A stretch of DNA of 59,481 bases from an uncultured Spirochaetaceae bacterium. GTDB taxonomy: Bacteria > Spirochaetota > Spirochaetia > Sphaerochaetales > Sphaerochaetaceae. Under the pieces are notes generated by a model. It was given only the letters and a program-made list of their open reading frames with translations, ran no database searches and had not been told where the DNA came from. The stretch covers positions 1-59,481 of the forward strand of contig CALXOH010000035.1 of the NCBI GenBank assembly GCA_944389975.1, in the 5' to 3' direction. Positions 1-59,481 of the stretch are shown here, one piece after another (positions within the stretch are counted from its first letter, which is position 1; each line of letters opens with the position of its first letter). Made by a program: the position numbers and the translations under genes.

Positions 1-75
1 GCATCTTGACTGACTGTCTTTTCCTGCCAGTGCAATCTCAAGTTCTTTCCTAAGGTCTTCTTCCCTTACCTTCAT
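1..75 (-). CDS. 5' end of an unidentified gene, cut by the window edge
   Basis: An ATG at 75 on the minus strand is preceded by a good Shine-Dalgarno (GGAGGG about 6 nt upstream), and the frame stays open to the window edge, giving 25 residues that begin MKVREEDLRKEL. The stretch is charged and probably helical. I do not recognise the family and the rest of the gene lies outside the window. Confidence 0.45.
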   Translation of the reverse strand, partial: MKVREEDLRKELEIALAGKDSQSRC

Positions 76-165
76 AACTAAACCCTCCAAATTGGTTTTT
101 GGTCCAACTTGAAGGGTTCATTTCAAATCGCCTTTCCGCTCTTTTCTTTTTTAGGGAACAAGTGA

Positions 166-690
166 TCAAACGAAGATAGCGACAAAACCACGCACGGGAT
201 CCCAGAACTCCCCTTTCACGTCGCTTGCCATCACACCTCCGTTCGATTCCGCTTTTCCTTCGATCCGATTGCCTTCTGCAACTTCAAGAGTGAAATCAGT
301 TTGCACTGTATCATCATCAGTTGCGTTCAACGTCAGAGTACCATCGCTATATGTATAATCAAACTGGATTCTCACGGCACTACCGGAAGGAGTGACATGA
401 AAAGTTGTATTTTTACTCTCATCTCCTACTTCTGAAAGCGTTAAACTATCATCTTTATATGTCACCTTCAGCACCAGCCTTGGCTCTGATGTTCCGAATG
501 CCTTGATTACATAGTTGAAGGAAACTTCTGTCTCTGCAGTCGGCTCGTTGAACGTTATAACGAAACTTCCAGTGGAGTTATCATTACCAAGAGGTTTCGA
601 GAGGATGTTCTCTGCAGGTTCGTTTATGTTGTTGTTGCATCCTGCAATCAAAAGCAAAGCAGACAGAAGAAGCAATATAATCTTTTTCAC
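166..690 (-). CDS. small secreted lipoprotein, function unknown
   Basis: This 174-residue protein begins with a lipoprotein signal peptide: MKK, a leucine/isoleucine-rich core and a lipobox ending LIAGC at about residue 18, followed by an asparagine-rich linker. The mature part is short, acidic and strand-rich, and could form one small beta-sandwich; no family is recognised. The start codon is GTG at 690, chosen because GGAGG lies 5 nt upstream and the signal peptide follows directly. It is separated by about 36 bp from the DUF2188 gene upstream on the same strand and may share its transcript. Its likely location is an outer leaflet of the envelope, anchored by lipid. Confidence 0.75.
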   Translation of the reverse strand: MKKIILLLLSALLLIAGCNNNINEPAENILSKPLGNDNSTGSFVITFNEPTAETEVSFNYVIKAFGTSEPRLVLKVTYKDDSLTLSEVGDESKNTTFHVTPSGSAVRIQFDYTYSDGTLTLNATDDDTVQTDFTLEVAEGNRIEGKAESNGGVMASDVKGEFWDPVRGFVAIFV

Positions 691-726
691 ATATACCTCC
701 GGAAAACAAGGAAAGTATATGAAAGT

Positions 727-1029
727 TCACTTCTTCTTTGCAACCTTCGCATTTGCCCTGATCTTCCCCGTCTTGCTTTGGATGACTATCGAGCCGGCCA
801 ATCCTGAGTTCTTTATGTGCATTCTCGCAGCGTCGATCGCCTCTTTCTGCGTCTTGTAGTATTTCGTAACCCTTACGTTGTCACGCTCTTTCTCAAACCA
901 TCCCTTCTCAGGATCCTTGAAGATGTACCTTACCTGCTTTGCCTTGACTTTCGCAGGTTTTGTACCCAATTCCCCTTCGGATGTTACTTCGATGGACACA
1001 CCGTCTTCCAAGATTTTCTCTTCTTCCAT
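727..1029 (-). CDS. DUF2188 domain protein
   Basis: A 100-residue basic protein. The C-terminal half (about residues 50-95) reads as a DUF2188 domain: an NVRVTKYYKTQKEAIDAAR-type segment followed by GSIVIQSKTGKIR, the usual small alpha/beta fold of that family, whose function is unknown. The N-terminal 45 residues are an acidic then lysine-rich extension. The start at 1029 has an excellent GGAGGT Shine-Dalgarno 6 nt upstream, unlike the divergent purB gene next door, which has none. The lysine-rich C-terminal tail (VAKKK) would suit nucleic-acid contact, but that is only inference. Confidence 0.75.
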   Translation of the reverse strand: MEEEKILEDGVSIEVTSEGELGTKPAKVKAKQVRYIFKDPEKGWFEKERDNVRVTKYYKTQKEAIDAARMHIKNSGLAGSIVIQSKTGKIRANAKVAKKK

Positions 1030-1093
1030 GACACACCTCCATGTATGCTTATGATTTTACCCCATGAAAACTGAAAACCAAATCCATTTATGA

Positions 1094-1099
1094 TATATT
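1094..1099 (+). promoter_or_regulatory. -10 hexamer of purB, leaderless configuration
   Basis: TATATT ends 7 nt before the purB ATG and no Shine-Dalgarno lies between, so transcription should begin at or within a base or two of the start codon. Confidence 0.5.
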
Positions 1100-1106
1100 T
1101 TCAATC

Positions 1107-2513
1107 ATGAGCGCAAATACAACATATGATCACGGGACTTTCATCAGCCCGCTTACCTGGAGGTATGGATCTGAAGAGATGCACCACGTATTCTCGGAGG
1201 TGCATAAGAGGCAGCTTCTGAGACGGGTCTGGATTGCACTGGCAAGGGCCGAGATGAAGGCAGGAATAGTTACAAAAGAGCAAGTCGAGGAACTTGAAGA
1301 GCATAAGGATGACGTGGATATAGAGAGGGCACTGGAGATAGAGAGCGACATCCACCACGACCTCATGGCAGAGATACGAACTTACGCGGAACAGTGCCCG
1401 AAGGCAGGAGGGATAATACACCTCGGGGCTACGAGCATGGACGCGCTGGACAACGCCGATGTGCTCAGATTCAAGGAAGCACTCTCGATAATAGAAGATA
1501 AACTCACGACACTCCTTGATGAACTTTCGGAGAAAGCGGAGAGATACAAGAGCGTTCCCACGATGGCATTCACCCACATCCAGCCTGCGGAAATAACAAC
1601 CATAGGTTACCGCCTCTCCCAGACAATACTCGACCTCACCGACGATCTTGAGGATTTGAAGGAGTTTGAGAAGAAAATCAGGGGAAAGGGGATGAAGGGT
1701 GCAGTCGGTACAGCTGCAAGCTACAAGGAGTTGCTGAAGGAAAGCGGTATCGACACCCTTGGGTTTGAGAAGGGCATAATGGATGAACTCGGGATAAAAG
1801 CGTTCGAAGCAAGTACCCAGACGTACTCGAGGAAGCAGGATCTGAAGATGATGGCTATCCTCTCTTCGATCGCATCATCGCTTCACAAGTTCAGTCTCGA
1901 CTTCAGGATCCTCCAATCCCCACCGATCGGGGAATTTAGCGAACCGTTCGGAAAAAACCAGGTCGGATCGTCAGCGATGCCATTCAAGCGGAACCCGATC
2001 AACAGCGAGAAGATAAACTCGCTTGCACGTATCGTGAAATCGTGCTACGACCCCGCGTGGCTGAATTCATCCCTTACGATACTCGAACGCAGCCTCGACG
2101 ACAGCGCAGACCGGAGGATATTCATCCCGGAAGCGTTCATCGCACTCGATGAGATGCTCTCAACGGAGATAAAAGTCGTCAGAGGTATGAACGTGCATAG
2201 CTTCTCCACGGACCGTCTGATGTCCACATACGGCATATTCAGCGCAACTGAAAGGCTGTTGATGGAACTCGGGAAAAGGGGAGCTGACAGACAGAAGATG
2301 CATGAGACGATCAGGAAGGAATCGCTTATCGCATGGAATGAAGTCCAGGAAGGGAGGGAGAACCTTTTGAAGAAGCACCTCTCGGAGGACGAAGAGATTC
2401 TTTCATACATGTCAAAGGAAGAGATCGAAGCGATCCTTGACGCATCCTCCTATATCGGGGAAGCGGTGAGGATGACTGGGAACGTAATCTCAAGATACAA
2501 GAATTCCAAGTGA
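1107..2513 (+). CDS. purB: adenylosuccinate lyase
   Basis: PurB cleaves SAICAR to AICAR plus fumarate and adenylosuccinate to AMP plus fumarate. The 468-residue length fits the bacterial family. The fumarase/aspartase superfamily signature is clear near residue 290 (GSSAMPFKRNP), with the catalytic-serine loop just before it, and the HLGATSMD segment near residue 107 and the FTHIQPAE segment near 155 supply the catalytic histidine regions. The ATG at 1107 has no Shine-Dalgarno; a -10 box sits 7 nt upstream. Its 3' end overlaps the convergent VTT gene by 24 nt. AICAR made here is the substrate of the transformylase at 13850-15019. Confidence 0.95.
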   Translation: MSANTTYDHGTFISPLTWRYGSEEMHHVFSEVHKRQLLRRVWIALARAEMKAGIVTKEQVEELEEHKDDVDIERALEIESDIHHDLMAEIRTYAEQCPKAGGIIHLGATSMDALDNADVLRFKEALSIIEDKLTTLLDELSEKAERYKSVPTMAFTHIQPAEITTIGYRLSQTILDLTDDLEDLKEFEKKIRGKGMKGAVGTAASYKELLKESGIDTLGFEKGIMDELGIKAFEASTQTYSRKQDLKMMAILSSIASSLHKFSLDFRILQSPPIGEFSEPFGKNQVGSSAMPFKRNPINSEKINSLARIVKSCYDPAWLNSSLTILERSLDDSADRRIFIPEAFIALDEMLSTEIKVVRGMNVHSFSTDRLMSTYGIFSATERLLMELGKRGADRQKMHETIRKESLIAWNEVQEGRENLLKKHLSEDEEILSYMSKEEIEAILDASSYIGEAVRMTGNVISRYKNSK

Positions 2514-3062
2514 GAACATCGCATAGTATATCGCCATTCTGAGTGTACGGGTGAGGGAGATGATGGCAACCTTTCCAAAAGGGAGCCTCATCACCCCGGC
2601 TGCCATCGATACAGTCGAATACGGAAGAGGAAGAAGGGATGAAAGAAGGACGCAGGTAAGGCCGTACCTTCTGATGACATCCCCCCATTTCCTGTAAGCG
2701 CTCTCGGCCCATTTGCTGATGACAGGCACTTTCCCGATCAAGCGTCCGATGAGGTATGCAGTCACTCCGCCTAAGGCGGAACTCAGTCCGGTGACCGGAA
2801 CGATGAAATACCACGGGTATTCGATCAGAAACGGGAATACGAACATCGGGGAGAGCGGAAGAACGAACGTATCGGTCGCCCAGATGTATATGCACATTGA
2901 TAGTATGCCGAAGCGCTCGTTTGCGCTCTCGACAACCATTCTGTACGTCTCCTCCTCGACGTTTGATACAACCAGATAGAATGCAAGGAATATGAGGACT
3001 ACAAGCACCAGCCCGAGCCATGCATAACGAAGAAACGGAAATTCCCTTCCCTCTCCTTTCAC
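2490..3062 (-). CDS. VTT-domain (DedA/SNARE-associated type) membrane protein
   Basis: A 190-residue integral membrane protein with a hydrophobic helix at about residues 13-33 and further segments around 75-100, 105-125 and 145-190. The middle contains GGVTAYLIGRLIGK followed by a conserved proline/glycine-rich re-entrant region (SSLLPLPYSTVSMAAGVMRLPFGK), typical of VTT domains, a family linked to lipid scrambling and polyprenyl-phosphate recycling. The start is GTG at 3062, with GAAGGAGG upstream, overlapping the stop of the AlaX-like gene by 4 nt (GTGA), so it is translationally coupled. It is the last gene of a three-gene minus-strand operon and overlaps the purB 3' end. Confidence 0.8.
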   Translation of the reverse strand: MKGEGREFPFLRYAWLGLVLVVLIFLAFYLVVSNVEEETYRMVVESANERFGILSMCIYIWATDTFVLPLSPMFVFPFLIEYPWYFIVPVTGLSSALGGVTAYLIGRLIGKVPVISKWAESAYRKWGDVIRRYGLTCVLLSSLLPLPYSTVSMAAGVMRLPFGKVAIISLTRTLRMAIYYAMFSLGILVS

Positions 3063-4159
3063 GAAAGAGCCTCCTTCACTTCCTCTTCAGAAAGTGTGCA
3101 TTTGCCCCTGTATACCCCGTTTCTGCCACCACCTTTCACCCCTTTTGCCTTCAGTTTTGAAAACTCCTCCCCTGAGCCGAGGAAAGTGAATGAAGAATCA
3201 TCATCGAGAAGGAAAATCCCGCTTATCCCACGATCTATAAGGGATGATGCGACCTTGTCGGAGGGGAATGTAGTGCGATGGAAAACCTCCCCCTCTTTTA
3301 TCAACGACGCTTCGAGGAAAGCCCCTTTTTCTCCAAGCGCCTTCACTTCCCCCTCAAGCAGGGAAAGCCGTGCAAGCTTCTTATCCAATGCATCGGGAAG
3401 TCCTTCGACCGTACTTGATAGAGCTTTGGAAAGCAAAGAGAGGACCTTCTCTCCAGTGCGTAGCGCCTTCCTGTCCTCGTCCCCCACCCTCCAGTAGGTT
3501 CTAAGGTGTCCGCGTATGTGCTCTTTCCCTATGTACGTGACATGTCCGATCTCATTCGTACTTTTCACGTGCACACCGCCGCAGGGAACTTCATCCACTC
3601 CGCTGATTACAGCGACCATCACGTCATCCCCTTCGACTTTGATGCTACGCCTCATATGCATCGATAACGCGGAGGATCTATCCATCTCCATACGGTAGAC
3701 AGAGAGGGATGAAAGGACTTTCTCGTTTGCCTCATCCATGATGTCAAAGAGCTTATCTTCCTCGATATCCTCCAGGCTCTCGATCGTCAGATACTTCTCC
3801 CCCAGGTGTATCGCAACGGTGTGTACACCCAAGGTCGAAAACAAAAGCGCTGATATAAGATGCTGCGCCGTATGCATGACCATGTAGTGGTACCGTCTCT
3901 CCCAATCGAGGGAAAGACTTCCCCTCTTTCCCACGGATATAGCATCCGCAGGCTTTTCAAGGATGTGCACTACATCATCTGAATCCTTTTTCGTGTCTAC
4001 GATCCTGATGCCGTCGAAATACCCGGTGTCCCCGGGTGCCCCTCCCCCTTCCGGATAGAATATTGTTCTGTCCAAAAAGAGCTTCGTGCCATCGACTTTG
4101 GTCACGACAGCTTCGCATTCCCTTGCATATTGATCGCTGTAATATAACTTGTCAGTCAT
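3059..4159 (-). CDS. AlaX-type alanyl-tRNA editing hydrolase
   Basis: This 366-residue protein resembles the free-standing relatives of the AlaRS editing domain, which hydrolyse Ser- or Gly-tRNA(Ala). The N-terminal barrel region has FYPEGGGAPGDTG (residues about 34-46). The editing core carries both zinc-ligand motifs: HTAQH near residue 97 and CGGVH near residue 192. A C-terminal part of about 120 residues is predicted coiled (LDKKLARLSLLEGEVKALGEKG) and ends in a glycine-rich GGGRNGVYRG stretch reminiscent of the DHHA1/C-Ala region of AlaRS, so this is a long-form AlaX. The ATG at 4159 overlaps the stop of the upstream channel gene (ATGA). Confidence 0.85.
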   Translation of the reverse strand: MTDKLYYSDQYARECEAVVTKVDGTKLFLDRTIFYPEGGGAPGDTGYFDGIRIVDTKKDSDDVVHILEKPADAISVGKRGSLSLDWERRYHYMVMHTAQHLISALLFSTLGVHTVAIHLGEKYLTIESLEDIEEDKLFDIMDEANEKVLSSLSVYRMEMDRSSALSMHMRRSIKVEGDDVMVAVISGVDEVPCGGVHVKSTNEIGHVTYIGKEHIRGHLRTYWRVGDEDRKALRTGEKVLSLLSKALSSTVEGLPDALDKKLARLSLLEGEVKALGEKGAFLEASLIKEGEVFHRTTFPSDKVASSLIDRGISGIFLLDDDSSFTFLGSGEEFSKLKAKGVKGGGRNGVYRGKCTLSEEEVKEALS

Positions 4160-4782
4160 TTCTCACCCCTGATCTTCGCCACGGGAAGGCGGAAGTGCAA
4201 CTCGTACGCAACTATCCGTAGCGTCGTGGTCAGAGCTGCAGTCATCGTTATGACTGCGTTTACCTCAACGCCGAGGTACTCGAGGAGTATGACCCCGAAT
4301 AGTCCGCCCAGGATCGAAGCGGATGCGTAGAAATCCGAAGTGAAGACGAGTGGGATCTCCTTTAGAAACACATCCCTCAGTATTCCTCCGCCAACTGCGG
4401 AGAATGTTCCGCTCATCACCATTCCGATTACGCCGGCGCCCATCCCCGCAGCCTTCACAAGCCCAAGCCCGGTGAATACGCCCAATCCGATTGCATCGAA
4501 GTACACTATCACGGACCATCTTCCGTCGGTTTTCCCCGAAAGGAAGAAGACGACCAATGCTGTGATTATCGATACGATGAAATACGAAGGATGAATGAAA
4601 ACGGCAACGGGGAACGATCCGATCAGAACGTCCCTCAGCATTCCCCCTCCGCACCCTACGGTGAGTGCAAAGAACATGACGCCAAGTAAATCGAGCCTGC
4701 TCTTTACAGCTTTCACCGCTCCGGTTGCAGCGAATATCATCGTACCGAACAAATCAAAGAAAAAGATTACACTGTCGTCCAT
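4156..4782 (-). CDS. UPF0126/TRIC-family membrane protein
   Basis: A 208-residue protein with about seven membrane segments arranged as two repeats. Each repeat carries the family glycine motif: GGGMLRDVLIG near residue 45 and GGGILRDVFLKEIP near residue 130. These GGGxxRD motifs identify the UPF0126 (YadS/YicG) family, prokaryotic relatives of trimeric intracellular cation channels; some have been proposed to carry glycine or cations, so the substrate here is unassigned. It is first in a minus-strand operon with the AlaX-like and VTT genes, both of which follow with 4-nt overlaps. The start lacks an obvious Shine-Dalgarno. Confidence 0.85.
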   Translation of the reverse strand: MDDSVIFFFDLFGTMIFAATGAVKAVKSRLDLLGVMFFALTVGCGGGMLRDVLIGSFPVAVFIHPSYFIVSIITALVVFFLSGKTDGRWSVIVYFDAIGLGVFTGLGLVKAAGMGAGVIGMVMSGTFSAVGGGILRDVFLKEIPLVFTSDFYASASILGGLFGVILLEYLGVEVNAVITMTAALTTTLRIVAYELHFRLPVAKIRGEK

Positions 4783-4826
4783 AACCGCTGAAAGACTACA
4801 TCAAAACGGCTTGAAAGGACAATGAA

Positions 4827-5762
4827 TCAAAGCATTTCAGCAAATGATATGATGTCGAATATCCTGTTCATCAAACCTTTTGCATCCACGCCTTCCATCG
4901 CCTCCCCGTCGACGAGGAACGATGGGACGATTGAAAGCGAGATCATATCCAGGAAGTCCAGATCCGAATCCTCGGATGCAACTGTAAAAAAGCACGCGAT
5001 ATCCAATACGTCGTCCAATCCCATGGCATTGACTACTGAAAGAACATCATCAGAACTGTAGAGCGCATCGGCATCAATTGGAATGTATTCGGCGATCATG
5101 TACGGAAGGTATGCGTCCATCATGCCGTCCAACAGCACTTTCCTCACCTCGTCAAGACTTGTTTCGGCATATTTGAAATAGGAAAGCACCCCGGATTCAT
5201 CAAGATCGAGAACGAGGGAGAAAGAGCCGTCATCGACTTTCTCTCCATCGATAGCCATTCCACTGGAAGACAATGTGATTTTCATCAAGTGCGGGGAGAA
5301 CACTTCCATACCGACTAAGAGCGTGCCATCGATTGCGACGCTGTCCGAATGCCCGCCGTAGGTATACAGCACGTCGACATTCGAATACGTGATATCAATC
5401 AAGATCGTGCCATCCTCAGCTGTGGAACGCACAAACCCGATATTCCCGCCTGCATATAGCACTTCCGACTCCTCGATTCCTGAGAACGCGAAGAAAGCAT
5501 CGAGGACACCTTGGGAGAACGTCACGAGGTTCTTTGAAAGAAGCGAGGAAAGAGAGACTCCCGATGCCTTCACTTCCTTTACAAGCGGCAGCAGATAGAC
5601 CATCGAGGGGTCGACTTCCCCGAGGTCGTGGTTTTCAACAGCATCGCCGGAGTATAGATCGAGAGGAGACAAGAGGGAAACAAGGACCAATGGCTCAGGG
5701 GATGCGAAAACAGGGAAAACTACAGATGAAAGTATCAATAAAAGTATGGCAGGCTTCTTCAT
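4827..5762 (-). CDS. exported protein of unknown function
   Basis: I place the start at 5762 rather than at an upstream in-frame codon (5816), because MKKPAILLLILSSVVFPVFA is a textbook signal peptide with a type I cleavage site and because TATAAT lies exactly 6 nt before this ATG. That gives 311 residues. The mature protein is strikingly acidic and strand-rich, with many Asp-Gly and Ser-Leu repeats and no cysteine lipobox. I do not recognise the family; a periplasmic or surface protein is likely. Its promoter overlaps the stop codon of the gene upstream (5770-6279), so it forms its own transcription unit. Confidence 0.7.
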   Translation of the reverse strand: MKKPAILLLILSSVVFPVFASPEPLVLVSLLSPLDLYSGDAVENHDLGEVDPSMVYLLPLVKEVKASGVSLSSLLSKNLVTFSQGVLDAFFAFSGIEESEVLYAGGNIGFVRSTAEDGTILIDITYSNVDVLYTYGGHSDSVAIDGTLLVGMEVFSPHLMKITLSSSGMAIDGEKVDDGSFSLVLDLDESGVLSYFKYAETSLDEVRKVLLDGMMDAYLPYMIAEYIPIDADALYSSDDVLSVVNAMGLDDVLDIACFFTVASEDSDLDFLDMISLSIVPSFLVDGEAMEGVDAKGLMNRIFDIISFAEML

Positions 5763-5768
5763 TCTTCC

Positions 5769-5774
5769 ATTATA
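5769..5774 (-). promoter_or_regulatory. consensus -10 of the exported-protein gene, leaderless configuration
   Basis: A perfect TATAAT on the minus strand is followed by six bases (GGAAGA) and then the ATG at 5762. This spacing puts the expected transcription start on the start codon itself. Confidence 0.6.
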
Positions 5775-6279
5775 GAGGCAGATGGAAGATCGAAGAAAGA
5801 AAAAGGCACGCTTCATCGCTTTTTTTCATCACGGCAAACGATCCTTCAGCCATCGGAAGTATTATGATGTTCGAAAAATATACGGGAGGAAGCAGAAGGG
5901 AGATCGGAACGCTCCTTTCGAAATGCCCGTAGGAATCGTATAGATCGCTGCCGTCGGTTTTAAGCGTGTGACGGGAGAAAAAGCTCTCATCGAAGGCTTT
6001 CTTATCCACAAGCCGGGAAAGAATCGAGCGAGCCCGGGCTCTCCTCGTCTTCCCTTTTGAAAGGAACATGAACCAGAGAACAAACGTAAAGGCAAGAAGT
6101 ACAACGGAAAACGTACACCATCCCCTTTCCCTGAGGTGCAGCATAAAAAGGATTGAGAATACCAAAGGTCCTGCAATGGACCTGAGTATCACGCTTTTCT
6201 TTCCGTCATGAACCTCCAGTTGCCACAAGAGCAACTGAAGGTAGTCGTCCTTTTCCAAAGTATAGGAGTACCCGTTCAT
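5770..6279 (-). CDS. small membrane protein, possibly YcxB-like
   Basis: The ATG at 6279 overlaps the TctA stop codon (ATGA), giving a 169-residue product translated from the tct message. It has two adjacent hydrophobic helices at about residues 32-47 and 53-72, a basic RRARAR segment, and a C-terminal soluble part in which a buried strand pattern (ISLLLPPVYFSNIIILPMAEGSF) resembles the YcxB-like fold. No catalytic motif is visible. Its position suggests an accessory role in the carboxylate transport operon or in sensing its state, but this is inference. Confidence 0.6.
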   Translation of the reverse strand: MNGYSYTLEKDDYLQLLLWQLEVHDGKKSVILRSIAGPLVFSILFMLHLRERGWCTFSVVLLAFTFVLWFMFLSKGKTRRARARSILSRLVDKKAFDESFFSRHTLKTDGSDLYDSYGHFERSVPISLLLPPVYFSNIIILPMAEGSFAVMKKSDEACLFLSSIFHLPL

Positions 6280-7760
6280 CCGCGTACCCTTCTCAGAAGA
6301 CCCTTTAGTGCAGGATATACGAGGAACAAGAGGGCGACGACGAAGCAGACTGAGGCAATCGGACGGGTGAAAATCATCCCGAAGTCCCCTCTGTCGGCAA
6401 CCAGAGCCATCCTGAAGTATCTCTCGACGAGCGGCCCAAGAATATAGCCGAGGATCACAGGGGCAAGGTCGACCTTGAACTGCGTCAAGAAGTATGCGCC
6501 GAAACCGGAGATGACCAGGACCCAGATGTCGAATGATCTGTTGTTTATTGCAAACGCACCAAAAAGGCAGAAAAGGAGGATTGCCGTATATAGATATGAA
6601 CGCCGCACGTTTACAGCACGGACAAACACACGCATCAATCCCAACTCCATGACGTACATCACTATGTTGGAAATGAAGTACGCGACCATGATCGCTCCAA
6701 CTACATCCACATTGGTTGTGAAAAGCAGCGGACCGGGCTGGAGGCCGTGTATCATCAGACCGCCGATGAGGGCAGCTGTCGTCATGTCCCCGGGAATACC
6801 AAGGGTCACAAGGGGGATAAGGGCACCGCCGTTGACTGCATTGTTGCTCGTCTCGGAGGCACATATCCCCTCGGGGGATCCATGGCCGAACCTCTCAGGG
6901 TGCTTTGAAAGCTTCTTTGACTGGTTGTATGTGATGAGAGTTGCCGCATTCTGTCCGATTCCGGGCAATATCCCGATTCCGGTTCCGAATAGGCATCCGA
7001 GTGCAACCGGAGTAAGACATCCCTTCATCTCCTTTATCGGTGGAAGAAAAGAGAGCTTCGAAAGGTTTATCTCGTGCTTTTGCGAGTTGATGGTCAACGA
7101 CTGGATCATTATCTCACAGACCGCGAACATTCCCATCATAAGCGCAGTCGACTGAAGACCGCTCATCAGTTGCCAATGCCCGAAGACAAGACGCTGTGCA
7201 CCCGAAACGCTGTCCATGCCGACAGTACCGAGCACCATTCCCACCAGAGCGCCGATCAAGCCTTTGAGCATATCGTCGCTTGCCATCGTGATCACTACTG
7301 CAAGGCCCAGGAATGCAACGCTGAAATACTCCCAGTTTCCAAAGATCAACGATACTTTTGAAAGCGGCGGTGCGATGAAGAAGAGCGCAAGTGCGGAGAA
7401 CGTACCTCCGATGAGGGATGCAAACACCCCTATGGAGAGCGCCGCTCCGGGCTTTCCGTCACGCGCCATCGGATAGCCATCATAGCAAGTGAAGATCGAA
7501 CTGGGGGTTCCGGGGATGTTTATCAAAGTTGCAGTTATCAATCCCCCGCTGATTCCTCCTACGTAGATGGCGATCAAGAGAGTCAATCCAGCAACCGGAG
7601 TCATGGTATACGTGAATGGAATCATCAGGGTGACTCCCAAAGTTGCGGTCAACCCGGGGATACATCCGAAGACTATCCCCAGGAAGATGCCGAATACCAG
7701 CACTACCAGATTCATCGGATCTGCAAACAGTGCTGAAAACCCTATCATTATGGCATCCAT
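6276..7760 (-). CDS. tctA: tripartite tricarboxylate transporter, large membrane subunit TctA
   Basis: TctA is the 10-12 helix channel subunit of TTT transporters, which import citrate-like or other carboxylates using a periplasmic binding protein and an ion gradient. The 494-residue length is standard. The family motifs are present: GCIPGLTATLGVTLMIPFTY near residue 33, GGISGGLITATLINIPGTP near residue 69, and GTGIGILPGIGQNAA plus GALIPLVTLGIPG further on. It follows tctC by 13 nt and overlaps the small membrane protein gene downstream by 4 nt. The substrate cannot be read from the sequence; the nearby C4 enzymes favour a di- or tricarboxylate. Confidence 0.93.
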   Translation of the reverse strand: MDAIMIGFSALFADPMNLVVLVFGIFLGIVFGCIPGLTATLGVTLMIPFTYTMTPVAGLTLLIAIYVGGISGGLITATLINIPGTPSSIFTCYDGYPMARDGKPGAALSIGVFASLIGGTFSALALFFIAPPLSKVSLIFGNWEYFSVAFLGLAVVITMASDDMLKGLIGALVGMVLGTVGMDSVSGAQRLVFGHWQLMSGLQSTALMMGMFAVCEIMIQSLTINSQKHEINLSKLSFLPPIKEMKGCLTPVALGCLFGTGIGILPGIGQNAATLITYNQSKKLSKHPERFGHGSPEGICASETSNNAVNGGALIPLVTLGIPGDMTTAALIGGLMIHGLQPGPLLFTTNVDVVGAIMVAYFISNIVMYVMELGLMRVFVRAVNVRRSYLYTAILLFCLFGAFAINNRSFDIWVLVISGFGAYFLTQFKVDLAPVILGYILGPLVERYFRMALVADRGDFGMIFTRPIASVCFVVALLFLVYPALKGLLRRVRG

Positions 7761-7773
7761 ACGTCAACTCCGA

Positions 7774-8757
7774 TCAGACGTTGCCGGACATCATGTCGTC
7801 AAATACAGGTGTAAGCTCGACTACCCACTGGTCGATCTTGTTCTGAAGCGCCTCTCCATCCTGGTAGTTCACTTCAAGGCCCAAAGTGATGACCCTCTCT
7901 TGGAATTCAGGGTTTGCACATACCTTTTCGATCGCACTCTTCAAGATTGCGATCTTCTCAGGATCAACCCCGCTTGGTGCATAGAATCCCCTTGGCTTGG
8001 TGGTGACTACGTCGATCCCGAGTTCCTCAGTACAAGGAACATCCGTCAGTGCCTTCGATCTCCTGTCGCTTATCACCACAAGCGGAACGAGATCGCCGGA
8101 AAGAACAGATGACTGGATGTCGGCACCGGTGTTGCAGGAAAGCTGTACGTGTCCGCCCATGCATGCGACCTTGTTGTCAGCACCGCTGTTGTACGGAACG
8201 ATGGTAACCTTGTCCTCGATTCCAAGCGCCCTTAGTACCCTTATGCACTCAGCCATGTTCGAGTTCAAGCTTCCAGTGTTGCCCACTTTCACGACTCCCG
8301 GGTTTGCATTCGCGTATGCAACCAGGTCATCAAGGCTCTTCCATCCCGTATCCTTGTTCGTTACCAGGAAGTTGAAATCGTCTGCAACTCCGCATACGAG
8401 ATCGAGATCCTTGTAGAGCTCCTGATCGGTTACCCCTCCAAGGGTATAAGAGACTACGTCCATCGGGTTGTGGGCAAGGATCGTATAGCCGTCGGATGGG
8501 GAATTGAACGCTTGCTGCGCCCCGATGTAGCCCGATGCACCGTCGACGTTCACTACGACGAAATTCTGGCCGTTCGGAAGCTCAAGGTAATCCATCATCG
8601 AACGGGTAAGCACGTCAGAACCACCGCCCGGAGCAAACGGAACTATGACTGTAATCGGCTTCGAAGGGTAGTTCTCCGCTGAATCCGATGCACCACCGGC
8701 AAAAACCGATGTTGCAATGGCAATGGATAGCAACAAGACAAGAATTGTTTTCTTCAT
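7774..8757 (-). CDS. tctC: TctC-type periplasmic solute-binding protein
   Basis: A member of the Bug/TctC family that delivers a carboxylate ligand to TctAB. A signal peptide (MKKTILVLLLSIAIATSVFA, followed by GGAS) precedes the mature domain, which opens with the family hallmark YPSKPITVIVPFAPGGGSD. The ATG at 8757 is preferred over a GTG nine bases upstream because AAGGAG lies 8 nt before it; this gives 327 residues. The conserved Asp in the GGGSD turn and the second-lobe GNTGSLNSN and PYNSGADN segments form the ligand pocket in relatives. It sits between tctB and tctA in the operon. Confidence 0.92.
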   Translation of the reverse strand: MKKTILVLLLSIAIATSVFAGGASDSAENYPSKPITVIVPFAPGGGSDVLTRSMMDYLELPNGQNFVVVNVDGASGYIGAQQAFNSPSDGYTILAHNPMDVVSYTLGGVTDQELYKDLDLVCGVADDFNFLVTNKDTGWKSLDDLVAYANANPGVVKVGNTGSLNSNMAECIRVLRALGIEDKVTIVPYNSGADNKVACMGGHVQLSCNTGADIQSSVLSGDLVPLVVISDRRSKALTDVPCTEELGIDVVTTKPRGFYAPSGVDPEKIAILKSAIEKVCANPEFQERVITLGLEVNYQDGEALQNKIDQWVVELTPVFDDMMSGNV

Positions 8758-8779
8758 TTTCTTCACTCCTTTTTATATT

Positions 8780-9280
8780 TCATGGAAGCTGTATCTGAAG
8801 CAGCTTTCCGAATATCAGATAGAGGGCGATGACCATAAGAATGGAAAATACGAGGCTACGCAACAATATCGGTCCGATGACCTTGAAGTCTGCATCCTTG
8901 AGCGCGATGTCATCTTCCTTGACGCCGAATGAAAAGCAGAGAAGGAATGCAAGTACGAACGTGGATATCTCGAAGCCGACGATCGGGAGAACGAGAGTAT
9001 AGATCACAAGGTACAATGCAACGAGAGCGACCAGAATGGTCATGCTGAACTTGAAACTCTCTTTTTCTCCGCTTCTCTTGAAATCAAAAGAACGGAAAAA
9101 CATTATCGCTGAAACGACAAGAAGCAGGAAAGCAATGAACTTCAGGTAAGTGTCCGCCTCGGAGAGGATGCCTCCCTGCCCGAGCGAACTGCCTCCCTGG
9201 GTCACCTCTCCGAACATCAGGAAGAGGGAGAGGACGATCATTATAAGGGAAAGAACGAAGTCGTTCATTTTGCGTATCAT
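8780..9280 (-). CDS. tctB: tripartite tricarboxylate transporter, small membrane subunit TctB
   Basis: A 166-residue protein with four hydrophobic helices (about residues 8-22, 44-60, 84-110 and 132-160), the usual TctB topology. TctB has little sequence conservation, so the call rests on size, topology and position directly before tctC and tctA. The ATG at 9280 is preceded by AAGGAGG about 9 nt upstream. It is the first gene of the operon, behind the promoter at 9319-9347, and unlike many first genes here it has a conventional leader with a Shine-Dalgarno. Confidence 0.88.
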   Translation of the reverse strand: MIRKMNDFVLSLIMIVLSLFLMFGEVTQGGSSLGQGGILSEADTYLKFIAFLLLVVSAIMFFRSFDFKRSGEKESFKFSMTILVALVALYLVIYTLVLPIVGFEISTFVLAFLLCFSFGVKEDDIALKDADFKVIGPILLRSLVFSILMVIALYLIFGKLLQIQLP

Positions 9281-9318
9281 TTTGAGAAACCTCCTTGAAA
9301 GTGCCCTACGAGAAATGA

Positions 9319-9347
9319 ATTATCACGTGGCGAAATGTATGAAACAA
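9319..9347 (-). promoter_or_regulatory. tct operon promoter
   Basis: On the minus strand TTGTTT (9347-9342) is followed after exactly 17 bases by GATAAT (9324-9319). This leaves a leader of about 30 nt that contains the tctB Shine-Dalgarno. The inverted repeat at 9346-9378 touches the -35 element. Confidence 0.55.
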
Positions 9348-9378
9348 TTGACAGAATCGACCCAAAAAGGTGTCAATT
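9346..9378. promoter_or_regulatory. inverted repeat between tctB and the AraC regulator, candidate operator
   Basis: AATTGACA at 9346-9353 and its exact reverse complement TGTCAATT at 9371-9378 are separated by 17 bp. One arm abuts the tct -35, where activators of the AraC class commonly bind. Binding by the regulator at 9455-11425 is inferred, not shown. Confidence 0.4.
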
Positions 9379-9454
9379 TCGACTTTCAACTCCCCTTTGA
9401 TGGCAAAAACGATTAAAACAAGTGACAATATTTTGGAACCAAGGGGGGAGGCCA

Positions 9455-11425
9455 ATGGAGAAAATGACTGATGTGAAGGCTAAAGATATTTCCATGGAAA
9501 GGGAAAACCATGTTTTCTTCTTCAGACTGCTTTTCCTTCTCGTGGCATTGGTCGCACTGCCATTGATGTTCCTTTCGCTGTACTTCAACCAGAGCGCCGA
9601 GGATTTCTACAAGAACGAGACCATCAGGGAAGGGCAGAAATCATTCCTCCGCTATGCGATCTCCGTCGATGCGAAAATCGGGAACCTGAAAAGTGCAATC
9701 GAATTCTTCTCCGCTTCCGGATGCGGAAACCCGGATCTCATCGAAGCATCCTTTCCCGAAATCCGATCCACATTCCTTGCAGATGGTTCGCTTTTCCCCG
9801 AAAGCCACCTGAAACGGACGATGATATGGGAAGATGACGGGAAGTTATATCTATCCACCCCGTGGGATTCAGAGAGCGTACTTCTATCAGACCTCGACAA
9901 GGAACTGCTATTCCTTCCCTACTCAGATGCAGCTTTCATAGACTTTGCAGTCCTCTCGCTGAGCGACAAATTGCTCTTTCAAAGGAAAAACATGCCTTTT
10001 CTGACTTCAAGACGGTTCCTTTCAAAGCTGTATTTAAGCAACGGATCGTTCGAATACGAGGATGATGACGGAGAAAAATACATGGTGATGAACTATTTCT
10101 CCCCGAACACAGGCTGGATCTACATCGGAGTTTCATCAATCCCGTTCTTCTATTCCTCCTACAGCAACCTTTCAAACATATTCTTCACAATCTCCTCCCT
10201 GATGCTTATTGTCTCCATAATCGTTGCAATCGGTGCTGCCCTGCGGATCTCAACCCCGGTCAGGAAGATTTCGAAGTGGATGAGGAACAAGGAGGAAGGG
10301 ACATTGATGCATGGCATCTACGGGACGATCCAGAAAACACTGGTCGATCAGGATGAAAGGATCAAAAAGCTTCTGCCCCTTGCAAGAAACGAGTTCTTCA
10401 GGGACCTCGTCACCGGAAGAATCCGGGAGGATTCGACATCTTCGTACCAGTACTATTCGACATTCAGAAAGAGTGTTTTCATCCTCATCACACTCTTTCA
10501 CCCTGTGAAGACCAGAGATGAGATCAAAGCCTCATTGATAGCACTCGACAAGATTGAAGAGCGTGCGACCGGATATTTCGATCGAAAAGGATTGGAACAC
10601 GTATTCGTACACCTCGGGGGAAACAAGAGCGCGATAATCATCAACTCTTCACTTGATGAGGATGATTACAAAGAGATCGGGAACTGGAAAGGGGAAGGCA
10701 GAATCGAGATTGCAATCTCATCCCAATATGAGAAACTCGATGAGTTGAAGATCGCTTATCAGGAGAATGAAGAGAAACTCAGGGAGTTGGCTTATCAGAT
10801 GGACGGGAAGGTGAACATCGACGGCAAACTCAGGCACATGCTCATCAATGCAGTGAAAACCGGATCCTCAGAAGATCTTGACGGGATATTCGTCATCTAT
10901 GACGAGATAATGAGAGGAAAACGGAGGGAGGAAGTTCTCGAGATCTCGAACTACCTTTTGGAAGAGAGTCTGAACTGTCTTTTGGGAAGCGGGGTGAAAT
11001 ACGACGGAAGCATCTCGATCGAACCTGATGCGGACATTGCGGACTCATTCAAGGAAAACACCAGGAAGCTTACTTCCCTGATGGCTGAAGAGCACAAGGA
11101 GAACGCGAATTCGATAATCGGGCGCATCACGCTCTACATCGAGGAAAACCTCAGCTTGAACATAGGGCTCCAGGAGGTTGCATCCTACGTCTCACTCTCC
11201 CCTTCCTATACAAGCAGGCTCATCAAGGAGAACCTCAACATGGGCATAGTCGAATACATCAGCACACTCAGGGTGGAAAGGGCGAAGAACCTCTTGAGAT
11301 ACACCGATGCAACGGTTGAGAAGATCGGTTACCAGGTGGGATTCCAGAACGTAAGAAGCTTCATGAGGACGTTCAAGCAATACACTTCACTCACTCCCGG
11401 GCAGTGGAGGAGCAAAGAGGGGTGA
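9455..11425 (+). CDS. membrane-anchored AraC-family transcriptional regulator
   Basis: A 656-residue one-component regulator. A first membrane helix lies at about residues 24-44 and a second near 235-262, enclosing an extracytoplasmic sensor of about 190 residues. A cytoplasmic linker with helical segments follows. The last 100 residues form the double helix-turn-helix of AraC proteins: LQEVASYVSLSPSYTSRLIKE is the first HTH and VEKIGYQVGFQNVRSFMRTFK the second, ending TPGQWR. The ATG at 9455 is used because GGGGGAGG lies just upstream; an in-frame GTG at 9422 has no ribosome site. It is divergent from tctBCA and probably controls it in response to an external ligand. Confidence 0.88.
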   Translation: MEKMTDVKAKDISMERENHVFFFRLLFLLVALVALPLMFLSLYFNQSAEDFYKNETIREGQKSFLRYAISVDAKIGNLKSAIEFFSASGCGNPDLIEASFPEIRSTFLADGSLFPESHLKRTMIWEDDGKLYLSTPWDSESVLLSDLDKELLFLPYSDAAFIDFAVLSLSDKLLFQRKNMPFLTSRRFLSKLYLSNGSFEYEDDDGEKYMVMNYFSPNTGWIYIGVSSIPFFYSSYSNLSNIFFTISSLMLIVSIIVAIGAALRISTPVRKISKWMRNKEEGTLMHGIYGTIQKTLVDQDERIKKLLPLARNEFFRDLVTGRIREDSTSSYQYYSTFRKSVFILITLFHPVKTRDEIKASLIALDKIEERATGYFDRKGLEHVFVHLGGNKSAIIINSSLDEDDYKEIGNWKGEGRIEIAISSQYEKLDELKIAYQENEEKLRELAYQMDGKVNIDGKLRHMLINAVKTGSSEDLDGIFVIYDEIMRGKRREEVLEISNYLLEESLNCLLGSGVKYDGSISIEPDADIADSFKENTRKLTSLMAEEHKENANSIIGRITLYIEENLSLNIGLQEVASYVSLSPSYTSRLIKENLNMGIVEYISTLRVERAKNLLRYTDATVEKIGYQVGFQNVRSFMRTFKQYTSLTPGQWRSKEG

Positions 11426-11451
11426 CTCTTAACAAAACCCGGAGCCGGGAT

Positions 11452-11457
11452 TATATT
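11452..11457 (+). promoter_or_regulatory. -10 hexamer, leaderless configuration
   Basis: TATATT ends 7 nt before the ATG at 11465, with no Shine-Dalgarno between them. Confidence 0.5.
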
Positions 11458-11464
11458 CCAAGAT

Positions 11465-12037
11465 ATGGGTAAGATACGTAGTGCATTTGAAATTGCAATG
11501 GAAAAGGCCGAAAACGTCCAGGTAGACGAAGAGAGGCTCAGGCACAAGGAGGAGATCGACTCGATCAAAATGATCGCGGGATCATACCTTGCATCGGAAG
11601 AGAAGAAAGACGAGATGCTGAAAGCTCTCGAAGGGAAAAAGAAGGAAGATGTGAAGAGTGCCGTCGGAGATACTCTACTCTCATCCCTGACCCTTCCTGG
11701 ATACGAAGTAAAGGATGACAGGTACGAACGCCTCAGCACCCTTGCATCATTGGTACTCGACGAAAAAGGGCTTGAACTCTTCTCCCAGATCATAGGATTC
11801 GTGAAGCAATACCCGCTTCATAAGAAAGATATGATAGAGCGGCTTGAGAAAGAACTTGAGCCGATGCTCGAAGAGAAGGAGAAAGCAATCAGAGCGCAAT
11901 ATGGAAGGAGCGTGAAACTCCATCTGGAGGATGACAAGGAAGCGATGGAGATAGTCTCCAAGCAGCTCGATGCTTTGGACAAGCAATACCAAAGCACGCT
12001 CCAAGGGGCTAAAGAACAGCTCAAGACATTACTTTGA
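11465..12037 (+). CDS. conserved hypothetical, highly helical cytoplasmic protein
   Basis: A 190-residue protein without signal peptide or membrane segment, rich in Glu and Lys. Long amphipathic helices are obvious at about residues 10-60 and 125-190 (EKELEPMLEEKEKAIRAQ and similar), so a coiled-coil or helical-hairpin fold is likely. I cannot assign a function. The ATG at 11465 follows a -10 box by 7 nt with no Shine-Dalgarno. A terminator at 12044-12063 ends the gene. Confidence 0.75.
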   Translation: MGKIRSAFEIAMEKAENVQVDEERLRHKEEIDSIKMIAGSYLASEEKKDEMLKALEGKKKEDVKSAVGDTLLSSLTLPGYEVKDDRYERLSTLASLVLDEKGLELFSQIIGFVKQYPLHKKDMIERLEKELEPMLEEKEKAIRAQYGRSVKLHLEDDKEAMEIVSKQLDALDKQYQSTLQGAKEQLKTLL

Positions 12038-12043
12038 GAATAG

Positions 12044-12063
12044 AAAGCCCCCGCCGGGGCTTT
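12044..12063. terminator. bidirectional intrinsic terminator
   Basis: AAAGCCCC and GGGGCTTT form an 8-bp stem around the 4-nt loop CGCC. It lies between two convergent genes (ends at 12037 and 12067), and the A/T-flanked stem can serve both strands. Confidence 0.8.
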
Positions 12064-12066
12064 CAT

Positions 12067-13350
12067 TCACATCCAGTATTTCTCCATCCTCTCTTTAAGG
12101 CTTTCCCTGTATTCGTCGAAGTCTTTTATCTCTTTCGTATTGACTCCGTCCTCGATTGCGGCTTTCGCAACAGCAACCGCTTCGTATTCGATGACGCGCG
12201 GATCGAACGGCTTTGGAACGATGTATTTCCGTCCGAACGAGAATTTCTCCCCGCCGTATGCCTTTGATACGATCTCCGGGACATCCTCCTTCGCCAGATC
12301 TGCAAGGGCTTTCGCAGCAGCCATCTTCATGTTCTCCGTTATTTCCCTCGCTCCGGTGTCAAGCGCACCTCGGAAGATGAACGGGAATCCGAGTACGTTG
12401 TTTATCTGGTTCGGATAGTCGCTTCTTCCTGTGGCCATTATCACATCGCTCCTGGTCGCCATCGCTTCTTCGTATGTGATCTCCGGATCCGGATTCGCCA
12501 TCGCAAATACGATCGGATCGGACGCCATCGATGAAAGCATTCCGGGTGTCATCACCCCGGGCTTTGAAAGCCCCATGAATACATCCGCACCCTTGAGTGC
12601 ATCCGAAAGCGTACGCTTATCCGTCCTGACTGCAAATTCCTTCTTCTCTTTGCTCAAACCTTCGCGCCCTTCATAGATCACCCCTTTGCTGTCAAGAAGG
12701 ATCATGTTCTCCTTTCTTACCCCTGCACGTACGAACATGCGGGATGTGGAAATGCCCGCAGCCCCTGCGCCGCTTACCACCACGCGTAGATCTTCAAGTT
12801 TCTTTCCAACTATCTCTGCCGCGTTCATCAATCCTGCGGTAGCTATTATCGCAGTGCCGTGCTGGTCATCGTGGAATACCGGGATATCCGTCTCCCTCTT
12901 GAGTTTCTCTTCGATGTAGAAACACTCGGGTCCCTTTATATCCTCCAGGTTTATTCCGCCGAACGTCGGGCTGATCGCCTTTACTATCCCTATAAGCTTG
13001 TCAGGATCCTTCTCATCGATCTCTATGTCAAAGACATCGATGTCTGCAAACCTCTTGAAGAGAACCCCCTTTCCTTCCATCACGGGCTTGCTTGCCAAAG
13101 CTCCCCTGTCACCCAGCCCGAGGATTGCAGTGCCGTTTGAAATTACTGCAACGAGGTTTCCCTTGTTCGTATAGCGATATGCATTCGAACGGTCCTTCTC
13201 TATCTCGAGAACGGGCTTCGCGACCCCCGGGGTGTATGCAAGTGCAAGATCATCAGCGCTTTTGCATGGCTTTGACGGAATGACTTCAAGCTTTCCCGGC
13301 TTTCCGTCAAGCGTGTGGTATTCAAGTGCTTTTGCTGTAAGTTCGTCCAT
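12067..13350 (-). CDS. malic enzyme, NAD(P)-dependent
   Basis: Oxidative decarboxylation of malate to pyruvate and CO2. The 427-residue product has the short bacterial form without a phosphotransacetylase tail. The N-terminal malic domain carries [12 protein letters not shown] near residue 30 and [23 protein letters not shown] near 73. The acidic metal site is in [10 protein letters not shown] near 144, and the NAD-binding Rossmann motif is [12 protein letters not shown] near 178. The ATG at 13350 has CAGGAG 6 nt upstream, so long upstream open sequence is discarded. Whether NAD or NADP is preferred cannot be told. It joins OadGAB and PckG at the C4/C3 node. Confidence 0.93.
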
Positions 13351-13397
13351 CTGAATCTCCTGATGAAAATCATACAGCAAAAAGGTAGCATTATCAT

Positions 13398-13856
13398 ATG
13401 ATCTCGTTGGTTTTGTACGAAAAGAGTTTTCTCGACCGTTTGCTTGACATCTTCTACTCATCCGTACACGGAAGCGCAAGGAACGATTACTCAAAGCCCC
13501 AGCTCGATGCATGGGCCCCGGAGGATCCTGATCGGCATGTGTGGGAAGAAAAGCTTTCGAAAGAGCTTGTAGTCGTCGGAGTGGATGAAAACGGGGAGAT
13601 CGCAGGATTCGGAAGCCTGGACGAAGGGAAAGGATACGTCGACTTGCTGTTTGTCGATCCGGAGTTCCAGAAGATTGGAATAGGATCGATGATCCTTTCC
13701 CACCTCGAAAGCAAAGCTTCAAGGGGAACCTACGCCTTCTCATCGAAGAATGCACTTCCCTTCTTTCTGAAAGCAGGTTACGTGGTAGTCAGGGAAAACC
13801 ACGTCGTACGGAACGGGTTGACGATCACAAACTACCTTGTCGAGAAGAATCAGTGA
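13398..13856 (+). CDS. GNAT-family N-acetyltransferase
   Basis: A 152-residue GNAT protein. The acetyl-CoA motif A is clear at about residues 78-103: [20 protein letters not shown], with the Q-x-x-G-x-G pyrophosphate loop, and the C-terminal [11 protein letters not shown] segment is the usual motif B. The substrate is unknown. The start at 13398 is divergent from malic enzyme; TAGCAT lies 6 nt upstream and no Shine-Dalgarno is seen, though the -10 choice is ambiguous here. Its last 7 nt overlap the convergent transformylase gene. Confidence 0.85.
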
Positions 13857-15019
13857 TGGAAAAGGCGATGGGAAGTGAAACACATCACGATCCCGAGTTC
13901 ATCCGCTTTTCCGATGACGCTCTCATCCCTCATGCTCCCACCGGGCTCTGCAATGTAGCGTACTCCCGATCTATATGCCCTCGAGATGTTGTCTTCGAAC
14001 GGGAAGAACGCATCGGAAGAGAGGCTCGTGGAAGAAAATGAAGCAAGATATTCGATCTTATCGTCTCTCCCGAACGGCTCCGGCTGCGATGTGAAATACC
14101 TATCCCATTCTGAAAGCACATCCACTTCGGGGCAATCTGAAAGGTATTGCTCGATGACGTTATCCTTGTCGTTTCTTGAAAGCTCTTTCTTGAAAGGAAG
14201 AGAAAGCACCTTTTCTGAATGCCTCAGGTGCCACAAGTCGGCCTTGCTTCCCGCAAGTCTCGTGCAATGTATCCTTGACTGCTGTCCTGCGCCAACTCCT
14301 ATTGTCTGCCCCCTCTCTGCGTAGCACACGGAGTTCGATTGGGTATATTTGAGCGCAACAAGGGATACGATAAGATCAAGTCGTGCGCTCTCTGGGAGAT
14401 TCTTGTTCTTCGTAACGAGATTCTCAAAGTCGCTTTCCGAAGGGACGTATGAGTTTCTCTCTTGGTGGAAAGTCACGCCGAAAAGGCTTCTCTCCTCATC
14501 CACCTCAGGTTCATAATCCCCATCGATTGCTATTACGGTGTACGCGCCTTTCTTCTTTTTCCCAAGGATCTCAAGCGCTTTTTCATCGTAACCCGGCGCT
14601 ATTATCCCATCCGACACTTCTTTTGAGATAATACGTGCAGTACTCTCATCGCACTTGTCCGATAGTGCGATGAAATCTCCGAACGAACTCATTCTGTCAG
14701 CACCGCGCGCCCTTACGAACGCAGAAGCAAGCTCGGAGAGCTCCCCGGGAGCGAAATACATCCTCCTTTCAACATCATCAAGAGGCAACCCCACTGCAGC
14801 ACCTGCAGGTGAGACGTGCTTGAATGATGTTGCCGCCGCCATTCCCGTAGCTTTCTTCAAATCCTTTACCAGCTGCCATCCGGAAAGCGCATCAAGAAGG
14901 TTTATATACCCGGCTTTTCCGTTCAGGACTTCAAATGGAAGTCCGCCTTTTCTAAAGACAAATGCATCCTTCTGATCGGGATTCACACCGTACTTCAGTT
15001 CAAGCTTTTCCATCGCCAT
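13850..15019 (-). CDS. stand-alone AICAR transformylase (PurH C-terminal domain type)
   Basis: Catalyses formyl transfer from 10-formyl-THF to AICAR, making FAICAR. At 389 residues it holds the transformylase part of PurH but lacks the N-terminal MGS-fold IMP cyclohydrolase domain altogether: the protein starts at LKYGVNPDQ. Recognisable motifs include the TSFKHVSPAGAA segment near residue 63 with the catalytic Lys-His pair, LKYTQSNSVCYAERGQTIGVGAGQQSR near 225 and SSDAFFPFEDNI near 335. Its start overlaps the cyclohydrolase gene upstream by 20 nt, so the two are co-translated. Either ATG at 15019 or 15013 could be used. Confidence 0.9.
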   Translation of the reverse strand: MAMEKLELKYGVNPDQKDAFVFRKGGLPFEVLNGKAGYINLLDALSGWQLVKDLKKATGMAAATSFKHVSPAGAAVGLPLDDVERRMYFAPGELSELASAFVRARGADRMSSFGDFIALSDKCDESTARIISKEVSDGIIAPGYDEKALEILGKKKKGAYTVIAIDGDYEPEVDEERSLFGVTFHQERNSYVPSESDFENLVTKNKNLPESARLDLIVSLVALKYTQSNSVCYAERGQTIGVGAGQQSRIHCTRLAGSKADLWHLRHSEKVLSLPFKKELSRNDKDNVIEQYLSDCPEVDVLSEWDRYFTSQPEPFGRDDKIEYLASFSSTSLSSDAFFPFEDNISRAYRSGVRYIAEPGGSMRDESVIGKADELGIVMCFTSHRLFHH

Positions 15020-15677
15020 CCCCCATCCGCACGTTCTTCACCCTCCACTCATCACCTACCATGATGAACGCACCCACCCTGTAGTCCGGGTTGATCGCAT
15101 TCCACGCACTCTCGAGCACATCATCCCCGTCATCCAGCGTGATTCGCTGAGGCATCGTCCGGTACGCTTTCGGTTCATCTGCCGATCCGTCGTACGTATG
15201 AAGGACATGCCCTATCCCGTTTTCCAGCGGGTAACGGTATATAAGGCGGTCCACACCATCCCCGTCCTTCCTGATCGAGAAAAGCGACAAGCCATCACTT
15301 CCGAGCACCCCGCCTATCCGGGGAGTGTATATTGGGCCATCCTCTTCGTACGTTCGCTCTGCAACTGCATCCGACAGGCTGCGCCCCTCTCTTATCGCAT
15401 TGTAGACTGTATCCGTATGATCTCCGTTTGCGATCACAGTCATCCCGCTGACGGTCTTCATCGCATCATACGACAGGATGGAAACGTTCTTATCGTCATC
15501 CGACAACATCACAGTGGAAAGTACTCCATCGGAATAGACGAGCATACGGTTCCTGCTTCTCTCGCTTCTTGCTGTGACTGCATAGAAAAGCACGTTCATC
15601 CCGTCTTTGTTCCTACCTATCATCACTATCCTTCCCGGATACTTTACTCCACTCAAATATTCTCCGATCCCAGGCAT
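15000..15677 (-). CDS. PurO-like IMP cyclohydrolase
   Basis: Expected to close FAICAR to IMP, the last step of purine synthesis. The 225-residue protein matches the archaeal-type cyclohydrolase family rather than the PurH domain: YPGRIVMIGR near residue 13, the YAVTARSERSRNR segment near 33, and ANGDHTDTVY near 82. The ATG at 15677 has AGGAGA 8 nt upstream. It directly precedes and overlaps the transformylase gene, and together they replace the fused PurH. Family assignment is by motif memory, not by search. Confidence 0.85.
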   Translation of the reverse strand: MPGIGEYLSGVKYPGRIVMIGRNKDGMNVLFYAVTARSERSRNRMLVYSDGVLSTVMLSDDDKNVSILSYDAMKTVSGMTVIANGDHTDTVYNAIREGRSLSDAVAERTYEEDGPIYTPRIGGVLGSDGLSLFSIRKDGDGVDRLIYRYPLENGIGHVLHTYDGSADEPKAYRTMPQRITLDDGDDVLESAWNAINPDYRVGAFIMVGDEWRVKNVRMGDGDGKA

Positions 15678-15762
15678 AATACGCTCTCCTATATATGACT
15701 AATGGATTTCGTTCCTCCAAGTTTCAAATTATTGATCCAATCTTATACTAAAACCGTGATTG

Positions 15763-16000
15763 CTACATCAACTCATCGGAGTATCGGGCACCATGACGCC
15801 TGAGGAATTCAACACCCCAAGCCCAATGATCCCCAGACTCGTTCCCATTGAACTGATCGTGCCACCCTGCATCATCGATTTCATCAAGTATGGTACTGTC
15901 ATCGATAAGCAAATTGACATCAATGCCTTTCTTGACAAGATAAGAAAGGAGCCAGGTACTGAAGCAATTGCATATCTGACCTTTTTAAGTCGCCAAACAT
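15763..16000 (-). pseudogene. remnant of an ankyrin-repeat-like protein
   Basis: On the minus strand a clean frame ends at 15763 with a typical ankyrin-type C-terminus: LVKKGIDVNLL, then STILDEIDDAGWHD, and finally FLRRHGARYSDEL. The upstream part (from ATG at 16000, MFGDLKRSDMQLLQYL) is in a different frame; one shift near 15955 joins QLLQYL to LSYLVKKG. An in-frame stop precedes the ATG. The stretch is therefore read as a decayed fragment lying in an otherwise geneless interval. Confidence 0.5.
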
Positions 16001-16162
16001 TCATCAAACAACGATCAAGCAAATTATTTCTTCAGATACAACAAAATATGTGAAAAATAACCTCAATCCAAAGATTCCAATCAAGCAAATTCACGACGAA
16101 AGCATAGTGAAAGAATGCCTCTTCCGGCCAAACCTGACGGATACAGTTCCTTAGTTCAGAGC

Positions 16163-16348
16163 TTAGGAAAACCCTTCTTGTGTCAGAGCACTGCAATAGT
16201 ATAGTTCATCATGGCAAAGATCTTGTCCATTCTTCCACTCTACTGAGTATCCATTAATCATTACTGCGCGAAAGTAAGAATGATCAAATTTTCTCAATGT
16301 AAAACCCCATCCCGGCTCGTGGAATGGGGTTCTGTCAGAATTTTCGTT
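16163..16348 (-). pseudogene. DUF2442-like remnant
   Basis: A 62-codon minus-strand frame runs from the edge of the tRNA gene to a TAA at 16163. It contains FHEPGWGFTLRKF followed by AVMINGYSVEWKNGQDLCHD and ELYY; the W-x-N-G-x-D-L-x-x-x-x-L-Y pattern is that of DUF2442 proteins. There is no ATG in a sensible place (a TTG at about 16297 is possible), so I treat it as a fragment. A 7-bp inverted repeat at 16303-16331 lies inside it. Confidence 0.45.
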
Positions 16349-16351
16349 TAA

Positions 16352-16425
16352 AGGTGCGAATCGGATTCGAACCGATGAAAGACGGTTTTGCAGACCGTTC
16401 CCTTAGGCCACTTGGGTATCGCACC
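16352..16425 (-). tRNA. tRNA-Cys (GCA)
   Basis: The minus strand folds as a 74-nt cloverleaf. The acceptor arms are GGTGCGA and TCGCACC with discriminator U, as expected for tRNA-Cys. The anticodon loop CTGCAAA gives anticodon GCA (complement of 16389-16391). The T arm contains GGTTCGAATCC. The CCA end is not encoded. Confidence 0.95.
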
Positions 16426-16559
16426 ATACATCAATGTGCTTTATGACTTTAGCAGAAGATTTTATTTCAATCAAGTCAATTGTGGCACATTCGCTCATCC
16501 CCGGATGTACGCTTATCGAAGACAGCATGATTTAGCGCATCACTTTCCGAAAATAAGTG

Positions 16560-16568
16560 TATCATTAT
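16560..16568 (+). promoter_or_regulatory. -10 region of the 16575 gene, leaderless or nearly so
   Basis: Overlapping TATCAT (16560-16565) and CATTAT (16563-16568) lie 9 and 6 nt before the ATG at 16575. No Shine-Dalgarno is present. Confidence 0.4.
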
Positions 16569-16574
16569 CCATAT

Positions 16575-16880
16575 ATGAGTGATATCGAGAAAATCTATAC
16601 GTTTCTTTCAAATGCCGACTTGGTCAAAGTCGATGGAAAGGAAGTGGACCTTGCAGGCATGGAATTTGTAGCAAACAGGATATGTTTCCCCTCCTCTGTC
16701 GTAAATGAAGGAGAGGTAAAGACTATCAATGCAGTGATGGAGAACGGAGAGAGCCTGACGATAAAAGGAACGATCGAAAGCGTCTCACGTAAATCGATGC
16801 TTGAGAAGCTCGGGGAAGGATATACGACGCTGACGCATTTTGATGCGGCGTTCTCATCCGGTGCGGTCATGGAGTTCTGA
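16575..16880 (+). CDS. small conserved hypothetical protein
   Basis: A 101-residue soluble protein with no signal peptide. It starts MSDIEKIYTFLSNADLVKVDG and alternates short helices and strands; the middle (NAVMENGESLTIKGTIESVSRKSMLEKLG) looks like a small alpha/beta fold. I do not recognise it. The ATG at 16575 is preferred over an in-frame GTG at 16557 because the -10 region lies between them. Its stop overlaps the start of the barrel gene by one base, so the two are probably one operon. Confidence 0.65.
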   Translation: MSDIEKIYTFLSNADLVKVDGKEVDLAGMEFVANRICFPSSVVNEGEVKTINAVMENGESLTIKGTIESVSRKSMLEKLGEGYTTLTHFDAAFSSGAVMEF

Positions 16881-17476
16881 TGGCCAAAAAGTTCATAGCA
16901 ATACTGGTAATCATTTTTGCCTTGGCTACGACGCTCAGCGCAAGGAACCTCCTATCTGTCGGCATGAACGGAACGTACGACAGCACCAGTTCGTCTTTCG
17001 GCATCGGGCCGTACCTGGAGTACAACGTGCTTGCAAAGCTGGACGTACTCGACGTCGGGATCGGATCCAGGATCGACATAACGTTCTCCCTTCCCGCAAG
17101 GTACTGGACGGTACACGCACTCATCGGGCCTTCGCTACGGATCGAGATAGGAGACATGTGGGATTTCTCAACGCTTTTAGGCATGACATGCGCCCTCTTC
17201 TCCCCCGTGGATTCCAACGAAAGGGGTGTCGTCAGTATCGGAGGCGGTCTTGCCGCGGGTTTTGACATCTATTTTACCCAGGCAAGGAACATGGGGCTTT
17301 ACATCGGAGGTTTCTTCTCCCTTGGAGTCGAGCCTTCCACTATGCGCTTCCCGATAATCTATACGGGAGGAAGCATCGGATTTGCATTCAAGTTCGATAC
17401 TCCGTCGCGAGGTCGGGGTGGTTATCATGACAGGGGGCGCTACAGCGACTGGGATACCTACGGGAGGTGGTATTGA
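16880..17476 (+). CDS. outer-membrane beta-barrel-like protein
   Basis: 198 residues with a type I signal peptide (MAKKFIAILVIIFALATTLSA). The mature part is a series of amphipathic strands separated by short turns (GIGPYLEYNV, DVGIGSRIDITFSL, IGPSLRIEIG, LAAGFDIYF, MGLYIGGFFSLGVE, TGGSIGFAFKF), typical of an eight-strand outer-membrane barrel. A short Arg/Gly/Tyr-rich tail follows the last strand. The start overlaps the previous stop by one base, and the LDH2-type gene begins one base after its stop. Confidence 0.7.
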   Translation: MAKKFIAILVIIFALATTLSARNLLSVGMNGTYDSTSSSFGIGPYLEYNVLAKLDVLDVGIGSRIDITFSLPARYWTVHALIGPSLRIEIGDMWDFSTLLGMTCALFSPVDSNERGVVSIGGGLAAGFDIYFTQARNMGLYIGGFFSLGVEPSTMRFPIIYTGGSIGFAFKFDTPSRGRGGYHDRGRYSDWDTYGRWY

Positions 17477-17477
17477 T

Positions 17478-18620
17478 ATGTCAGAGGAGTACAGGAAAGA
17501 GTATTTGGAACGATACAAGGATTCGGCATTCGTTCCTTTCGACACCCTCGAAAGGTTCATGAAGGAAACCCTGGTCAAGTCTGGAGTGCCTGCACACGAT
17601 GCCGAGATCGTATCGGACGTGTTGATCGAATCGGACAAGAGGGGGATCGACAGCCATGGGATCGGAAGATTAAAACCGATCTACCTCGACAGGATAGAAA
17701 AAGGAATACTGAATCCCGTGACGAAGATCGATACGGTCAAAGATGAGATGGCTACCGCACTCTTTGACGCAAACGACGGGATGGGGCACGTCGCAGGAAA
17801 GGTTGCAATGGATGTTGCGATCAGGAAAGCGAAGAAATATGGAATCGGAATGACTGCAGTCAGGAACAGCTCCCACTACGGAATTGCAGGCTACTATGTG
17901 ACAATGGCCACCAAGTGCGATCTTATAGGGATAACGGGTACGAACGCACGCCCCTCGATAGCACCTACCTTCGGGGTTGAGAACATGCTCGGCACCAATC
18001 CACTTACATTCGGATTCCCAACCGACGAGGAATTTCCATTCGTGCTTGATGCCGCCACAAGCGTCTCCCAAAGGGGAAAGATCGAAGTGTATGCACGTCT
18101 TGGAAAGGACGTTCCGCCCGGGTGGGTCATAAACGAAGAGGGAAGAAGCGAGACGGACTCGAAGAAGATCCTTTCAGATCTGACAAGTGGAAAAGCGGCA
18201 TTGGCCCCTCTCGGTGGAATAGGAGCGGAGAACGCAGGGTACAAAGGCTATGGGCTTGCAACCGTAGTCGAGATACTCTCGGCGGCACTCGAAGGCGGAC
18301 CGTTTCTAAAAGCGCTCGTAGGAAAAGACGAAAGCGGGAAACCTTCCCCGTACCACCTCGGGCACTTCTTCATCGCAGTCGACCCTGAGTTCTTCATCGG
18401 GAAGGAGACGTTCAAGAGAATAACGACATCGATACTCGAAGAGCTGAGGAAAAGCAGGAAGGCTCCCGGGGAGAATAGGATATGGACTGCAGGGGAGATG
18501 GAAGCCGAGGCATGGAATATAAGGAAGGAAACGGGGTGCCCGATACCTCCCGCGCTACAAAAAGAGATATCTGAACTCACGAAGAAGTTCTCACTCTCTT
18601 TTTCATGGCCGTGGGAGTGA
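17478..18620 (+). CDS. LDH2/MDH2-family NAD(P)-dependent oxidoreductase (malate/L-lactate/sulfolactate type)
   Basis: A 380-residue enzyme of the family that oxidises malate, L-lactate, sulfolactate or ureidoglycolate and has its own non-Rossmann NAD fold. Motifs include DKRGIDSHGIGRLKPIY near residue 54, where the His is catalytic, VRNSSHYGIAGYY near 130, TNARPSIAPTFG and LGTNPLTFGFP near 157-178, and NAGYKGYGLA near 257. The ATG at 17478 lies after GGGAGG; longer upstream sequence in frame overlaps the barrel gene and is discarded. The substrate is not readable; malate fits the neighbourhood. It ends exactly where the convergent gene ends. Confidence 0.9.
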   Translation: MSEEYRKEYLERYKDSAFVPFDTLERFMKETLVKSGVPAHDAEIVSDVLIESDKRGIDSHGIGRLKPIYLDRIEKGILNPVTKIDTVKDEMATALFDANDGMGHVAGKVAMDVAIRKAKKYGIGMTAVRNSSHYGIAGYYVTMATKCDLIGITGTNARPSIAPTFGVENMLGTNPLTFGFPTDEEFPFVLDAATSVSQRGKIEVYARLGKDVPPGWVINEEGRSETDSKKILSDLTSGKAALAPLGGIGAENAGYKGYGLATVVEILSAALEGGPFLKALVGKDESGKPSPYHLGHFFIAVDPEFFIGKETFKRITTSILEELRKSRKAPGENRIWTAGEMEAEAWNIRKETGCPIPPALQKEISELTKKFSLSFSWPWE

Positions 18621-19790
18621 TCACTCCCCGCTTGAAAGGTTCTTGTACAGCTCCCTGATTCTTGAAAATGATGTGTCTGCATTTACTCTCATCGTGCTTT
18701 TGGTACGCTTGAAAGTGAATGCATCATCTGCGATGTCACATGAGTAGAAACCGAGGGAGATACGTGGGTTTTCGTAGTTGAAATACCCGTTAGCATATAA
18801 AATCTTTGCCTCCTGATGCCCTTCAAGATGCATGTGCCTGGTTCCTTTCGGCCCTGAGTTGAAACCTACAGTGAGGCTGTACACCTGGCTTGTGCCACCG
18901 TCGAAGAGCGCCCAGGGGGCATCGATGCGCCCGAGGTAGTTTTCGGTGATGCTCACGTTCTCAAGATCGTATACCCCCACGTCGCCGAATGATGTCGTGA
19001 AAGACATGTACACGGACATCGACCTGGGATTCGTGACAGTTATCCATCCAAGTCGTTCGTTCGACGGGATCTTGCCAAGTATATAGTCGTAACTTCCCGT
19101 GGGAGACGGGGTGACCGACGCGTCCGCACATCCCCCGGACAGGAGGGGTGCCTTCTTTAAATCTTCGAATACCACGCCGGGCTTGAACCTGTTCTCGGCA
19201 AGTTCGCGCACGCCACGCGAATAACACGTGAAATGGCGGGCGTTCGTGTTTATGAAATCACCGCTCTCGAGAAACGGGAAGGAGAGCATGGAGTTCATTG
19301 CAGGGCTTGCATCAAGTACTTCATCCCCGTTGTTCCTGATATTCACCAGCGTATATACGAAAGGGGTGTCTGGAGCAAGGTAATCGAGCTTTTCAAGCTC
19401 ATACCTGTTGCCCTCCTCCCTACTCTTCATCGAACTAAGGCGCCACACACCTCCGTGCAAAGCTTCAGTGCCGTACCTTCTCACCATCCAATAGGTGTTG
19501 TTGCTCGTGATGCGGTCTTCAGATGGGTAAGGAAAAGTGAAATAGGATCCACCCGCCTGATAAAGAGTCTCCTTCATCGAGTACCACGACCCGTTCGGAT
19601 CGGAAAGCACGCCGCTTCCGAATCCACGGAAATACGGGATTGCAAGGGGGTTCACCCTTGCCCCGGACCGTACTTGGTTCGACAGCTCGAGCATCACCTC
19701 TCCCTGATCCTCTATTACGGCGTTTATCTCGCCGTTGTTCATTATAGTTGCGTTCCTCCCCTCCCAGAGGGGAAGCCTTCGAATATCCAT
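18621..19790 (-). CDS. uncharacterised protein, possibly galactose-mutarotase-like
   Basis: A 389-residue cytoplasmic protein made mostly of beta-strands. Features such as an N-terminal GRNATIMNNGEINAVIEDQGEVMLELSN, aromatic-rich loops (SYFTFPYPSEDR, TYWMVRRYGTEALHGGVWRL) and a late DAPWALFDGG recall the supersandwich fold of aldose epimerases and the N-terminal domains of glycosidases, but I cannot name a family with confidence. The ATG at 19790 is preceded by GGGAG. It is divergent from the GH36-like gene, sharing an overlapping promoter, which supports a carbohydrate-related role by association. Confidence 0.5.
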   Translation of the reverse strand: MDIRRLPLWEGRNATIMNNGEINAVIEDQGEVMLELSNQVRSGARVNPLAIPYFRGFGSGVLSDPNGSWYSMKETLYQAGGSYFTFPYPSEDRITSNNTYWMVRRYGTEALHGGVWRLSSMKSREEGNRYELEKLDYLAPDTPFVYTLVNIRNNGDEVLDASPAMNSMLSFPFLESGDFINTNARHFTCYSRGVRELAENRFKPGVVFEDLKKAPLLSGGCADASVTPSPTGSYDYILGKIPSNERLGWITVTNPRSMSVYMSFTTSFGDVGVYDLENVSITENYLGRIDAPWALFDGGTSQVYSLTVGFNSGPKGTRHMHLEGHQEAKILYANGYFNYENPRISLGFYSCDIADDAFTFKRTKSTMRVNADTSFSRIRELYKNLSSGE

Positions 19791-19814
19791 GACAAACTCC
19801 CGAATGGTACGTTA

Positions 19815-19829
19815 GTATAAGTATTATAC
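19815..19829. promoter_or_regulatory. overlapping divergent -10 elements in a perfect inverted repeat
   Basis: GTATAA and TTATAC flank a 3-bp centre. The repeat contains TATTAT on the plus strand (19822-19827) and TATAAT on the minus strand (19828-19823), so the two divergent genes share -10 DNA and polymerase could occupy only one at a time. Confidence 0.45.
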
Positions 19830-19846
19830 CAAAAAAGAGAGTTCAG

Positions 19847-21691
19847 ATGATCAATATAGGCAAGAAAGGCACCATACACTTTTCAAACGAAGAAACGAGC
19901 CTGGTGCTCTTTTCGGAAGATGAAGAACTTTATTTCCTATACATCGGGAGGAAACTCGGCCCGGACGTGGAGACATACCTCGAGTCCCTATACCTCGGGA
20001 AAAAGCGCATGGGGGGAAGCCTCCTTTCAGGAATGTGCAGGAACCCGTTCCACTTCAAAGTCAAGGACACAAGGAAGATAAACGGGCTTACCCGGTACTC
20101 GGGGTCAAGCTATCCGGATTTGATCGGAAACGCGGAAACCTTGGAGTTCACCCTTCTGGAGGACTCCGGGGAACTTGAGATGACCCTCGACATATCGATA
20201 CTCAGCGATGCGATATGTTCAAAGGCGATGGTGAGGAACAGGGGAAAGAAAAACATTTCAATCTCGTCTTTCTCCCCCCTGCCCGTTTGGAACATCAGCA
20301 AGGTGAGTGCATCCGGGAAGGTCATTACCCAATCCGACGGACGCTTTGAAGTCTCATCGGGCGATCTTTTCCATTCGAAAGATTCACTCTTCACGCTCTA
20401 CACCGGAAACTCAGTTCTTCACGAGACGATACTCTCATTCGGGGCAAAGACGTTCTCCTTTGAAGAAGGGAAAGCTGTCATGAGTGAAGACGAAAGGTAT
20501 TTCGGAAGGATACTGCACCCCGCAGAGAGCATACACTCACCATCCGTTGTCATCACCGAAGGGGAGAGAGAAGAGAGCGCCTGGGAGAAGATGCGCAGGG
20601 TACTTTCGCAATCAGAGCGCGGAAACGGGAAGAGAATGCTTACTCCGATCATGCTTTCGACAAAGAAAAGCCTGGGCCTTTCAGTCGACGAAAGGGTCAT
20701 CGGCAAGGTTATAAAGAAAGCAAGCTCACTTGGCTTTGAGGGCATACTGATAGACGAAGGATGGTTCTCCTCAAGGAAGGAGGAGAGCGAAGGACTTGGA
20801 GACTGGCACATCGACACGATGAAATTCCCTTCGGGGCTGAAAGCACTCGGGGAGGAGATCCACCTTCAAAACCTTCTTTTCGGCCTTTGGATCGACCCGT
20901 TGACTGCAAACAGACGAAGCATGGCGTTCGAAGAGGATGGGAAGGACATCATCGGGAAAGAGTGCGATGAGTACATGCTCTGGGACGTGAGGAAGAAAGA
21001 TGTGGTCGAGAAGCTCTTTTCAAAGATCTCATCCGTGATCGAGATAGGGAAACTCGACTACCTGAAGCTCACCCTACCCGGGAAGATGGCGCACTTCCCC
21101 GCAGATGAGAACTTCGCACCAGAAATCAAAAAAGGAACGTACGAACTACTGATCAGGATCACGTCGGCCTACCCCAACCTGTATATATCGCTTGATGACA
21201 GCGACCCGTCGCTCTCGCTTTTCTCGTGGATCGTGGAAACAGAGAGCGAGAAGGATGCGTTCCTCTTTTCCTCATACCTCGGAGGAAAGGCGACGTACAG
21301 ATGCTCATCGACCTACAGTGCGTTCGTATCATCAGTTCCGATCTACGAGTGCAGCGTACTTGGCATGGGCAAAAGCGAAGAGGAAAGACTCAGAAATGAG
21401 ATTTCCTACATCAAGGAGCATAGAAACCTCTTTTCGGATGGCAAGAGGGGCTTCAGCGGAAAGTGCAGGCACATATCTTCACCCGACGGAAAGTATGCAT
21501 TGATCGCAAAGGAGAATAGCGCACTGGCCTCGGAGAGCGATCTGGACAAGGAAAGGACGTACATAATCAGGACGAAAGACGACGAGGATGAGCACTTCAT
21601 ACTTACCACGGGAAGGCTCATTTCCTCCGGAATCAAATACGGGGGACATGAGGCTGTCGTCGAAGTCTTGGGCAAGGAGAAGAGAAATTGA
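19847..21691 (+). CDS. GH36 alpha-galactosidase-like protein, catalytic residues apparently lost
   Basis: A 614-residue protein with the two-part GH36 layout: a beta-sandwich N-terminal region, then a barrel starting near residue 280 with GFEGILIDEGWFSSRKEESEG and GDWHIDTMKFPSGLKAL, and LLFGLWIDPLTAN near 345, matching the family's DDGWF, GDW and FGLWFEPE segments. At the nucleophile strand the family has K-W-D; here it reads DYLKLTLPG, with Thr in place of Asp. The family's acid/base SDxTD segment is also unrecognisable (near SWIVETESEKDAF). It may be a binding protein or an altered enzyme. The gpsA start overlaps its stop. Confidence 0.7.
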   Translation: MINIGKKGTIHFSNEETSLVLFSEDEELYFLYIGRKLGPDVETYLESLYLGKKRMGGSLLSGMCRNPFHFKVKDTRKINGLTRYSGSSYPDLIGNAETLEFTLLEDSGELEMTLDISILSDAICSKAMVRNRGKKNISISSFSPLPVWNISKVSASGKVITQSDGRFEVSSGDLFHSKDSLFTLYTGNSVLHETILSFGAKTFSFEEGKAVMSEDERYFGRILHPAESIHSPSVVITEGEREESAWEKMRRVLSQSERGNGKRMLTPIMLSTKKSLGLSVDERVIGKVIKKASSLGFEGILIDEGWFSSRKEESEGLGDWHIDTMKFPSGLKALGEEIHLQNLLFGLWIDPLTANRRSMAFEEDGKDIIGKECDEYMLWDVRKKDVVEKLFSKISSVIEIGKLDYLKLTLPGKMAHFPADENFAPEIKKGTYELLIRITSAYPNLYISLDDSDPSLSLFSWIVETESEKDAFLFSSYLGGKATYRCSSTYSAFVSSVPIYECSVLGMGKSEEERLRNEISYIKEHRNLFSDGKRGFSGKCRHISSPDGKYALIAKENSALASESDLDKERTYIIRTKDDEDEHFILTTGRLISSGIKYGGHEAVVEVLGKEKRN

Positions 21692-22647
21692 ACAGAATAG
21701 TAGTTGCAGGAGCCGGAACATTCGGCACATCGGTTGCAGAGCGGTTGACGTGGAACGACAAGAACGACGTAGTGCTTCATACGATCGAAAAGGATGTTGC
21801 AGAGGATATAAACAGGAACAACAGGAACCAGAAATATTTTCCGACCCGCTATCTGAACATCAAACTCAGGGCATCCTCGAGTTACGACGTCTTCGAGAAA
21901 GCGGATGTCGTGATGCTGGTGATACCCTCGAAGGCGATAGTGCCTTTCAGCCAGGAGATGAAGAAGCACGCGAAGGGAAACCCTTTGGTCGTGAACCTTG
22001 CAAAGGGGATGAGCGACGACGGGGCGTTCATCACCGAAAAAATACCGTTTACAAGGACCGCAAGCCTCAAGGGTCCGTCCTTTGCGATCGAAACGCTGAA
22101 CGGCTACCCCACTTCATTCACTTTCGGAGGAGCCAAGGAGGACTACGCATACTTCAAGGAGAACATAATCCCTTCGACCGGTTTTTCACTCGATTACTCG
22201 AGCGATGTGCGTGCAGTTGAATTGTTGAGCATACTCAAGAACATGTACGCGATTGCAATCGGATTGGTGTCGGGGCGTTACAACAGCCCGAACGTCGATT
22301 TCCTGGTCTACACGAAGGCAGTCAACGAGATGAGGCACCTGTTGGAGATGTTCGGATGTGACAAGGAGACGATATTCCGCTATGCGGGAATCGGGGACCT
22401 GGGACTTACTAGCCTCAACGACCTTTCCAGAAACAGAACATTCGGAATGCTCATCGGAAAGGGTTTTGCATACGATGACATGAATTCAGGCGCAACCGTA
22501 ATCGAAGGAAGAAGAACAATAAAGCTCATAGGTGAGATAACCAGGGAGAAAGGGCTTGAGAAGGAGTTCCCCCTCGTACAGGCGCTATACAGGCTGATGT
22601 ACGAGAAGGAGAGCCTCAACAGCTACATAGTCACAGCCCTCGGATGA
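21688..22647 (+). CDS. gpsA: NAD(P)-dependent glycerol-3-phosphate dehydrogenase
   Basis: Reduces dihydroxyacetone phosphate to sn-glycerol 3-phosphate for phospholipid synthesis. The 319-residue product opens with the dinucleotide-binding VVAGAGTFGTSVAERL, has the LKGPSFA segment near residue 128, the helix with catalytic Lys in ELLSILKNMYAIAIGL near 178, and LSRNRTFG near 248. The start is TTG at 21688, overlapping the previous stop as TTGA, supported by AAGGAG 8 nt upstream; no ATG fits. The last 17 nt overlap the convergent Nudix gene. Confidence 0.93.
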   Translation: MNRIVVAGAGTFGTSVAERLTWNDKNDVVLHTIEKDVAEDINRNNRNQKYFPTRYLNIKLRASSSYDVFEKADVVMLVIPSKAIVPFSQEMKKHAKGNPLVVNLAKGMSDDGAFITEKIPFTRTASLKGPSFAIETLNGYPTSFTFGGAKEDYAYFKENIIPSTGFSLDYSSDVRAVELLSILKNMYAIAIGLVSGRYNSPNVDFLVYTKAVNEMRHLLEMFGCDKETIFRYAGIGDLGLTSLNDLSRNRTFGMLIGKGFAYDDMNSGATVIEGRRTIKLIGEITREKGLEKEFPLVQALYRLMYEKESLNSYIVTALG

Positions 22648-23242
22648 TCGATCCGTCTTTCTCCATATACCTGAGATAGTAGCCGAGGGCCATCATCATC
22701 ACGCCGTTGCCGAAGCCCTCGCTACCCATCTTCTCCACAGTCTCATCCACCGGGAGCGTCAGGAGTTCTATCTCCTCGTTCTCGTCAAGCGATTGCCCGC
22801 TCTCGAGCTTCAAGTCATAAGCGATGAAGAAGTTCTGGGTATTCGACATGAATGCAGCGTTCGGATTCACAGCGCCAAGGTGGAAGAACTTCGCAGAAAG
22901 CCCGGTCTCTTCCTTAAGTTCCCTTCTTGCAGCATCCATTGCACTCTCCCCTTCGTCCACGAGGCCGCCCGGGAACTCGATTGCCATCTTTCCGCTTCCA
23001 TGCCTGAACTGGCTGGTAAGAACGAACCTCGGCTTTCCATCCCTCCCCTTGAATACAGGGAGCACCAAAACCCAGTCAAGTGATTTGATTCTTACAAAAT
23101 CGCCACTCTTCTTTCCATCGTGGTTGACTTCGCTTACCGAGTATAGGGAGAAAATCGGGGTGGAGAGCATTTTCTCCTCCCCTGTTACACTCCATGAGTA
23201 ATCCCTGCCTTCGAAGTGGAAGATATCCTCCAGGTTTTTCAT
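22631..23242 (-). CDS. Nudix hydrolase, ADP-ribose pyrophosphatase type
   Basis: A 203-residue Nudix protein with a perfect Nudix box near residues 98-120: G-x5-E-x7-RELKEETGL. The N-terminal strand region preceding it, and placement of acidic residues after it, match ADP-ribose/NDP-sugar pyrophosphatases, which split ADP-ribose into AMP and ribose 5-phosphate; exact substrate is unproven. The ATG at 23242 overlaps the Mrp stop (ATGA), so it is translated from the mrp message. Convergent overlap of 17 nt with gpsA. Confidence 0.87.
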   Translation of the reverse strand: MKNLEDIFHFEGRDYSWSVTGEEKMLSTPIFSLYSVSEVNHDGKKSGDFVRIKSLDWVLVLPVFKGRDGKPRFVLTSQFRHGSGKMAIEFPGGLVDEGESAMDAARRELKEETGLSAKFFHLGAVNPNAAFMSNTQNFFIAYDLKLESGQSLDENEEIELLTLPVDETVEKMGSEGFGNGVMMMALGYYLRYMEKDGSIIRGL

Positions 23243-24165
23243 TTGCTTTTGTTCCTTGACGGACAGTTTGACGTACAGCTTGCGCATGCGGAGGGCGCGC
23301 ACTTTGACGTTCCGAGGAACGAAGTGTCCCTGCTGGTGGAGCATGCAGTGCCGTTGTTGATCTCGTTTGCAATGCTCTTGAGAGCCTCCATCGAAGGATG
23401 GGATACACCCTCGTCCATCCAATCCTTCCCCTCGTCCTCTGCTCGGCGGAGATCGATCTCCATCGGAACTTCTCCCAATAGTGGAACGTGCATCTCCTGA
23501 CACATCTTCCTTCCACCGCCCTTGCCGAATACGGGGATCTCCATTCCGCATCCGGGGCACTTGAGTGCGCTCATGTTCTCGATCACTCCGATTATCGCAA
23601 CTCCCATCTTGCGTGAGAAATTCACGCTCTTACGCGCATCGAGGATGGCGACAGCCTGAGGCGTCGTTACTATGATCGTTCCGGTCAGTTCGGGAATAGC
23701 CTGGCAGACTGTAAGCTGTTCATCGCCCGTTCCGGGTGGCGTGTCTATAAGAAGGTAGTCCAACTCCCCCCAATCGACATCGGACAGGAACTGCCTGATC
23801 GCACTCATCTTCAAGGAACCACGCCAGATGACGGGGGAATCCGGATCTTCAAGTGCAAAGGAAAGGGACATCACCTCGAGGTTGTCCCTCACTTTTATAG
23901 GATTCAAGGTAACGCCGTCATTGGATGTAAGGACCGCACCCTCAACACCGAACATCTTCGCCACATTCGGCCCGTGGAGGTCGGTATCGAGCACTCCGAC
24001 GCGGCAACCCATCTTGGCCAGTTCGTATGCAAGGTTCACGGTCACCGTCGTCTTTCCAACTCCGCCCTTGCCGCTCATTATCATTATCTTCCGTCCGATC
24101 TTATCCATTCGGGCACGGATCTTCTTGTTCACTTCCTCATATTCATCCCTGACATCTTCAGCCAT
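23239..24165 (-). CDS. Mrp/NBP35-family Fe-S carrier P-loop ATPase
   Basis: A 308-residue protein of the Mrp (ApbC) family, which binds and transfers Fe-S clusters. The deviant Walker A KGGVGKTTVTVNLA lies near residue 34, with DTDLHGPNVAKMFG and the DTPPGTGDEQLT switch further on. The family CxxC motif is present as LKCPGCGME near 198. A distinctive C-terminal tail of about 35 residues has further cysteines (CAPSACASCTSNC), a plausible second metal site. The ATG at 24165 has GGAGG upstream. The Nudix gene follows with a 4-nt overlap. Confidence 0.92.
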   Translation of the reverse strand: MAEDVRDEYEEVNKKIRARMDKIGRKIMIMSGKGGVGKTTVTVNLAYELAKMGCRVGVLDTDLHGPNVAKMFGVEGAVLTSNDGVTLNPIKVRDNLEVMSLSFALEDPDSPVIWRGSLKMSAIRQFLSDVDWGELDYLLIDTPPGTGDEQLTVCQAIPELTGTIIVTTPQAVAILDARKSVNFSRKMGVAIIGVIENMSALKCPGCGMEIPVFGKGGGRKMCQEMHVPLLGEVPMEIDLRRAEDEGKDWMDEGVSHPSMEALKSIANEINNGTACSTSRDTSFLGTSKCAPSACASCTSNCPSRNKSK

Positions 24166-24384
24166 ATAATTCCTCCAGGAAAGTCACTTCAGATAATTTA
24201 CTTCCAAAATGCTGATGAGGAAAGGGCAAAAGCACGAGACAGGCGAAAGTATCGTTCCTATCCTGTTTGCGAACAAGAAAATGACTGTTTTCCGGGCAAT
24301 TTTGGGTAATTGCTAAAGAATCGACATTAAAGTACACTTCTATCTTGAATGACTTTTACCAAAGTATAGGAGATAAGGAAAAGA

Positions 24385-24666
24385 ATGGGAACTTTGTTGA
24401 CCAATTTGCCTAAGGAGACGCTTGTCGCGCAGCTCCAGGATGGCGGAATTCTTCTTGTTCTTGGTATGGGAACCGTATTTGTATTCCTCGTCATACTCAT
24501 ATATGCAACAAAGCTTATGAGCAAGATCGTTGCGCGCATACAGCCGGCAGAGCAGGCTGCGCCCGCACAGAAGAGGTCTACCAACACTTCCACTACAAGC
24601 GCAAAGAAGAGTGACGACGCAGCAATTGCAGCAGCAATCGCAGCAGCTTATGACAAGCAGAACTAA
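24385..24666 (+). CDS. oadG: oxaloacetate decarboxylase gamma subunit
   Basis: A 93-residue small subunit with one membrane helix (about residues 22-43, GGILLVLGMGTVFVFLVILIY) and an Ala/Lys-rich cytoplasmic tail ending in AIAAAIAAAYDKQN, the usual form of OadG, which anchors the carboxyltransferase subunit to the membrane pump. AAGGA precedes the ATG. It is first in the oadGAB operon, 12 nt before oadA. Low sequence complexity makes the family call depend partly on position. Confidence 0.88.
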   Translation: MGTLLTNLPKETLVAQLQDGGILLVLGMGTVFVFLVILIYATKLMSKIVARIQPAEQAAPAQKRSTNTSTTSAKKSDDAAIAAAIAAAYDKQN

Positions 24667-24678
24667 AAGGGGACTAGA

Positions 24679-26811
24679 ATGAGTAAGAAGAAAATCAACT
24701 TCATGTGTACAGCGTTCAGGGACGGCTTCCAGTCGGTCTATGGCGCAAGGGTATTCACAAAAGATTTCATGCCAGCTGTAGCCGCAGCTCGCGAAGCAGG
24801 AATCAAGCACTTTGAAGCAGGTGGCGGCGCACGCTTCCAGGCACTTTATTTCTATACGAACGAAGATGCATTCGAGATGATGGACGAGTTCAGGCGCGTT
24901 GCAGGCCCGGATGCAAACCTCCAGACACTTGCAAGGGGAGTCAACGTAGTAGGACTCGATTCCCAGCCCAGGGATATGATCCAGCTCCATGCAAAGCTCT
25001 TCAAGAAGCACGGCATGACGACGATCAGGAACTTTGACGCACTCAACGACGTCAACAACCTCATCGACTCAGGTAAGGCAATCCACGACGCAGGCCTCAG
25101 GCACGAAGTCACGGTTACGATGATGAGCCTTCCCGAGGGAGTCGTAGGAGCACACGATCCTGACTTCTACGAGAAGATACTCCGCCAGATCCTCGATGCA
25201 GGCATCCCGTACGATTCAGTATGTTTCAAGGATGCATCAGGCACGAGCACACCGCACAACGTGTACGAGACGATCAAGAGGGCAAGGAAGCTCCTCGGAC
25301 CCAACATGAACATCGTATTCCACTCACATGAGACTGCAGGTGTTTCAATCCAGCAGTACATGAGCGCAATCGAAGCTGGTGCAACCCAGGTCGACCTCTC
25401 GCTCGCACCTTGCTCTGGTGGAACATGTCAGCCGGACGTGATCACGATGTGGCACGCACTCAGGGGAACCGATTACACACTCGATGTAGATATCGCAAAG
25501 GTACAGGAAGCTGAAAGGATATTCGAAGACTGCATGAAGGACTACTTCCTCCCACCGGAGGCAACGATGGTCAACCCGAACATCCCGTTCTTCCCACTCC
25601 CGGGCGGCGCACTTACTGCAAACACACAGATGCTCAGGGACAACGGCTTGATGGACAAGTACCCGTTGATCGTAGAGGCTATGGGAGAGACGGTCGCAAA
25701 GGGTGGTTTCGGAACATCGGTAACACCTGTTTCCCAGTTCTACTTCCAGCAGGCATTCAACAACGTGATGTTCGGACCTTGGAAGAAGTTCGCTGAAGGC
25801 TATGGCAAGATGGTTCTCGGCTACTTCGGAAAAACACCGGTTGCACCGGATCCGGAAGTCGTAAAGCTTGCAAGCGAACAGCTCCACCTCGAGCCGACGA
25901 CTGAGAAGTGCGTGGACATCAACGATCGCGATCCGAACAAGGGAAGGGCAGCGGCAGAGAAGATGCTCAAGGACGCAAACCTCCCGATCACGGACGAGAA
26001 CGTATTCATCGCAGCTGCATGTAAAGAGAAGGGTATCCTCTACCTCACAGGCAAAGCACATGTAAACGGCGTCAGGAAGATCAGCGAAGAGAAAGAGAAG
26101 AAGGCCGAGGCAAAGAAGAACACAACCGGCGAATACACAGTCACAGTCAACGGCGTAAGCTATGGCGTCAAGCTCGAAAAGGACAGCGCTGTCGTAAATG
26201 GCACGAAGTATCCTCTTTCGATCGAGGATGGAATCAAAGCATCCGCCCAGACAAAGACGGTGAAGAAGGTTGTGAAGAGCGCAAGTGCAGGAAGCACTGA
26301 AGTAAAAGCTCCGATGCCGGGCCTCGTACTCCGCTTTGCAGTCAAGGAAGGGGATGAAGTCAAGAAGAACGACCTTCTGATGGTCATGGAAGCCATGAAG
26401 ATGGAGAACGAGATCTACGCTCCATGCGATGGCGTTGTCGGACAGATCCTGGTATCCCAGGGCCAGCAGCTCCAGGCAAGCGATGTATTGATGACGATCT
26501 CCGGTTCCGGCGAGGCTGTTGAGGAAGTCGTGGAGGAAGTTGTCGAAGAGGCAGCAGCTCCCGCAGCCGAGGAGAGCGCGCCAGCTCAGTCCGGAGAGGG
26601 CACGGAAGTCAATGCTCCGATGCCGGGCCTCGTACTCCGCTTTGCAGTCAAAGTCGGTGACAAGGTAAATCAGAACGACCTGTTGATGGTAATGGAAGCC
26701 ATGAAGATGGAGAACGAGATCTACGCTCCTGTTGCAGGAACGGTTACTGAGATCTGCGTAAACCAGGGCGACCAGCTCCAGTCAGGTGACAAGCTGATGA
26801 TCATTGGCTGA
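24679..26811 (+). CDS. oadA: oxaloacetate decarboxylase alpha subunit with two biotinyl domains
   Basis: The carboxyltransferase subunit transfers CO2 from oxaloacetate to biotin, giving pyruvate. The 710-residue protein has an N-terminal TIM barrel with FRDGFQS near residue 13, the carbamylated-lysine motif VCFKDASG near 181 and the metal-binding HSHETAG near 215. After a conserved post-barrel domain come two biotinyl domains, each with MEAMKMEN, about 102 residues apart (biotin lysines near 573 and 675), joined by an acidic Val/Glu/Ala linker. Relatives normally carry one. The repeated DNA is nearly identical over long blocks (see the repeat entry). Shine-Dalgarno AGGGGA precedes the ATG. 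Confidence 0.95.
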   Translation: MSKKKINFMCTAFRDGFQSVYGARVFTKDFMPAVAAAREAGIKHFEAGGGARFQALYFYTNEDAFEMMDEFRRVAGPDANLQTLARGVNVVGLDSQPRDMIQLHAKLFKKHGMTTIRNFDALNDVNNLIDSGKAIHDAGLRHEVTVTMMSLPEGVVGAHDPDFYEKILRQILDAGIPYDSVCFKDASGTSTPHNVYETIKRARKLLGPNMNIVFHSHETAGVSIQQYMSAIEAGATQVDLSLAPCSGGTCQPDVITMWHALRGTDYTLDVDIAKVQEAERIFEDCMKDYFLPPEATMVNPNIPFFPLPGGALTANTQMLRDNGLMDKYPLIVEAMGETVAKGGFGTSVTPVSQFYFQQAFNNVMFGPWKKFAEGYGKMVLGYFGKTPVAPDPEVVKLASEQLHLEPTTEKCVDINDRDPNKGRAAAEKMLKDANLPITDENVFIAAACKEKGILYLTGKAHVNGVRKISEEKEKKAEAKKNTTGEYTVTVNGVSYGVKLEKDSAVVNGTKYPLSIEDGIKASAQTKTVKKVVKSASAGSTEVKAPMPGLVLRFAVKEGDEVKKNDLLMVMEAMKMENEIYAPCDGVVGQILVSQGQQLQASDVLMTISGSGEAVEEVVEEVVEEAAAPAAEESAPAQSGEGTEVNAPMPGLVLRFAVKVGDKVNQNDLLMVMEAMKMENEIYAPVAGTVTEICVNQGDQLQSGDKLMIIG
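26293..26808 (+). repeat. tandem duplication of the biotinyl-domain coding sequence, period 306 bp
   Basis: A block starting GCTCCGATGCCGGGCCTCGT at 26308 recurs exactly at 26614, and ATGGAAGCCATGAAGATGGA at 26386 recurs at 26692; both offsets are 306 bp (102 codons). Synonymous positions are conserved in these blocks, pointing to recent duplication or gene conversion. Confidence 0.9.
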
Positions 26812-26823
26812 TAGGAGAATAAA

Positions 26824-28038
26824 ATGGAAGCTATTATAGACGGATTTAAGAACCTTGCCTTGACCACGGGGATTGCGGGATTCATGGGAATCACGGGTGA
26901 CGGTGGAATTGGCAATGCACTCATGATTCTCGTTGGATTCGTCCTCTTGTATCTTGCAGTAAAGAAGGGTTTCGAGCCGCTTCTTCTCATCCCGATCGGA
27001 ATGGGTTGTATCCTCTCGAACATTCCTCTCGCATACATTGCAGGCATCGATCCATCAAACAATGCCCCTGGATTCATCAAGGTACTCTTCACGGGTATCG
27101 ACCTCGGACTCTTCCCTGTCTTGATCTTCATGGGCGTAGGTGCGATGACTGACTTCGGTCCGCTTATCGCAAACCCGAAGACCCTGCTATTGGGAGCAGC
27201 TGCACAGCTTGGAATCTTCACTGCCCTTATCGGAGCGCTGGTTCTCTCCTTCATTCCGGGAATCAACTTCGACCTGGCAGTTGCAGGCAGCATCGGAATC
27301 ATCGGAGGCGCAGACGGCCCGACGGCAATCTATGTAACAAGCCGACTTGCACCTGACTACCTCGGATCGATTGCAGTCGCCGCGTATTCGTACATGGCAC
27401 TCGTTCCGATCATCCAGCCGCCGATCATGAAGGCTTTGACTACTGAAAGCGAAAGAAAGATAAAGATGGAACAGCTCAGGCCTGTCTCCAAGCTCGAGAA
27501 GATCGTCTTCCCGATCATGGTAATCACGCTTTGTGCAATCCTTCTTCCTTCTGCATGTCCTTTGATCGGTGCACTTATGTTCGGTAACTTCGCACGCGAA
27601 TGCGGCGTGATCAACAGGCTTTCTGACACGATGCAGAATGCGCTGATGAACATCGTAACGATCTTCCTCGGACTCTCAGTCGGTTCGAAGATGGCTGCAG
27701 AGAGCTTCTTGAATCTCGAGACTCTCGGAATCCTACTCTTGGGAATGATTGCATTCGGAGTTGGTACAGCTGGTGGTGTTCTTCTTGGAAAGCTCATGAA
27801 CAAGCTCGATCCGAAGCACCCACTCAATCCGCTCATCGGATCAGCTGGCGTATCTGCAGTTCCTATGGCAGCCCGTGTTTCGAGCAAGGTCGGACAGGAA
27901 GCAGATCCTCAGAACTTCCTCCTGATGCATGCCATGGGACCGAACGTATCCGGAGTCATCGGATCAGCGGTGGCGGCAGGTGTTCTCATTTCGACAATCC
28001 CGAACATGATGAGCACGATTGCAGCTGCTGCAATCTGA
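26824..28038 (+). CDS. oadB: oxaloacetate decarboxylase beta subunit, Na+ pump
   Basis: The integral membrane subunit decarboxylates carboxybiotin and exports Na+. At 404 residues it has about ten membrane segments and the diagnostic motif [15 protein letters not shown] near residue 157; a catalytic Asp lies in the GGADGPT loop, with a second conserved membrane region including [10 protein letters not shown] near 253. Shine-Dalgarno TAGGAG lies before the ATG at 26824, 12 nt after oadA. The operon ends at the strong terminator at 28056. Confidence 0.95.
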
Positions 28039-28055
28039 TAGAATCAAAAAGCATT

Positions 28056-28085
28056 AAAGAGGGTCAGATGACCCTCTTTTCTTTT
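28056..28085 (+). terminator. intrinsic terminator of oadGAB
   Basis: AAAGAGGGTCA and TGACCCTCTTT form an 11-bp perfect inverted repeat followed by a T-rich tail (TCTTTT). Confidence 0.9.
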
Positions 28086-28095
28086 GCTTATGTGT

Positions 28096-28101
28096 TATCA
28101 T
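28096..28101 (+). promoter_or_regulatory. -10 hexamer of the esterase gene, leaderless configuration
   Basis: TATCAT ends 7 nt before the ATG at 28109, with no Shine-Dalgarno between. Confidence 0.5.
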
Positions 28102-28108
28102 CTTCCAT

Positions 28109-29023
28109 ATGATCGCACTGTTTTTACTCATCCTTTTTGTAATCTGGAACGTATACCTACCCTTCTACCAGGAGAGGATACATAATCACTTGAAAAGGGA
28201 TGAAAGCAACCTCATATCAGAAAAAGCGCGATCGATCGAGATCAGGAAAGGAAATAGCAGGGCCGTGCTATTCATCCACGGCTACCCATCATCCCCTGAC
28301 ATGTACAGCTATCCGGCGAAAGTGTTTTCCGAATCAGGGTATGACGCGTTCGCGCCCCTGATCCCCACGTTTGCATCAGATATCAAAGCATTTGAGAAAA
28401 CGAACTTCTCAGAGTGGTTCGAGTACATCGATAGCTACTACCTATCGCTGAAAGGGGAATACGAGAAAGTGTACGTAGCAGGAGTTTCGATGGGAGGTGC
28501 GATGACACTTAAGCTTGCGGAGAGGCACCCGGAAATTCCCGCGATAGCAGTTCTTGCAGCCCCTGTGACATACAACAGTTTGATAAGGGATGGGATCGTT
28601 ACGGACTGGAGGACATACTTTGCACGGACGATCGCTCTCTTTGTAAAGAACATCAACGGGAGCGCAGTACTTTCACACCCGGACTCAAACGACGGTGATG
28701 AGAACTGGATCGGATACGGCGGGGTATTTCCGAGGCAAGGGCTTTCGCTGATTTTCAATCTCAAAGCAATAAGAAGGGACCTGGGGAAAGTGAAGTGTCC
28801 TGCAATCCTCATACACGACAAAGGGGATAAGACGGTGCCTTTCGGCAACCAAAGGATAATACGATCCTCGATATCATCGAAGAAAGTGAAAGTACTGTCC
28901 CCCAGGATGGATGATAGATACAAGCATTCACACCACTCTCTTCTCATGTATGAATCTGTAAGAAAAGAGTACACTGATGACATACTTTCATTTTTCATGG
29001 AGGCGACTGATGACAAAGCGTAA
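28109..29023 (+). CDS. membrane-anchored alpha/beta hydrolase, carboxylesterase type
   Basis: 304 residues. An N-terminal hydrophobic helix ([19 protein letters not shown]) should anchor it to the inner membrane. The hydrolase fold follows: oxyanion region [12 protein letters not shown] near residue 53, nucleophile elbow GVSMGG near 128, Asp in [12 protein letters not shown] near 234, and His in the HSHHSLL segment near 273, so the triad is complete. Monoglyceride lipases and carboxylesterases look like this; the substrate is open. The dCMP deaminase gene starts inside its 3' end (14-nt overlap). Confidence 0.85.
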
Positions 29024-29492
29024 GGATTACATATCATGGGATGAATATTTCATGGGCATTGCAGTGCTATCAAGCATGAGGAGCAAAGACCCGAACACCC
29101 AGGTTGGAGCGTGCATCGTAAGCGAAGAGAAAAAGATCGTAGGTGTCGGCTACAACGGTTTCCCAAGGGGATGCTCCGATGATGAACTTCCGTGGGCGCG
29201 CGAAGGGGAATGGTTGGAGACGAAGTATCCGTATGTATGCCATGCTGAGCTGAACGCGATTCTGAACTCTTCAATCACATCGTTAAAAGGTGCAACCCTA
29301 TATGTCGCGCTATTTCCGTGCAACGAATGCGCAAAGGCGATAATCCAGACCGGCATAAGCAAAGTCGTGTATCTATCGGACAAATACCACGACTCGGATC
29401 AGAGCAAAGCGTCGAGAACGATGCTTGAGAGCGCTGGAGTCAAGCTTGAGAAGCTCCAGACGGATAGAAAGGAACTGGTGCTGAAATTCTGA
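29010..29492 (+). CDS. deoxycytidylate (dCMP) deaminase
   Basis: Converts dCMP to dUMP for thymidylate synthesis. The 160-residue protein has the zinc motifs of the cytidine/deoxycytidylate deaminase superfamily: CHAELNAI near residue 71 (His ligand, Glu proton shuttle) and PCNECAKAI near 99 (two Cys ligands). The N-terminal [11 protein letters not shown] and [11 protein letters not shown] segments are typical of the dCMP branch. The ATG at 29010 has GGAGG upstream and lies within the esterase 3' end, so the two genes are coupled. Confidence 0.93.
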
Positions 29493-29564
29493 ACGTGGGA
29501 ATTGCCAAGGATTGACAACAGAGCTTGCTGACGGGGAAAATCGTATGAAAAGGACGGGTATCAC

Positions 29565-29605
29565 GGCAACAAGGCTTAGCGGCCCCTCCTGATGGGAGTA
29601 TTGCC
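29565..29605 (+). promoter_or_regulatory. candidate RNA structure hiding the Shine-Dalgarno of the xanthine dehydrogenase gene
   Basis: GGCAA (29565-29569) can pair with TTGCC (29601-29605). Within this, GGC/GCC (29573-29575 and 29582-29584) and CTCC/GGAG (29586-29589 and 29595-29598) can form two hairpins, giving a three-way junction. The GGAG arm is the only Shine-Dalgarno for the ATG at 29606. It matches no riboswitch class I can name. Confidence 0.3.
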
Positions 29606-32161
29606 ATGCACTTCAACATCAATGGACAACCGATAGAGACAACACAAGATAAAAAGCTGCTTGAATTCCTGCGTGAGGACATGAACCTCACAGGGACAAA
29701 GGATGGATGTGCAGAGGGAGCATGCGGCACATGCACCGTCATTGTAAACGGGATAGCGAAGAAAGCGTGTGTCGTAAAGCTATCCCAGCTTGAAGGCAAA
29801 AGCGTCACTACGATCGAAGGCCTCAATGAAAGGGAAAAGGAAGTGTACGCATATTCCTTTGCGCGCGCAGGGGCAGTCCAGTGCGGATTCTGCACACCCG
29901 GCATGATAATGGCGGCGAAGGCCCTGCTCGATTCAAACAAGAGCCCAACAAGGGAGGATGTGAAGAAAGCGATCAGGGGAAACCTATGCAGGTGCACAGG
30001 CTATGTGAAGATCGAAAATGCAATCCTCCTTGCATCACGCATATTCAATGGTCAGGAGAGCATTGGAAATGAAAGTGAAGCGGGAAACATCGGGGATGGC
30101 ATAATCCGCATCGACGCGGATGAGAAAGCGCTCGGGAAGGGTATATTCACGGATGACATCCGGATAGAAGGAATGGCTTATGTCAGAGCGCTCAGGACAC
30201 CCTACCCCAAAGCTTACATAAGAAAGATTGATACAAGCGCACTGGACGGCGACCCGAGGGTCCTGGGGATAATCAGGAAAGAGGATGTCCCATTCAACAT
30301 GCACGGACACATAACGCTCGACTGGCCGGTACTCTACGGAGAGGGGGATACGACTTCGTACATCGGAGATGCAATCCTTCTCATCGTCGCAAAAAGAGAG
30401 GAAGACCTTGAGGAGTTGAAGGCGCTTGTGAAAGTCGATGCTGATGAACTAGATGGTGTTTTCACTCCGGAAGATGCACTCAAAGATGAAAAGATCGTGC
30501 ATTACTGGGAGAAGAAGAACCTTTACAGGGAAGAAAAGCTTCAGAGGGGAGAGATTCGGAAAGCGTTCGTGGAAGCTGACTATGTTTTAAAGCGAACGTA
30601 CTCCACTCCGCCGACAGAGCATGCGTTCATGGAAAGGGAATGTGCAATCGCAATCCCCGAGGGAAATGGCGTGCACCTATATACGTCCGGACAGAGCATA
30701 TACGACGACAGAATGGAGTGTGCCCGCGTATTGGGGCTTGATGAGAATGACGTGAGGGTGACATCCGCTCTCGTCGGAGGTGGCTTCGGAGGAAAGGAGG
30801 ACATGTCGGTGCAACACCATGCGGCACTTGCCTGTTACATACTGAAGCGCCCTGTGAAGATGAAACTCACCCGTCAGGAGAGTCTCATGGTACATCCCAA
30901 AAGGCACCCGATGGTTATGAGCCTCGAGCTTGCGATGAGAAAGGACGGGAAGATACTCGCTTTGAAGGAAGACATACTTGCAGATACGGGAGCATATGCA
31001 TCCCTCGGAGGCCCTGTGCTTCAGAGGGCATGTACCCACGCAGGAGGCCCCTACTCTTTTGACGCGATAGAAATACGGGGGCGCGCTGTTTATACGAACA
31101 ACATCCCGAACGGCGCATTCCGTGGCTTCGGAGTGACACAGTCGTGCTTTGCAATCGAATCTGCGCTCGATGAGGCCGCAGCAGACCTGGGAATCGATCC
31201 GTTCGACCTAAGGAAGAAGAACATAGTACACCCCGGCGATGTGCTTCCAAACGGGCAGATCGCGGGGGATGACACTGCAATAGAAGAGTGCATGGATGCT
31301 GTAGAAGATGAGTACAGGAAAGCGAAATACAAGGGCATTGCTCTAGGGATGAAGAACGCGGGGATAGGCATGGGCGTACCCGACACGGGACGTGCAATCC
31401 TTTCACTAAGAGATGGAAAGATACATATACGTACAAGCGCTGCATGTATGGGGCAAGGGCTGAAGACGATGGCACTCCAGGTTGCAATCGAAACGCTTTC
31501 CCTTCCACTCTCTTCATTCATGGTGGACGAACCAGATACCCTATACACTCCGAACTCCGGAACATCTACAGCCAGCAGACAGACGCAGTTCACCGGGGAG
31601 GCTGTGAGAAGGGCCGCAGAGGAAATGAGGAAAGCGCTCGAAGAGAACAGTCTTGAAAGTCTCGAAGGAAAGGAATTCTATGGAGAGTATTCTCCGAAGA
31701 CCGATCCTCTGGGATCGAAGAAAGAGCACCCCGTTAGCCACGTTGCATACTCATACTCGGCGCAGCTTGCAATCCTTGGCGATGATGGGAAAGTCGAAAA
31801 GATCGTTGCATCCGCAGATGCCGGAACTGTGATAAACCCACTCTCGATCGAAGGGCAGATGGAAGGCGGAATCGTAACGGGGATGGGATTTGCACTCACT
31901 GAGGATTTCAAGGAAGAGAAAGGAAGGATAAAGCAGCGCTTCGGCACGCTCGGGCTATTAAGAAGCACAGATATCCCGGAAATCGAAGTGAAGATGGTGC
32001 ACGGCAAGAGCAAAGTGGAAGGTGCGTACGGCGCGAAGGGAATCGGAGAGCTCGCTGCAATCCCTACAGCCCCTGCAATCAGAAACGCATATTTCCACTA
32101 CGACGGAAAGAAGCGATACTCCCTTCCATTGGAGGATACCCCGTACTCGAGAAAGAGATAA
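29606..32161 (+). CDS. fused molybdenum hydroxylase, selenium-dependent xanthine dehydrogenase type
   Basis: 851 residues combining two subunits that are separate in many relatives. Residues 1-150 form the [2Fe-2S] part: CAEGACGTC near 32, then CGFCTPG near 92 and NLCRCTGY near 125. Residues from about 165 form the large molybdopterin domain, with GGGFGGKEDMS near 391 and GAFRGFG near 503, and AYGAKGIGELAAIP near the end. There is no FAD domain. This architecture and length fit the selenium-dependent xanthine dehydrogenase family of purine-fermenting anaerobes, in which Se is a labile cofactor, not selenocysteine. No maturation genes lie nearby. It probably hydroxylates xanthine or another purine. 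Confidence 0.85.
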   Translation: MHFNINGQPIETTQDKKLLEFLREDMNLTGTKDGCAEGACGTCTVIVNGIAKKACVVKLSQLEGKSVTTIEGLNEREKEVYAYSFARAGAVQCGFCTPGMIMAAKALLDSNKSPTREDVKKAIRGNLCRCTGYVKIENAILLASRIFNGQESIGNESEAGNIGDGIIRIDADEKALGKGIFTDDIRIEGMAYVRALRTPYPKAYIRKIDTSALDGDPRVLGIIRKEDVPFNMHGHITLDWPVLYGEGDTTSYIGDAILLIVAKREEDLEELKALVKVDADELDGVFTPEDALKDEKIVHYWEKKNLYREEKLQRGEIRKAFVEADYVLKRTYSTPPTEHAFMERECAIAIPEGNGVHLYTSGQSIYDDRMECARVLGLDENDVRVTSALVGGGFGGKEDMSVQHHAALACYILKRPVKMKLTRQESLMVHPKRHPMVMSLELAMRKDGKILALKEDILADTGAYASLGGPVLQRACTHAGGPYSFDAIEIRGRAVYTNNIPNGAFRGFGVTQSCFAIESALDEAAADLGIDPFDLRKKNIVHPGDVLPNGQIAGDDTAIEECMDAVEDEYRKAKYKGIALGMKNAGIGMGVPDTGRAILSLRDGKIHIRTSAACMGQGLKTMALQVAIETLSLPLSSFMVDEPDTLYTPNSGTSTASRQTQFTGEAVRRAAEEMRKALEENSLESLEGKEFYGEYSPKTDPLGSKKEHPVSHVAYSYSAQLAILGDDGKVEKIVASADAGTVINPLSIEGQMEGGIVTGMGFALTEDFKEEKGRIKQRFGTLGLLRSTDIPEIEVKMVHGKSKVEGAYGAKGIGELAAIPTAPAIRNAYFHYDGKKRYSLPLEDTPYSRKR

Positions 32162-32182
32162 TGCAGGGCATTACCCCTGCAT
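32161..32182 (+). terminator. weak hairpin after the xanthine dehydrogenase gene
   Basis: ATGCAGGG and CCCTGCAT form an 8-bp stem around a 6-nt loop immediately after the stop codon. No good T tract follows, so efficiency is doubtful. Confidence 0.35.
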
Positions 32183-32326
32183 GCTCGTTCCTCTATCCGT
32201 ATACCGCTATAGCGTAATGCTATCGACTAGAAAGCCGACTCTATCTGAGAATCGGCAATAGGACTCCATCCTCTACAGTGTGGAGATGAATTGCCGCATC
32301 CGCTTGGTATAAAGCCATATAAATGA

Positions 32327-32332
32327 TATAAT
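32327..32332 (+). promoter_or_regulatory. consensus -10 before the TnpB fragment
   Basis: TATAAT ends 5 nt before the ATG at 32338, without a Shine-Dalgarno. Confidence 0.5.
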
Positions 32333-32337
32333 TAGGT

Positions 32338-32790
32338 ATGGACGACGAGGCAAGAAGAGCAAAGAACAGGACCATCAAGGAAAAGGGCAGGGAGACACGT
32401 CTCCGCCATGCTTCCATGCGCCCCGTCGTCATCGAGCTCAAGCTCGATCTTAAGTGCCTGGGCAACGCAGAACGCAGTAAGATCTTCCTCTTCTTCGTCG
32501 AATGCAGATGGCTATGCAACCACCTCCTTTCCCTTGATGCGGATGCTTTCCGTTCATTCGATACCAGCACGAGGTCAATCACATCGCTGGACAAGGATGG
32601 CAATGTAGTCGAACGCCGGCTGACGATGCCTGCCAAGTTCATACAGGCTGTATATTCCTCGATGAAACAGGATATGAAGGCACTTGCCGCCAAGCGCAGG
32701 AAGACCGAGAAGAAGAACGGTTCGCTGAAATTCAGGTCATCCTATGATTCAATAGAGCTCAATCAGTATAACGGGAATACAACACGGTAA
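32338..32790 (+). pseudogene. N-terminal fragment of an IS200/IS605-type TnpB
   Basis: 150 residues matching only the N-terminal third of TnpB: the start RPVVIELKLDLKCLGNAER region, the helix FLFFVECRWLCNHLL, and KFIQAVYSSMKQDMKALAAKRRK followed by LKFRSSYDSIELNQYN. A stop follows at 32788, and 16 bp later an unrelated gene ends, so the RuvC-like nuclease core and zinc finger are gone. A hairpin CTCTAC-AGT-GTGGAG at 32271-32285 and another near 32234-32256 may be left-end relics. The fragment keeps a consensus -10 box. Confidence 0.75.
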
Positions 32791-32805
32791 GAAAGCATCA
32801 TCAGG

Positions 32806-33672
32806 TCAACGCAAGATGATGGAATTCATCTTCTCCAGTGCCTTTTCCAAAGATGAGCGAAGAAAAGATATAAAGCGCGGGGAAGCGCTTTTGATCATCT
32901 TCTCAACATCATCCATGCTCTTGGGTTTTGCAAGTGCAAGGGCTACAAGTTCCTTCTTTCCAAGAACCCAGGATGCAGGAACGTTGAATCGCCTTGCGAC
33001 CATATCTCGTGCAGAAAAGAATGCCTTGAGATACTCTTTTTCTTCCTTTGACAGCTTACGGATGTCTGTGATCTTGGTCCACGCAGGTGCGCTCTTTCTT
33101 ATCTTCCTTGCTTCAATGAGACGCCTTGTCGCATCCTTCTCAACCTTCTCTTCAACAACTCTGTCCCATAGTACTTTCTCGAGCTCGAAAAGGTATTTGA
33201 CATCCGAGAGGGCATAGAGGATCGCGCTATCATCAAGTGGTCGACGCATCCAATTGAGTTGCTGGAACTTCTTCTTGCTTCCCTCTTCCTTTATCCCGAG
33301 GAACTTCTCTTTGATCTTATCAAGGCCATGCACTTCGCCCAAAGCAAGCGCATATGACCGGATGTCGTATACGTTCTCTATCTTCTCATTGTAGTTCTTA
33401 TATACGATTGCGCCATCGCTTCCGAAATCGAACCAGAGCTTCTTCACGCCCAAGTGGAAGAATGATGAGAGAGTCTCCTTGTCGATCTTGTGGGAAAGCA
33501 CGTCGATCACATAGTATTTCTCTCCGTCATATATCTGGATAAGCGAAAGATGCTCCCCGTACATATGGAGGTTGCACTCCTCTTCGAAGTCCACGGCGAT
33601 CGCATCCTTTTCCGAGAGGGATGCAAAGACTTCAAGCGCCCTCGCCTTCTCTTCTATCATCTCATATTCCAT
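32806..33672 (-). CDS. RNase D-like 3'-5' exoribonuclease
   Basis: A 288-residue DEDDy exonuclease relative. The DxE motif is AVDFEEECN near residue 27, the second Asp lies in LWFDFGSDGAIV or VYDIRSYA, and the Y-x-x-x-D motif is YALSDVKYLFEL near 159. A C-terminal HRDC-like helical region follows (FNVPASWVLGKKELVALAL). RNase D trims tRNA 3' ends; this protein is shorter than E. coli RNase D (375), with one HRDC domain. The ATG at 33672 has GGGGAG 8 nt upstream and overlaps the WYL gene by 11 nt, so longer in-frame sequence is not used. Confidence 0.8.
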   Translation of the reverse strand: MEYEMIEEKARALEVFASLSEKDAIAVDFEEECNLHMYGEHLSLIQIYDGEKYYVIDVLSHKIDKETLSSFFHLGVKKLWFDFGSDGAIVYKNYNEKIENVYDIRSYALALGEVHGLDKIKEKFLGIKEEGSKKKFQQLNWMRRPLDDSAILYALSDVKYLFELEKVLWDRVVEEKVEKDATRRLIEARKIRKSAPAWTKITDIRKLSKEEKEYLKAFFSARDMVARRFNVPASWVLGKKELVALALAKPKSMDDVEKMIKSASPRFISFLRSSLEKALEKMNSIILR

Positions 33673-34576
33673 CTCTTCTTCTCCCCGCCATCTGGTCAAC
33701 CCGATCCCAGTACTTCCTTACGAACTCCGGAGGGGACAAGGGTTCGGCGTCCGCACCGTAGAAAAGCACACGTGAAAGAAGCTCCACATCGCTTACCGCA
33801 GGAACGGAAAGCACGTAGCTTTCATCATCCATCCACATCCCGCTCTGGTCTTTCTGCCATATCTGCTTGGAAACTATCCGGGCTGCCCATGATGTGAATT
33901 TGATTGTATACGTAACGGACTCTGACGTGCCGTTGTATATCCCATAGCATGAGAGAAACGATGCAAGCTTCTCCCTGTCTGAGAACACTATCTTCTCATC
34001 AAGTACCTCGACATCGCTTATACGTGACAGGTTGAATGTCCGGATTTCATATCCGTCGTCCGGAGAGCTTGCCGCGAGGTACCATATCTCTGCATAGTTC
34101 ACTAGTTGCAAAGGCTCAAGAATGCGCTTTTTCACGTTCCCTGACGGGTATGAGATCACAACCCGTTTATGCTTTCTCGCCGCATCGAGAAGCATTGTGA
34201 AGAACCTGCTCTCGAAAGGTTCCTCCGCATAAGACTTAACCGTTACGTATTCCAAGTCCTTGCTTAGGAATGAAAGGGATGCATTATCCCCTTCAAAGCC
34301 ATCATCCCTGTTCCGGGCAAGGCTGAAAAGCGTCTTCTCCCTCCATTTGTCCATTCTCTTCCGATCGTCCTCGGGAAGTATATATCCCCGCTTCTTTGGG
34401 GAATATTCGAGCTCCAACGGGGATGAAGAGATCACGCAGCGTGTACGTAGGTAATCGATATCGCGGGCAACCTGCCTGCCCGATACTTCGTATTTCTCCG
34501 CAACTTCCCTGAGCGTGAAATATCCCCTGTAGATAAGTTTGTCGATGATGTAGAAAAGACGTTCTCCCTGACTCAT
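33662..34576 (-). CDS. WYL-domain transcriptional regulator
   Basis: A 304-residue regulator of the YafY type. The N-terminal winged HTH is visible (YFTLREVAEKYEVSGRQVARDIDYLR, residues about 17-42). A WYL domain follows near residues 130-210 (RVVISYPSG, PLQLVNYAEIWYLAASSPDDGYEIRTFNLSRI), a ligand/nucleic-acid sensor. A C-terminal WCX-like part completes it. I use the ATG at 34576, not an in-frame TTG 15 bases upstream, because TACACT lies 6 nt before this ATG. It is cotranscribed with the RNase D gene. Confidence 0.85.
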   Translation of the reverse strand: MSQGERLFYIIDKLIYRGYFTLREVAEKYEVSGRQVARDIDYLRTRCVISSSPLELEYSPKKRGYILPEDDRKRMDKWREKTLFSLARNRDDGFEGDNASLSFLSKDLEYVTVKSYAEEPFESRFFTMLLDAARKHKRVVISYPSGNVKKRILEPLQLVNYAEIWYLAASSPDDGYEIRTFNLSRISDVEVLDEKIVFSDREKLASFLSCYGIYNGTSESVTYTIKFTSWAARIVSKQIWQKDQSGMWMDDESYVLSVPAVSDVELLSRVLFYGADAEPLSPPEFVRKYWDRVDQMAGRRRDGI

Positions 34577-34582
34577 GGAAAA

Positions 34583-34588
34583 AGTGTA
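34583..34588 (-). promoter_or_regulatory. -10 hexamer of the WYL gene, leaderless configuration
   Basis: TACACT on the minus strand is followed by six bases and the ATG at 34576; no Shine-Dalgarno is present. Confidence 0.45.
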
Positions 34589-34601
34589 CAACGAAAGTGA
34601 A

Positions 34602-34630
34602 AGAAAATCCCCAGGGTGTTACGCCTGGGG
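34602..34630 (-). terminator. intrinsic terminator of pckG
   Basis: On the minus strand CCCCAGG and CCTGGGG form a GC-rich stem followed by ATTTTCTTTC, 26 bp after the pckG stop. Confidence 0.85.
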
Positions 34631-34655
34631 ACGAGCTTATCAAATCCTGATTGGA

Positions 34656-36485
34656 TTATTTTGCTGCCTTGAGACTCTTCTCAAGAGTGTCGAGCATGTC
34701 GGAAAGCTCCTTCGGGAGGTGCTTGCCGAACTTCGGATAGTGATTTGTCCTGATGTCCTCGACTTCCTTGAGCCATCCATCGACATCGACCTTCAAGAGC
34801 TCTGCCATTGCCTCGTCGCTTACACCCTCCGGGCGATCGATAGCGTCGATTGTCGGCATGATTCCGATCGGTGTGTCAACTGTCTTTGCAGTTCCGTCAC
34901 AGCACTCGAATACCCACTTGAGTACGCGGCTGTTGTCGCCGTAACCCGGCCAGAGGAAGTGGCCGTTCTCGTCCTTCCTGAACCAGTTGACGTAGAAGAT
35001 CTTCGGCAGAACATCCTGGCTCGGAGCAGCTGCGCCTACGTCGATCCAGTGCTGGAAGTAGTCGCCCATGTTGTATCCGCAGAACGGAAGCATAGCGAAC
35101 GGGTCACGTCTGATCGTGCCTGCCTTTACGTCGAGCGTTGCAGCGGTAACCTCAGATCCTACGATCGAGCCGAGGAATACGCCGTGGTTCCAGTTGCGTG
35201 ACATATGCACGAGAGGAATTGTCTTTGGCCTTCTTCCGCCGAAGAGGATTGCAGAGATTGGTACACCCTGTGGATCTTCCCATTCCGGAGCGATGCACGG
35301 GCACTGTGCTGCAGGAGCTGTGAACCTTGAGTTCGGATGTGCAGCCGGCTTCTGCTCCTTGTTGTTCTTGTCCTGGATCCATTCGTGGCCAGTCCAGTCG
35401 ATGAGCTTGCCAGGTGCGTCGTAGCCGATGCCTTCCCACCAGACATCCTTGTCTTCCGTGAGTGCAACGTTCGTGAAGATCGTGTTCTTGCTTGCAGCCA
35501 TGAGAGCGTTATAGTTGCTCTTCTCGCTTGTTCCAGGAGCTACTCCGAAGAAGCCAGCTTCCGGGTTGATTGCATAGAGCCTTCCATCCTTACCGGGCTT
35601 CATCCATGCGATGTCGTCTCCGATCGTCTCGACCTTCCAACCGGGGATTGTAGGAATGAGCATTGCGAGGTTGGTCTTTCCACATGCTGAAGGGAATGCG
35701 CCTGTTACATACTTGCTCTTTCCTTCCGGGTTCGTGACCTTCAAGATGAGCATGTGCTCTGCGAGCCATCCCTCGTCGCGTGCGAGAACAGATGCGATCC
35801 TCAATGCGAGGCACTTCTTTCCAAGGAGTGCGTTTCCACCGTATCCGGAACCATAGGACCAGATCTCCCTTGTCTCAGGGAACTGGGAAATATACTTGTG
35901 CTCCATCGGTGCGCATGGCCACTTGCCATTGTCAGACTCGCCCTTCTCGAGAGGCTTTCCTACCGAGTGGAGGCATGGAACGAAGTATCCGTCAGTTCCA
36001 AGAAGATCAAGAACCTTTACGCCTACGCGTGTCATGATCATCATGTTGCAAACAACGTATGCGGAGTCCGTGATCTCTACGCCGATCTTGGAAATCGGGG
36101 ATCCGAGCGGGCCCATGGAGAACGGGATGACGTACATCGTCCTTCCATGCATACAACCTTTGTAAAGGTCTTTCATTGTCTTCTTGAGCTCAACCGGGTC
36201 GATCCAGTTGTTTGTAGGACCTGCATCTTCCTGCTTCTCTGCAGCAATGAATGTCCTCTTCTCTACACGGGCAACATCCGACGGATCAGAGTTGAAGAGA
36301 ACGCTGCCTGGCTTCTTCTCTGGATTGAGACGAATTGCAAGACCTGCCTCGACACACTGATTGATGAGCTCGTCGTACTGAGCCTTTGAACCATCTGCGA
36401 TTACAACCTCATCAGGCTGGCAAAGTGCTTTGATTTCCTCTACCCAGCTGACGAGCTTTGCATGCTTGAGATCGTTGATTGTCAT
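34656..36485 (-). CDS. pckG: phosphoenolpyruvate carboxykinase (GTP)
   Basis: Interconverts oxaloacetate plus GTP with PEP, CO2 and GDP. The 609-residue length and motifs are those of the GTP-dependent family: the kinase-1 loop [12 protein letters not shown] near residue 267, the reactive-cysteine loop within it, DDIAWMKPG near 296, and [10 protein letters not shown] near 416. AAGGAG lies 7 nt before the ATG at 36485. A palindrome (36507-36519) lies in its promoter region. In anaerobes this enzyme often runs toward oxaloacetate, which here would feed OAD or malate formation, but direction cannot be read from sequence. Confidence 0.96.
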
Positions 36486-36506
36486 CTGAACTCTCCTTAT
36501 TAGTAT

Positions 36507-36519
36507 TCAGCTTAGCTGA
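36507..36519. promoter_or_regulatory. palindrome upstream of pckG, candidate operator
   Basis: TCAGCT and AGCTGA flank a single T. It lies 22 bp upstream of the pckG start, close to where its -10 should be. No binding protein can be named. Confidence 0.3.
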
Positions 36520-36596
36520 TTTATTTGCTCGATAAAATATTATCTTAAAGAGGCATGCATTTGCAAGCGTATCGGACAAGCAGAAGAAATACGTGC

Positions 36597-36602
36597 TATC
36601 AT
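36597..36602 (+). promoter_or_regulatory. -10 hexamer of the U32 gene, leaderless configuration
   Basis: TATCAT is followed by six bases (CGGATC) and the ATG at 36609, with no Shine-Dalgarno. Confidence 0.5.
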
Positions 36603-36608
36603 CGGATC

Positions 36609-38627
36609 ATGATCGAACTGGCAATGCCCGCGGGGGAATTGGAAAACGCACTGACGGCACTATATGGCGGTGCAGATGCAGTATATTTCGGAATGAAGGA
36701 ATTCTCGGCAAGAGCAGGTGCGGGGAACTTCAGCTTTGAAGACCTGGGGAAGATAAAATACGTTGCAAGGAAAAACGGGAAGAAGATATACGTAACACTC
36801 AACACGCTCATCCGCGATGACGAAATCGAACGGGCCTTCGCTATCCTTTCCGAGCTTGAAAAGACTGGAATAGACGGTCTGATAGTACAAGACCTGGGGA
36901 TCGCAAGGATCGTTAGAAACAACTTTCCATCCATTCCGCTACACGCGTCGACCCAGATGGCGGTGCACACGGCAAGCGGTATAAGGGTACTTGAAAGCAT
37001 AGGATTCTCAAGGACGGTACTCTCGAGGGAGCTTTCGTTTGAAGAGATAAAAGCGATCAGGGAGGAATGCCCGGAAAGCGACATCAAGGTATTTGTACAC
37101 GGCGCGATGTGCTATGGCTTTTCAGGGCTATGCATGGCAAGTTTCGTAAAAACAGGGAGAAGCGCGAACAGAGGAATGTGCGCCCAGGTCTGCAGGACTT
37201 GGTTTGAAGACGAGGGAAAAAGGAGAAGCTACCCATTCAGCCTGAAGGATCTCGAGTACGGGGAGAAGATTAGGGAACTTGACAAAATCGGGATAAACAG
37301 CGCGAAAGTCGAGGGGAGGATGAAGGGAAACGAGTACGTGAAATACGTATCCGAATACTACAGGAACATACTCGACGGCAACAAATCCGATGAGAACGAA
37401 CACCTCTTCACCTTCTCCCGTGAGCACTCCGACGGCTACTTCTCATACTCCGGGCCCTGCCACAGCAATCTCAACACCCATTTGTACACGGGACACCTGG
37501 GGGGAAAAGCGCTCGAAGTAAAGGATGTGAATGGAAAACTTGCCATCGTTGAAAAGCTCTTGCAGGTTAATCCAAGGGATGGATTGATGAAGATAAATGA
37601 CGAGGGGAGCGCGGAAAAGTTCCCGGCGCGCTTTATCGATGGGAAACTCTCGATTCCAAACGGAGTGAAACTCAAAGCCGGCGATATCCTATACAAGGTC
37701 TCCGACTCTTCGATGAACGCGAAAACCCCGTCGACGAACATCCCCGTGGAAAAGAATGCAAGGAAAGCTTTATTACGAATAGAAAAGCATTCGCTTACGT
37801 TGACATCGTCCGGTTACGAAAAAAGCTACGACGTGGAAGTTGAAGAAGGCAAAAGCGGTAAAGGCAGAGAGAGTTTGAAGAAGACGCTCGAGGAGAGCGG
37901 GAAAGACGAAAGGCTCGAGATAGCTGAAATGATCAACGTCACGGGCTTTGAGGATATATTCATCCCGGGAAAGGTACTGAAGGCGATTCGCAGGGATTAT
38001 CTGGAATCACTTCCGGAGGAGAGGGAAAGGAAATACATTCCGGATATAAGGAAAACAAATCATTCCGTATCACTCCCACCTCGTAGTGCAATATCATCTC
38101 TCGACGTTCCCTGGTCGCTTGACGGGGTTGTAGTCGACGACAGGAGGTATATCACCCTGCCTCCTGTGATTTTTGACGAAGATGAGATCTACAAGAGGGT
38201 TGAAGAGAACATTGAAAAAAGCGGGGAGGAGGTTCTGGTAGGTTTGAACAACATCGCAGAGGTCGAATGGGCCAAGGGAAAAAAGAACGTACACTTCTTC
38301 TCAGACGTATACCTGTACCTGTCAAACAGGGAAAGCGCGGCACTTCTCTCCGGGATGCTCGGGGAAAACCTTGTCGGAGGATACCTCTGGCTTGAAGAGA
38401 AAACGCATGGGGAGAACTGGCCGTTCGAACCTACGCCAGTCGGAAAAGATTTCAATCCCCCTTTATTCATCTCCCGTTCATGCTACCGTCACGACAGCCT
38501 CTCCCTTCCATGCAAAGGGTGCTCGAAAGAGCATGAATATTGCCTCTTCCAGAACGGAAAGAGGCATAAGATACTCGTAAGAAACTGTATGACGATCGTA
38601 TGGGAGGTATCAGACGAGGCCGAATGA
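36609..38627 (+). CDS. peptidase U32 family protein, RlhA/YdcP-like
   Basis: A 672-residue member of the U32 family. The N-terminal barrel starts MIELAMPAGELENALTALYGGADAVYFG, typical of the family, and the signature region is FVHGAMCYGFSGLCMASF, then RGMCAQVCR, near residues 160-195; these cysteines, with others near the C-terminus (CYRHDS...CKGC), are ligands of an Fe-S cluster in members that hydroxylate RNA. Length and the long C-terminal extension resemble RlhA, which modifies C2501 of 23S rRNA, more than the short PrtC collagenase types. The start at 36609 is chosen from the -10 spacing. Its end overlaps asd by 18 nt. Confidence 0.85.
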   Translation: MIELAMPAGELENALTALYGGADAVYFGMKEFSARAGAGNFSFEDLGKIKYVARKNGKKIYVTLNTLIRDDEIERAFAILSELEKTGIDGLIVQDLGIARIVRNNFPSIPLHASTQMAVHTASGIRVLESIGFSRTVLSRELSFEEIKAIREECPESDIKVFVHGAMCYGFSGLCMASFVKTGRSANRGMCAQVCRTWFEDEGKRRSYPFSLKDLEYGEKIRELDKIGINSAKVEGRMKGNEYVKYVSEYYRNILDGNKSDENEHLFTFSREHSDGYFSYSGPCHSNLNTHLYTGHLGGKALEVKDVNGKLAIVEKLLQVNPRDGLMKINDEGSAEKFPARFIDGKLSIPNGVKLKAGDILYKVSDSSMNAKTPSTNIPVEKNARKALLRIEKHSLTLTSSGYEKSYDVEVEEGKSGKGRESLKKTLEESGKDERLEIAEMINVTGFEDIFIPGKVLKAIRRDYLESLPEERERKYIPDIRKTNHSVSLPPRSAISSLDVPWSLDGVVVDDRRYITLPPVIFDEDEIYKRVEENIEKSGEEVLVGLNNIAEVEWAKGKKNVHFFSDVYLYLSNRESAALLSGMLGENLVGGYLWLEEKTHGENWPFEPTPVGKDFNPPLFISRSCYRHDSLSLPCKGCSKEHEYCLFQNGKRHKILVRNCMTIVWEVSDEAE

Positions 38628-39635
38628 GCGTACGAACGTCTCTGCATTCTCGATCGATCCGCCCGCTGCACCCTTTACGATGTTGTTTACAAGAAGCACG
38701 AACCCGATCTTGTTGTTCTTCTTCTTTAGCCTGCCCGTGTACACGACCATGCCCTTCGGGTCTCCCCAGAACGCATACTTCGGCTGGGGGAATGTGTTCT
38801 CGCTTGAGTAGACTACAGGTTTTCCAGCTCCGGAAGGGAGGTCCTCGGAAAGCTTGAATTCATCCCATGCCTTGATCACATCATCGGGTTCGACGTCGCT
38901 TTCGAACTCGAGCCAGACAGTCTCGAGGTGCCCGAACATGACGGGAACGCGCACAGTGTATGCATAAACGTCGGGATTGATCGAAAGTATCTTCTTCAGC
39001 TCCTTCTCGATCTTCTCCTCTTCCCCCTTTATGAAGGGAATGCAGTTGTCAGTTATATCGAACGAAGAAAGCCCGGGATACCCAGCTCCGGATACCGACT
39101 GGTAGCTGTTGATCGTAACGGTCTTTATTCCGAACTTCCTCAAAGGTGCGATCGCTACTGCAAGCCCGGTCGTCACGCAGTTTGCGTTCGTGATTATGAA
39201 TCCAGTCTCCGGATAGCCTTGCTGCTTGATCAACTCAAGCTGTTCGCTGTTCGCTTCAGGGATCATGATCGGTACATCCTTGTCGTAGCGCATTGCAGCC
39301 GCGTTTGAGAACACATAGAATCCATTTGCCCTCAGCTGGGGCTCTGCTTCAGATGCAACCGCCGCAGGAAGGGCGGAAAAGACGATCTTCACCCCGGCCT
39401 CCTTCATCTTCTGGTAGTTGAATTCCTTCATCTCGATCTCCTTCAACTTCCCAGGCATCTCGAAAGGCATGACCCAATGTACGGTAGATGCGTATTTCAG
39501 TCCTATGCGGGATGCTGATGCCGTAGCGTATGCAAGCTCGAACCACGGATGATCGCTGAGCATCCACATGAATACCTGTCCCACAGCTCCTGTTGCCCCA
39601 ATTACAGCAACCTTTATCTTTTTTCCGCCTTCCAT
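38610..39635 (-). CDS. asd: aspartate-semialdehyde dehydrogenase
   Basis: Reduces aspartyl phosphate to aspartate semialdehyde for lysine, diaminopimelate, threonine and methionine synthesis. The 341-residue protein opens with AVIGATGAVGQVFMWML (NADP fold), has the nucleophile in TNANCVTTGLA near residue 153, and GHLETVWLEF near 243. The NANCVTT form and overall layout are those of the archaeal/fungal-type branch. The ATG at 39635 has GGAGG 7 nt upstream. It is divergent from the lipoprotein gene at 39773, sharing an intergenic inverted repeat. Confidence 0.93.
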   Translation of the reverse strand: MEGGKKIKVAVIGATGAVGQVFMWMLSDHPWFELAYATASASRIGLKYASTVHWVMPFEMPGKLKEIEMKEFNYQKMKEAGVKIVFSALPAAVASEAEPQLRANGFYVFSNAAAMRYDKDVPIMIPEANSEQLELIKQQGYPETGFIITNANCVTTGLAVAIAPLRKFGIKTVTINSYQSVSGAGYPGLSSFDITDNCIPFIKGEEEKIEKELKKILSINPDVYAYTVRVPVMFGHLETVWLEFESDVEPDDVIKAWDEFKLSEDLPSGAGKPVVYSSENTFPQPKYAFWGDPKGMVVYTGRLKKKNNKIGFVLLVNNIVKGAAGGSIENAETFVRSFGLV

Positions 39636-39709
39636 ATCCAATCCTCCAGCAGGTTGAGATAAGGATATTCAAATAGATTTGATTGCACAATAGCCAACAA
39701 ATTCGAAAT

Positions 39710-39743
39710 TTATCGAACAAATTTACCAAAAAGTGTTCGATAA
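39710..39743. promoter_or_regulatory. inverted repeat in the asd/lipoprotein divergent promoter
   Basis: TTATCGAAC (39710-39718) and GTTCGATAA (39735-39743) are exact 9-bp inverted copies, 25 bp apart. The right arm covers the expected -35 of the 39773 gene. A candidate operator or looping site. Confidence 0.4.
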
Positions 39744-39759
39744 CTCCCCTAATATGTGC

Positions 39760-39765
39760 TATTCT
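39760..39765 (+). promoter_or_regulatory. -10 hexamer of the 39773 lipoprotein gene, leaderless configuration
   Basis: TATTCT ends 7 nt before the ATG at 39773 and no Shine-Dalgarno is present. Confidence 0.45.
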
Positions 39766-39772
39766 CGGGTTC

Positions 39773-41653
39773 ATGAACGCAAAACTGACAAAAATCGCAT
39801 GCGTTTTTTCCATCCTGGCGACACTTGTTTCGTGTTCGCCAGTGGATGACAGCGCACTAGAACGCTCGCCGATCGACGGAAGCGTAAAAAAGACGATCGT
39901 AGTACAGAACGCATCGGATACGAGCGTTACTGTAATCACCCCGATAGTGGAAAATGCAGAGAGTTACAGGATAGTAACTAAATCAATAGACGAGAAACTC
40001 ACTCCTCCGGCCCCGGTATCCGTAGATGCCAACTCATACACGGCGGCAGGATTCTCTACTACGATAACAAACCTCATACCCGGAGCTGCATACTCATTCG
40101 CCCTTGAAGCTACAAACAGCGCAACGGACGACTGGGTGGATGTAACGGATGCGGAGAGTGGAAAGCATACGATGGCTATGGCGACAACCGCCCCCGACAA
40201 GACGCCCGAGGTATCGCTCAAGTACGAAAACAGAGAGATCGTACTTTCAGTCAAAGCAGAGAACGGATATGCATACAAAGGCACGATCTCAAGCGAAAGT
40301 GGCATTTCAAGCCAAAGCGATGAAGGATGGCATTACTTCTACGATGCCGGGGAAAATGGAACGCTCGAACTTGCAAGAACCGCAACGGCAGGAGAGAACG
40401 CAAGCTATTCCTACTCAATAGAAGTTGCTTACTATACGGATACAACAGTTTCCCAAAACTCCACGGGAACTGCGACAACCGCAACATTCACGTTGACTGC
40501 CAATACCGATGGAAGCTTTGGCATAAACGGAGAGATACCGGAAGGCACGGAAAAACTTGAGTTGTACGATCAGACAAAACAAGAAGTTGTAACCAGCGTT
40601 GATTATAACAATCAGACGACACTGACACTGGATGACTCGGTTGAAAGCCTCAGGACCATGAGCCTCGTACTCAGGGCTGTTGTAAGCGACGACACGGTCA
40701 TCGCATCATCCCTTCCGCTCTCTTACACATCCCCTATCATAATCACGAAAGAGGAACCATCCCAGCAATACTTCAGGGCATTTGCGACACTCGATGAGTC
40801 AGCTCAAGCCACATATGACTTCTTTTACCAGATCGGAAACGGAGATGAACAAATGCTCGAGTATAAAGATGGCGCATTCGTAATCTCCGGGCTGGAAAGT
40901 AAGACACGTTACGAAAACGTCAAGCTGAGGGCAAAAGATTCTTCGGGAAGGGTTGTTAGCGAAGTTGTTACGAACATCGATACAACCTCGTTTGCAGGCA
41001 TATATTCATGGACATGTGAAGTAGATACCTCAGACATGAGTGGAAATTATCAAGACACAAACTTCATTGTAAATGTAACCGATGCACCTGAAGGTTCAGA
41101 TTTCAAATATTATGTGCGCACCTATTCAGGAGACGACTGGGTAAGACAATATCCAACAACTGAAGGATTGAGGATTGCCCCACTTATCGATACTTCAATC
41201 TCGAATGAAACGAACCCGGGGACGACAGATTATCCAAAGGACAACGTAGAAGCGGTACTGAATGGCTCTTATGAAGTTGATGACTTTGTAAAAGCATATG
41301 TATGGAATAATACGAAGTGGAATTCAAGTTGGACAAATTCATCTATGAATCCTACAAGTTTTAGTATCAAGGACTCAGTGATAGAAAAAGATAAAGTTAC
41401 TGCATATGTGGATTCAACGACTAATATAATGGGAGCAATCACAGTAACGACAACCACTGAATTTGAATTTATTGACAGAGGAAATGGTACCTGCTACATG
41501 CGTTTCTACAACGAAATTACATCGGGCAGTGGTAATTTGGGAAGTCTAGGTGTTACCTTTGGAAATAATGCATTACGTAAGAACCCGGATCCAGATCCAC
41601 TTCTTCCTGGAGATGATGGACAATACACCTTCTACCTGGAGGGCACTGTATGA
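39773..41653 (+). CDS. large surface lipoprotein with Ig/FnIII-like modules
   Basis: A 626-residue lipoprotein: signal peptide MNAKLTKIACVFSILATLVSC with the lipobox Cys at residue 21. The body holds several strand-rich modules of about 90 residues (for example residues 40-130, ending in the FnIII-like LIPGAAYSFALEATNS). From about residue 420 the sequence changes character: aromatic, Asn/Ser/Thr-rich (IYSWTCEVD, FKYYVRTYSGDDW, NNTKWNSSW), and its DNA drops to near 30-37% G+C. The barrel gene follows with an ATGA overlap. A barrel-associated surface protein is likely; no known family named. Confidence 0.75.
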   Translation: MNAKLTKIACVFSILATLVSCSPVDDSALERSPIDGSVKKTIVVQNASDTSVTVITPIVENAESYRIVTKSIDEKLTPPAPVSVDANSYTAAGFSTTITNLIPGAAYSFALEATNSATDDWVDVTDAESGKHTMAMATTAPDKTPEVSLKYENREIVLSVKAENGYAYKGTISSESGISSQSDEGWHYFYDAGENGTLELARTATAGENASYSYSIEVAYYTDTTVSQNSTGTATTATFTLTANTDGSFGINGEIPEGTEKLELYDQTKQEVVTSVDYNNQTTLTLDDSVESLRTMSLVLRAVVSDDTVIASSLPLSYTSPIIITKEEPSQQYFRAFATLDESAQATYDFFYQIGNGDEQMLEYKDGAFVISGLESKTRYENVKLRAKDSSGRVVSEVVTNIDTTSFAGIYSWTCEVDTSDMSGNYQDTNFIVNVTDAPEGSDFKYYVRTYSGDDWVRQYPTTEGLRIAPLIDTSISNETNPGTTDYPKDNVEAVLNGSYEVDDFVKAYVWNNTKWNSSWTNSSMNPTSFSIKDSVIEKDKVTAYVDSTTNIMGAITVTTTTEFEFIDRGNGTCYMRFYNEITSGSGNLGSLGVTFGNNALRKNPDPDPLLPGDDGQYTFYLEGTV

Positions 41654-42903
41654 AGAAGTCACTTGCAATATTTATTCTCATTGCACTTGCAACACTGAAT
41701 TTGAGCGCAGCATTCATTCCGACCTATGACAAGGTTGACGACGGATACTTCGAATCCCCCGCAAGGCTGAGGGAGATCGAAAAGAAGACGACGTTCGGCT
41801 TCAACGCATCCTTCGACAGCGACATCGACACGCTACGTTTCCTCTCAAATCCTTCAGCTACCCTTGGAAAGAGCGCAGATTACCTGGCCGACTACCTTTC
41901 CAGCCAAAGCTTGGAATTCTGGGAAAACAATCAGGCATTGATGAACGTTTTCTCAGCCCTCTCTGCAAACTTTCCCAATGATGTAAACAGCCCTACATTC
42001 CTCGATGAAGTGAGGATGTACTTCAACGGAGAGTTCAGATCTTCAGAATACGGGGATGCGCGTAGGGCATGGGCAGTTGTAAACAGCCTTGATGCGAACA
42101 ACATCTATCCGAATGATCCATTCCAACTTCTCGGAGGAAGGATGGATATCGGGCTCCAGCTTTTCGGCGGGGAGATAAAGAACGGATTCGGATGGGACTG
42201 GCAGATCAATTTCAACTACAACAAATCAGATTCCCTACTCTCCTCTTTCTCCAACAGGATGTCGATGGATGTACGTACAAACGTAGGTTACGCGCTCTAC
42301 CTTGGAAACGAGAAGGTTATGCTCGGCTTCTCGGTACAGCCGCAGCTGAGGTTTGAAACTTCTTTCTCGAACAGCGAATTCATGAGCGCAAGGATGAACG
42401 ATTCCCTGCTTGATCTATTCGTGAACAACACTTTGGATTTCAGTCTTGGAGTCGGCGTGAACATCGGCCTCATGTACAGGCCTTTCGATACCTTGGCATT
42501 CACCCTTGACTTGCGGGATGCACCATCGTTCCAGGCATTCTTCTACCTCGTGCCGACAGAGATCGTATCGGATTTCAAGTTCCACAGGGATAAGAACGTG
42601 TATTTCATCGCACCGGATGTGGCACTCACAGCGCTTTGGGACAGCGGGCCGTACCATATCGAGGTTGAGATCAGCGACATAGTAAACCAGCTTGTATGGC
42701 AGGCGATGACCGATTACCATTTCAACTTCTTTGCAGTTCCGAAGTTCAGATTCACATACGATGTGAACGACGATATATCACTTATTGGAATGCTTGAGTA
42801 TGAGGCATTGAAGATCGGCGTGTCATGGCAGGAGCTTTATGCGGAGATATCTACACGGCTTGATCGCGCTGCGATAGGCGTGAAGATGGGATATAGATTC
42901 TGA
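41650..42903 (+). CDS. outer-membrane beta-barrel protein
   Basis: 417 residues with a type I signal peptide (MKKSLAIFILIALATLNLSA). The N-terminal 120 residues are mixed helical; from about residue 150 amphipathic strands alternate with turns (MDIGLQLFGG, GWDWQINFNYNKS, TNVGYALYLG, LGFSVQPQLRFETSFS, FSLGVGVNIGLMYRP, LAFTLDLRD), and the protein ends GVKMGYRF with the C-terminal Phe that barrel-assembly machinery recognises. It is translationally coupled to the lipoprotein gene upstream, implying a joint function such as export or anchoring of that lipoprotein. Followed by a hairpin terminator. Confidence 0.75.
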   Translation: MKKSLAIFILIALATLNLSAAFIPTYDKVDDGYFESPARLREIEKKTTFGFNASFDSDIDTLRFLSNPSATLGKSADYLADYLSSQSLEFWENNQALMNVFSALSANFPNDVNSPTFLDEVRMYFNGEFRSSEYGDARRAWAVVNSLDANNIYPNDPFQLLGGRMDIGLQLFGGEIKNGFGWDWQINFNYNKSDSLLSSFSNRMSMDVRTNVGYALYLGNEKVMLGFSVQPQLRFETSFSNSEFMSARMNDSLLDLFVNNTLDFSLGVGVNIGLMYRPFDTLAFTLDLRDAPSFQAFFYLVPTEIVSDFKFHRDKNVYFIAPDVALTALWDSGPYHIEVEISDIVNQLVWQAMTDYHFNFFAVPKFRFTYDVNDDISLIGMLEYEALKIGVSWQELYAEISTRLDRAAIGVKMGYRF

Positions 42904-42914
42904 CCATCCCGTTT

Positions 42915-42955
42915 GGAAGGGGTACTCGCAACGGGACGATGCCCCTTCCTTTACC
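42915..42955 (+). terminator. probable terminator of the lipoprotein/barrel pair
   Basis: GGAAGGGG (42915-42922) and CCCCTTCC (42942-42949) pair across a 19-nt loop and are followed by TTTACC. The long loop lowers confidence. Confidence 0.5.
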
Positions 42956-43017
42956 ATTTTGCATGTCATAGAAATACAAAATCCGGAATTTTATGCTCTT
43001 ATATTAAACAAAATGAT

Positions 43018-43299
43018 ATGTACTCCAAAATTAGAGGCAAGCTATCTAAGGACCACAACATCCTGAAGAGAATAATTTTCGAACAACACGAAATAATCAA
43101 AGACAGAGATATAGTTTCCCGTAATCCGGGCTTTGACGAGAACACGAACCTCATTCTTGCCGGCCTCCGAAGAGCGGGAAAGACGACAATGCCCTACCAA
43201 TTGGTTTGTAATCTTGTAGAAAAAGGGGTGGAGGACATCGGAGGACAGGAAATAAAGATCGTTCCCCTTTGGAAATGGCTGCTTTCCCCCTTCTCATGA
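43018..43299 (+). pseudogene. collapsed AAA/DUF4143-type ATPase remnant
   Basis: The 93-codon frame from ATG 43018 starts like the N-terminus of the AAA_14/DUF4143 ATPases (IIFEQHEIIKDRD, then NLILAGLRRAGKTTMPYQL with Walker A). About 70 residues in, it jumps to EIKIVPLWKWLL, the characteristic C-terminal end of the same family, and stops. Roughly 300 residues between are missing, so this looks like an in-frame internal deletion rather than a simple truncation. It overlaps the kptA end by 6 nt. Confidence 0.65.
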
Positions 43300-43845
43300 T
43301 TTCAGAACTATGAAGGCGGGCGGAATCGGATCAGCCATCACTATGTCTTCATTCCCTTTGTAGAACCTGACTCCACTCAGCCATGCATCGTGCGCACGAA
43401 CCATCAACAGCGGTGGATCATCATCCCGTCTTGAGCCTGCAATGATCGCAGTTTCCTTGGTCGAGGAAAGGTGTACGTGCTGCCTGTTCATCGGCTTCAA
43501 TCCTTCCTGCAGTATCCTCCCCAGTGCCTTGTGGCTTGTAGCGTGGTACAGAAACTCAGGTGGCTCGATCAATGGCCTTACGATCTCGGTCTTCACCGTA
43601 TGCCCGTAGTATGCCCTGATCCTCCCGTTCTCGAGCGCAAAACGCTTTTTCCCGGGCATCGCCATCACGTCATCCATATCCTTTCGCGTGTATTTCGATC
43701 CCTTCACCCTGTTGATGGCGTCGATCAATACATCCACGTCAACCGAACCATCCGACGAAAGCTCCAGTCCGAAAGACTCCGGATCATGTCGCAGTGCATA
43801 GCTCACTCTCTTTGAAAGCCTTACCAATCCGTTCTGGTCAAGCAT
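43294..43845 (-). CDS. kptA: RNA 2'-phosphotransferase (Tpt1/KptA family)
   Basis: Removes a 2'-phosphate from RNA using NAD+, releasing ADP-ribose 1'',2''-cyclic phosphate. The 183-residue length is standard. Family motifs: SKRVSYALRHDPESFGLELSSDG near residue 10, RIRAYYGHT near 77, FLYHATSHKALGRILQEGL near 98, NRQHVHLSS near 120, and VRAHDAWLSGVRFYKGNEDI near 148. The conserved Arg-His-Arg-Arg set used for NAD+ binding can be placed in these segments. AAGGA lies before the ATG, with TATCAT about 30 nt upstream. Its bacterial role is unsettled; ADP-ribose metabolism genes recur in this window. Confidence 0.93.
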   Translation of the reverse strand: MLDQNGLVRLSKRVSYALRHDPESFGLELSSDGSVDVDVLIDAINRVKGSKYTRKDMDDVMAMPGKKRFALENGRIRAYYGHTVKTEIVRPLIEPPEFLYHATSHKALGRILQEGLKPMNRQHVHLSSTKETAIIAGSRRDDDPPLLMVRAHDAWLSGVRFYKGNEDIVMADPIPPAFIVLKS

Positions 43846-43924
43846 GCATCCTTCTCATCTTCTTCCACCTTATGATAGCCCATGTTCATATACATTTTAA
43901 CTATTGATTTCCCTAAACTTTTTC

Positions 43925-43952
43925 TTGACAAAAACCATATATTGCATACTGA
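43925..43952 (+). promoter_or_regulatory. promoter of the 44-55 kb surface operon
   Basis: TTGACA (43925-43930) and TACTGA (43947-43952) are 16 bp apart. The start of transcription would fall near 43959, giving a leader of about 78 nt. An inverted repeat, CTATACA at 43963-43969 and TGTATAG at 43984-43990, lies early in that leader. Confidence 0.5.
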
Positions 43953-44036
43953 GGGCAAGATACTATACACTTTAAGTGGATTTTGTATAGAAACTACGAC
44001 TTGCAATGGCTTTTGGCCGTTACCTTTTGAATATAT

Positions 44037-47000
44037 ATGATAAAGAAACTGATACCTTTCCTAGTGCTCTCGATGGCACTTCTCACGTCCTGCCCTACGG
44101 CTCCTCCTTTGGAACCGACAGATCAACTTGAACCTTATCTGGTACCGAACGCACCAAGTGAAGTAGTCGCTACAAACGGCTATGATGACTCGATAACACT
44201 CACCTGGACTGCCGTGGAGAACGCCACTTCCTACCAGGTATGGGGCATCCGAAGCACCGATTACGGCGCAACAAGCGGAAACTCAAGCGGAAATACGAAC
44301 TACTCAACGCTCGAAGAGCGGGGATTCAAACTGCTGGATGTAGTCCAAGGCACGAGCTATACACTTGATGAGACGCATGGCATTTCGTATGTCTTTTCGG
44401 TAGTTGCGATGAGGAATATCGGGACAAGTGCAAGTGACAGCAGCAAGAGCATGCTCTACTCCCGCCCCAGCGTGTACGTCGAAGGATCGATCGCGGGAGA
44501 CATAATCATTTCCGGAATGGCGAATTCGAGCTCCGTAGTACTCTACTGGGCAATAGAGGGAATTGAAAGCGTTCTTGATGGGAGTACGCTATATCAGACT
44601 GAATTCTCCATCGATTACAGGAAATCAGGGGAAAACGAATGGAAGACAAGCGATCTGCCCGGGTATGACGGCAGTTTTTCCTACCGGATGATGGCTTCAA
44701 GCTACGATCTGACTCCAAATACCTCTTATGACTTCAGACTTAACATGAACGTCATCGATGGAGAAAGGACTGTTGCAACGCGGCAAAGCGAAGTGTTCCC
44801 GCTCTTTACGGATGAAAACCTCGTTCCGGAGCCTATTTCCTCAATCTCGGCATCGACTGACAGGATTGACAAAATCGAAGTGGCATTCACAGCCCCGAGG
44901 ATACCGGAAGGCTCGAACCTATTGAACGTATTCAGAATCCAGAGAGGAGAGAACGCTTCCTCATTCCAGACGATAGCTGAAGTGAAAGCAGAAGAACTAA
45001 CGACAAATGAATCGGGTGCATATATCTATATGGACAACACCGCAGAAGAGAACACGGAGTACTACTATCGCGTCATCAACGGCTTCACTACAGAAGAAAA
45101 TCCGGACGTATCGATCTGGCAAGCCAACGAAAGCTCAAGTGCGTTCAGCGACCCTGGACACAGGATCTGGATCCCGGAAAACCTTACGATAACTGTAACA
45201 AAAGAGATGAGCAACACGGAAGGCATTCCAATGAGGAAGGACCTTCACTTTACATTCTCATACCCGAAAGTGCTGGAGGAAGGGATAGCATTCGCCCTTG
45301 AGACGAGGGAATGGAATGAGGATGACAACAAGACATCATCGGTCATAAGCGAAGTGGTTCTCTCTGGAGGGGAAGATGGCATTTATTCGTTTGACAAGAG
45401 CGAAAGCATAGATGAAAGCAATACGTGCTACAGGACGTTCAGCTACAACCTCGTGTTATATAAGGACGGCGAGGAAGTCAGACGCATCGGATTCCAGTCA
45501 GATGTAGTGATCGATCTTGGAAGGAGCGAGTCGATAGCTTTCATAAAGGACGGCTCGTTCAAGGCTTCAACAAACCGTATCGAGGCAGTGCTTCTTTCAT
45601 GGGAACTTGAAGACATATCAACATCCGGTGAAGAGTACAAGGTGTACATCGACGAAGTGGAATATGAAGGCGTGCTGGATGTAGATGCCTATGGAACGTT
45701 CAGATCGGTCGAGATTCCTTCGAACGGCAAGCATGAATACAGACTTTCGATGGTAGCAACCCAAGGCGACGTGAGAAACGAACTGATTTACCCTTTCCCT
45801 GCATACGGCGACATACTCCGAGCTCCAGACAGCCTTGATGCAAGCGACGGCACAAGCACAGAAGGGATAGAAATCACATTCGAAGCAATGTCTGACGATG
45901 AAGTCTTCCATCAGATACGTTATAAAGCTGAAGGCCAAGACAGATGGAATTTCATTGCTGATGATGCTGTAGAAGAAGGGAAAGCATTCCTTGAAGCAAA
46001 GGGGGATGAAACTGATGGAGAGCGTATCGAATTCCAGATCAGAAGCGGAAATAAAGATCAGCAAGACAGATATACAGACTGGAGTGAAAGCGAGTACGGA
46101 TCTGTCTTCGGACCGGGTGCGATGAAACTCGCGGCAAGCGATGAGGAGGATGCAATCTCAATCAACCTCTCATGGCACCCTGCAGACGGTGCTGTGCGTT
46201 ACTACATCTATAGAAACGGGGAAAGAAGGCCCGGGAACGTGAGTGCTGATACGATCAACGAGGATGGAATGCTTACATACTCGGACGAGAGCGTTAGCAC
46301 GCTCAGTACAGATGAAGCGCTATCAAAGACATATACATATGAGGTATTTCCGGTAATGGAAGATGGAACTGAATCCGAATACGGCTCTGCTGACGAAGGG
46401 AAACTATTCTCCCCGCCAAATAACGTCACTGTATCCAAAGGTGAATTTTCCGGTTACGTGCACCTTACATGGGAAGAGTCGAATACGATCAATGAAGCTA
46501 CGCATTACCAGGTCAAGAGGTACGAACTTGACGAAGAGGGAAATGAAATCAACGTACGCACTTTCACAAGGACGATGAATGACTTCTTTGATGATGCTTC
46601 ATCCGACGGGAAAGCATATTACACCGTAAGGGCATTGAAAGTAGAGAATAACGAGACGAAACTTGAGTCGGTGTACCAGAACAGCTTTGAAGACAAGGTC
46701 AACTTCTTCGGTGAGACAGAGGAAGGCAACCTGGGTTACATGCTCTCTGAGATGGGAGCTCCCGCAGTGCGTACCGTAATGGATGATGAAGGATACCTCG
46801 CCCCGTACGTTGAAGTCTCATGGGAGAGGGTTGATGGTGCTACAAGCTATAGCGTTCTGGCAAACATCAATAACATTGATGCTACAACAAACATCGATGA
46901 TGAAGCAGTAATCATAGATGTAGTCAAAGACATGGCTTACAACCCGGAAAGTATGGAAATCGTAGCTAGAGGTACTCCTAGAACAGCAGGATACCTTGAG

Positions 47001-47651
47001 TATGACCCGAGCCTAAGGCGCTATACTTACCTGGACCAGAGCGGAACGATGAGAACTACTACGGCGATATCCAGCTACTCGATGAATGCATTCAACGAAG
47101 GAGAGATATCGAACAGTGCAACTGCACGTTCAACCGTATACAGGCAACCTAGACCTGACGAAATCATTTCCATGACAAATGAAATATTGCATGTCATGTT
47201 ACATAATGCCGACAATGCGTTTGGTGGAGACTGGTTCTATTATGACATTTCAAATACTCCAACGATGTATTACTACCCATCAGAAGAGGATCCGATCGTA
47301 TCGATAGAAAAACCTGGAGAGAACTGGACTGCAACAGATAGAACCGGTACATCAACATTTAACAATTACAACAACGGAATAATGACAGTAACAGGGACTA
47401 TACATACAGGAACAACCGGATTTGCTGCAGACGACAATCCTTTGAACAATCTTCAAAATGGTAGTTTCTCTGCTTCTTTTGACAATATTGAAACCAGTAC
47501 GGGGGATACAGGAAAATACAAGACAGCAACAATAACATATCCAGAGAAATTAAGCGTCAACTCCGTAAACACATCTTTGATATATACAGTAAATATCGAT
47601 TCTGAAACTCATACCGTAAATGACAGCACCCTTATCTCGAGGCCGTTCTGA
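44037..47651 (+). CDS. very large FnIII-repeat surface lipoprotein
   Basis: 1204 residues. Signal peptide MIKKLIPFLVLSMALLTSC with lipobox Cys at 19. The body is a string of FnIII-type modules of about 90-110 residues: clear module starts are PSEVVATNGYDDSITLTWTA near 39, PISSISASTDRIDKIEVAF near 262, PDSLDASDGTSTEGIEITF near 600, and PPNNVTVSKGEFSGYVHLTW near 798, each with later Y-x-V-x-A strands. The last 160 residues form a different module encoded by AT-rich DNA. No catalytic motif. Likely an extended surface fibre or adhesin. No Shine-Dalgarno at the ATG. First gene of a six-gene operon. Confidence 0.8.
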   Translation: MIKKLIPFLVLSMALLTSCPTAPPLEPTDQLEPYLVPNAPSEVVATNGYDDSITLTWTAVENATSYQVWGIRSTDYGATSGNSSGNTNYSTLEERGFKLLDVVQGTSYTLDETHGISYVFSVVAMRNIGTSASDSSKSMLYSRPSVYVEGSIAGDIIISGMANSSSVVLYWAIEGIESVLDGSTLYQTEFSIDYRKSGENEWKTSDLPGYDGSFSYRMMASSYDLTPNTSYDFRLNMNVIDGERTVATRQSEVFPLFTDENLVPEPISSISASTDRIDKIEVAFTAPRIPEGSNLLNVFRIQRGENASSFQTIAEVKAEELTTNESGAYIYMDNTAEENTEYYYRVINGFTTEENPDVSIWQANESSSAFSDPGHRIWIPENLTITVTKEMSNTEGIPMRKDLHFTFSYPKVLEEGIAFALETREWNEDDNKTSSVISEVVLSGGEDGIYSFDKSESIDESNTCYRTFSYNLVLYKDGEEVRRIGFQSDVVIDLGRSESIAFIKDGSFKASTNRIEAVLLSWELEDISTSGEEYKVYIDEVEYEGVLDVDAYGTFRSVEIPSNGKHEYRLSMVATQGDVRNELIYPFPAYGDILRAPDSLDASDGTSTEGIEITFEAMSDDEVFHQIRYKAEGQDRWNFIADDAVEEGKAFLEAKGDETDGERIEFQIRSGNKDQQDRYTDWSESEYGSVFGPGAMKLAASDEEDAISINLSWHPADGAVRYYIYRNGERRPGNVSADTINEDGMLTYSDESVSTLSTDEALSKTYTYEVFPVMEDGTESEYGSADEGKLFSPPNNVTVSKGEFSGYVHLTWEESNTINEATHYQVKRYELDEEGNEINVRTFTRTMNDFFDDASSDGKAYYTVRALKVENNETKLESVYQNSFEDKVNFFGETEEGNLGYMLSEMGAPAVRTVMDDEGYLAPYVEVSWERVDGATSYSVLANINNIDATTNIDDEAVIIDVVKDMAYNPESMEIVARGTPRTAGYLEYDPSLRRYTYLDQSGTMRTTTAISSYSMNAFNEGEISNSATARSTVYRQPRPDEIISMTNEILHVMLHNADNAFGGDWFYYDISNTPTMYYYPSEEDPIVSIEKPGENWTATDRTGTSTFNNYNNGIMTVTGTIHTGTTGFAADDNPLNNLQNGSFSASFDNIETSTGDTGKYKTATITYPEKLSVNSVNTSLIYTVNIDSETHTVNDSTLISRPF

Positions 47652-47662
47652 GGAGGAAGATG

Positions 47663-49870
47663 ATGATTAGAAAAGCAACAACATTAATCATTTCACTACT
47701 CTTCCTCTTCTCTCTTTCCTCTTGCAACTGGGATGTATGGGGAGGGGAATTCCAGGACTACGGGGAAGGAAGTGCAAGCGTAGGAGCATCGACACTCTTC
47801 ACAGGAGCAAAACCGGAAGAGATAAGTGCAACAAAATCAAGGTTTTCCGATGAAGTCAGGATCTCCTGGAACAGAGTTAAAGGTGCAGACTACTACGAGA
47901 TATTCAAGACAAGCTATGAGACGGGTGAAAATCCGGCAGACAAGGATACGTGGATCCGTCTTACGGATACTGCCATCGGAAGCACGAGTTATGTGGATAC
48001 GAACGTAGTGTCAGGGCAAGCCTATGCCTATAAAGTCAGGGCACGCTCATTCGAGTACCGCGACGTGATCGGAAGCTACTCGGATGTCGCACGCGGCTGG
48101 GTTCTCACGCCCCCCTTGAGCGTAGAGGCAAGCCAGGGCGAGAGTTCATCCGGAATCACGATAAGCTGGACGAAAGCAAACTCCGTTGTCGGCTACAAAG
48201 TATACTGGAGCGACACAGGATACGACGGCACGTGGGAAGCGATCAGTACATCCGCATTCCCGAACACTGCGGAAAGTGCGTTCTTCTCCCCGGATGAGAT
48301 CTATCAAGGGAAAACGCTCTATTTCCACGTCACATCGATCACCAACGGAGGGCTTGAGAGTGAATCAAGCGTAGTAAGACAGGGTTATACGTTCGTAGAG
48401 GGTGCACCGGAAAGCCCTGGAAACATTTCAAGCAACAAAGGTGAGAGCACGAGTGAAATCACTATAAGCTGGGATGCGATGTACCCCCGTGAAGGTTCTT
48501 ACGACTGGGAGATATACAGACGGGCTGGAAACGAGAGCGAAGTGAAGATCTACTCCACGGCAGAAGGGGATCCGCAGCCTGTGGAGACAGCAGGGAGAAT
48601 GTCGTACACGGACTCAGGTTCACTCACCCCGGGAGTGAGCTACACATACACCGTAATGGCAATCGGAACGATAACAAACGAAGATGGCACGGAACAGGTT
48701 GTAAACGGAATGCCTGCATCGGTTGAAGGCTTTCTCTTGTCTCCTCCTACAGTGATAAGGGAAGCACGAATAAACGATTCCAACGACGGCTTCGTATTCA
48801 CGTTCCTTTCCCCTCTTGGAGACGATGGATCAAAGACATTGACCTACTCCGTTTACGGCAAGAGCGCGAAAAACGGACAGTTCCCGTCAACTCCGATCAT
48901 CACGAAACAACTTGATGGAAGCGCGGAGTACTCGTTTGAAATACGATACGAGGAAGGGGGAAATGAATACTTCGACATCAGGGTGAATTACAACAACCTT
49001 GAAAGTGCCGGATATGCATCCCTCTTTGGAGACCTTGCAGTATCACGCCCAGTGAAAGCGCGTGGGTACAGTGCAAGCGACAATACGTATGCATCCGGAA
49101 TGAATGCCACTGACGGCATTTTCCCGGTAATGCTCCAGATGGATAGGGATGAGAATGCAATCGGGTACGAAATCAAAATCTGGATTGAAAGCACTACGAA
49201 TTCCTCTTCGGATGCGGATTTCACCATCAGCGCAACACCTGAGATCGACGCTGCGACAGGAACAAGCAGGATAGTGCTTCCAAGTGAATATACGCCGGCT
49301 GTTGGCGAAAGATATTACTATGCGCTCAGAGGCAGGGACAGCCTTGGGAGAACCGGGGAATGGAGCGACGTGGACTCAGGATACGGAGCGATCACGGGAG
49401 ATGAGATAATAAAGCACATGCAGGTTTTCTGCCTCAAGCCATGGGAATCGATCGGAACGGAACTTTTGGGACCGGAACTTTCAGAGAAATGGGAGAAAAG
49501 CGAAATCACCGGCTTAATATCGCAAGCAGGAATGGGAAGTTTGGGAAATGCGGAGGAAAATGGGAATTCATCCGGAAGGATGACATACAGTGCAACGTAC
49601 TCCCCTCCGGCCTCAGGCAGCGTCTCGTTCACATACACGAATTTCGGAGAAAAACCGTACATGTACATCAATGGAAGCTACAATATGAACGTGAGCATGT
49701 CCGGATCGGGAAGCTGTACGGGAGGAATCACGATCGGCGGAATGTATCCGGCAACGATAGGTTTTACGAACATCTCGGTCGCAAGCCAGAAGTTCGTTGG
49801 GACATACACGGTCACTCAGCAGAACGGACATGCGCCTGAAGAGGTGAATCCCACGCAGGAGGTAAGGTGA
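47663..49870 (+). CDS. FnIII-repeat surface lipoprotein
   Basis: 735 residues from the ATG at 47663, preferred over the adjacent ATG at 47660 because AGGAGG lies 6 rather than 3 nt upstream. Signal peptide with lipobox LSSC at about residue 20. Three FnIII modules are plain: EISATKSRFSDEVRISWNRV near 45, PPLSVEASQGESSSGITISW near 150, and PGNISSNKGESTSEITISWD near 250, each ending with a Y-x-Y-x-V strand. The C-terminal region begins GDEIIKHMQVF, echoing PDEIISMTNEIL at the same place in the preceding protein, so the two are paralogues with different tips. Nine bases separate the upstream stop from its Shine-Dalgarno region. Confidence 0.8.
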   Translation: MIRKATTLIISLLFLFSLSSCNWDVWGGEFQDYGEGSASVGASTLFTGAKPEEISATKSRFSDEVRISWNRVKGADYYEIFKTSYETGENPADKDTWIRLTDTAIGSTSYVDTNVVSGQAYAYKVRARSFEYRDVIGSYSDVARGWVLTPPLSVEASQGESSSGITISWTKANSVVGYKVYWSDTGYDGTWEAISTSAFPNTAESAFFSPDEIYQGKTLYFHVTSITNGGLESESSVVRQGYTFVEGAPESPGNISSNKGESTSEITISWDAMYPREGSYDWEIYRRAGNESEVKIYSTAEGDPQPVETAGRMSYTDSGSLTPGVSYTYTVMAIGTITNEDGTEQVVNGMPASVEGFLLSPPTVIREARINDSNDGFVFTFLSPLGDDGSKTLTYSVYGKSAKNGQFPSTPIITKQLDGSAEYSFEIRYEEGGNEYFDIRVNYNNLESAGYASLFGDLAVSRPVKARGYSASDNTYASGMNATDGIFPVMLQMDRDENAIGYEIKIWIESTTNSSSDADFTISATPEIDAATGTSRIVLPSEYTPAVGERYYYALRGRDSLGRTGEWSDVDSGYGAITGDEIIKHMQVFCLKPWESIGTELLGPELSEKWEKSEITGLISQAGMGSLGNAEENGNSSGRMTYSATYSPPASGSVSFTYTNFGEKPYMYINGSYNMNVSMSGSGSCTGGITIGGMYPATIGFTNISVASQKFVGTYTVTQQNGHAPEEVNPTQEVR

Positions 49871-50367
49871 TGAAGAAACCGGCAGTAATGATCCTTGTAG
49901 TCTTCCTACTCTTCTCCTGCGACCTTTCGACGATTCCAAATCCGATAATCGGAACATACGTGCTTCGGGAAAGCGGCACAAGCAGTTTCTACAGTGCAAC
50001 CTTCTCGTTCGATTCGGATGGTACATTCATATACTCTGAAGTCGTGGAAGAGGAGATGGAAGTCGTAATGGAAGGAACCTACACCTACAGCCTCTCTTTT
50101 TTCGATTTCGAAAGGGCAAACGGGAACATTGGAATCACCCTCTTCTACCCTGACGAGATCCTTCAAAGCGGAATACAGAACCTGATAATCCACCATGGAA
50201 GCACATCATTCCTCTTTGACTGGGAAGCTGACAAGAACACAGGTCCGAAATCCCTCACGCTTGTCACGAATCCCGGAGACAGGACGCAGAACTATGAACT
50301 CTCCTACTACGGAAAGCCGGGGAAGATCCATTCCGGTGCGGAAAGCGATGAGGAGGAAGGCGTATGA
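49870..50367 (+). CDS. small lipoprotein of the surface operon
   Basis: 165 residues. Signal peptide MKKPAVMILVVFLLFSC with lipobox Cys at 17. The mature protein has the pattern of a small beta-barrel or sandwich typical of lipocalin-like domains: an opening IIGTYVLRESG, then DSDGTFIYSEVVE and EGTYTYSLSFFDF strands with short turns. The C-terminus is acidic. The ATG at 49870 overlaps the preceding stop by one base, with AGGAGG 7 nt upstream. No catalytic residues are evident; a binding role is possible. Confidence 0.7.
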   Translation: MKKPAVMILVVFLLFSCDLSTIPNPIIGTYVLRESGTSSFYSATFSFDSDGTFIYSEVVEEEMEVVMEGTYTYSLSFFDFERANGNIGITLFYPDEILQSGIQNLIIHHGSTSFLFDWEADKNTGPKSLTLVTNPGDRTQNYELSYYGKPGKIHSGAESDEEEGV

Positions 50368-51017
50368 GAAAAGTACTCCTGATCATTCTTGTTTCGCTAT
50401 TTGCACTTCTTCCCGTATTCTCGGAGGAGGAAACTCCGGATCTTGAATTATCTGACGAGATGATGAGTATTCTCCTTGAAAGGCTGAAAGCTGAGGGAAT
50501 AACACCTCAGGAAGAGGAGAAAAGCTGGTGGCAGCGGGAAATAGATGATTTCGGCATAAGCTATGACTTCTATCTCAGGATGCCCGTAACGTACAACACG
50601 AGCACCATCGGAGTCGGAGCGGGCTTCAACATCGGTCTTAGGACAAGATCCTTCAAGTTCGAACTCTACGCACTCGGCGACTACTACCTCACGCCGCATG
50701 GAAGCAACGGCGGAGTGCAATCCTTGGATTTCATGATCGAGTCGGGTGTGATGTTCGCTTGGAAACTCCTGGAAGTATGGAGGACAAGGACATACATAGC
50801 TCTCGACGTGGGATATTTCATGCAGTTTGCATCCCTCCCGGGCACTCCGGGTGTGATATTCCTCGCAGAAAACGGGGTGATGCTCCGTCCGAAGCTGATG
50901 ACGGAGTTCATCATCAACGACTACTACGACATGGCAATCGGAATCTTCTATCAGATTCCAGTATATCCGAACTATGATGGATATAGGGGCTTTGGCATCA
51001 TGCTTTCCTTGCTTTGA
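50364..51017 (+). CDS. outer-membrane barrel-like protein of the surface operon
   Basis: 217 residues with a type I signal peptide (MRKVLLIILVSLFALLPVFS). A short acidic helix region (residues 22-50) precedes a Trp-containing segment and then amphipathic strands: FGISYDFYLRMPV, STIGVGAGFNIGLRTRSFKFELYALGDYYL, SLDFMIESGVMFAW, TYIALDVGYFMQF, and a final YRGFGIMLSLL. This reads as an eight- to ten-strand outer-membrane barrel. The start overlaps the previous stop as ATGA, so it is co-translated with the lipoproteins and is a candidate membrane partner for them. Confidence 0.7.
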   Translation: MRKVLLIILVSLFALLPVFSEEETPDLELSDEMMSILLERLKAEGITPQEEEKSWWQREIDDFGISYDFYLRMPVTYNTSTIGVGAGFNIGLRTRSFKFELYALGDYYLTPHGSNGGVQSLDFMIESGVMFAWKLLEVWRTRTYIALDVGYFMQFASLPGTPGVIFLAENGVMLRPKLMTEFIINDYYDMAIGIFYQIPVYPNYDGYRGFGIMLSLL

Positions 51018-51025
51018 GGTGGGAT

Positions 51026-51856
51026 ATGAAGAAGATTCTCTTACTCTTTTGCATGGTCACTCTATTTTTCATCTCATGTTCAGTAGAGCCATCCTCTCCT
51101 CCTGAAGAGAAAGTGGAAACAATCTTCACCTTCACTTTCCCCGATGAAGTGACTGCAGGAAGCGTCATAATCGATGGGGAAGAAAGGGAAATGGCGTCCA
51201 CCTTCATCCTTTCAAAAAGCAAAGGGGATTCCGTGTCGTTCATCTTTTTAGATGGAAACGGCAAGGTTCTTGCACTTCTGGAGACTGAAGAATACACGCA
51301 AGGCGGGGAGAATTCATACACACTTGATCCGGAAGACTTCAGGATAGCAGGCTTTGAGGCATACACGGTTTCAGGAATTGCCCAGGCACATTGGGAAGCA
51401 CTCCCCACAGCCACCGCCTATGTATTCAGAAATGGGGATGAAGAGACAAGAACGGAAGAGACGAATATAGAATTCAGGGCAGATGAAGGGGATGAGATCA
51501 CAGTCTCTCCCCTATTCGGAAGCTATGAAGGACAGGAAGAGAAGATAAACGTCGCTGAAGGAAGAAATGATATCGAAATTAGTGTAAAACCACTTCCCGA
51601 TGGTGTGGATATCACGATCAGCGAAGATGACATCACGCTTGAGTACGGAGGGAGCATCTCCTTCTCAACTACTCTTCCCGACGATACATACATTCCAACC
51701 TGGTATCTCAACGGAACAATGCTGGGAAGAGGTGGGAAAATAGAAATATTCTGGGACGAGGAAGCATTGAACTTGAATGACAGGGAAGAGGCACTCATGC
51801 TCGTCCTGGAAAAAGACGGAAACATTTATTCGAAAACGATCACATTCGTGTGTTAG
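51026..51856 (+). CDS. lipoprotein of the surface operon with an Ig-like C-terminal module
   Basis: 276 residues from ATG 51026 (GAGGTGGGAT upstream). Signal peptide MKKILLLFCMVTLFFISC with lipobox Cys at 18, then a Pro/Glu-rich linker. Two domains follow: a beta-rich first half and a C-terminal Ig-like module containing PTWYLNGTMLGRGGK and EEALMLVLEKDGNIYSKTITF. This last module recurs in the next protein (YEWLLNGVVIK and NSLMLRVTVDGKQYSTTGKF), so the two share a building block. Function unknown. Confidence 0.7.
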   Translation: MKKILLLFCMVTLFFISCSVEPSSPPEEKVETIFTFTFPDEVTAGSVIIDGEEREMASTFILSKSKGDSVSFIFLDGNGKVLALLETEEYTQGGENSYTLDPEDFRIAGFEAYTVSGIAQAHWEALPTATAYVFRNGDEETRTEETNIEFRADEGDEITVSPLFGSYEGQEEKINVAEGRNDIEISVKPLPDGVDITISEDDITLEYGGSISFSTTLPDDTYIPTWYLNGTMLGRGGKIEIFWDEEALNLNDREEALMLVLEKDGNIYSKTITFVC

Positions 51857-51867
51857 GGGTTAGGAAA

Positions 51868-54795
51868 ATGAAAAAGACTTTGACAATCCTTTCTTTGGTA
51901 ATCCTTGCTCTTCTTGCATCATGTGCAGATGAGCCGGTAAACATTGGTGAAAGGACAAGCGTGGAGATCAAGACGGGAGATGGCGTGAAAACGCGTACCA
52001 TACTCCCTACAGCACCCGATATTTCAACATACACAGTCACGCTTGATGGAGAGAGTGAAGATTACACGAACACTTTTGCAAAAGATGTTCCGATCACATT
52101 CGACAACGTCCTTGTAGGAGCTTACACGGTAAAGGTGGAAGCAAAGGATAGTGATGAAGTGACTGTAGCCACGGGAAGCGTGGAGGCAAACATCACAGCA
52201 AGTGGATCAAACAGCATCACAGTTCCACTCGAGTACCTTACAGAAGGCACGGGCCGAATGGAAGTCGAGATCACATGGGACGGCCGCACCAACGGGCAGG
52301 GGCCGTTTGACGAGGCTGTAAAAGGCGAAAGCCTTGGCTTCCAGGCAAAGAATAACGAAACCGGGGAAGCATATGGCAATTTGATATGGGCAGATGAGGA
52401 TGACCTTGCCAACAAGAAGCTTACATATGTGGCAGAAGGCCTTGCTCCCTCAACAGGCACCACGATCTATTTCGACATCTACACGAAGGTTGATGGAAAG
52501 GATCAAGTGATCGCAAGGACTTTCTACACTGTCGTTCAGGTAATTTCCAACCTTACTTCCAGACCGGATTCAAACGAGACCGACAACTTCAAGATAACGG
52601 ATGAAAGCATAATCCAGTACCTGAAGAACGTAATAAAGTCGACAGTGACTTCCCAGATAAATGCAGAGGATCCGGAAAGAAAGATAGATATCACATGGAA
52701 CTATCCGAAACTTTCAAACGGCACATTCAATGCGAGCCTTACCGTCTCCCTATACAGGGAAAGCGATGACCAGCTAATGGGCAAAGAGTCTTTCGAATAC
52801 TCCAATGAAACGGATCTGAAGTCAGGACGATGCACCTTCGGAACTGAAGAAAGTCCTCTTTCTCCCACTGAAACATACTACGTCACATTCCAGAACAGGA
52901 ATGCGACAGGATACTCCCAGAAATTGAGGGCACTTGATGGCATCAGGACGAAAGTAAAGATCGAAAATATCGAACTCACAAGCACGATAAACGAATACTA
53001 CACCATGGGTGATACGATCGATGTAGTTGCAACGATCACCCCGGATACGGCAACAGACAAGCGGTACACGATCTCTGTCGACAAGCCTGAGGGAGTGACG
53101 ATCGACGAAGAGGCAAAGACCGTAACATTCAACAGAGCCGGAGATTATACGATTACGGTGACTGCAACAGACAACGCCAAAAAGCAGGCATCGAAGAGTA
53201 CTTATGTAAAGCTGAGTACTCCCGGAGATTTCGAACTCAGGAAAGGGAATGAAGGAATCAGGATATACTGGGATGCTGTTGAAAGTGCTACCGGGTATGA
53301 GATAACAAGAACGGTTGATGGCCTTGAGGAAGGTAATAAGACAATTGCAATCGAAAGCGGAGAGACGACAGAATACCTCGACACCGATATCTATGCAGGA
53401 AAGACCCACACCTACTCGATAAAGGCAGTAAGTACGGAAGAAAATGGAAAGTACAACTCAGAAGCAAGTTCAACGCTATCAGAGACAACTGAAGGAACTA
53501 CCATCTCTATTGTACCTCCATCTGACATCACAACGGAAAATCTTCCTGCAATCAACTTCAACCATAACTACCTGGTCGATGGGGCAGAGGCCGGAAACGA
53601 CAAATACAGTCTCTCCGTATCCCTTGCATCTTCCATAGAAGGGGCAACACTATACGAATGGCTTCTCAATGGCGTCGTGATAAAGAGCAGTACGGAATTC
53701 TCGTCCGATGTACAGAGCGTCACCATCAGCGTCGATGATGAGAATGTGAAGATTGACTCAAGTGAGAATGAAAACTCTCTGATGCTTCGCGTCACAGTAG
53801 ATGGAAAACAGTACAGTACTACTGGAAAGTTCTATGTAGTCAGCACTGTTCTGGATAATATAACAATCACGAATCCAACTGGAAACAATCGCGTTACACT
53901 CGGCACTCCATTGCAGCTTGGCGTTGAGTTCACCCCCTCTGTTGAGGAATTGGGATACACTCCGACTGTCACTTGGTCTGTGGAATCTGAAAACAACGGC
54001 GTGCTTGAACTATCTGAAGGCGGACTTGTAACAGCAATAAATGACGGCGAAGTCACAATCCGTGTTACAGCCGATGCAACGGGCGTATACGATGAGATCA
54101 CGGTAGACACATACATTCCAGCCGAGTACATCGAGATTACGAATACAACCGGTAGGGATTTCATGTTCATGGCAAAGACAGGAGTTACTGTAGAAAAGGG
54201 ATTTGATGAAGTCTCACTCTCTGCAGTGGCAAAGAGAAATGACGATAAGACCATCAGTGAAGAGGCAAGGGTAATCACATGGTCACTTCCTGCGAACACT
54301 TCAAACCTCACACTCTCTGCAACATCCGGAGAAACTGTTACCGCAGAAAGCGTAGACAATACTTCGGGAGGGGATATTGTAATAACAGTAGCAACAGCCG
54401 ATATCACAAATACCCATACTGTTCATATACATGACGTAGATTTGTACTTAAAAGAGAATGTCCAAGGTGATGAAGCGTATCAGTTAGTCACAAATAAAAC
54501 AATATCTACAGCGAATGCAAATCCATTTTCTAGTACTGTATTTAATGTCAAATTAGATTTTTCATGCAAAACGGAATTCCATGATAATAACTTAAGTGTA
54601 ACCTGGGGGTTTGAAGAACAAGAAAACAATATGGATGGAGGCGGTGCCGGTACATTAACATTGAGTAATGCTTCGGAAATGACAGTGGATCTTACAAGAG
54701 GAGGATGGAATATAAACTCACCTAAAGTAACAGGGTTTGTAAAATATAATTCTTCTACAGCTTGTTATCTTTCATTCATCGCAAATGATACATAA
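51868..54795 (+). CDS. very large Ig/FnIII surface lipoprotein
   Basis: 975 residues from ATG 51868. Signal peptide MKKTLTILSLVILALLASC with lipobox Cys at 19. Modules in order: two N-terminal strand-rich domains; an Ig-like/PKD-type domain with INEYYTMGDTIDVVATITP and AGDYTITVTATDNAK near 375-450; an FnIII domain (PGDFELRKGNEGIRIYWDAVESATGYEI near 452); the WLLNG-type Ig module near 575; and a Big_2-like domain with VTLGTPLQLGVEF and INDGEVTIRVTADATG near 675-750. The last roughly 120 residues are encoded by DNA near 25-32% G+C. Last gene before a strong terminator. Confidence 0.8.
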   Translation: MKKTLTILSLVILALLASCADEPVNIGERTSVEIKTGDGVKTRTILPTAPDISTYTVTLDGESEDYTNTFAKDVPITFDNVLVGAYTVKVEAKDSDEVTVATGSVEANITASGSNSITVPLEYLTEGTGRMEVEITWDGRTNGQGPFDEAVKGESLGFQAKNNETGEAYGNLIWADEDDLANKKLTYVAEGLAPSTGTTIYFDIYTKVDGKDQVIARTFYTVVQVISNLTSRPDSNETDNFKITDESIIQYLKNVIKSTVTSQINAEDPERKIDITWNYPKLSNGTFNASLTVSLYRESDDQLMGKESFEYSNETDLKSGRCTFGTEESPLSPTETYYVTFQNRNATGYSQKLRALDGIRTKVKIENIELTSTINEYYTMGDTIDVVATITPDTATDKRYTISVDKPEGVTIDEEAKTVTFNRAGDYTITVTATDNAKKQASKSTYVKLSTPGDFELRKGNEGIRIYWDAVESATGYEITRTVDGLEEGNKTIAIESGETTEYLDTDIYAGKTHTYSIKAVSTEENGKYNSEASSTLSETTEGTTISIVPPSDITTENLPAINFNHNYLVDGAEAGNDKYSLSVSLASSIEGATLYEWLLNGVVIKSSTEFSSDVQSVTISVDDENVKIDSSENENSLMLRVTVDGKQYSTTGKFYVVSTVLDNITITNPTGNNRVTLGTPLQLGVEFTPSVEELGYTPTVTWSVESENNGVLELSEGGLVTAINDGEVTIRVTADATGVYDEITVDTYIPAEYIEITNTTGRDFMFMAKTGVTVEKGFDEVSLSAVAKRNDDKTISEEARVITWSLPANTSNLTLSATSGETVTAESVDNTSGGDIVITVATADITNTHTVHIHDVDLYLKENVQGDEAYQLVTNKTISTANANPFSSTVFNVKLDFSCKTEFHDNNLSVTWGFEEQENNMDGGGAGTLTLSNASEMTVDLTRGGWNINSPKVTGFVKYNSSTACYLSFIANDT

Positions 54796-54815
54796 TTGAA
54801 ATATATCAATATTCT

Positions 54816-54848
54816 TGCGTGCAGCTTATCCCTGCACGCATTTTCTTT
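54816..54848 (+). terminator. intrinsic terminator of the surface operon
   Basis: TGCGTGCAG and CTGCACGCA form a 9-bp perfect stem with a 7-nt loop, followed by TTTTCTTTC. Confidence 0.88.
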
Positions 54849-54887
54849 CTTAACACTAAATACATATCACTATCTAAAATTAAATGC

Positions 54888-54893
54888 TATAAT
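54888..54893 (+). promoter_or_regulatory. consensus -10 of the 54917 barrel gene
   Basis: TATAAT lies 23 nt before the ATG, and CGGAGA lies between, so this unit has a short conventional leader. Confidence 0.5.
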
Positions 54894-54916
54894 CAAAACC
54901 CAAGCGGAGAAAAAGA

Positions 54917-55480
54917 ATGAAAAGAGCTTTAATAATACTTCTGGTACTGTTAACCATTCCTGCAGGGATTTTTGCCGACAAGGCATACTTCTCGTCTTCT
55001 GTAGGGCTTATGATGCCCGTAAAATCCTATGCCATGGATGTGACTGCAAACTCAATTACTGAGAGCAGCGGCCTCTATGATTACAAGCCTGCATTCACAG
55101 GCGATGTTGCAATCGGATATGAATTCAACAGATACATCGGGCTTGGGGCATCGATGAGGGTGAACTATCTTCCCGAAGGGGATGCCTATCGCGTGATAGT
55201 TCCTTTGTACTTTGATATCAAAACAGGATTCGGATGGGGCAACATCAACTTCCCTATCACGATCTCGATCGGCGGACACATGGAGACAGACAGCCACTCT
55301 TACTCCTTCGGCCCGTCGGGAGCACTTTCTGTCGGAGCAGAGATAAGCTGCAATGAAAACGTTGCAATCTTCTTCAAGACCGTCGGAGAAGTGCACATCT
55401 CGATGGATACGGATCTAAAGGGATTCGACCTGGATGTACTCGTATCCCCGGTCAGCGCGGGTATCACGACAAGGTGGTGA
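54917..55480 (+). CDS. small outer-membrane beta-barrel protein
   Basis: 187 residues. Type I signal peptide MKRALIILLVLLTIPAGIFA, then about eight amphipathic strands: AYFSSSVGLMMPV, AFTGDVAIGYEFN, YIGLGASMRVNYL, YRVIVPLYFDIKTGFG, INFPITISIGGHM, GALSVGAEISC, VAIFFKTVGEVHIS and VLVSPVSAGITTRW, with a terminal aromatic residue. This is a standard eight-strand outer-membrane barrel outline. It sits just after the big lipoprotein operon with its own promoter and terminator, and may serve the same surface assembly. Confidence 0.72.
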   Translation: MKRALIILLVLLTIPAGIFADKAYFSSSVGLMMPVKSYAMDVTANSITESSGLYDYKPAFTGDVAIGYEFNRYIGLGASMRVNYLPEGDAYRVIVPLYFDIKTGFGWGNINFPITISIGGHMETDSHSYSFGPSGALSVGAEISCNENVAIFFKTVGEVHISMDTDLKGFDLDVLVSPVSAGITTRW

Positions 55481-55485
55481 AAGAG

Positions 55486-55518
55486 CATCCTGCCTCATTC
55501 GGGGCAGGATGATTTTTT
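55486..55518 (+). terminator. intrinsic terminator of the 54917 gene
   Basis: CATCCTGCC and GGCAGGATG pair as a 9-bp stem with an 8-nt loop, followed by ATTTTTT. Confidence 0.9.
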
Positions 55519-55519
55519 C

Positions 55520-55742
55520 TCACACTATCTTGTCATCCCATAAATCATCCCAAAACCGCTTCCCGGGAATTATTTCGATTCCATCTGAAGTCATTTGGGC
55601 ATAATCAGAGTGAAACGATACCGCACCCCTTCAAGTTCCTCATTGATCCAGGAGGTCTTTCCTGTCATCCTCGGCCAAATAGAAATTGAGATTTTCTCGA
55701 AAGATCCCGGGCAATGTCGAATACTCGATTGATGTATGCCAT
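55520..55742 (-). pseudogene. second collapsed AAA/DUF4143-type ATPase remnant
   Basis: On the minus strand ATG 55742 opens MAYINRVFDIARDLSRKSQFLFG; after one missing base the next frame continues PRMTGKTSWINEELEGV. Joined, this is the family's FLFGPRxTGKT Walker A region. A third segment, ending at 55520, reads MTSDGIEIIPGKRFWDDLW, the usual C-terminal end of DUF4143 ATPases. The central part is absent. The same head-plus-tail outline is seen at 43018-43299. Confidence 0.6.
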
Positions 55743-55782
55743 ACTTGAGTATTACAACCAAAGCAAGATTCTATCAATCAAA

Positions 55783-55823
55783 TTTCATGAAAAATGGTTT
55801 TACTAAAGTCATATTTCATGAAA
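55783..55823. repeat. paired palindromes TTTCATGAAA, 31 bp apart
   Basis: The 10-bp palindrome TTTCATGAAA occurs at 55783-55792 and 55814-55823 within a direct repeat (about 20 bp, two differences). Spacing is three helical turns. The pair lies just upstream of the ATPase remnant and behind the PARG gene. The rest of 55743-55843 shows nothing else. Confidence 0.55.
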
Positions 55824-55843
55824 AACGGCTTTTGGGAATTGAC

Positions 55844-56635
55844 TTAAGCTCCAAAGACTTCCTTGAAGACTTCGTAGTTGTTGTCTCGTCGGGAAGGAAG
55901 AACTGCAAACGTCACGCGGGAGAATGCACGATCAAACGTCGTCGTAAGTGCCTTCTTGAACGCACTTGCAATCTGATAAGGGTCGTTTCCGAAAACACCG
56001 CATCCCCAGGCCCCGAGGATCAAATTCTTCTTTCCGTTGTCCAAAGCCATCGAAAGCATCCTCTCAATCCTCTTTGAAAGCACTTCATCCAGTTCCGTCT
56101 CAGATAGAGAGAACCTGTTCCTGTTCGGAGCGGGGACGGTAAGTACTGACGTGACTACGGGTTTGGGGAGGAATGAAAAATCTGAAGTTCTGAAAAATTC
56201 GACATGAGGAGAGAAAAGCATGTATTCAAGGTAGAACCGCCCTCCCCTCTTCCTATTCTCCTGATACATCACATACCCTTTCTTCGAAGCTATCGAATAG
56301 TAGAGGGTGCTCACTCTTGAGATCGCTTCCTCCTGTGCGCGTGCACCTGTAAGAAAGCCCCCTCCCGGATGCATCGCGGAAGCAAAGTTCAATAACGCAG
56401 TCCTCTCGCTCTCCTTCTCCTTCAAAATGGCACTTGTAGTGTCATCTGACGTGACGGAAAACACAGTATCGTAGGATCTTTCCATCCTGACGCTTTTCTC
56501 ATTCCACTCGGGATCGTATACCTTCACTTCCCTGCACTTTGGAATGTCGAGCGGGATCTTTTTCCCATCATGGATGTAGAAACCGTCCTCCATGCACTTC
56601 ACTGTCTCTTCTGAAATATCGATCAAATCAAACAC
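55844..56635 (-). CDS. bacterial-type poly(ADP-ribose) glycohydrolase-like protein (TIGR02452 family)
   Basis: 263 residues. The PARG catalytic signature GGG-x(7)-QEE is present near residues 90-102 as HPGGGFLTGARAQEEAISR, with the paired Glu residues that cleave ADP-ribose linkages, set after NFASAM as in microbial PARG proteins. The later GAWGCGVFGNDP near 208 is the macrodomain phosphate-binding loop. An N-terminal helical extension is usual for the family. The start is GTG at 56635, three bases after the phosphatase stop. It is the last gene of a four-gene operon. Expected activity is removal of ADP-ribose from proteins or nucleic acids. Confidence 0.88.
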   Translation of the reverse strand: MFDLIDISEETVKCMEDGFYIHDGKKIPLDIPKCREVKVYDPEWNEKSVRMERSYDTVFSVTSDDTTSAILKEKESERTALLNFASAMHPGGGFLTGARAQEEAISRVSTLYYSIASKKGYVMYQENRKRGGRFYLEYMLFSPHVEFFRTSDFSFLPKPVVTSVLTVPAPNRNRFSLSETELDEVLSKRIERMLSMALDNGKKNLILGAWGCGVFGNDPYQIASAFKKALTTTFDRAFSRVTFAVLPSRRDNNYEVFKEVFGA

Positions 56636-56638
56636 ACA

Positions 56639-57403
56639 TCACCTCTCAAACGATAAAGTCATCTTTCCATCTTTCCCCGATTGCCAGTACTCCAGCGTAT
56701 CCATATCCATCACTGTCATGCACCCCGTAGGATGAAAACCACCGGTATCGAGATCTATCACATGGTAGGCCTCTGATGAGAAGAGTTTTATAAACGGGGT
56801 ATGCCCGACAAATAGTATCCTGCCCTCAGTATCGGGAGGAAGCGCGAAATAATCATCATCAAGCCCTTCCTCCTTCGCCCTCTCATACTCCGATGCCTGG
56901 TCTACGTATTCGCGGTCCCAGACGAAGTAATCGCGATGGAAGCTGTCACGCTGCTTTTCGGGAGTTTTGTTTGAAAAATCCTCCAGGAAATCCATACTTT
57001 CTGAGAAAGGTATGCCAGCATGGGCTATGATCCACTTTGAAGAAAAACGGAGCAAAGGGGTTGAGGAGATGCGCTCTGCGATCTTTTCCCTTTCACTTTT
57101 CGAGACATTCTTCATATCGAAATCACGGACGGTGACATGCCCTCCGTTGTAGTCGTACCAAATGTCCTCGATATCCCCGTATACAAGGTAATCCAAAAGC
57201 CATAGGTCATGATTACCCAAGACAGGAAAGAAATTGGGAAGGGAAAATAGATAGCGTATTACGTTAACGCACCCTTCCCCCCTGTCTGCAAGATCCCCAG
57301 TGGAGTACAAATTATCACTTTCCGGATCAAACGAAGCCTTACTCAAGACTTCCATAAGCCTTTCATAGCTTCCGTGCGTGTCGCCTATTATCAAATTCCT
57401 CAT
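56639..57403 (-). CDS. PPP-family metallophosphatase
   Basis: 254 residues with every core motif of calcineurin-like PPP phosphatases: GDTHGSY at residue 7, GDLADRGEG near 36, GNHDLW near 62, IIAHAGIP near 124 and FVGHTPFI near 199. Such proteins act as protein phosphatases or on dinucleotides (ApaH type); which applies here is not visible. The ATG lies three bases after the HAD gene stop with no Shine-Dalgarno, so translation probably depends on coupling. Confidence 0.87.
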   Translation of the reverse strand: MRNLIIGDTHGSYERLMEVLSKASFDPESDNLYSTGDLADRGEGCVNVIRYLFSLPNFFPVLGNHDLWLLDYLVYGDIEDIWYDYNGGHVTVRDFDMKNVSKSEREKIAERISSTPLLRFSSKWIIAHAGIPFSESMDFLEDFSNKTPEKQRDSFHRDYFVWDREYVDQASEYERAKEEGLDDDYFALPPDTEGRILFVGHTPFIKLFSSEAYHVIDLDTGGFHPTGCMTVMDMDTLEYWQSGKDGKMTLSFER

Positions 57404-57406
57404 AAT

Positions 57407-58180
57407 CTATAGTGTTGCCAATACCTTCCTCACAGAATCGGTACGCATAAAGGACGAAGGCACATCCCTTACGTTCGATTTTTCCATCAGATACGGATGA
57501 CCTACTATCGAAAGCATCGGCATGTCGTTGTAATTGTCTCCGAACGCCATAACGGAAGAAAGCGGAACGCCAAAAAGAGAGCACAGCTTCGTCAGGCCCG
57601 TGCCCTTGTCGGCGAGATTGAAATCAAGCCAGAAACGGCCTGCTACCGCAACTGAAAAATACTTCTCCCACCTACTCTTCATCTTCCCTTCCAACTCCAC
57701 GACCCCGCGCTCATCGAATGCAGATACTTTCACTATCGGCTCGGTAATTTCATCGAAGGAATTTATCAACGTCACGTTGTTTCCAACCTGGTCCCGGACA
57801 AGACGGAGGATCGTATCCTTTCTGGGCATCATGTAACTCATGTTGTCACCGGATACCAATACTTCAACCCCTTCATACGAAACTATCTCCTCTGCAAGAT
57901 CCAAAGCCCGGGAGCGCTCCATCTCCGTGTATGCCAACAGTTCGTGCTTTCCATCCCCGTAGACCAAAGATCCGTTGTCTGCGACAAAAGGCAAGAGACT
58001 TTCGCATGGAGAAAAGAGGTTTCTCAACGTCCTAAGCTGCCTTCCGCTTGTGGGGACAAAGAGTATACCCTTTTTCCTCAAGCGGAATATCTCGTCAATG
58101 ATCCCGTCTTCCAGTATGCTCGTGCCCTCCGGAAGAAGCGTGCCGTCTATATCCGATGCAATAAGGCGAATATCTCTCAT
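57407..58180 (-). CDS. HAD-superfamily phosphatase, Cof type
   Basis: 257 residues of the HAD IIB (Cof) subfamily. Motif I is SDIDGTLL near residue 9 with nucleophile Asp; motif II is PTSGRQLRTL near 43; motif III/IV is DKGTGLTKLC near 194 and MAFGDNYNDMPML near 215. A C2B cap lies between. These enzymes usually dephosphorylate sugar phosphates, FMN or similar small molecules. The ATG overlaps the preceding stop (ATGA). It sits between an uncharacterised gene and the metallophosphatase in one operon. Confidence 0.88.
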   Translation of the reverse strand: MRDIRLIASDIDGTLLPEGTSILEDGIIDEIFRLRKKGILFVPTSGRQLRTLRNLFSPCESLLPFVADNGSLVYGDGKHELLAYTEMERSRALDLAEEIVSYEGVEVLVSGDNMSYMMPRKDTILRLVRDQVGNNVTLINSFDEITEPIVKVSAFDERGVVELEGKMKSRWEKYFSVAVAGRFWLDFNLADKGTGLTKLCSLFGVPLSSVMAFGDNYNDMPMLSIVGHPYLMEKSNVRDVPSSFMRTDSVRKVLATL

Positions 58181-59001
58181 TTCAAGTTGATGATACCCTT
58201 TACAGGAATTTCAATCAGCCCCCGATGCTCGGCCTCCTGGATTATCTTCTTTGTAACCTTCCCTGACCATCCATAGGGTTCATCCATCCTCAACAAGGTT
58301 ATTATCCTATCCTCGTCATTTAATTGATGCCCCTGCAAGAACTCAATGAATGTTTCAATCCCTTTTTCAAGCCCTTCTTCGGTCTTTATATCCTTCTTCC
58401 TCAGATACAAAGGATAATTCTTCTGGATATACAGCGCTTCAGCCCTCTTCAATCCGACTTCCCCCGCACTCAACGTCTTGCCGTCATATGATATCGAATA
58501 GTGATCAAGATTCGGACTACATAATGCATTCACTTTTTCCATGAACGTATCGGAGATTTCAAGGCTGACCTTGAAATCCGCATAACTCTTCATCTTGTAA
58601 AGCATCGAGAAGCACGAGTCGTATAGAGCTGCAAGCCTCATCAGACGGGGAAGGGAATTATTCAACACGACGGAGAGCTGAACAACATCCCCTTCCGGCC
58701 CTGCCATGAATGTTTCATCGCTGTTTGAATCAGAAACTCTGACGGAATACGGGATTAGAGGACCTTCGAAATAGTACTTGTAAAGTATTGCGGGAGTATA
58801 GTGATCGATATCCTTGTCCCCGCCTGATGCAAGTTCATCCCCGAGATTGAAATTCCTCAGCATCGATGTTGCATAGTTGTTCACGATCTTTTGCTCTTCT
58901 TCATCGCTTTCAGCTATTTTCCTGATACCGTTGTAAAACACCAATCTGAATTCATCAGTGGCCCTGTCAAATTCCCTTCTGATTTCGTCGTCAAGCTTCA
59001 T
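58177..59001 (-). CDS. conserved hypothetical protein, first gene of the PARG operon
   Basis: A 274-residue cytoplasmic protein, acidic, mostly helical in its first 60 residues (DDEIRREFDRATDEFRLVFYNGIRKIAES) with mixed alpha/beta after. There is no signal peptide or recognisable catalytic motif. The C-terminal LLRMDEPYGWSGKVTKKIIQEAEHRGLIEIP may be a small winged-helix-like segment. The ATG at 59001 has AAGG about 6 nt upstream, with TATAGT behind it. Unknown family; its tight linkage with two phosphatases and PARG is the only functional hint. Confidence 0.65.
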   Translation of the reverse strand: MKLDDEIRREFDRATDEFRLVFYNGIRKIAESDEEEQKIVNNYATSMLRNFNLGDELASGGDKDIDHYTPAILYKYYFEGPLIPYSVRVSDSNSDETFMAGPEGDVVQLSVVLNNSLPRLMRLAALYDSCFSMLYKMKSYADFKVSLEISDTFMEKVNALCSPNLDHYSISYDGKTLSAGEVGLKRAEALYIQKNYPLYLRKKDIKTEEGLEKGIETFIEFLQGHQLNDEDRIITLLRMDEPYGWSGKVTKKIIQEAEHRGLIEIPVKGIINLK

Positions 59002-59146
59002 ATGTACCTTCTTTCTAATACTATAGCCCGATTTGGCACATTCAAGGTAATCGGATTTGTTTTATTCACCTCTTTCCAAGCAGCAGGGGAAACACCATCT
59101 TCCATTCACATTCCCGTATCAGATGCCTTATTCTAATGGAAATTGA

Positions 59147-59166
59147 AACTCGATGTTCATCGAGTT
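59147..59166. repeat. perfect inverted repeat before the truncated 59176 gene
   Basis: AACTCGATG and CATCGAGTT flank two bases, 9 bp before the start codon at 59176. It could be an operator or a leader hairpin. Confidence 0.45.
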
Positions 59167-59175
59167 CGGGGGAAC

Positions 59176-59237
59176 ATGAAGAAGACTGAAATACTTCAGA
59201 TGCTCGATGAGAAGGGTGTCAAGTACACGGTCAACGA
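59176..59237 (+). pseudogene. 5' end of a gene interrupted by an IS200/IS605 element, possibly YbaK/ProX-like
   Basis: ATG 59176 follows GGGGG and opens MKKTEILQMLDEKGVKYTVND, which resembles the N-terminus of YbaK/ProX aminoacyl-tRNA deacylases (K-x-E-x-x-x-x-L-D-x-x-x-I-x-Y). About 20 codons in, the DNA becomes the right end of a transposable element, where the frame runs on to an unrelated stop at 59328. The exact junction is not defined. The family call from so few residues is tentative. Confidence 0.4.
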
Positions 59238-59258
59238 CCTTCAGGACAAGCCTGAAGG
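59238..59258. repeat. right-end hairpin of an IS200/IS605 element
   Basis: CCTTCAGG and CCTGAAGG form an 8-bp perfect stem around a 5-nt loop and overlap the TnpB stop codon. Subterminal hairpins of this kind mark element ends and also cap the TnpB guide-RNA scaffold. The element boundary should be within a few bases on the low-coordinate side. Confidence 0.65.
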
Positions 59259-59481
59259 CTTGGACGTGAGCGTTTTGCCCATAGGCTCCGTCTCCGGTTT
59301 ACCTGTGGCACCCCATCCATACGGCTGATTGACTGCAGCCTGCCCGGATTGCATGACCCGGGTGATGTAATTGTCGCGGATGTTGATGGCGGCATTTACG
59401 TCTGCGTGCATAGTGTTGCCACACTTTCTGCAGACATACCTGTTCCCCTTTCTTGAAGTCTTGTCGATCGTCTTGCATACC
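59241..59481 (-). CDS. tnpB: C-terminal part of TnpB, RNA-guided nuclease of an IS200/IS605 element (cut by window edge)
   Basis: The minus strand encodes the last 80 residues of TnpB: VCKTIDKTSRKGNRYVCRKC supplies zinc-finger cysteines, and CGNTMHADVNAAINIRDNY is the family's final motif, whose Asp in ADVNAA is the third RuvC catalytic residue. The stop is TGA at 59241, inside the right-end hairpin. The 5' part lies outside the window, so integrity is unknown. The 32338 fragment is an N-terminal piece of a related but separate copy. Confidence 0.88.
   Translation of the reverse strand, partial: VCKTIDKTSRKGNRYVCRKCGNTMHADVNAAINIRDNYITRVMQSGQAAVNQPYGWGATGKPETEPMGKTLTSKPSGLS

Follow-up and report, generated by a model that had tools for sequence, protein, structure and literature searches.

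The Na+-translocating oxaloacetate decarboxylases (OAD) of Klebsiella, Salmonella, and Vibrio have an alpha subunit, OadA, with a carboxyltransferase of the fold seen in 2NX9, an association-like domain, and a C-terminal biotinyl domain, and the gamma and beta genes lie on either side. The coupling of carboxybiotin decarboxylation to Na+ export is established for OAD (PMC7274780), and PMC7274780 and PMC7145394 describe sodium-pump decarboxylases in which each alpha chain has a single biotin arm. The glutaconyl-CoA decarboxylase of Clostridium symbiosum has two biotin carriers, GcdC1 and GcdC2, that differ slightly and have Ala/Pro-rich linkers (PMC7145394). Among other swinging-arm enzymes, the pyruvate dehydrogenase component E2p of Escherichia coli has three lipoyl domains that are 73% identical and are described as redundant (PMC8421416).

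Here, we analyzed an OadA-type gene in a stretch of 59,481 nucleotides (the window) from an uncultured gut spirochaete of the genus "Candidatus Ornithospirochaeta." It resembles the Klebsiella, Salmonella, and Vibrio genes in domain composition, fold, and gene neighborhood, but those enzymes have one biotinyl domain, while OadA of the window genus has two or three. Like the GcdC1/GcdC2 system, it provides two biotin carriers per pump complex, although GcdC1 and GcdC2 are separate subunits and the window OadA has tandem domains in a single chain. E2p shares with it tandem barrel arms of the same fold, flexible linkers, and a variable domain number; however, E2p carries lipoate, whereas the window OadA is predicted to carry biotin, with a membrane Na+ pump as the acceptor, and in the window genus and its sister genus each domain is demonstrably split into a homogenized and a position-specific part. 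We found no report of tandem biotinyl domains in a sodium-pump decarboxylase in the open-access literature searched, which is weak evidence that they are unreported.

The OadGAB locus and its two biotinyl domains

Three genes, in the order OadG, OadA, and OadB, occupy positions 24385 to 28038, all on the forward strand:

24385-24666, + strand: OadG-type gamma subunit, 93 amino acids (PF04277, 73.9 bits, cut-off 27; TIGR01195, 61.5 bits, cut-off 36.05)
24679-26811, + strand: OadA-type alpha subunit, 710 amino acids, with carboxyltransferase, association domain, and two biotinyl domains (open reading frame; PF02436; PF00364 in two stretches; relatives 2NX9, 5KS8, and 1U5J)
26131-26232, + strand: association-domain-like stretch, about residues 485 to 518, four predicted strands (secondary structure of the model; named by analogy with OadA as described in PMC7274780)
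26824-28038, + strand: OadB-type beta subunit, carboxybiotin decarboxylase and Na+ pump, 404 amino acids (PF03977, 521.8 bits, cut-off 31.6; TIGR01109, 538.1 bits, cut-off 190.6)

The alpha subunit has a carboxyltransferase of the HMGL/PYC_OADA type (PF02436, 100.1 bits, cut-off 27; PF00682, 29.7 bits, barely above the cut-off of 29), which resembles pyruvate carboxylase, transcarboxylase 5S, and the Vibrio OadA carboxyltransferase 2NX9 in fold and sequence. PF00364 matches its C-terminal region in two stretches, each with the motif EAMKM, and the flanking gamma and beta genes are those of a sodium-pump decarboxylase. Compared with the Klebsiella, Salmonella, and Vibrio enzymes, the carboxyltransferase is of a divergent lineage: against the oadA equivalog TIGR01108, it reached 364.3 bits, below the cut-off of 756.5. 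Because this score is so far under the cut-off, we call the subunit OadA-type rather than canonical OadA. We infer from the subunits and the fold that oxaloacetate would be the substrate and that Na+ would be extruded. Tyr57 (positions 24847 to 24849), invariant across 28 aligned relatives, is aligned with an Arg in both pyruvate carboxylase 5KS8 and transcarboxylase 5S. This Arg binds the keto acid, and therefore substrate handling in the Tyr57-bearing lineage may differ. Close downstream, at 29606-32161, an 851-residue open reading frame looks by eye like a protein of the xanthine dehydrogenase type in which 2Fe-2S and molybdenum-hydroxylase parts are fused.

The C-terminal part of OadA was divided as follows, with positions within a domain counted from its predicted biotinyl lysine:

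26296-26496, + strand: first biotinyl domain, residues 540 to 606 (domain profile, 121 bits; PF00364; separate beta barrel in the model)
26296-26427, + strand: homogenized N part of domain 1, Lys-34 to Lys+9 (site-pattern test over relatives)
26308-26345, + strand: exact block 1, first copy, 38 nt, equal to 26614-26651
26386-26423, + strand: exact block 2, first copy, 38 nt, equal to 26692-26729
26398-26400, + strand: predicted biotinyl-lysine codon of domain 1, K574, in EAMKM
26428-26493, + strand: position-specific C part of domain 1, Lys+10 to Lys+31 (site patterns, trees)
26497-26601, + strand: interdomain linker, Glu-rich (29% E+D), predicted disordered (pLDDT below 50 at residues 611 to 639)
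26602-26802, + strand: second (last) biotinyl domain, residues 642 to 708 (domain profile, 120 bits; PF00364; separate barrel in the model)
26614-26651, + strand: exact block 1, second copy, 38 nt
26692-26729, + strand: exact block 2, second copy, 38 nt
26704-26706, + strand: predicted biotinyl-lysine codon of domain 2, K676, in EAMKM
26734-26799, + strand: position-specific C part of domain 2 (site patterns, trees)

The tandem domains reported in the initial annotation are present, as are the two exact blocks that it named (26308 vs 26614 and 26386 vs 26692), both at an offset of exactly 306 nt. Its 102-codon unit is correct as a period, although only the domain, about 69 codons, is repeated, and a linker of about 34 residues fills the rest. 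The description "near-identical" suits the blocks only, given that from 26293 to 26499 the copies share 157 of the 207 nt and 51 of the 70 residues. In an AlphaFold2 model of OadA (mean pLDDT, 78), the two domains are predicted as separate, intact carrier barrels on one chain, joined by the low-confidence, presumably flexible linker. The window shares the Glu-rich character of this linker with some near relatives, but in most relatives it is Ala/Pro-rich (median, 57% A+P, an approximate value, as 7 of the 98 linkers listed are false ones from genus g3, with an extra MKM in the carboxyltransferase).

Domain number among relatives

Judged by its named relatives, the window belongs to the Spirochaetales, with "Candidatus Ornithospirochaeta" among the nearest. 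A family search over 139 genomes gave matches in 130, and the OadA locus was fetched for 125 of them, the other five (G474, G486, G488, G492, and G507) being cut or tiny fragments. Two intact domains were found in 63 of these 125 rows, one in 34, and three in 14; the 9 rows open at the 3' end and the 5 without an intact domain (G472, G483, G393, G399, and G516) were kept outside the copy-number counts. The window genus, in which 4 of 48 genomes lacked an OadA match, had 41 complete tails, 31 with two domains and 10 with three, and 3 further tails cut by contig ends. Its sister genus g12 had 10 tails with two domains and 4 with three (14 complete, 2 further cut). A one-domain OadA was found in none of the 41 and none of the 14 complete tails of these two genera. 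Twelve non-spirochaete loci (L068 and L072 to L082) had one domain in 11 cases, and the twelfth was cut. OadA frames of about 680 to 720 residues were the rule among the matches listed (184 of 195 genomes matched).

Sequence comparison thus places the origin of the domain pair before that of the genus. The initial annotation had named, as an outcome that would refute it, the same two domains diverged and ancient in all relatives. Half of this holds: the pair is ancient, but homogenization of part of each domain is still going on (see below). A recent, independent tandem duplication in the window lineage, proposed earlier on account of the exact 38-nt blocks, is very improbable, and the relatives rule it out for the window: at least two domains are present throughout the genus (41/41 complete tails), diverged sequence flanks the blocks, and first- or last-specific C parts are common to different genomes (93 same-position amino acid patterns against 6 within-genome and 2 crossed in 17 pairs), an identity retained across the window genus and the sister genus.

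The chance that the second domain is an artefact of metagenome assembly appears practically negligible. The window genome is in 51 contigs, and in the 9 family rows mentioned above, the contig runs out within the tail or ahead of it. Against this, there are 50 differences between the copies in 207 nt, and their longest exact block, 38 nt, is shorter than ordinary reads; dozens of separately assembled relatives agree on the architecture, and the single-contig genomes G358, G402, G422, G367, and G302 have two domains each. Several assemblies of relatives (L032, L035, L037, and L039) stop within the biotinyl tail or immediately ahead of it, a pattern that short-read assembly would produce if it were misled by near-identical copies, and the counts of two-domain relatives may include some in which a nearly identical third domain was collapsed.

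On the carboxyltransferase tree of the family, domain number changes at least 16 times (7 in the window genus, 2 in g12, and 3 in g8), compared with 35 to 46 changes in 30 shufflings of the labels; 16 is the minimum on this quick tree, built from sequences of uneven base composition, with changes in either direction counted together. The middle domain of every three-domain gene (14/14) had a C part of the first type (0.86 to 1.00 of residues, against 0.55 to 0.77 to the last), and in the five three-domain genes compared, the linker preceding the first domain resembled the one preceding the middle domain. Both features fit an unequal exchange inside the N part or a duplication of the first unit, and recent tandem duplication is the likely origin of some third domains. 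In g8, the single domain of G513 could be compared with the pair of G509. Its upstream linker was last-type at 20 of 23 differing sites, and the domain itself was first-type around Lys+9 to Lys+15 (7/7) and last-type at its end (6/8), a mosaic consistent with loss after conversion. No comparably clear mosaic was found in the single domains of G515 and G054. The earlier expectation that recombination would remove one copy is supported in the family, by the changes in number and the G513 mosaic, but no one-domain gene was seen among the 41 complete tails of the genus.

Treponemataceae have another OadA lineage with two tandem biotinyl domains and Ala/Pro-rich linkers, checked by profile in five genomes (G320, G363, G367, G402, and G422); the profile also showed two domains in G302, from another family of the class. 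The Treponemataceae carboxyltransferase is only about 30% identical to that of the window and the domains are of another type (IESMKMELE); this two-domain OadA probably had a separate origin. In the related genus g50, the OadA homologues (G393, G399, and G516, at L169, L176, and L237) end in a domain without MKM, the tails printed have no association-like stretch, and G393 has an MmdA-OadG-like-carrier-OadB cluster elsewhere in the genome. In G472 (L200), the OadA frame stops after 578 residues, the tail reads as frameshifted, and a biotinyl-domain match follows closely in a different frame (C4:64844-65044), through either an assembly error or a recent pseudogene.

Gene conversion in one part of the domain

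In order to judge the DNA identity between the two window copies, we simulated sequences from the gene's own codon usage. The same codon was used at 30 of 45 shared degenerate residues, compared with 26.1 ± 3.0 expected (2,570 of 20,000 simulations as high), and total codon identity was rejected as evidence of conversion in the window, codon bias being enough to yield it. The identical codons are nevertheless clustered in long runs beyond what codon bias gives, which is not chance: the sum of squared run lengths was 310 against a mean of 102.8 (50 of 20,000 simulations as high), and two runs of at least 12 identical codons, a post hoc statistic, occurred in 0 of 20,000. Of 54 genes, 32 had significant run clustering (p ≤ 0.05). 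The DNA match noted in the initial annotation is thus genuine, but the strong codon bias of the gene makes it look more striking than it is.

For the gene conversion suggested earlier from the blocks, support comes from the relatives rather than from the blocks by themselves. In genome pairs having at least two domains, synonymous codons were sorted into patterns shared within the genome, between same positions, or crossed, in bins of synonymous difference in the carboxyltransferase of 0.35 to 0.45 (26 disjoint pairs) and 0.45 to 0.70 (22 pairs). G004, cut at the 5' end, was kept out of site patterns and trees, leaving 54 genomes. In the N part, the patterns were 102:30:18 in the 26 pairs and 101:14:16 in the 22 more distant ones, and 0 of 1,000 codon-usage simulations reached the excess in either bin; synonymous sharing within lineages thus goes beyond codon usage, as gene conversion predicts. 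The C part showed no within-genome excess (14:19:11 and 11:7:7, reached by 706 and 806 of 1,000 simulations), with few informative codons and a boundary at Lys+9/+10 picked after inspection of the sequences. At small divergence, same-position sharing dominated the N part (3:20:2 in 5 pairs; 40:33:13 in 17 pairs), and conversion is therefore slow.

The trees gave a similar division, with N parts grouping by genus and C parts more by position. On the N-part tree, the first/last label changes 15 times and the genus label once, while on the C-part tree, the position label changes 5 times and the genus label 4. Between the window and its nearest relative, G013, the N-part patterns were 5:1:0. Both window copies read GCT CCG..GGC, both G013 copies GCA CCA..GGA, and the related G023 has one variant per copy. 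Given that the copies agree within each of the two genomes and are mixed in G023, the window and G013 lineages seem to have been homogenized separately. In the N-part tree, the first domain of the window is nevertheless closer to the first domain of G013 (path, 0.24) than to its own second (0.54), at nodes without starred support, and conversion in the window is for that reason best described as patchy.

That no conversion took place, and that genome-wide codon preference or parallel selection on the codons or protein contacts of both copies made them alike, is unlikely. Codon bias alone explains total codon identity in the window, and N-part amino acid patterns in distant pairs are also within-genome (86:13:2), as coevolution with a common partner would give. 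However, synonymous sharing exceeds each genome's codon usage, and does so in the N part only; codon preference is disfavored, as it would have affected the C part too. Judged by the site patterns and trees, concerted evolution is restricted to the N part of the domain and is patchy. Short conversion events repeatedly homogenize the strands and the EAMKM hairpin of the N part in the genus and sister genus, and the C part escapes and remains first- or last-specific, perhaps through divergence below the homology length of recombination or through selection for different docking.

Function of the arms and significance

MKM was kept in all 124 profile-detected domains of 55 complete genes from the genus and sister genus. 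Across 18 pairs, dN/dS was 0.078 (N part) and 0.085 (C part) in the first domain, 0.105 and 0.121 in the last, and 0.036 in the carboxyltransferase, values that indicate purifying selection on both parts of both copies. The window genome encodes a BirA-type ligase (TIGR00121, 126.7 bits, cut-off 83.1), and its sole other biotinyl domain is in an AccB-like protein beside accC. Together, MKM conservation, purifying selection, and BirA support two working domains. Our preferred reading, which we hold to be probably right, is an OAD-type sodium-pump alpha subunit with two functional tandem carrier domains, an old array whose N parts undergo conversion and whose domain count shifts. The single BirA-type ligase would biotinylate both lysines, CO2 would pass from the carboxyltransferase to the biotin on each domain, and carboxybiotin would travel on the flexible linker to OadB, where its decarboxylation would be coupled to Na+ export. 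Several arms may serve one complex, as lipoyl domains do in pyruvate dehydrogenase E2, and the faster transfer by two biotins suggested in the initial annotation is plausible by this analogy. Unequal exchange or tandem duplication inserts a middle, first-type domain in some species, with one-domain arrays in relatives.

It is doubtful, though a real possibility, that the extra domain is instead redundant and nearly neutral, duplicated by recombination, with conversion and selection on at least one copy keeping the lysines. Domain number does shift often (the 16 or more changes above), and one domain suffices in the 34 one-domain relatives; yet the second domain is lost in no complete tail of either genus, no domain has lost MKM, and the unhomogenized C part remains under purifying selection in both copies.

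A second OAD_beta gene is present in the window genome (contig C42:2760-3818; L249:2742-3839, - strand; TIGR01109, 393 bits, cut-off 190.6), and in the 8.5 kb fetched around it, none of the open reading frames was recognized as a carboxyltransferase or biotin carrier. Genomes of the window genus usually have two OAD_beta matches. Quite unlikely, in our view, is a division of labor between the arms in which conversion keeps the N part common to fit BirA and the carboxyltransferase and the C parts of the first and last domains dock at different places, e.g., one at each of two beta pumps; given this orphan gene and no free biotin carrier except AccB, OadA could then feed both. At least two OAD_beta matches were found in 14 of 14 three-domain, 52 of 63 two-domain, and also 19 of 34 one-domain genomes, and OAD_beta gene number was rejected as the reason for the second domain; domain number and OAD_beta number could be compared in only 4 independent pairs on supported branches.

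By sequence comparison, the window OadA belongs to a genuine variant of a known enzyme that is old and widespread in spirochaetes and bears a clear signature of partial conversion, and the best reading, by analogy, is an expandable array of swinging arms like the lipoyl domains of pyruvate dehydrogenase. It offers a clean case in which conversion homogenizes one part of a domain and spares the other while the domain count changes repeatedly. Within the family, otherwise similar enzymes occur naturally with one, two, or three arms, and the question of whether more arms are faster is therefore testable with close homologues.
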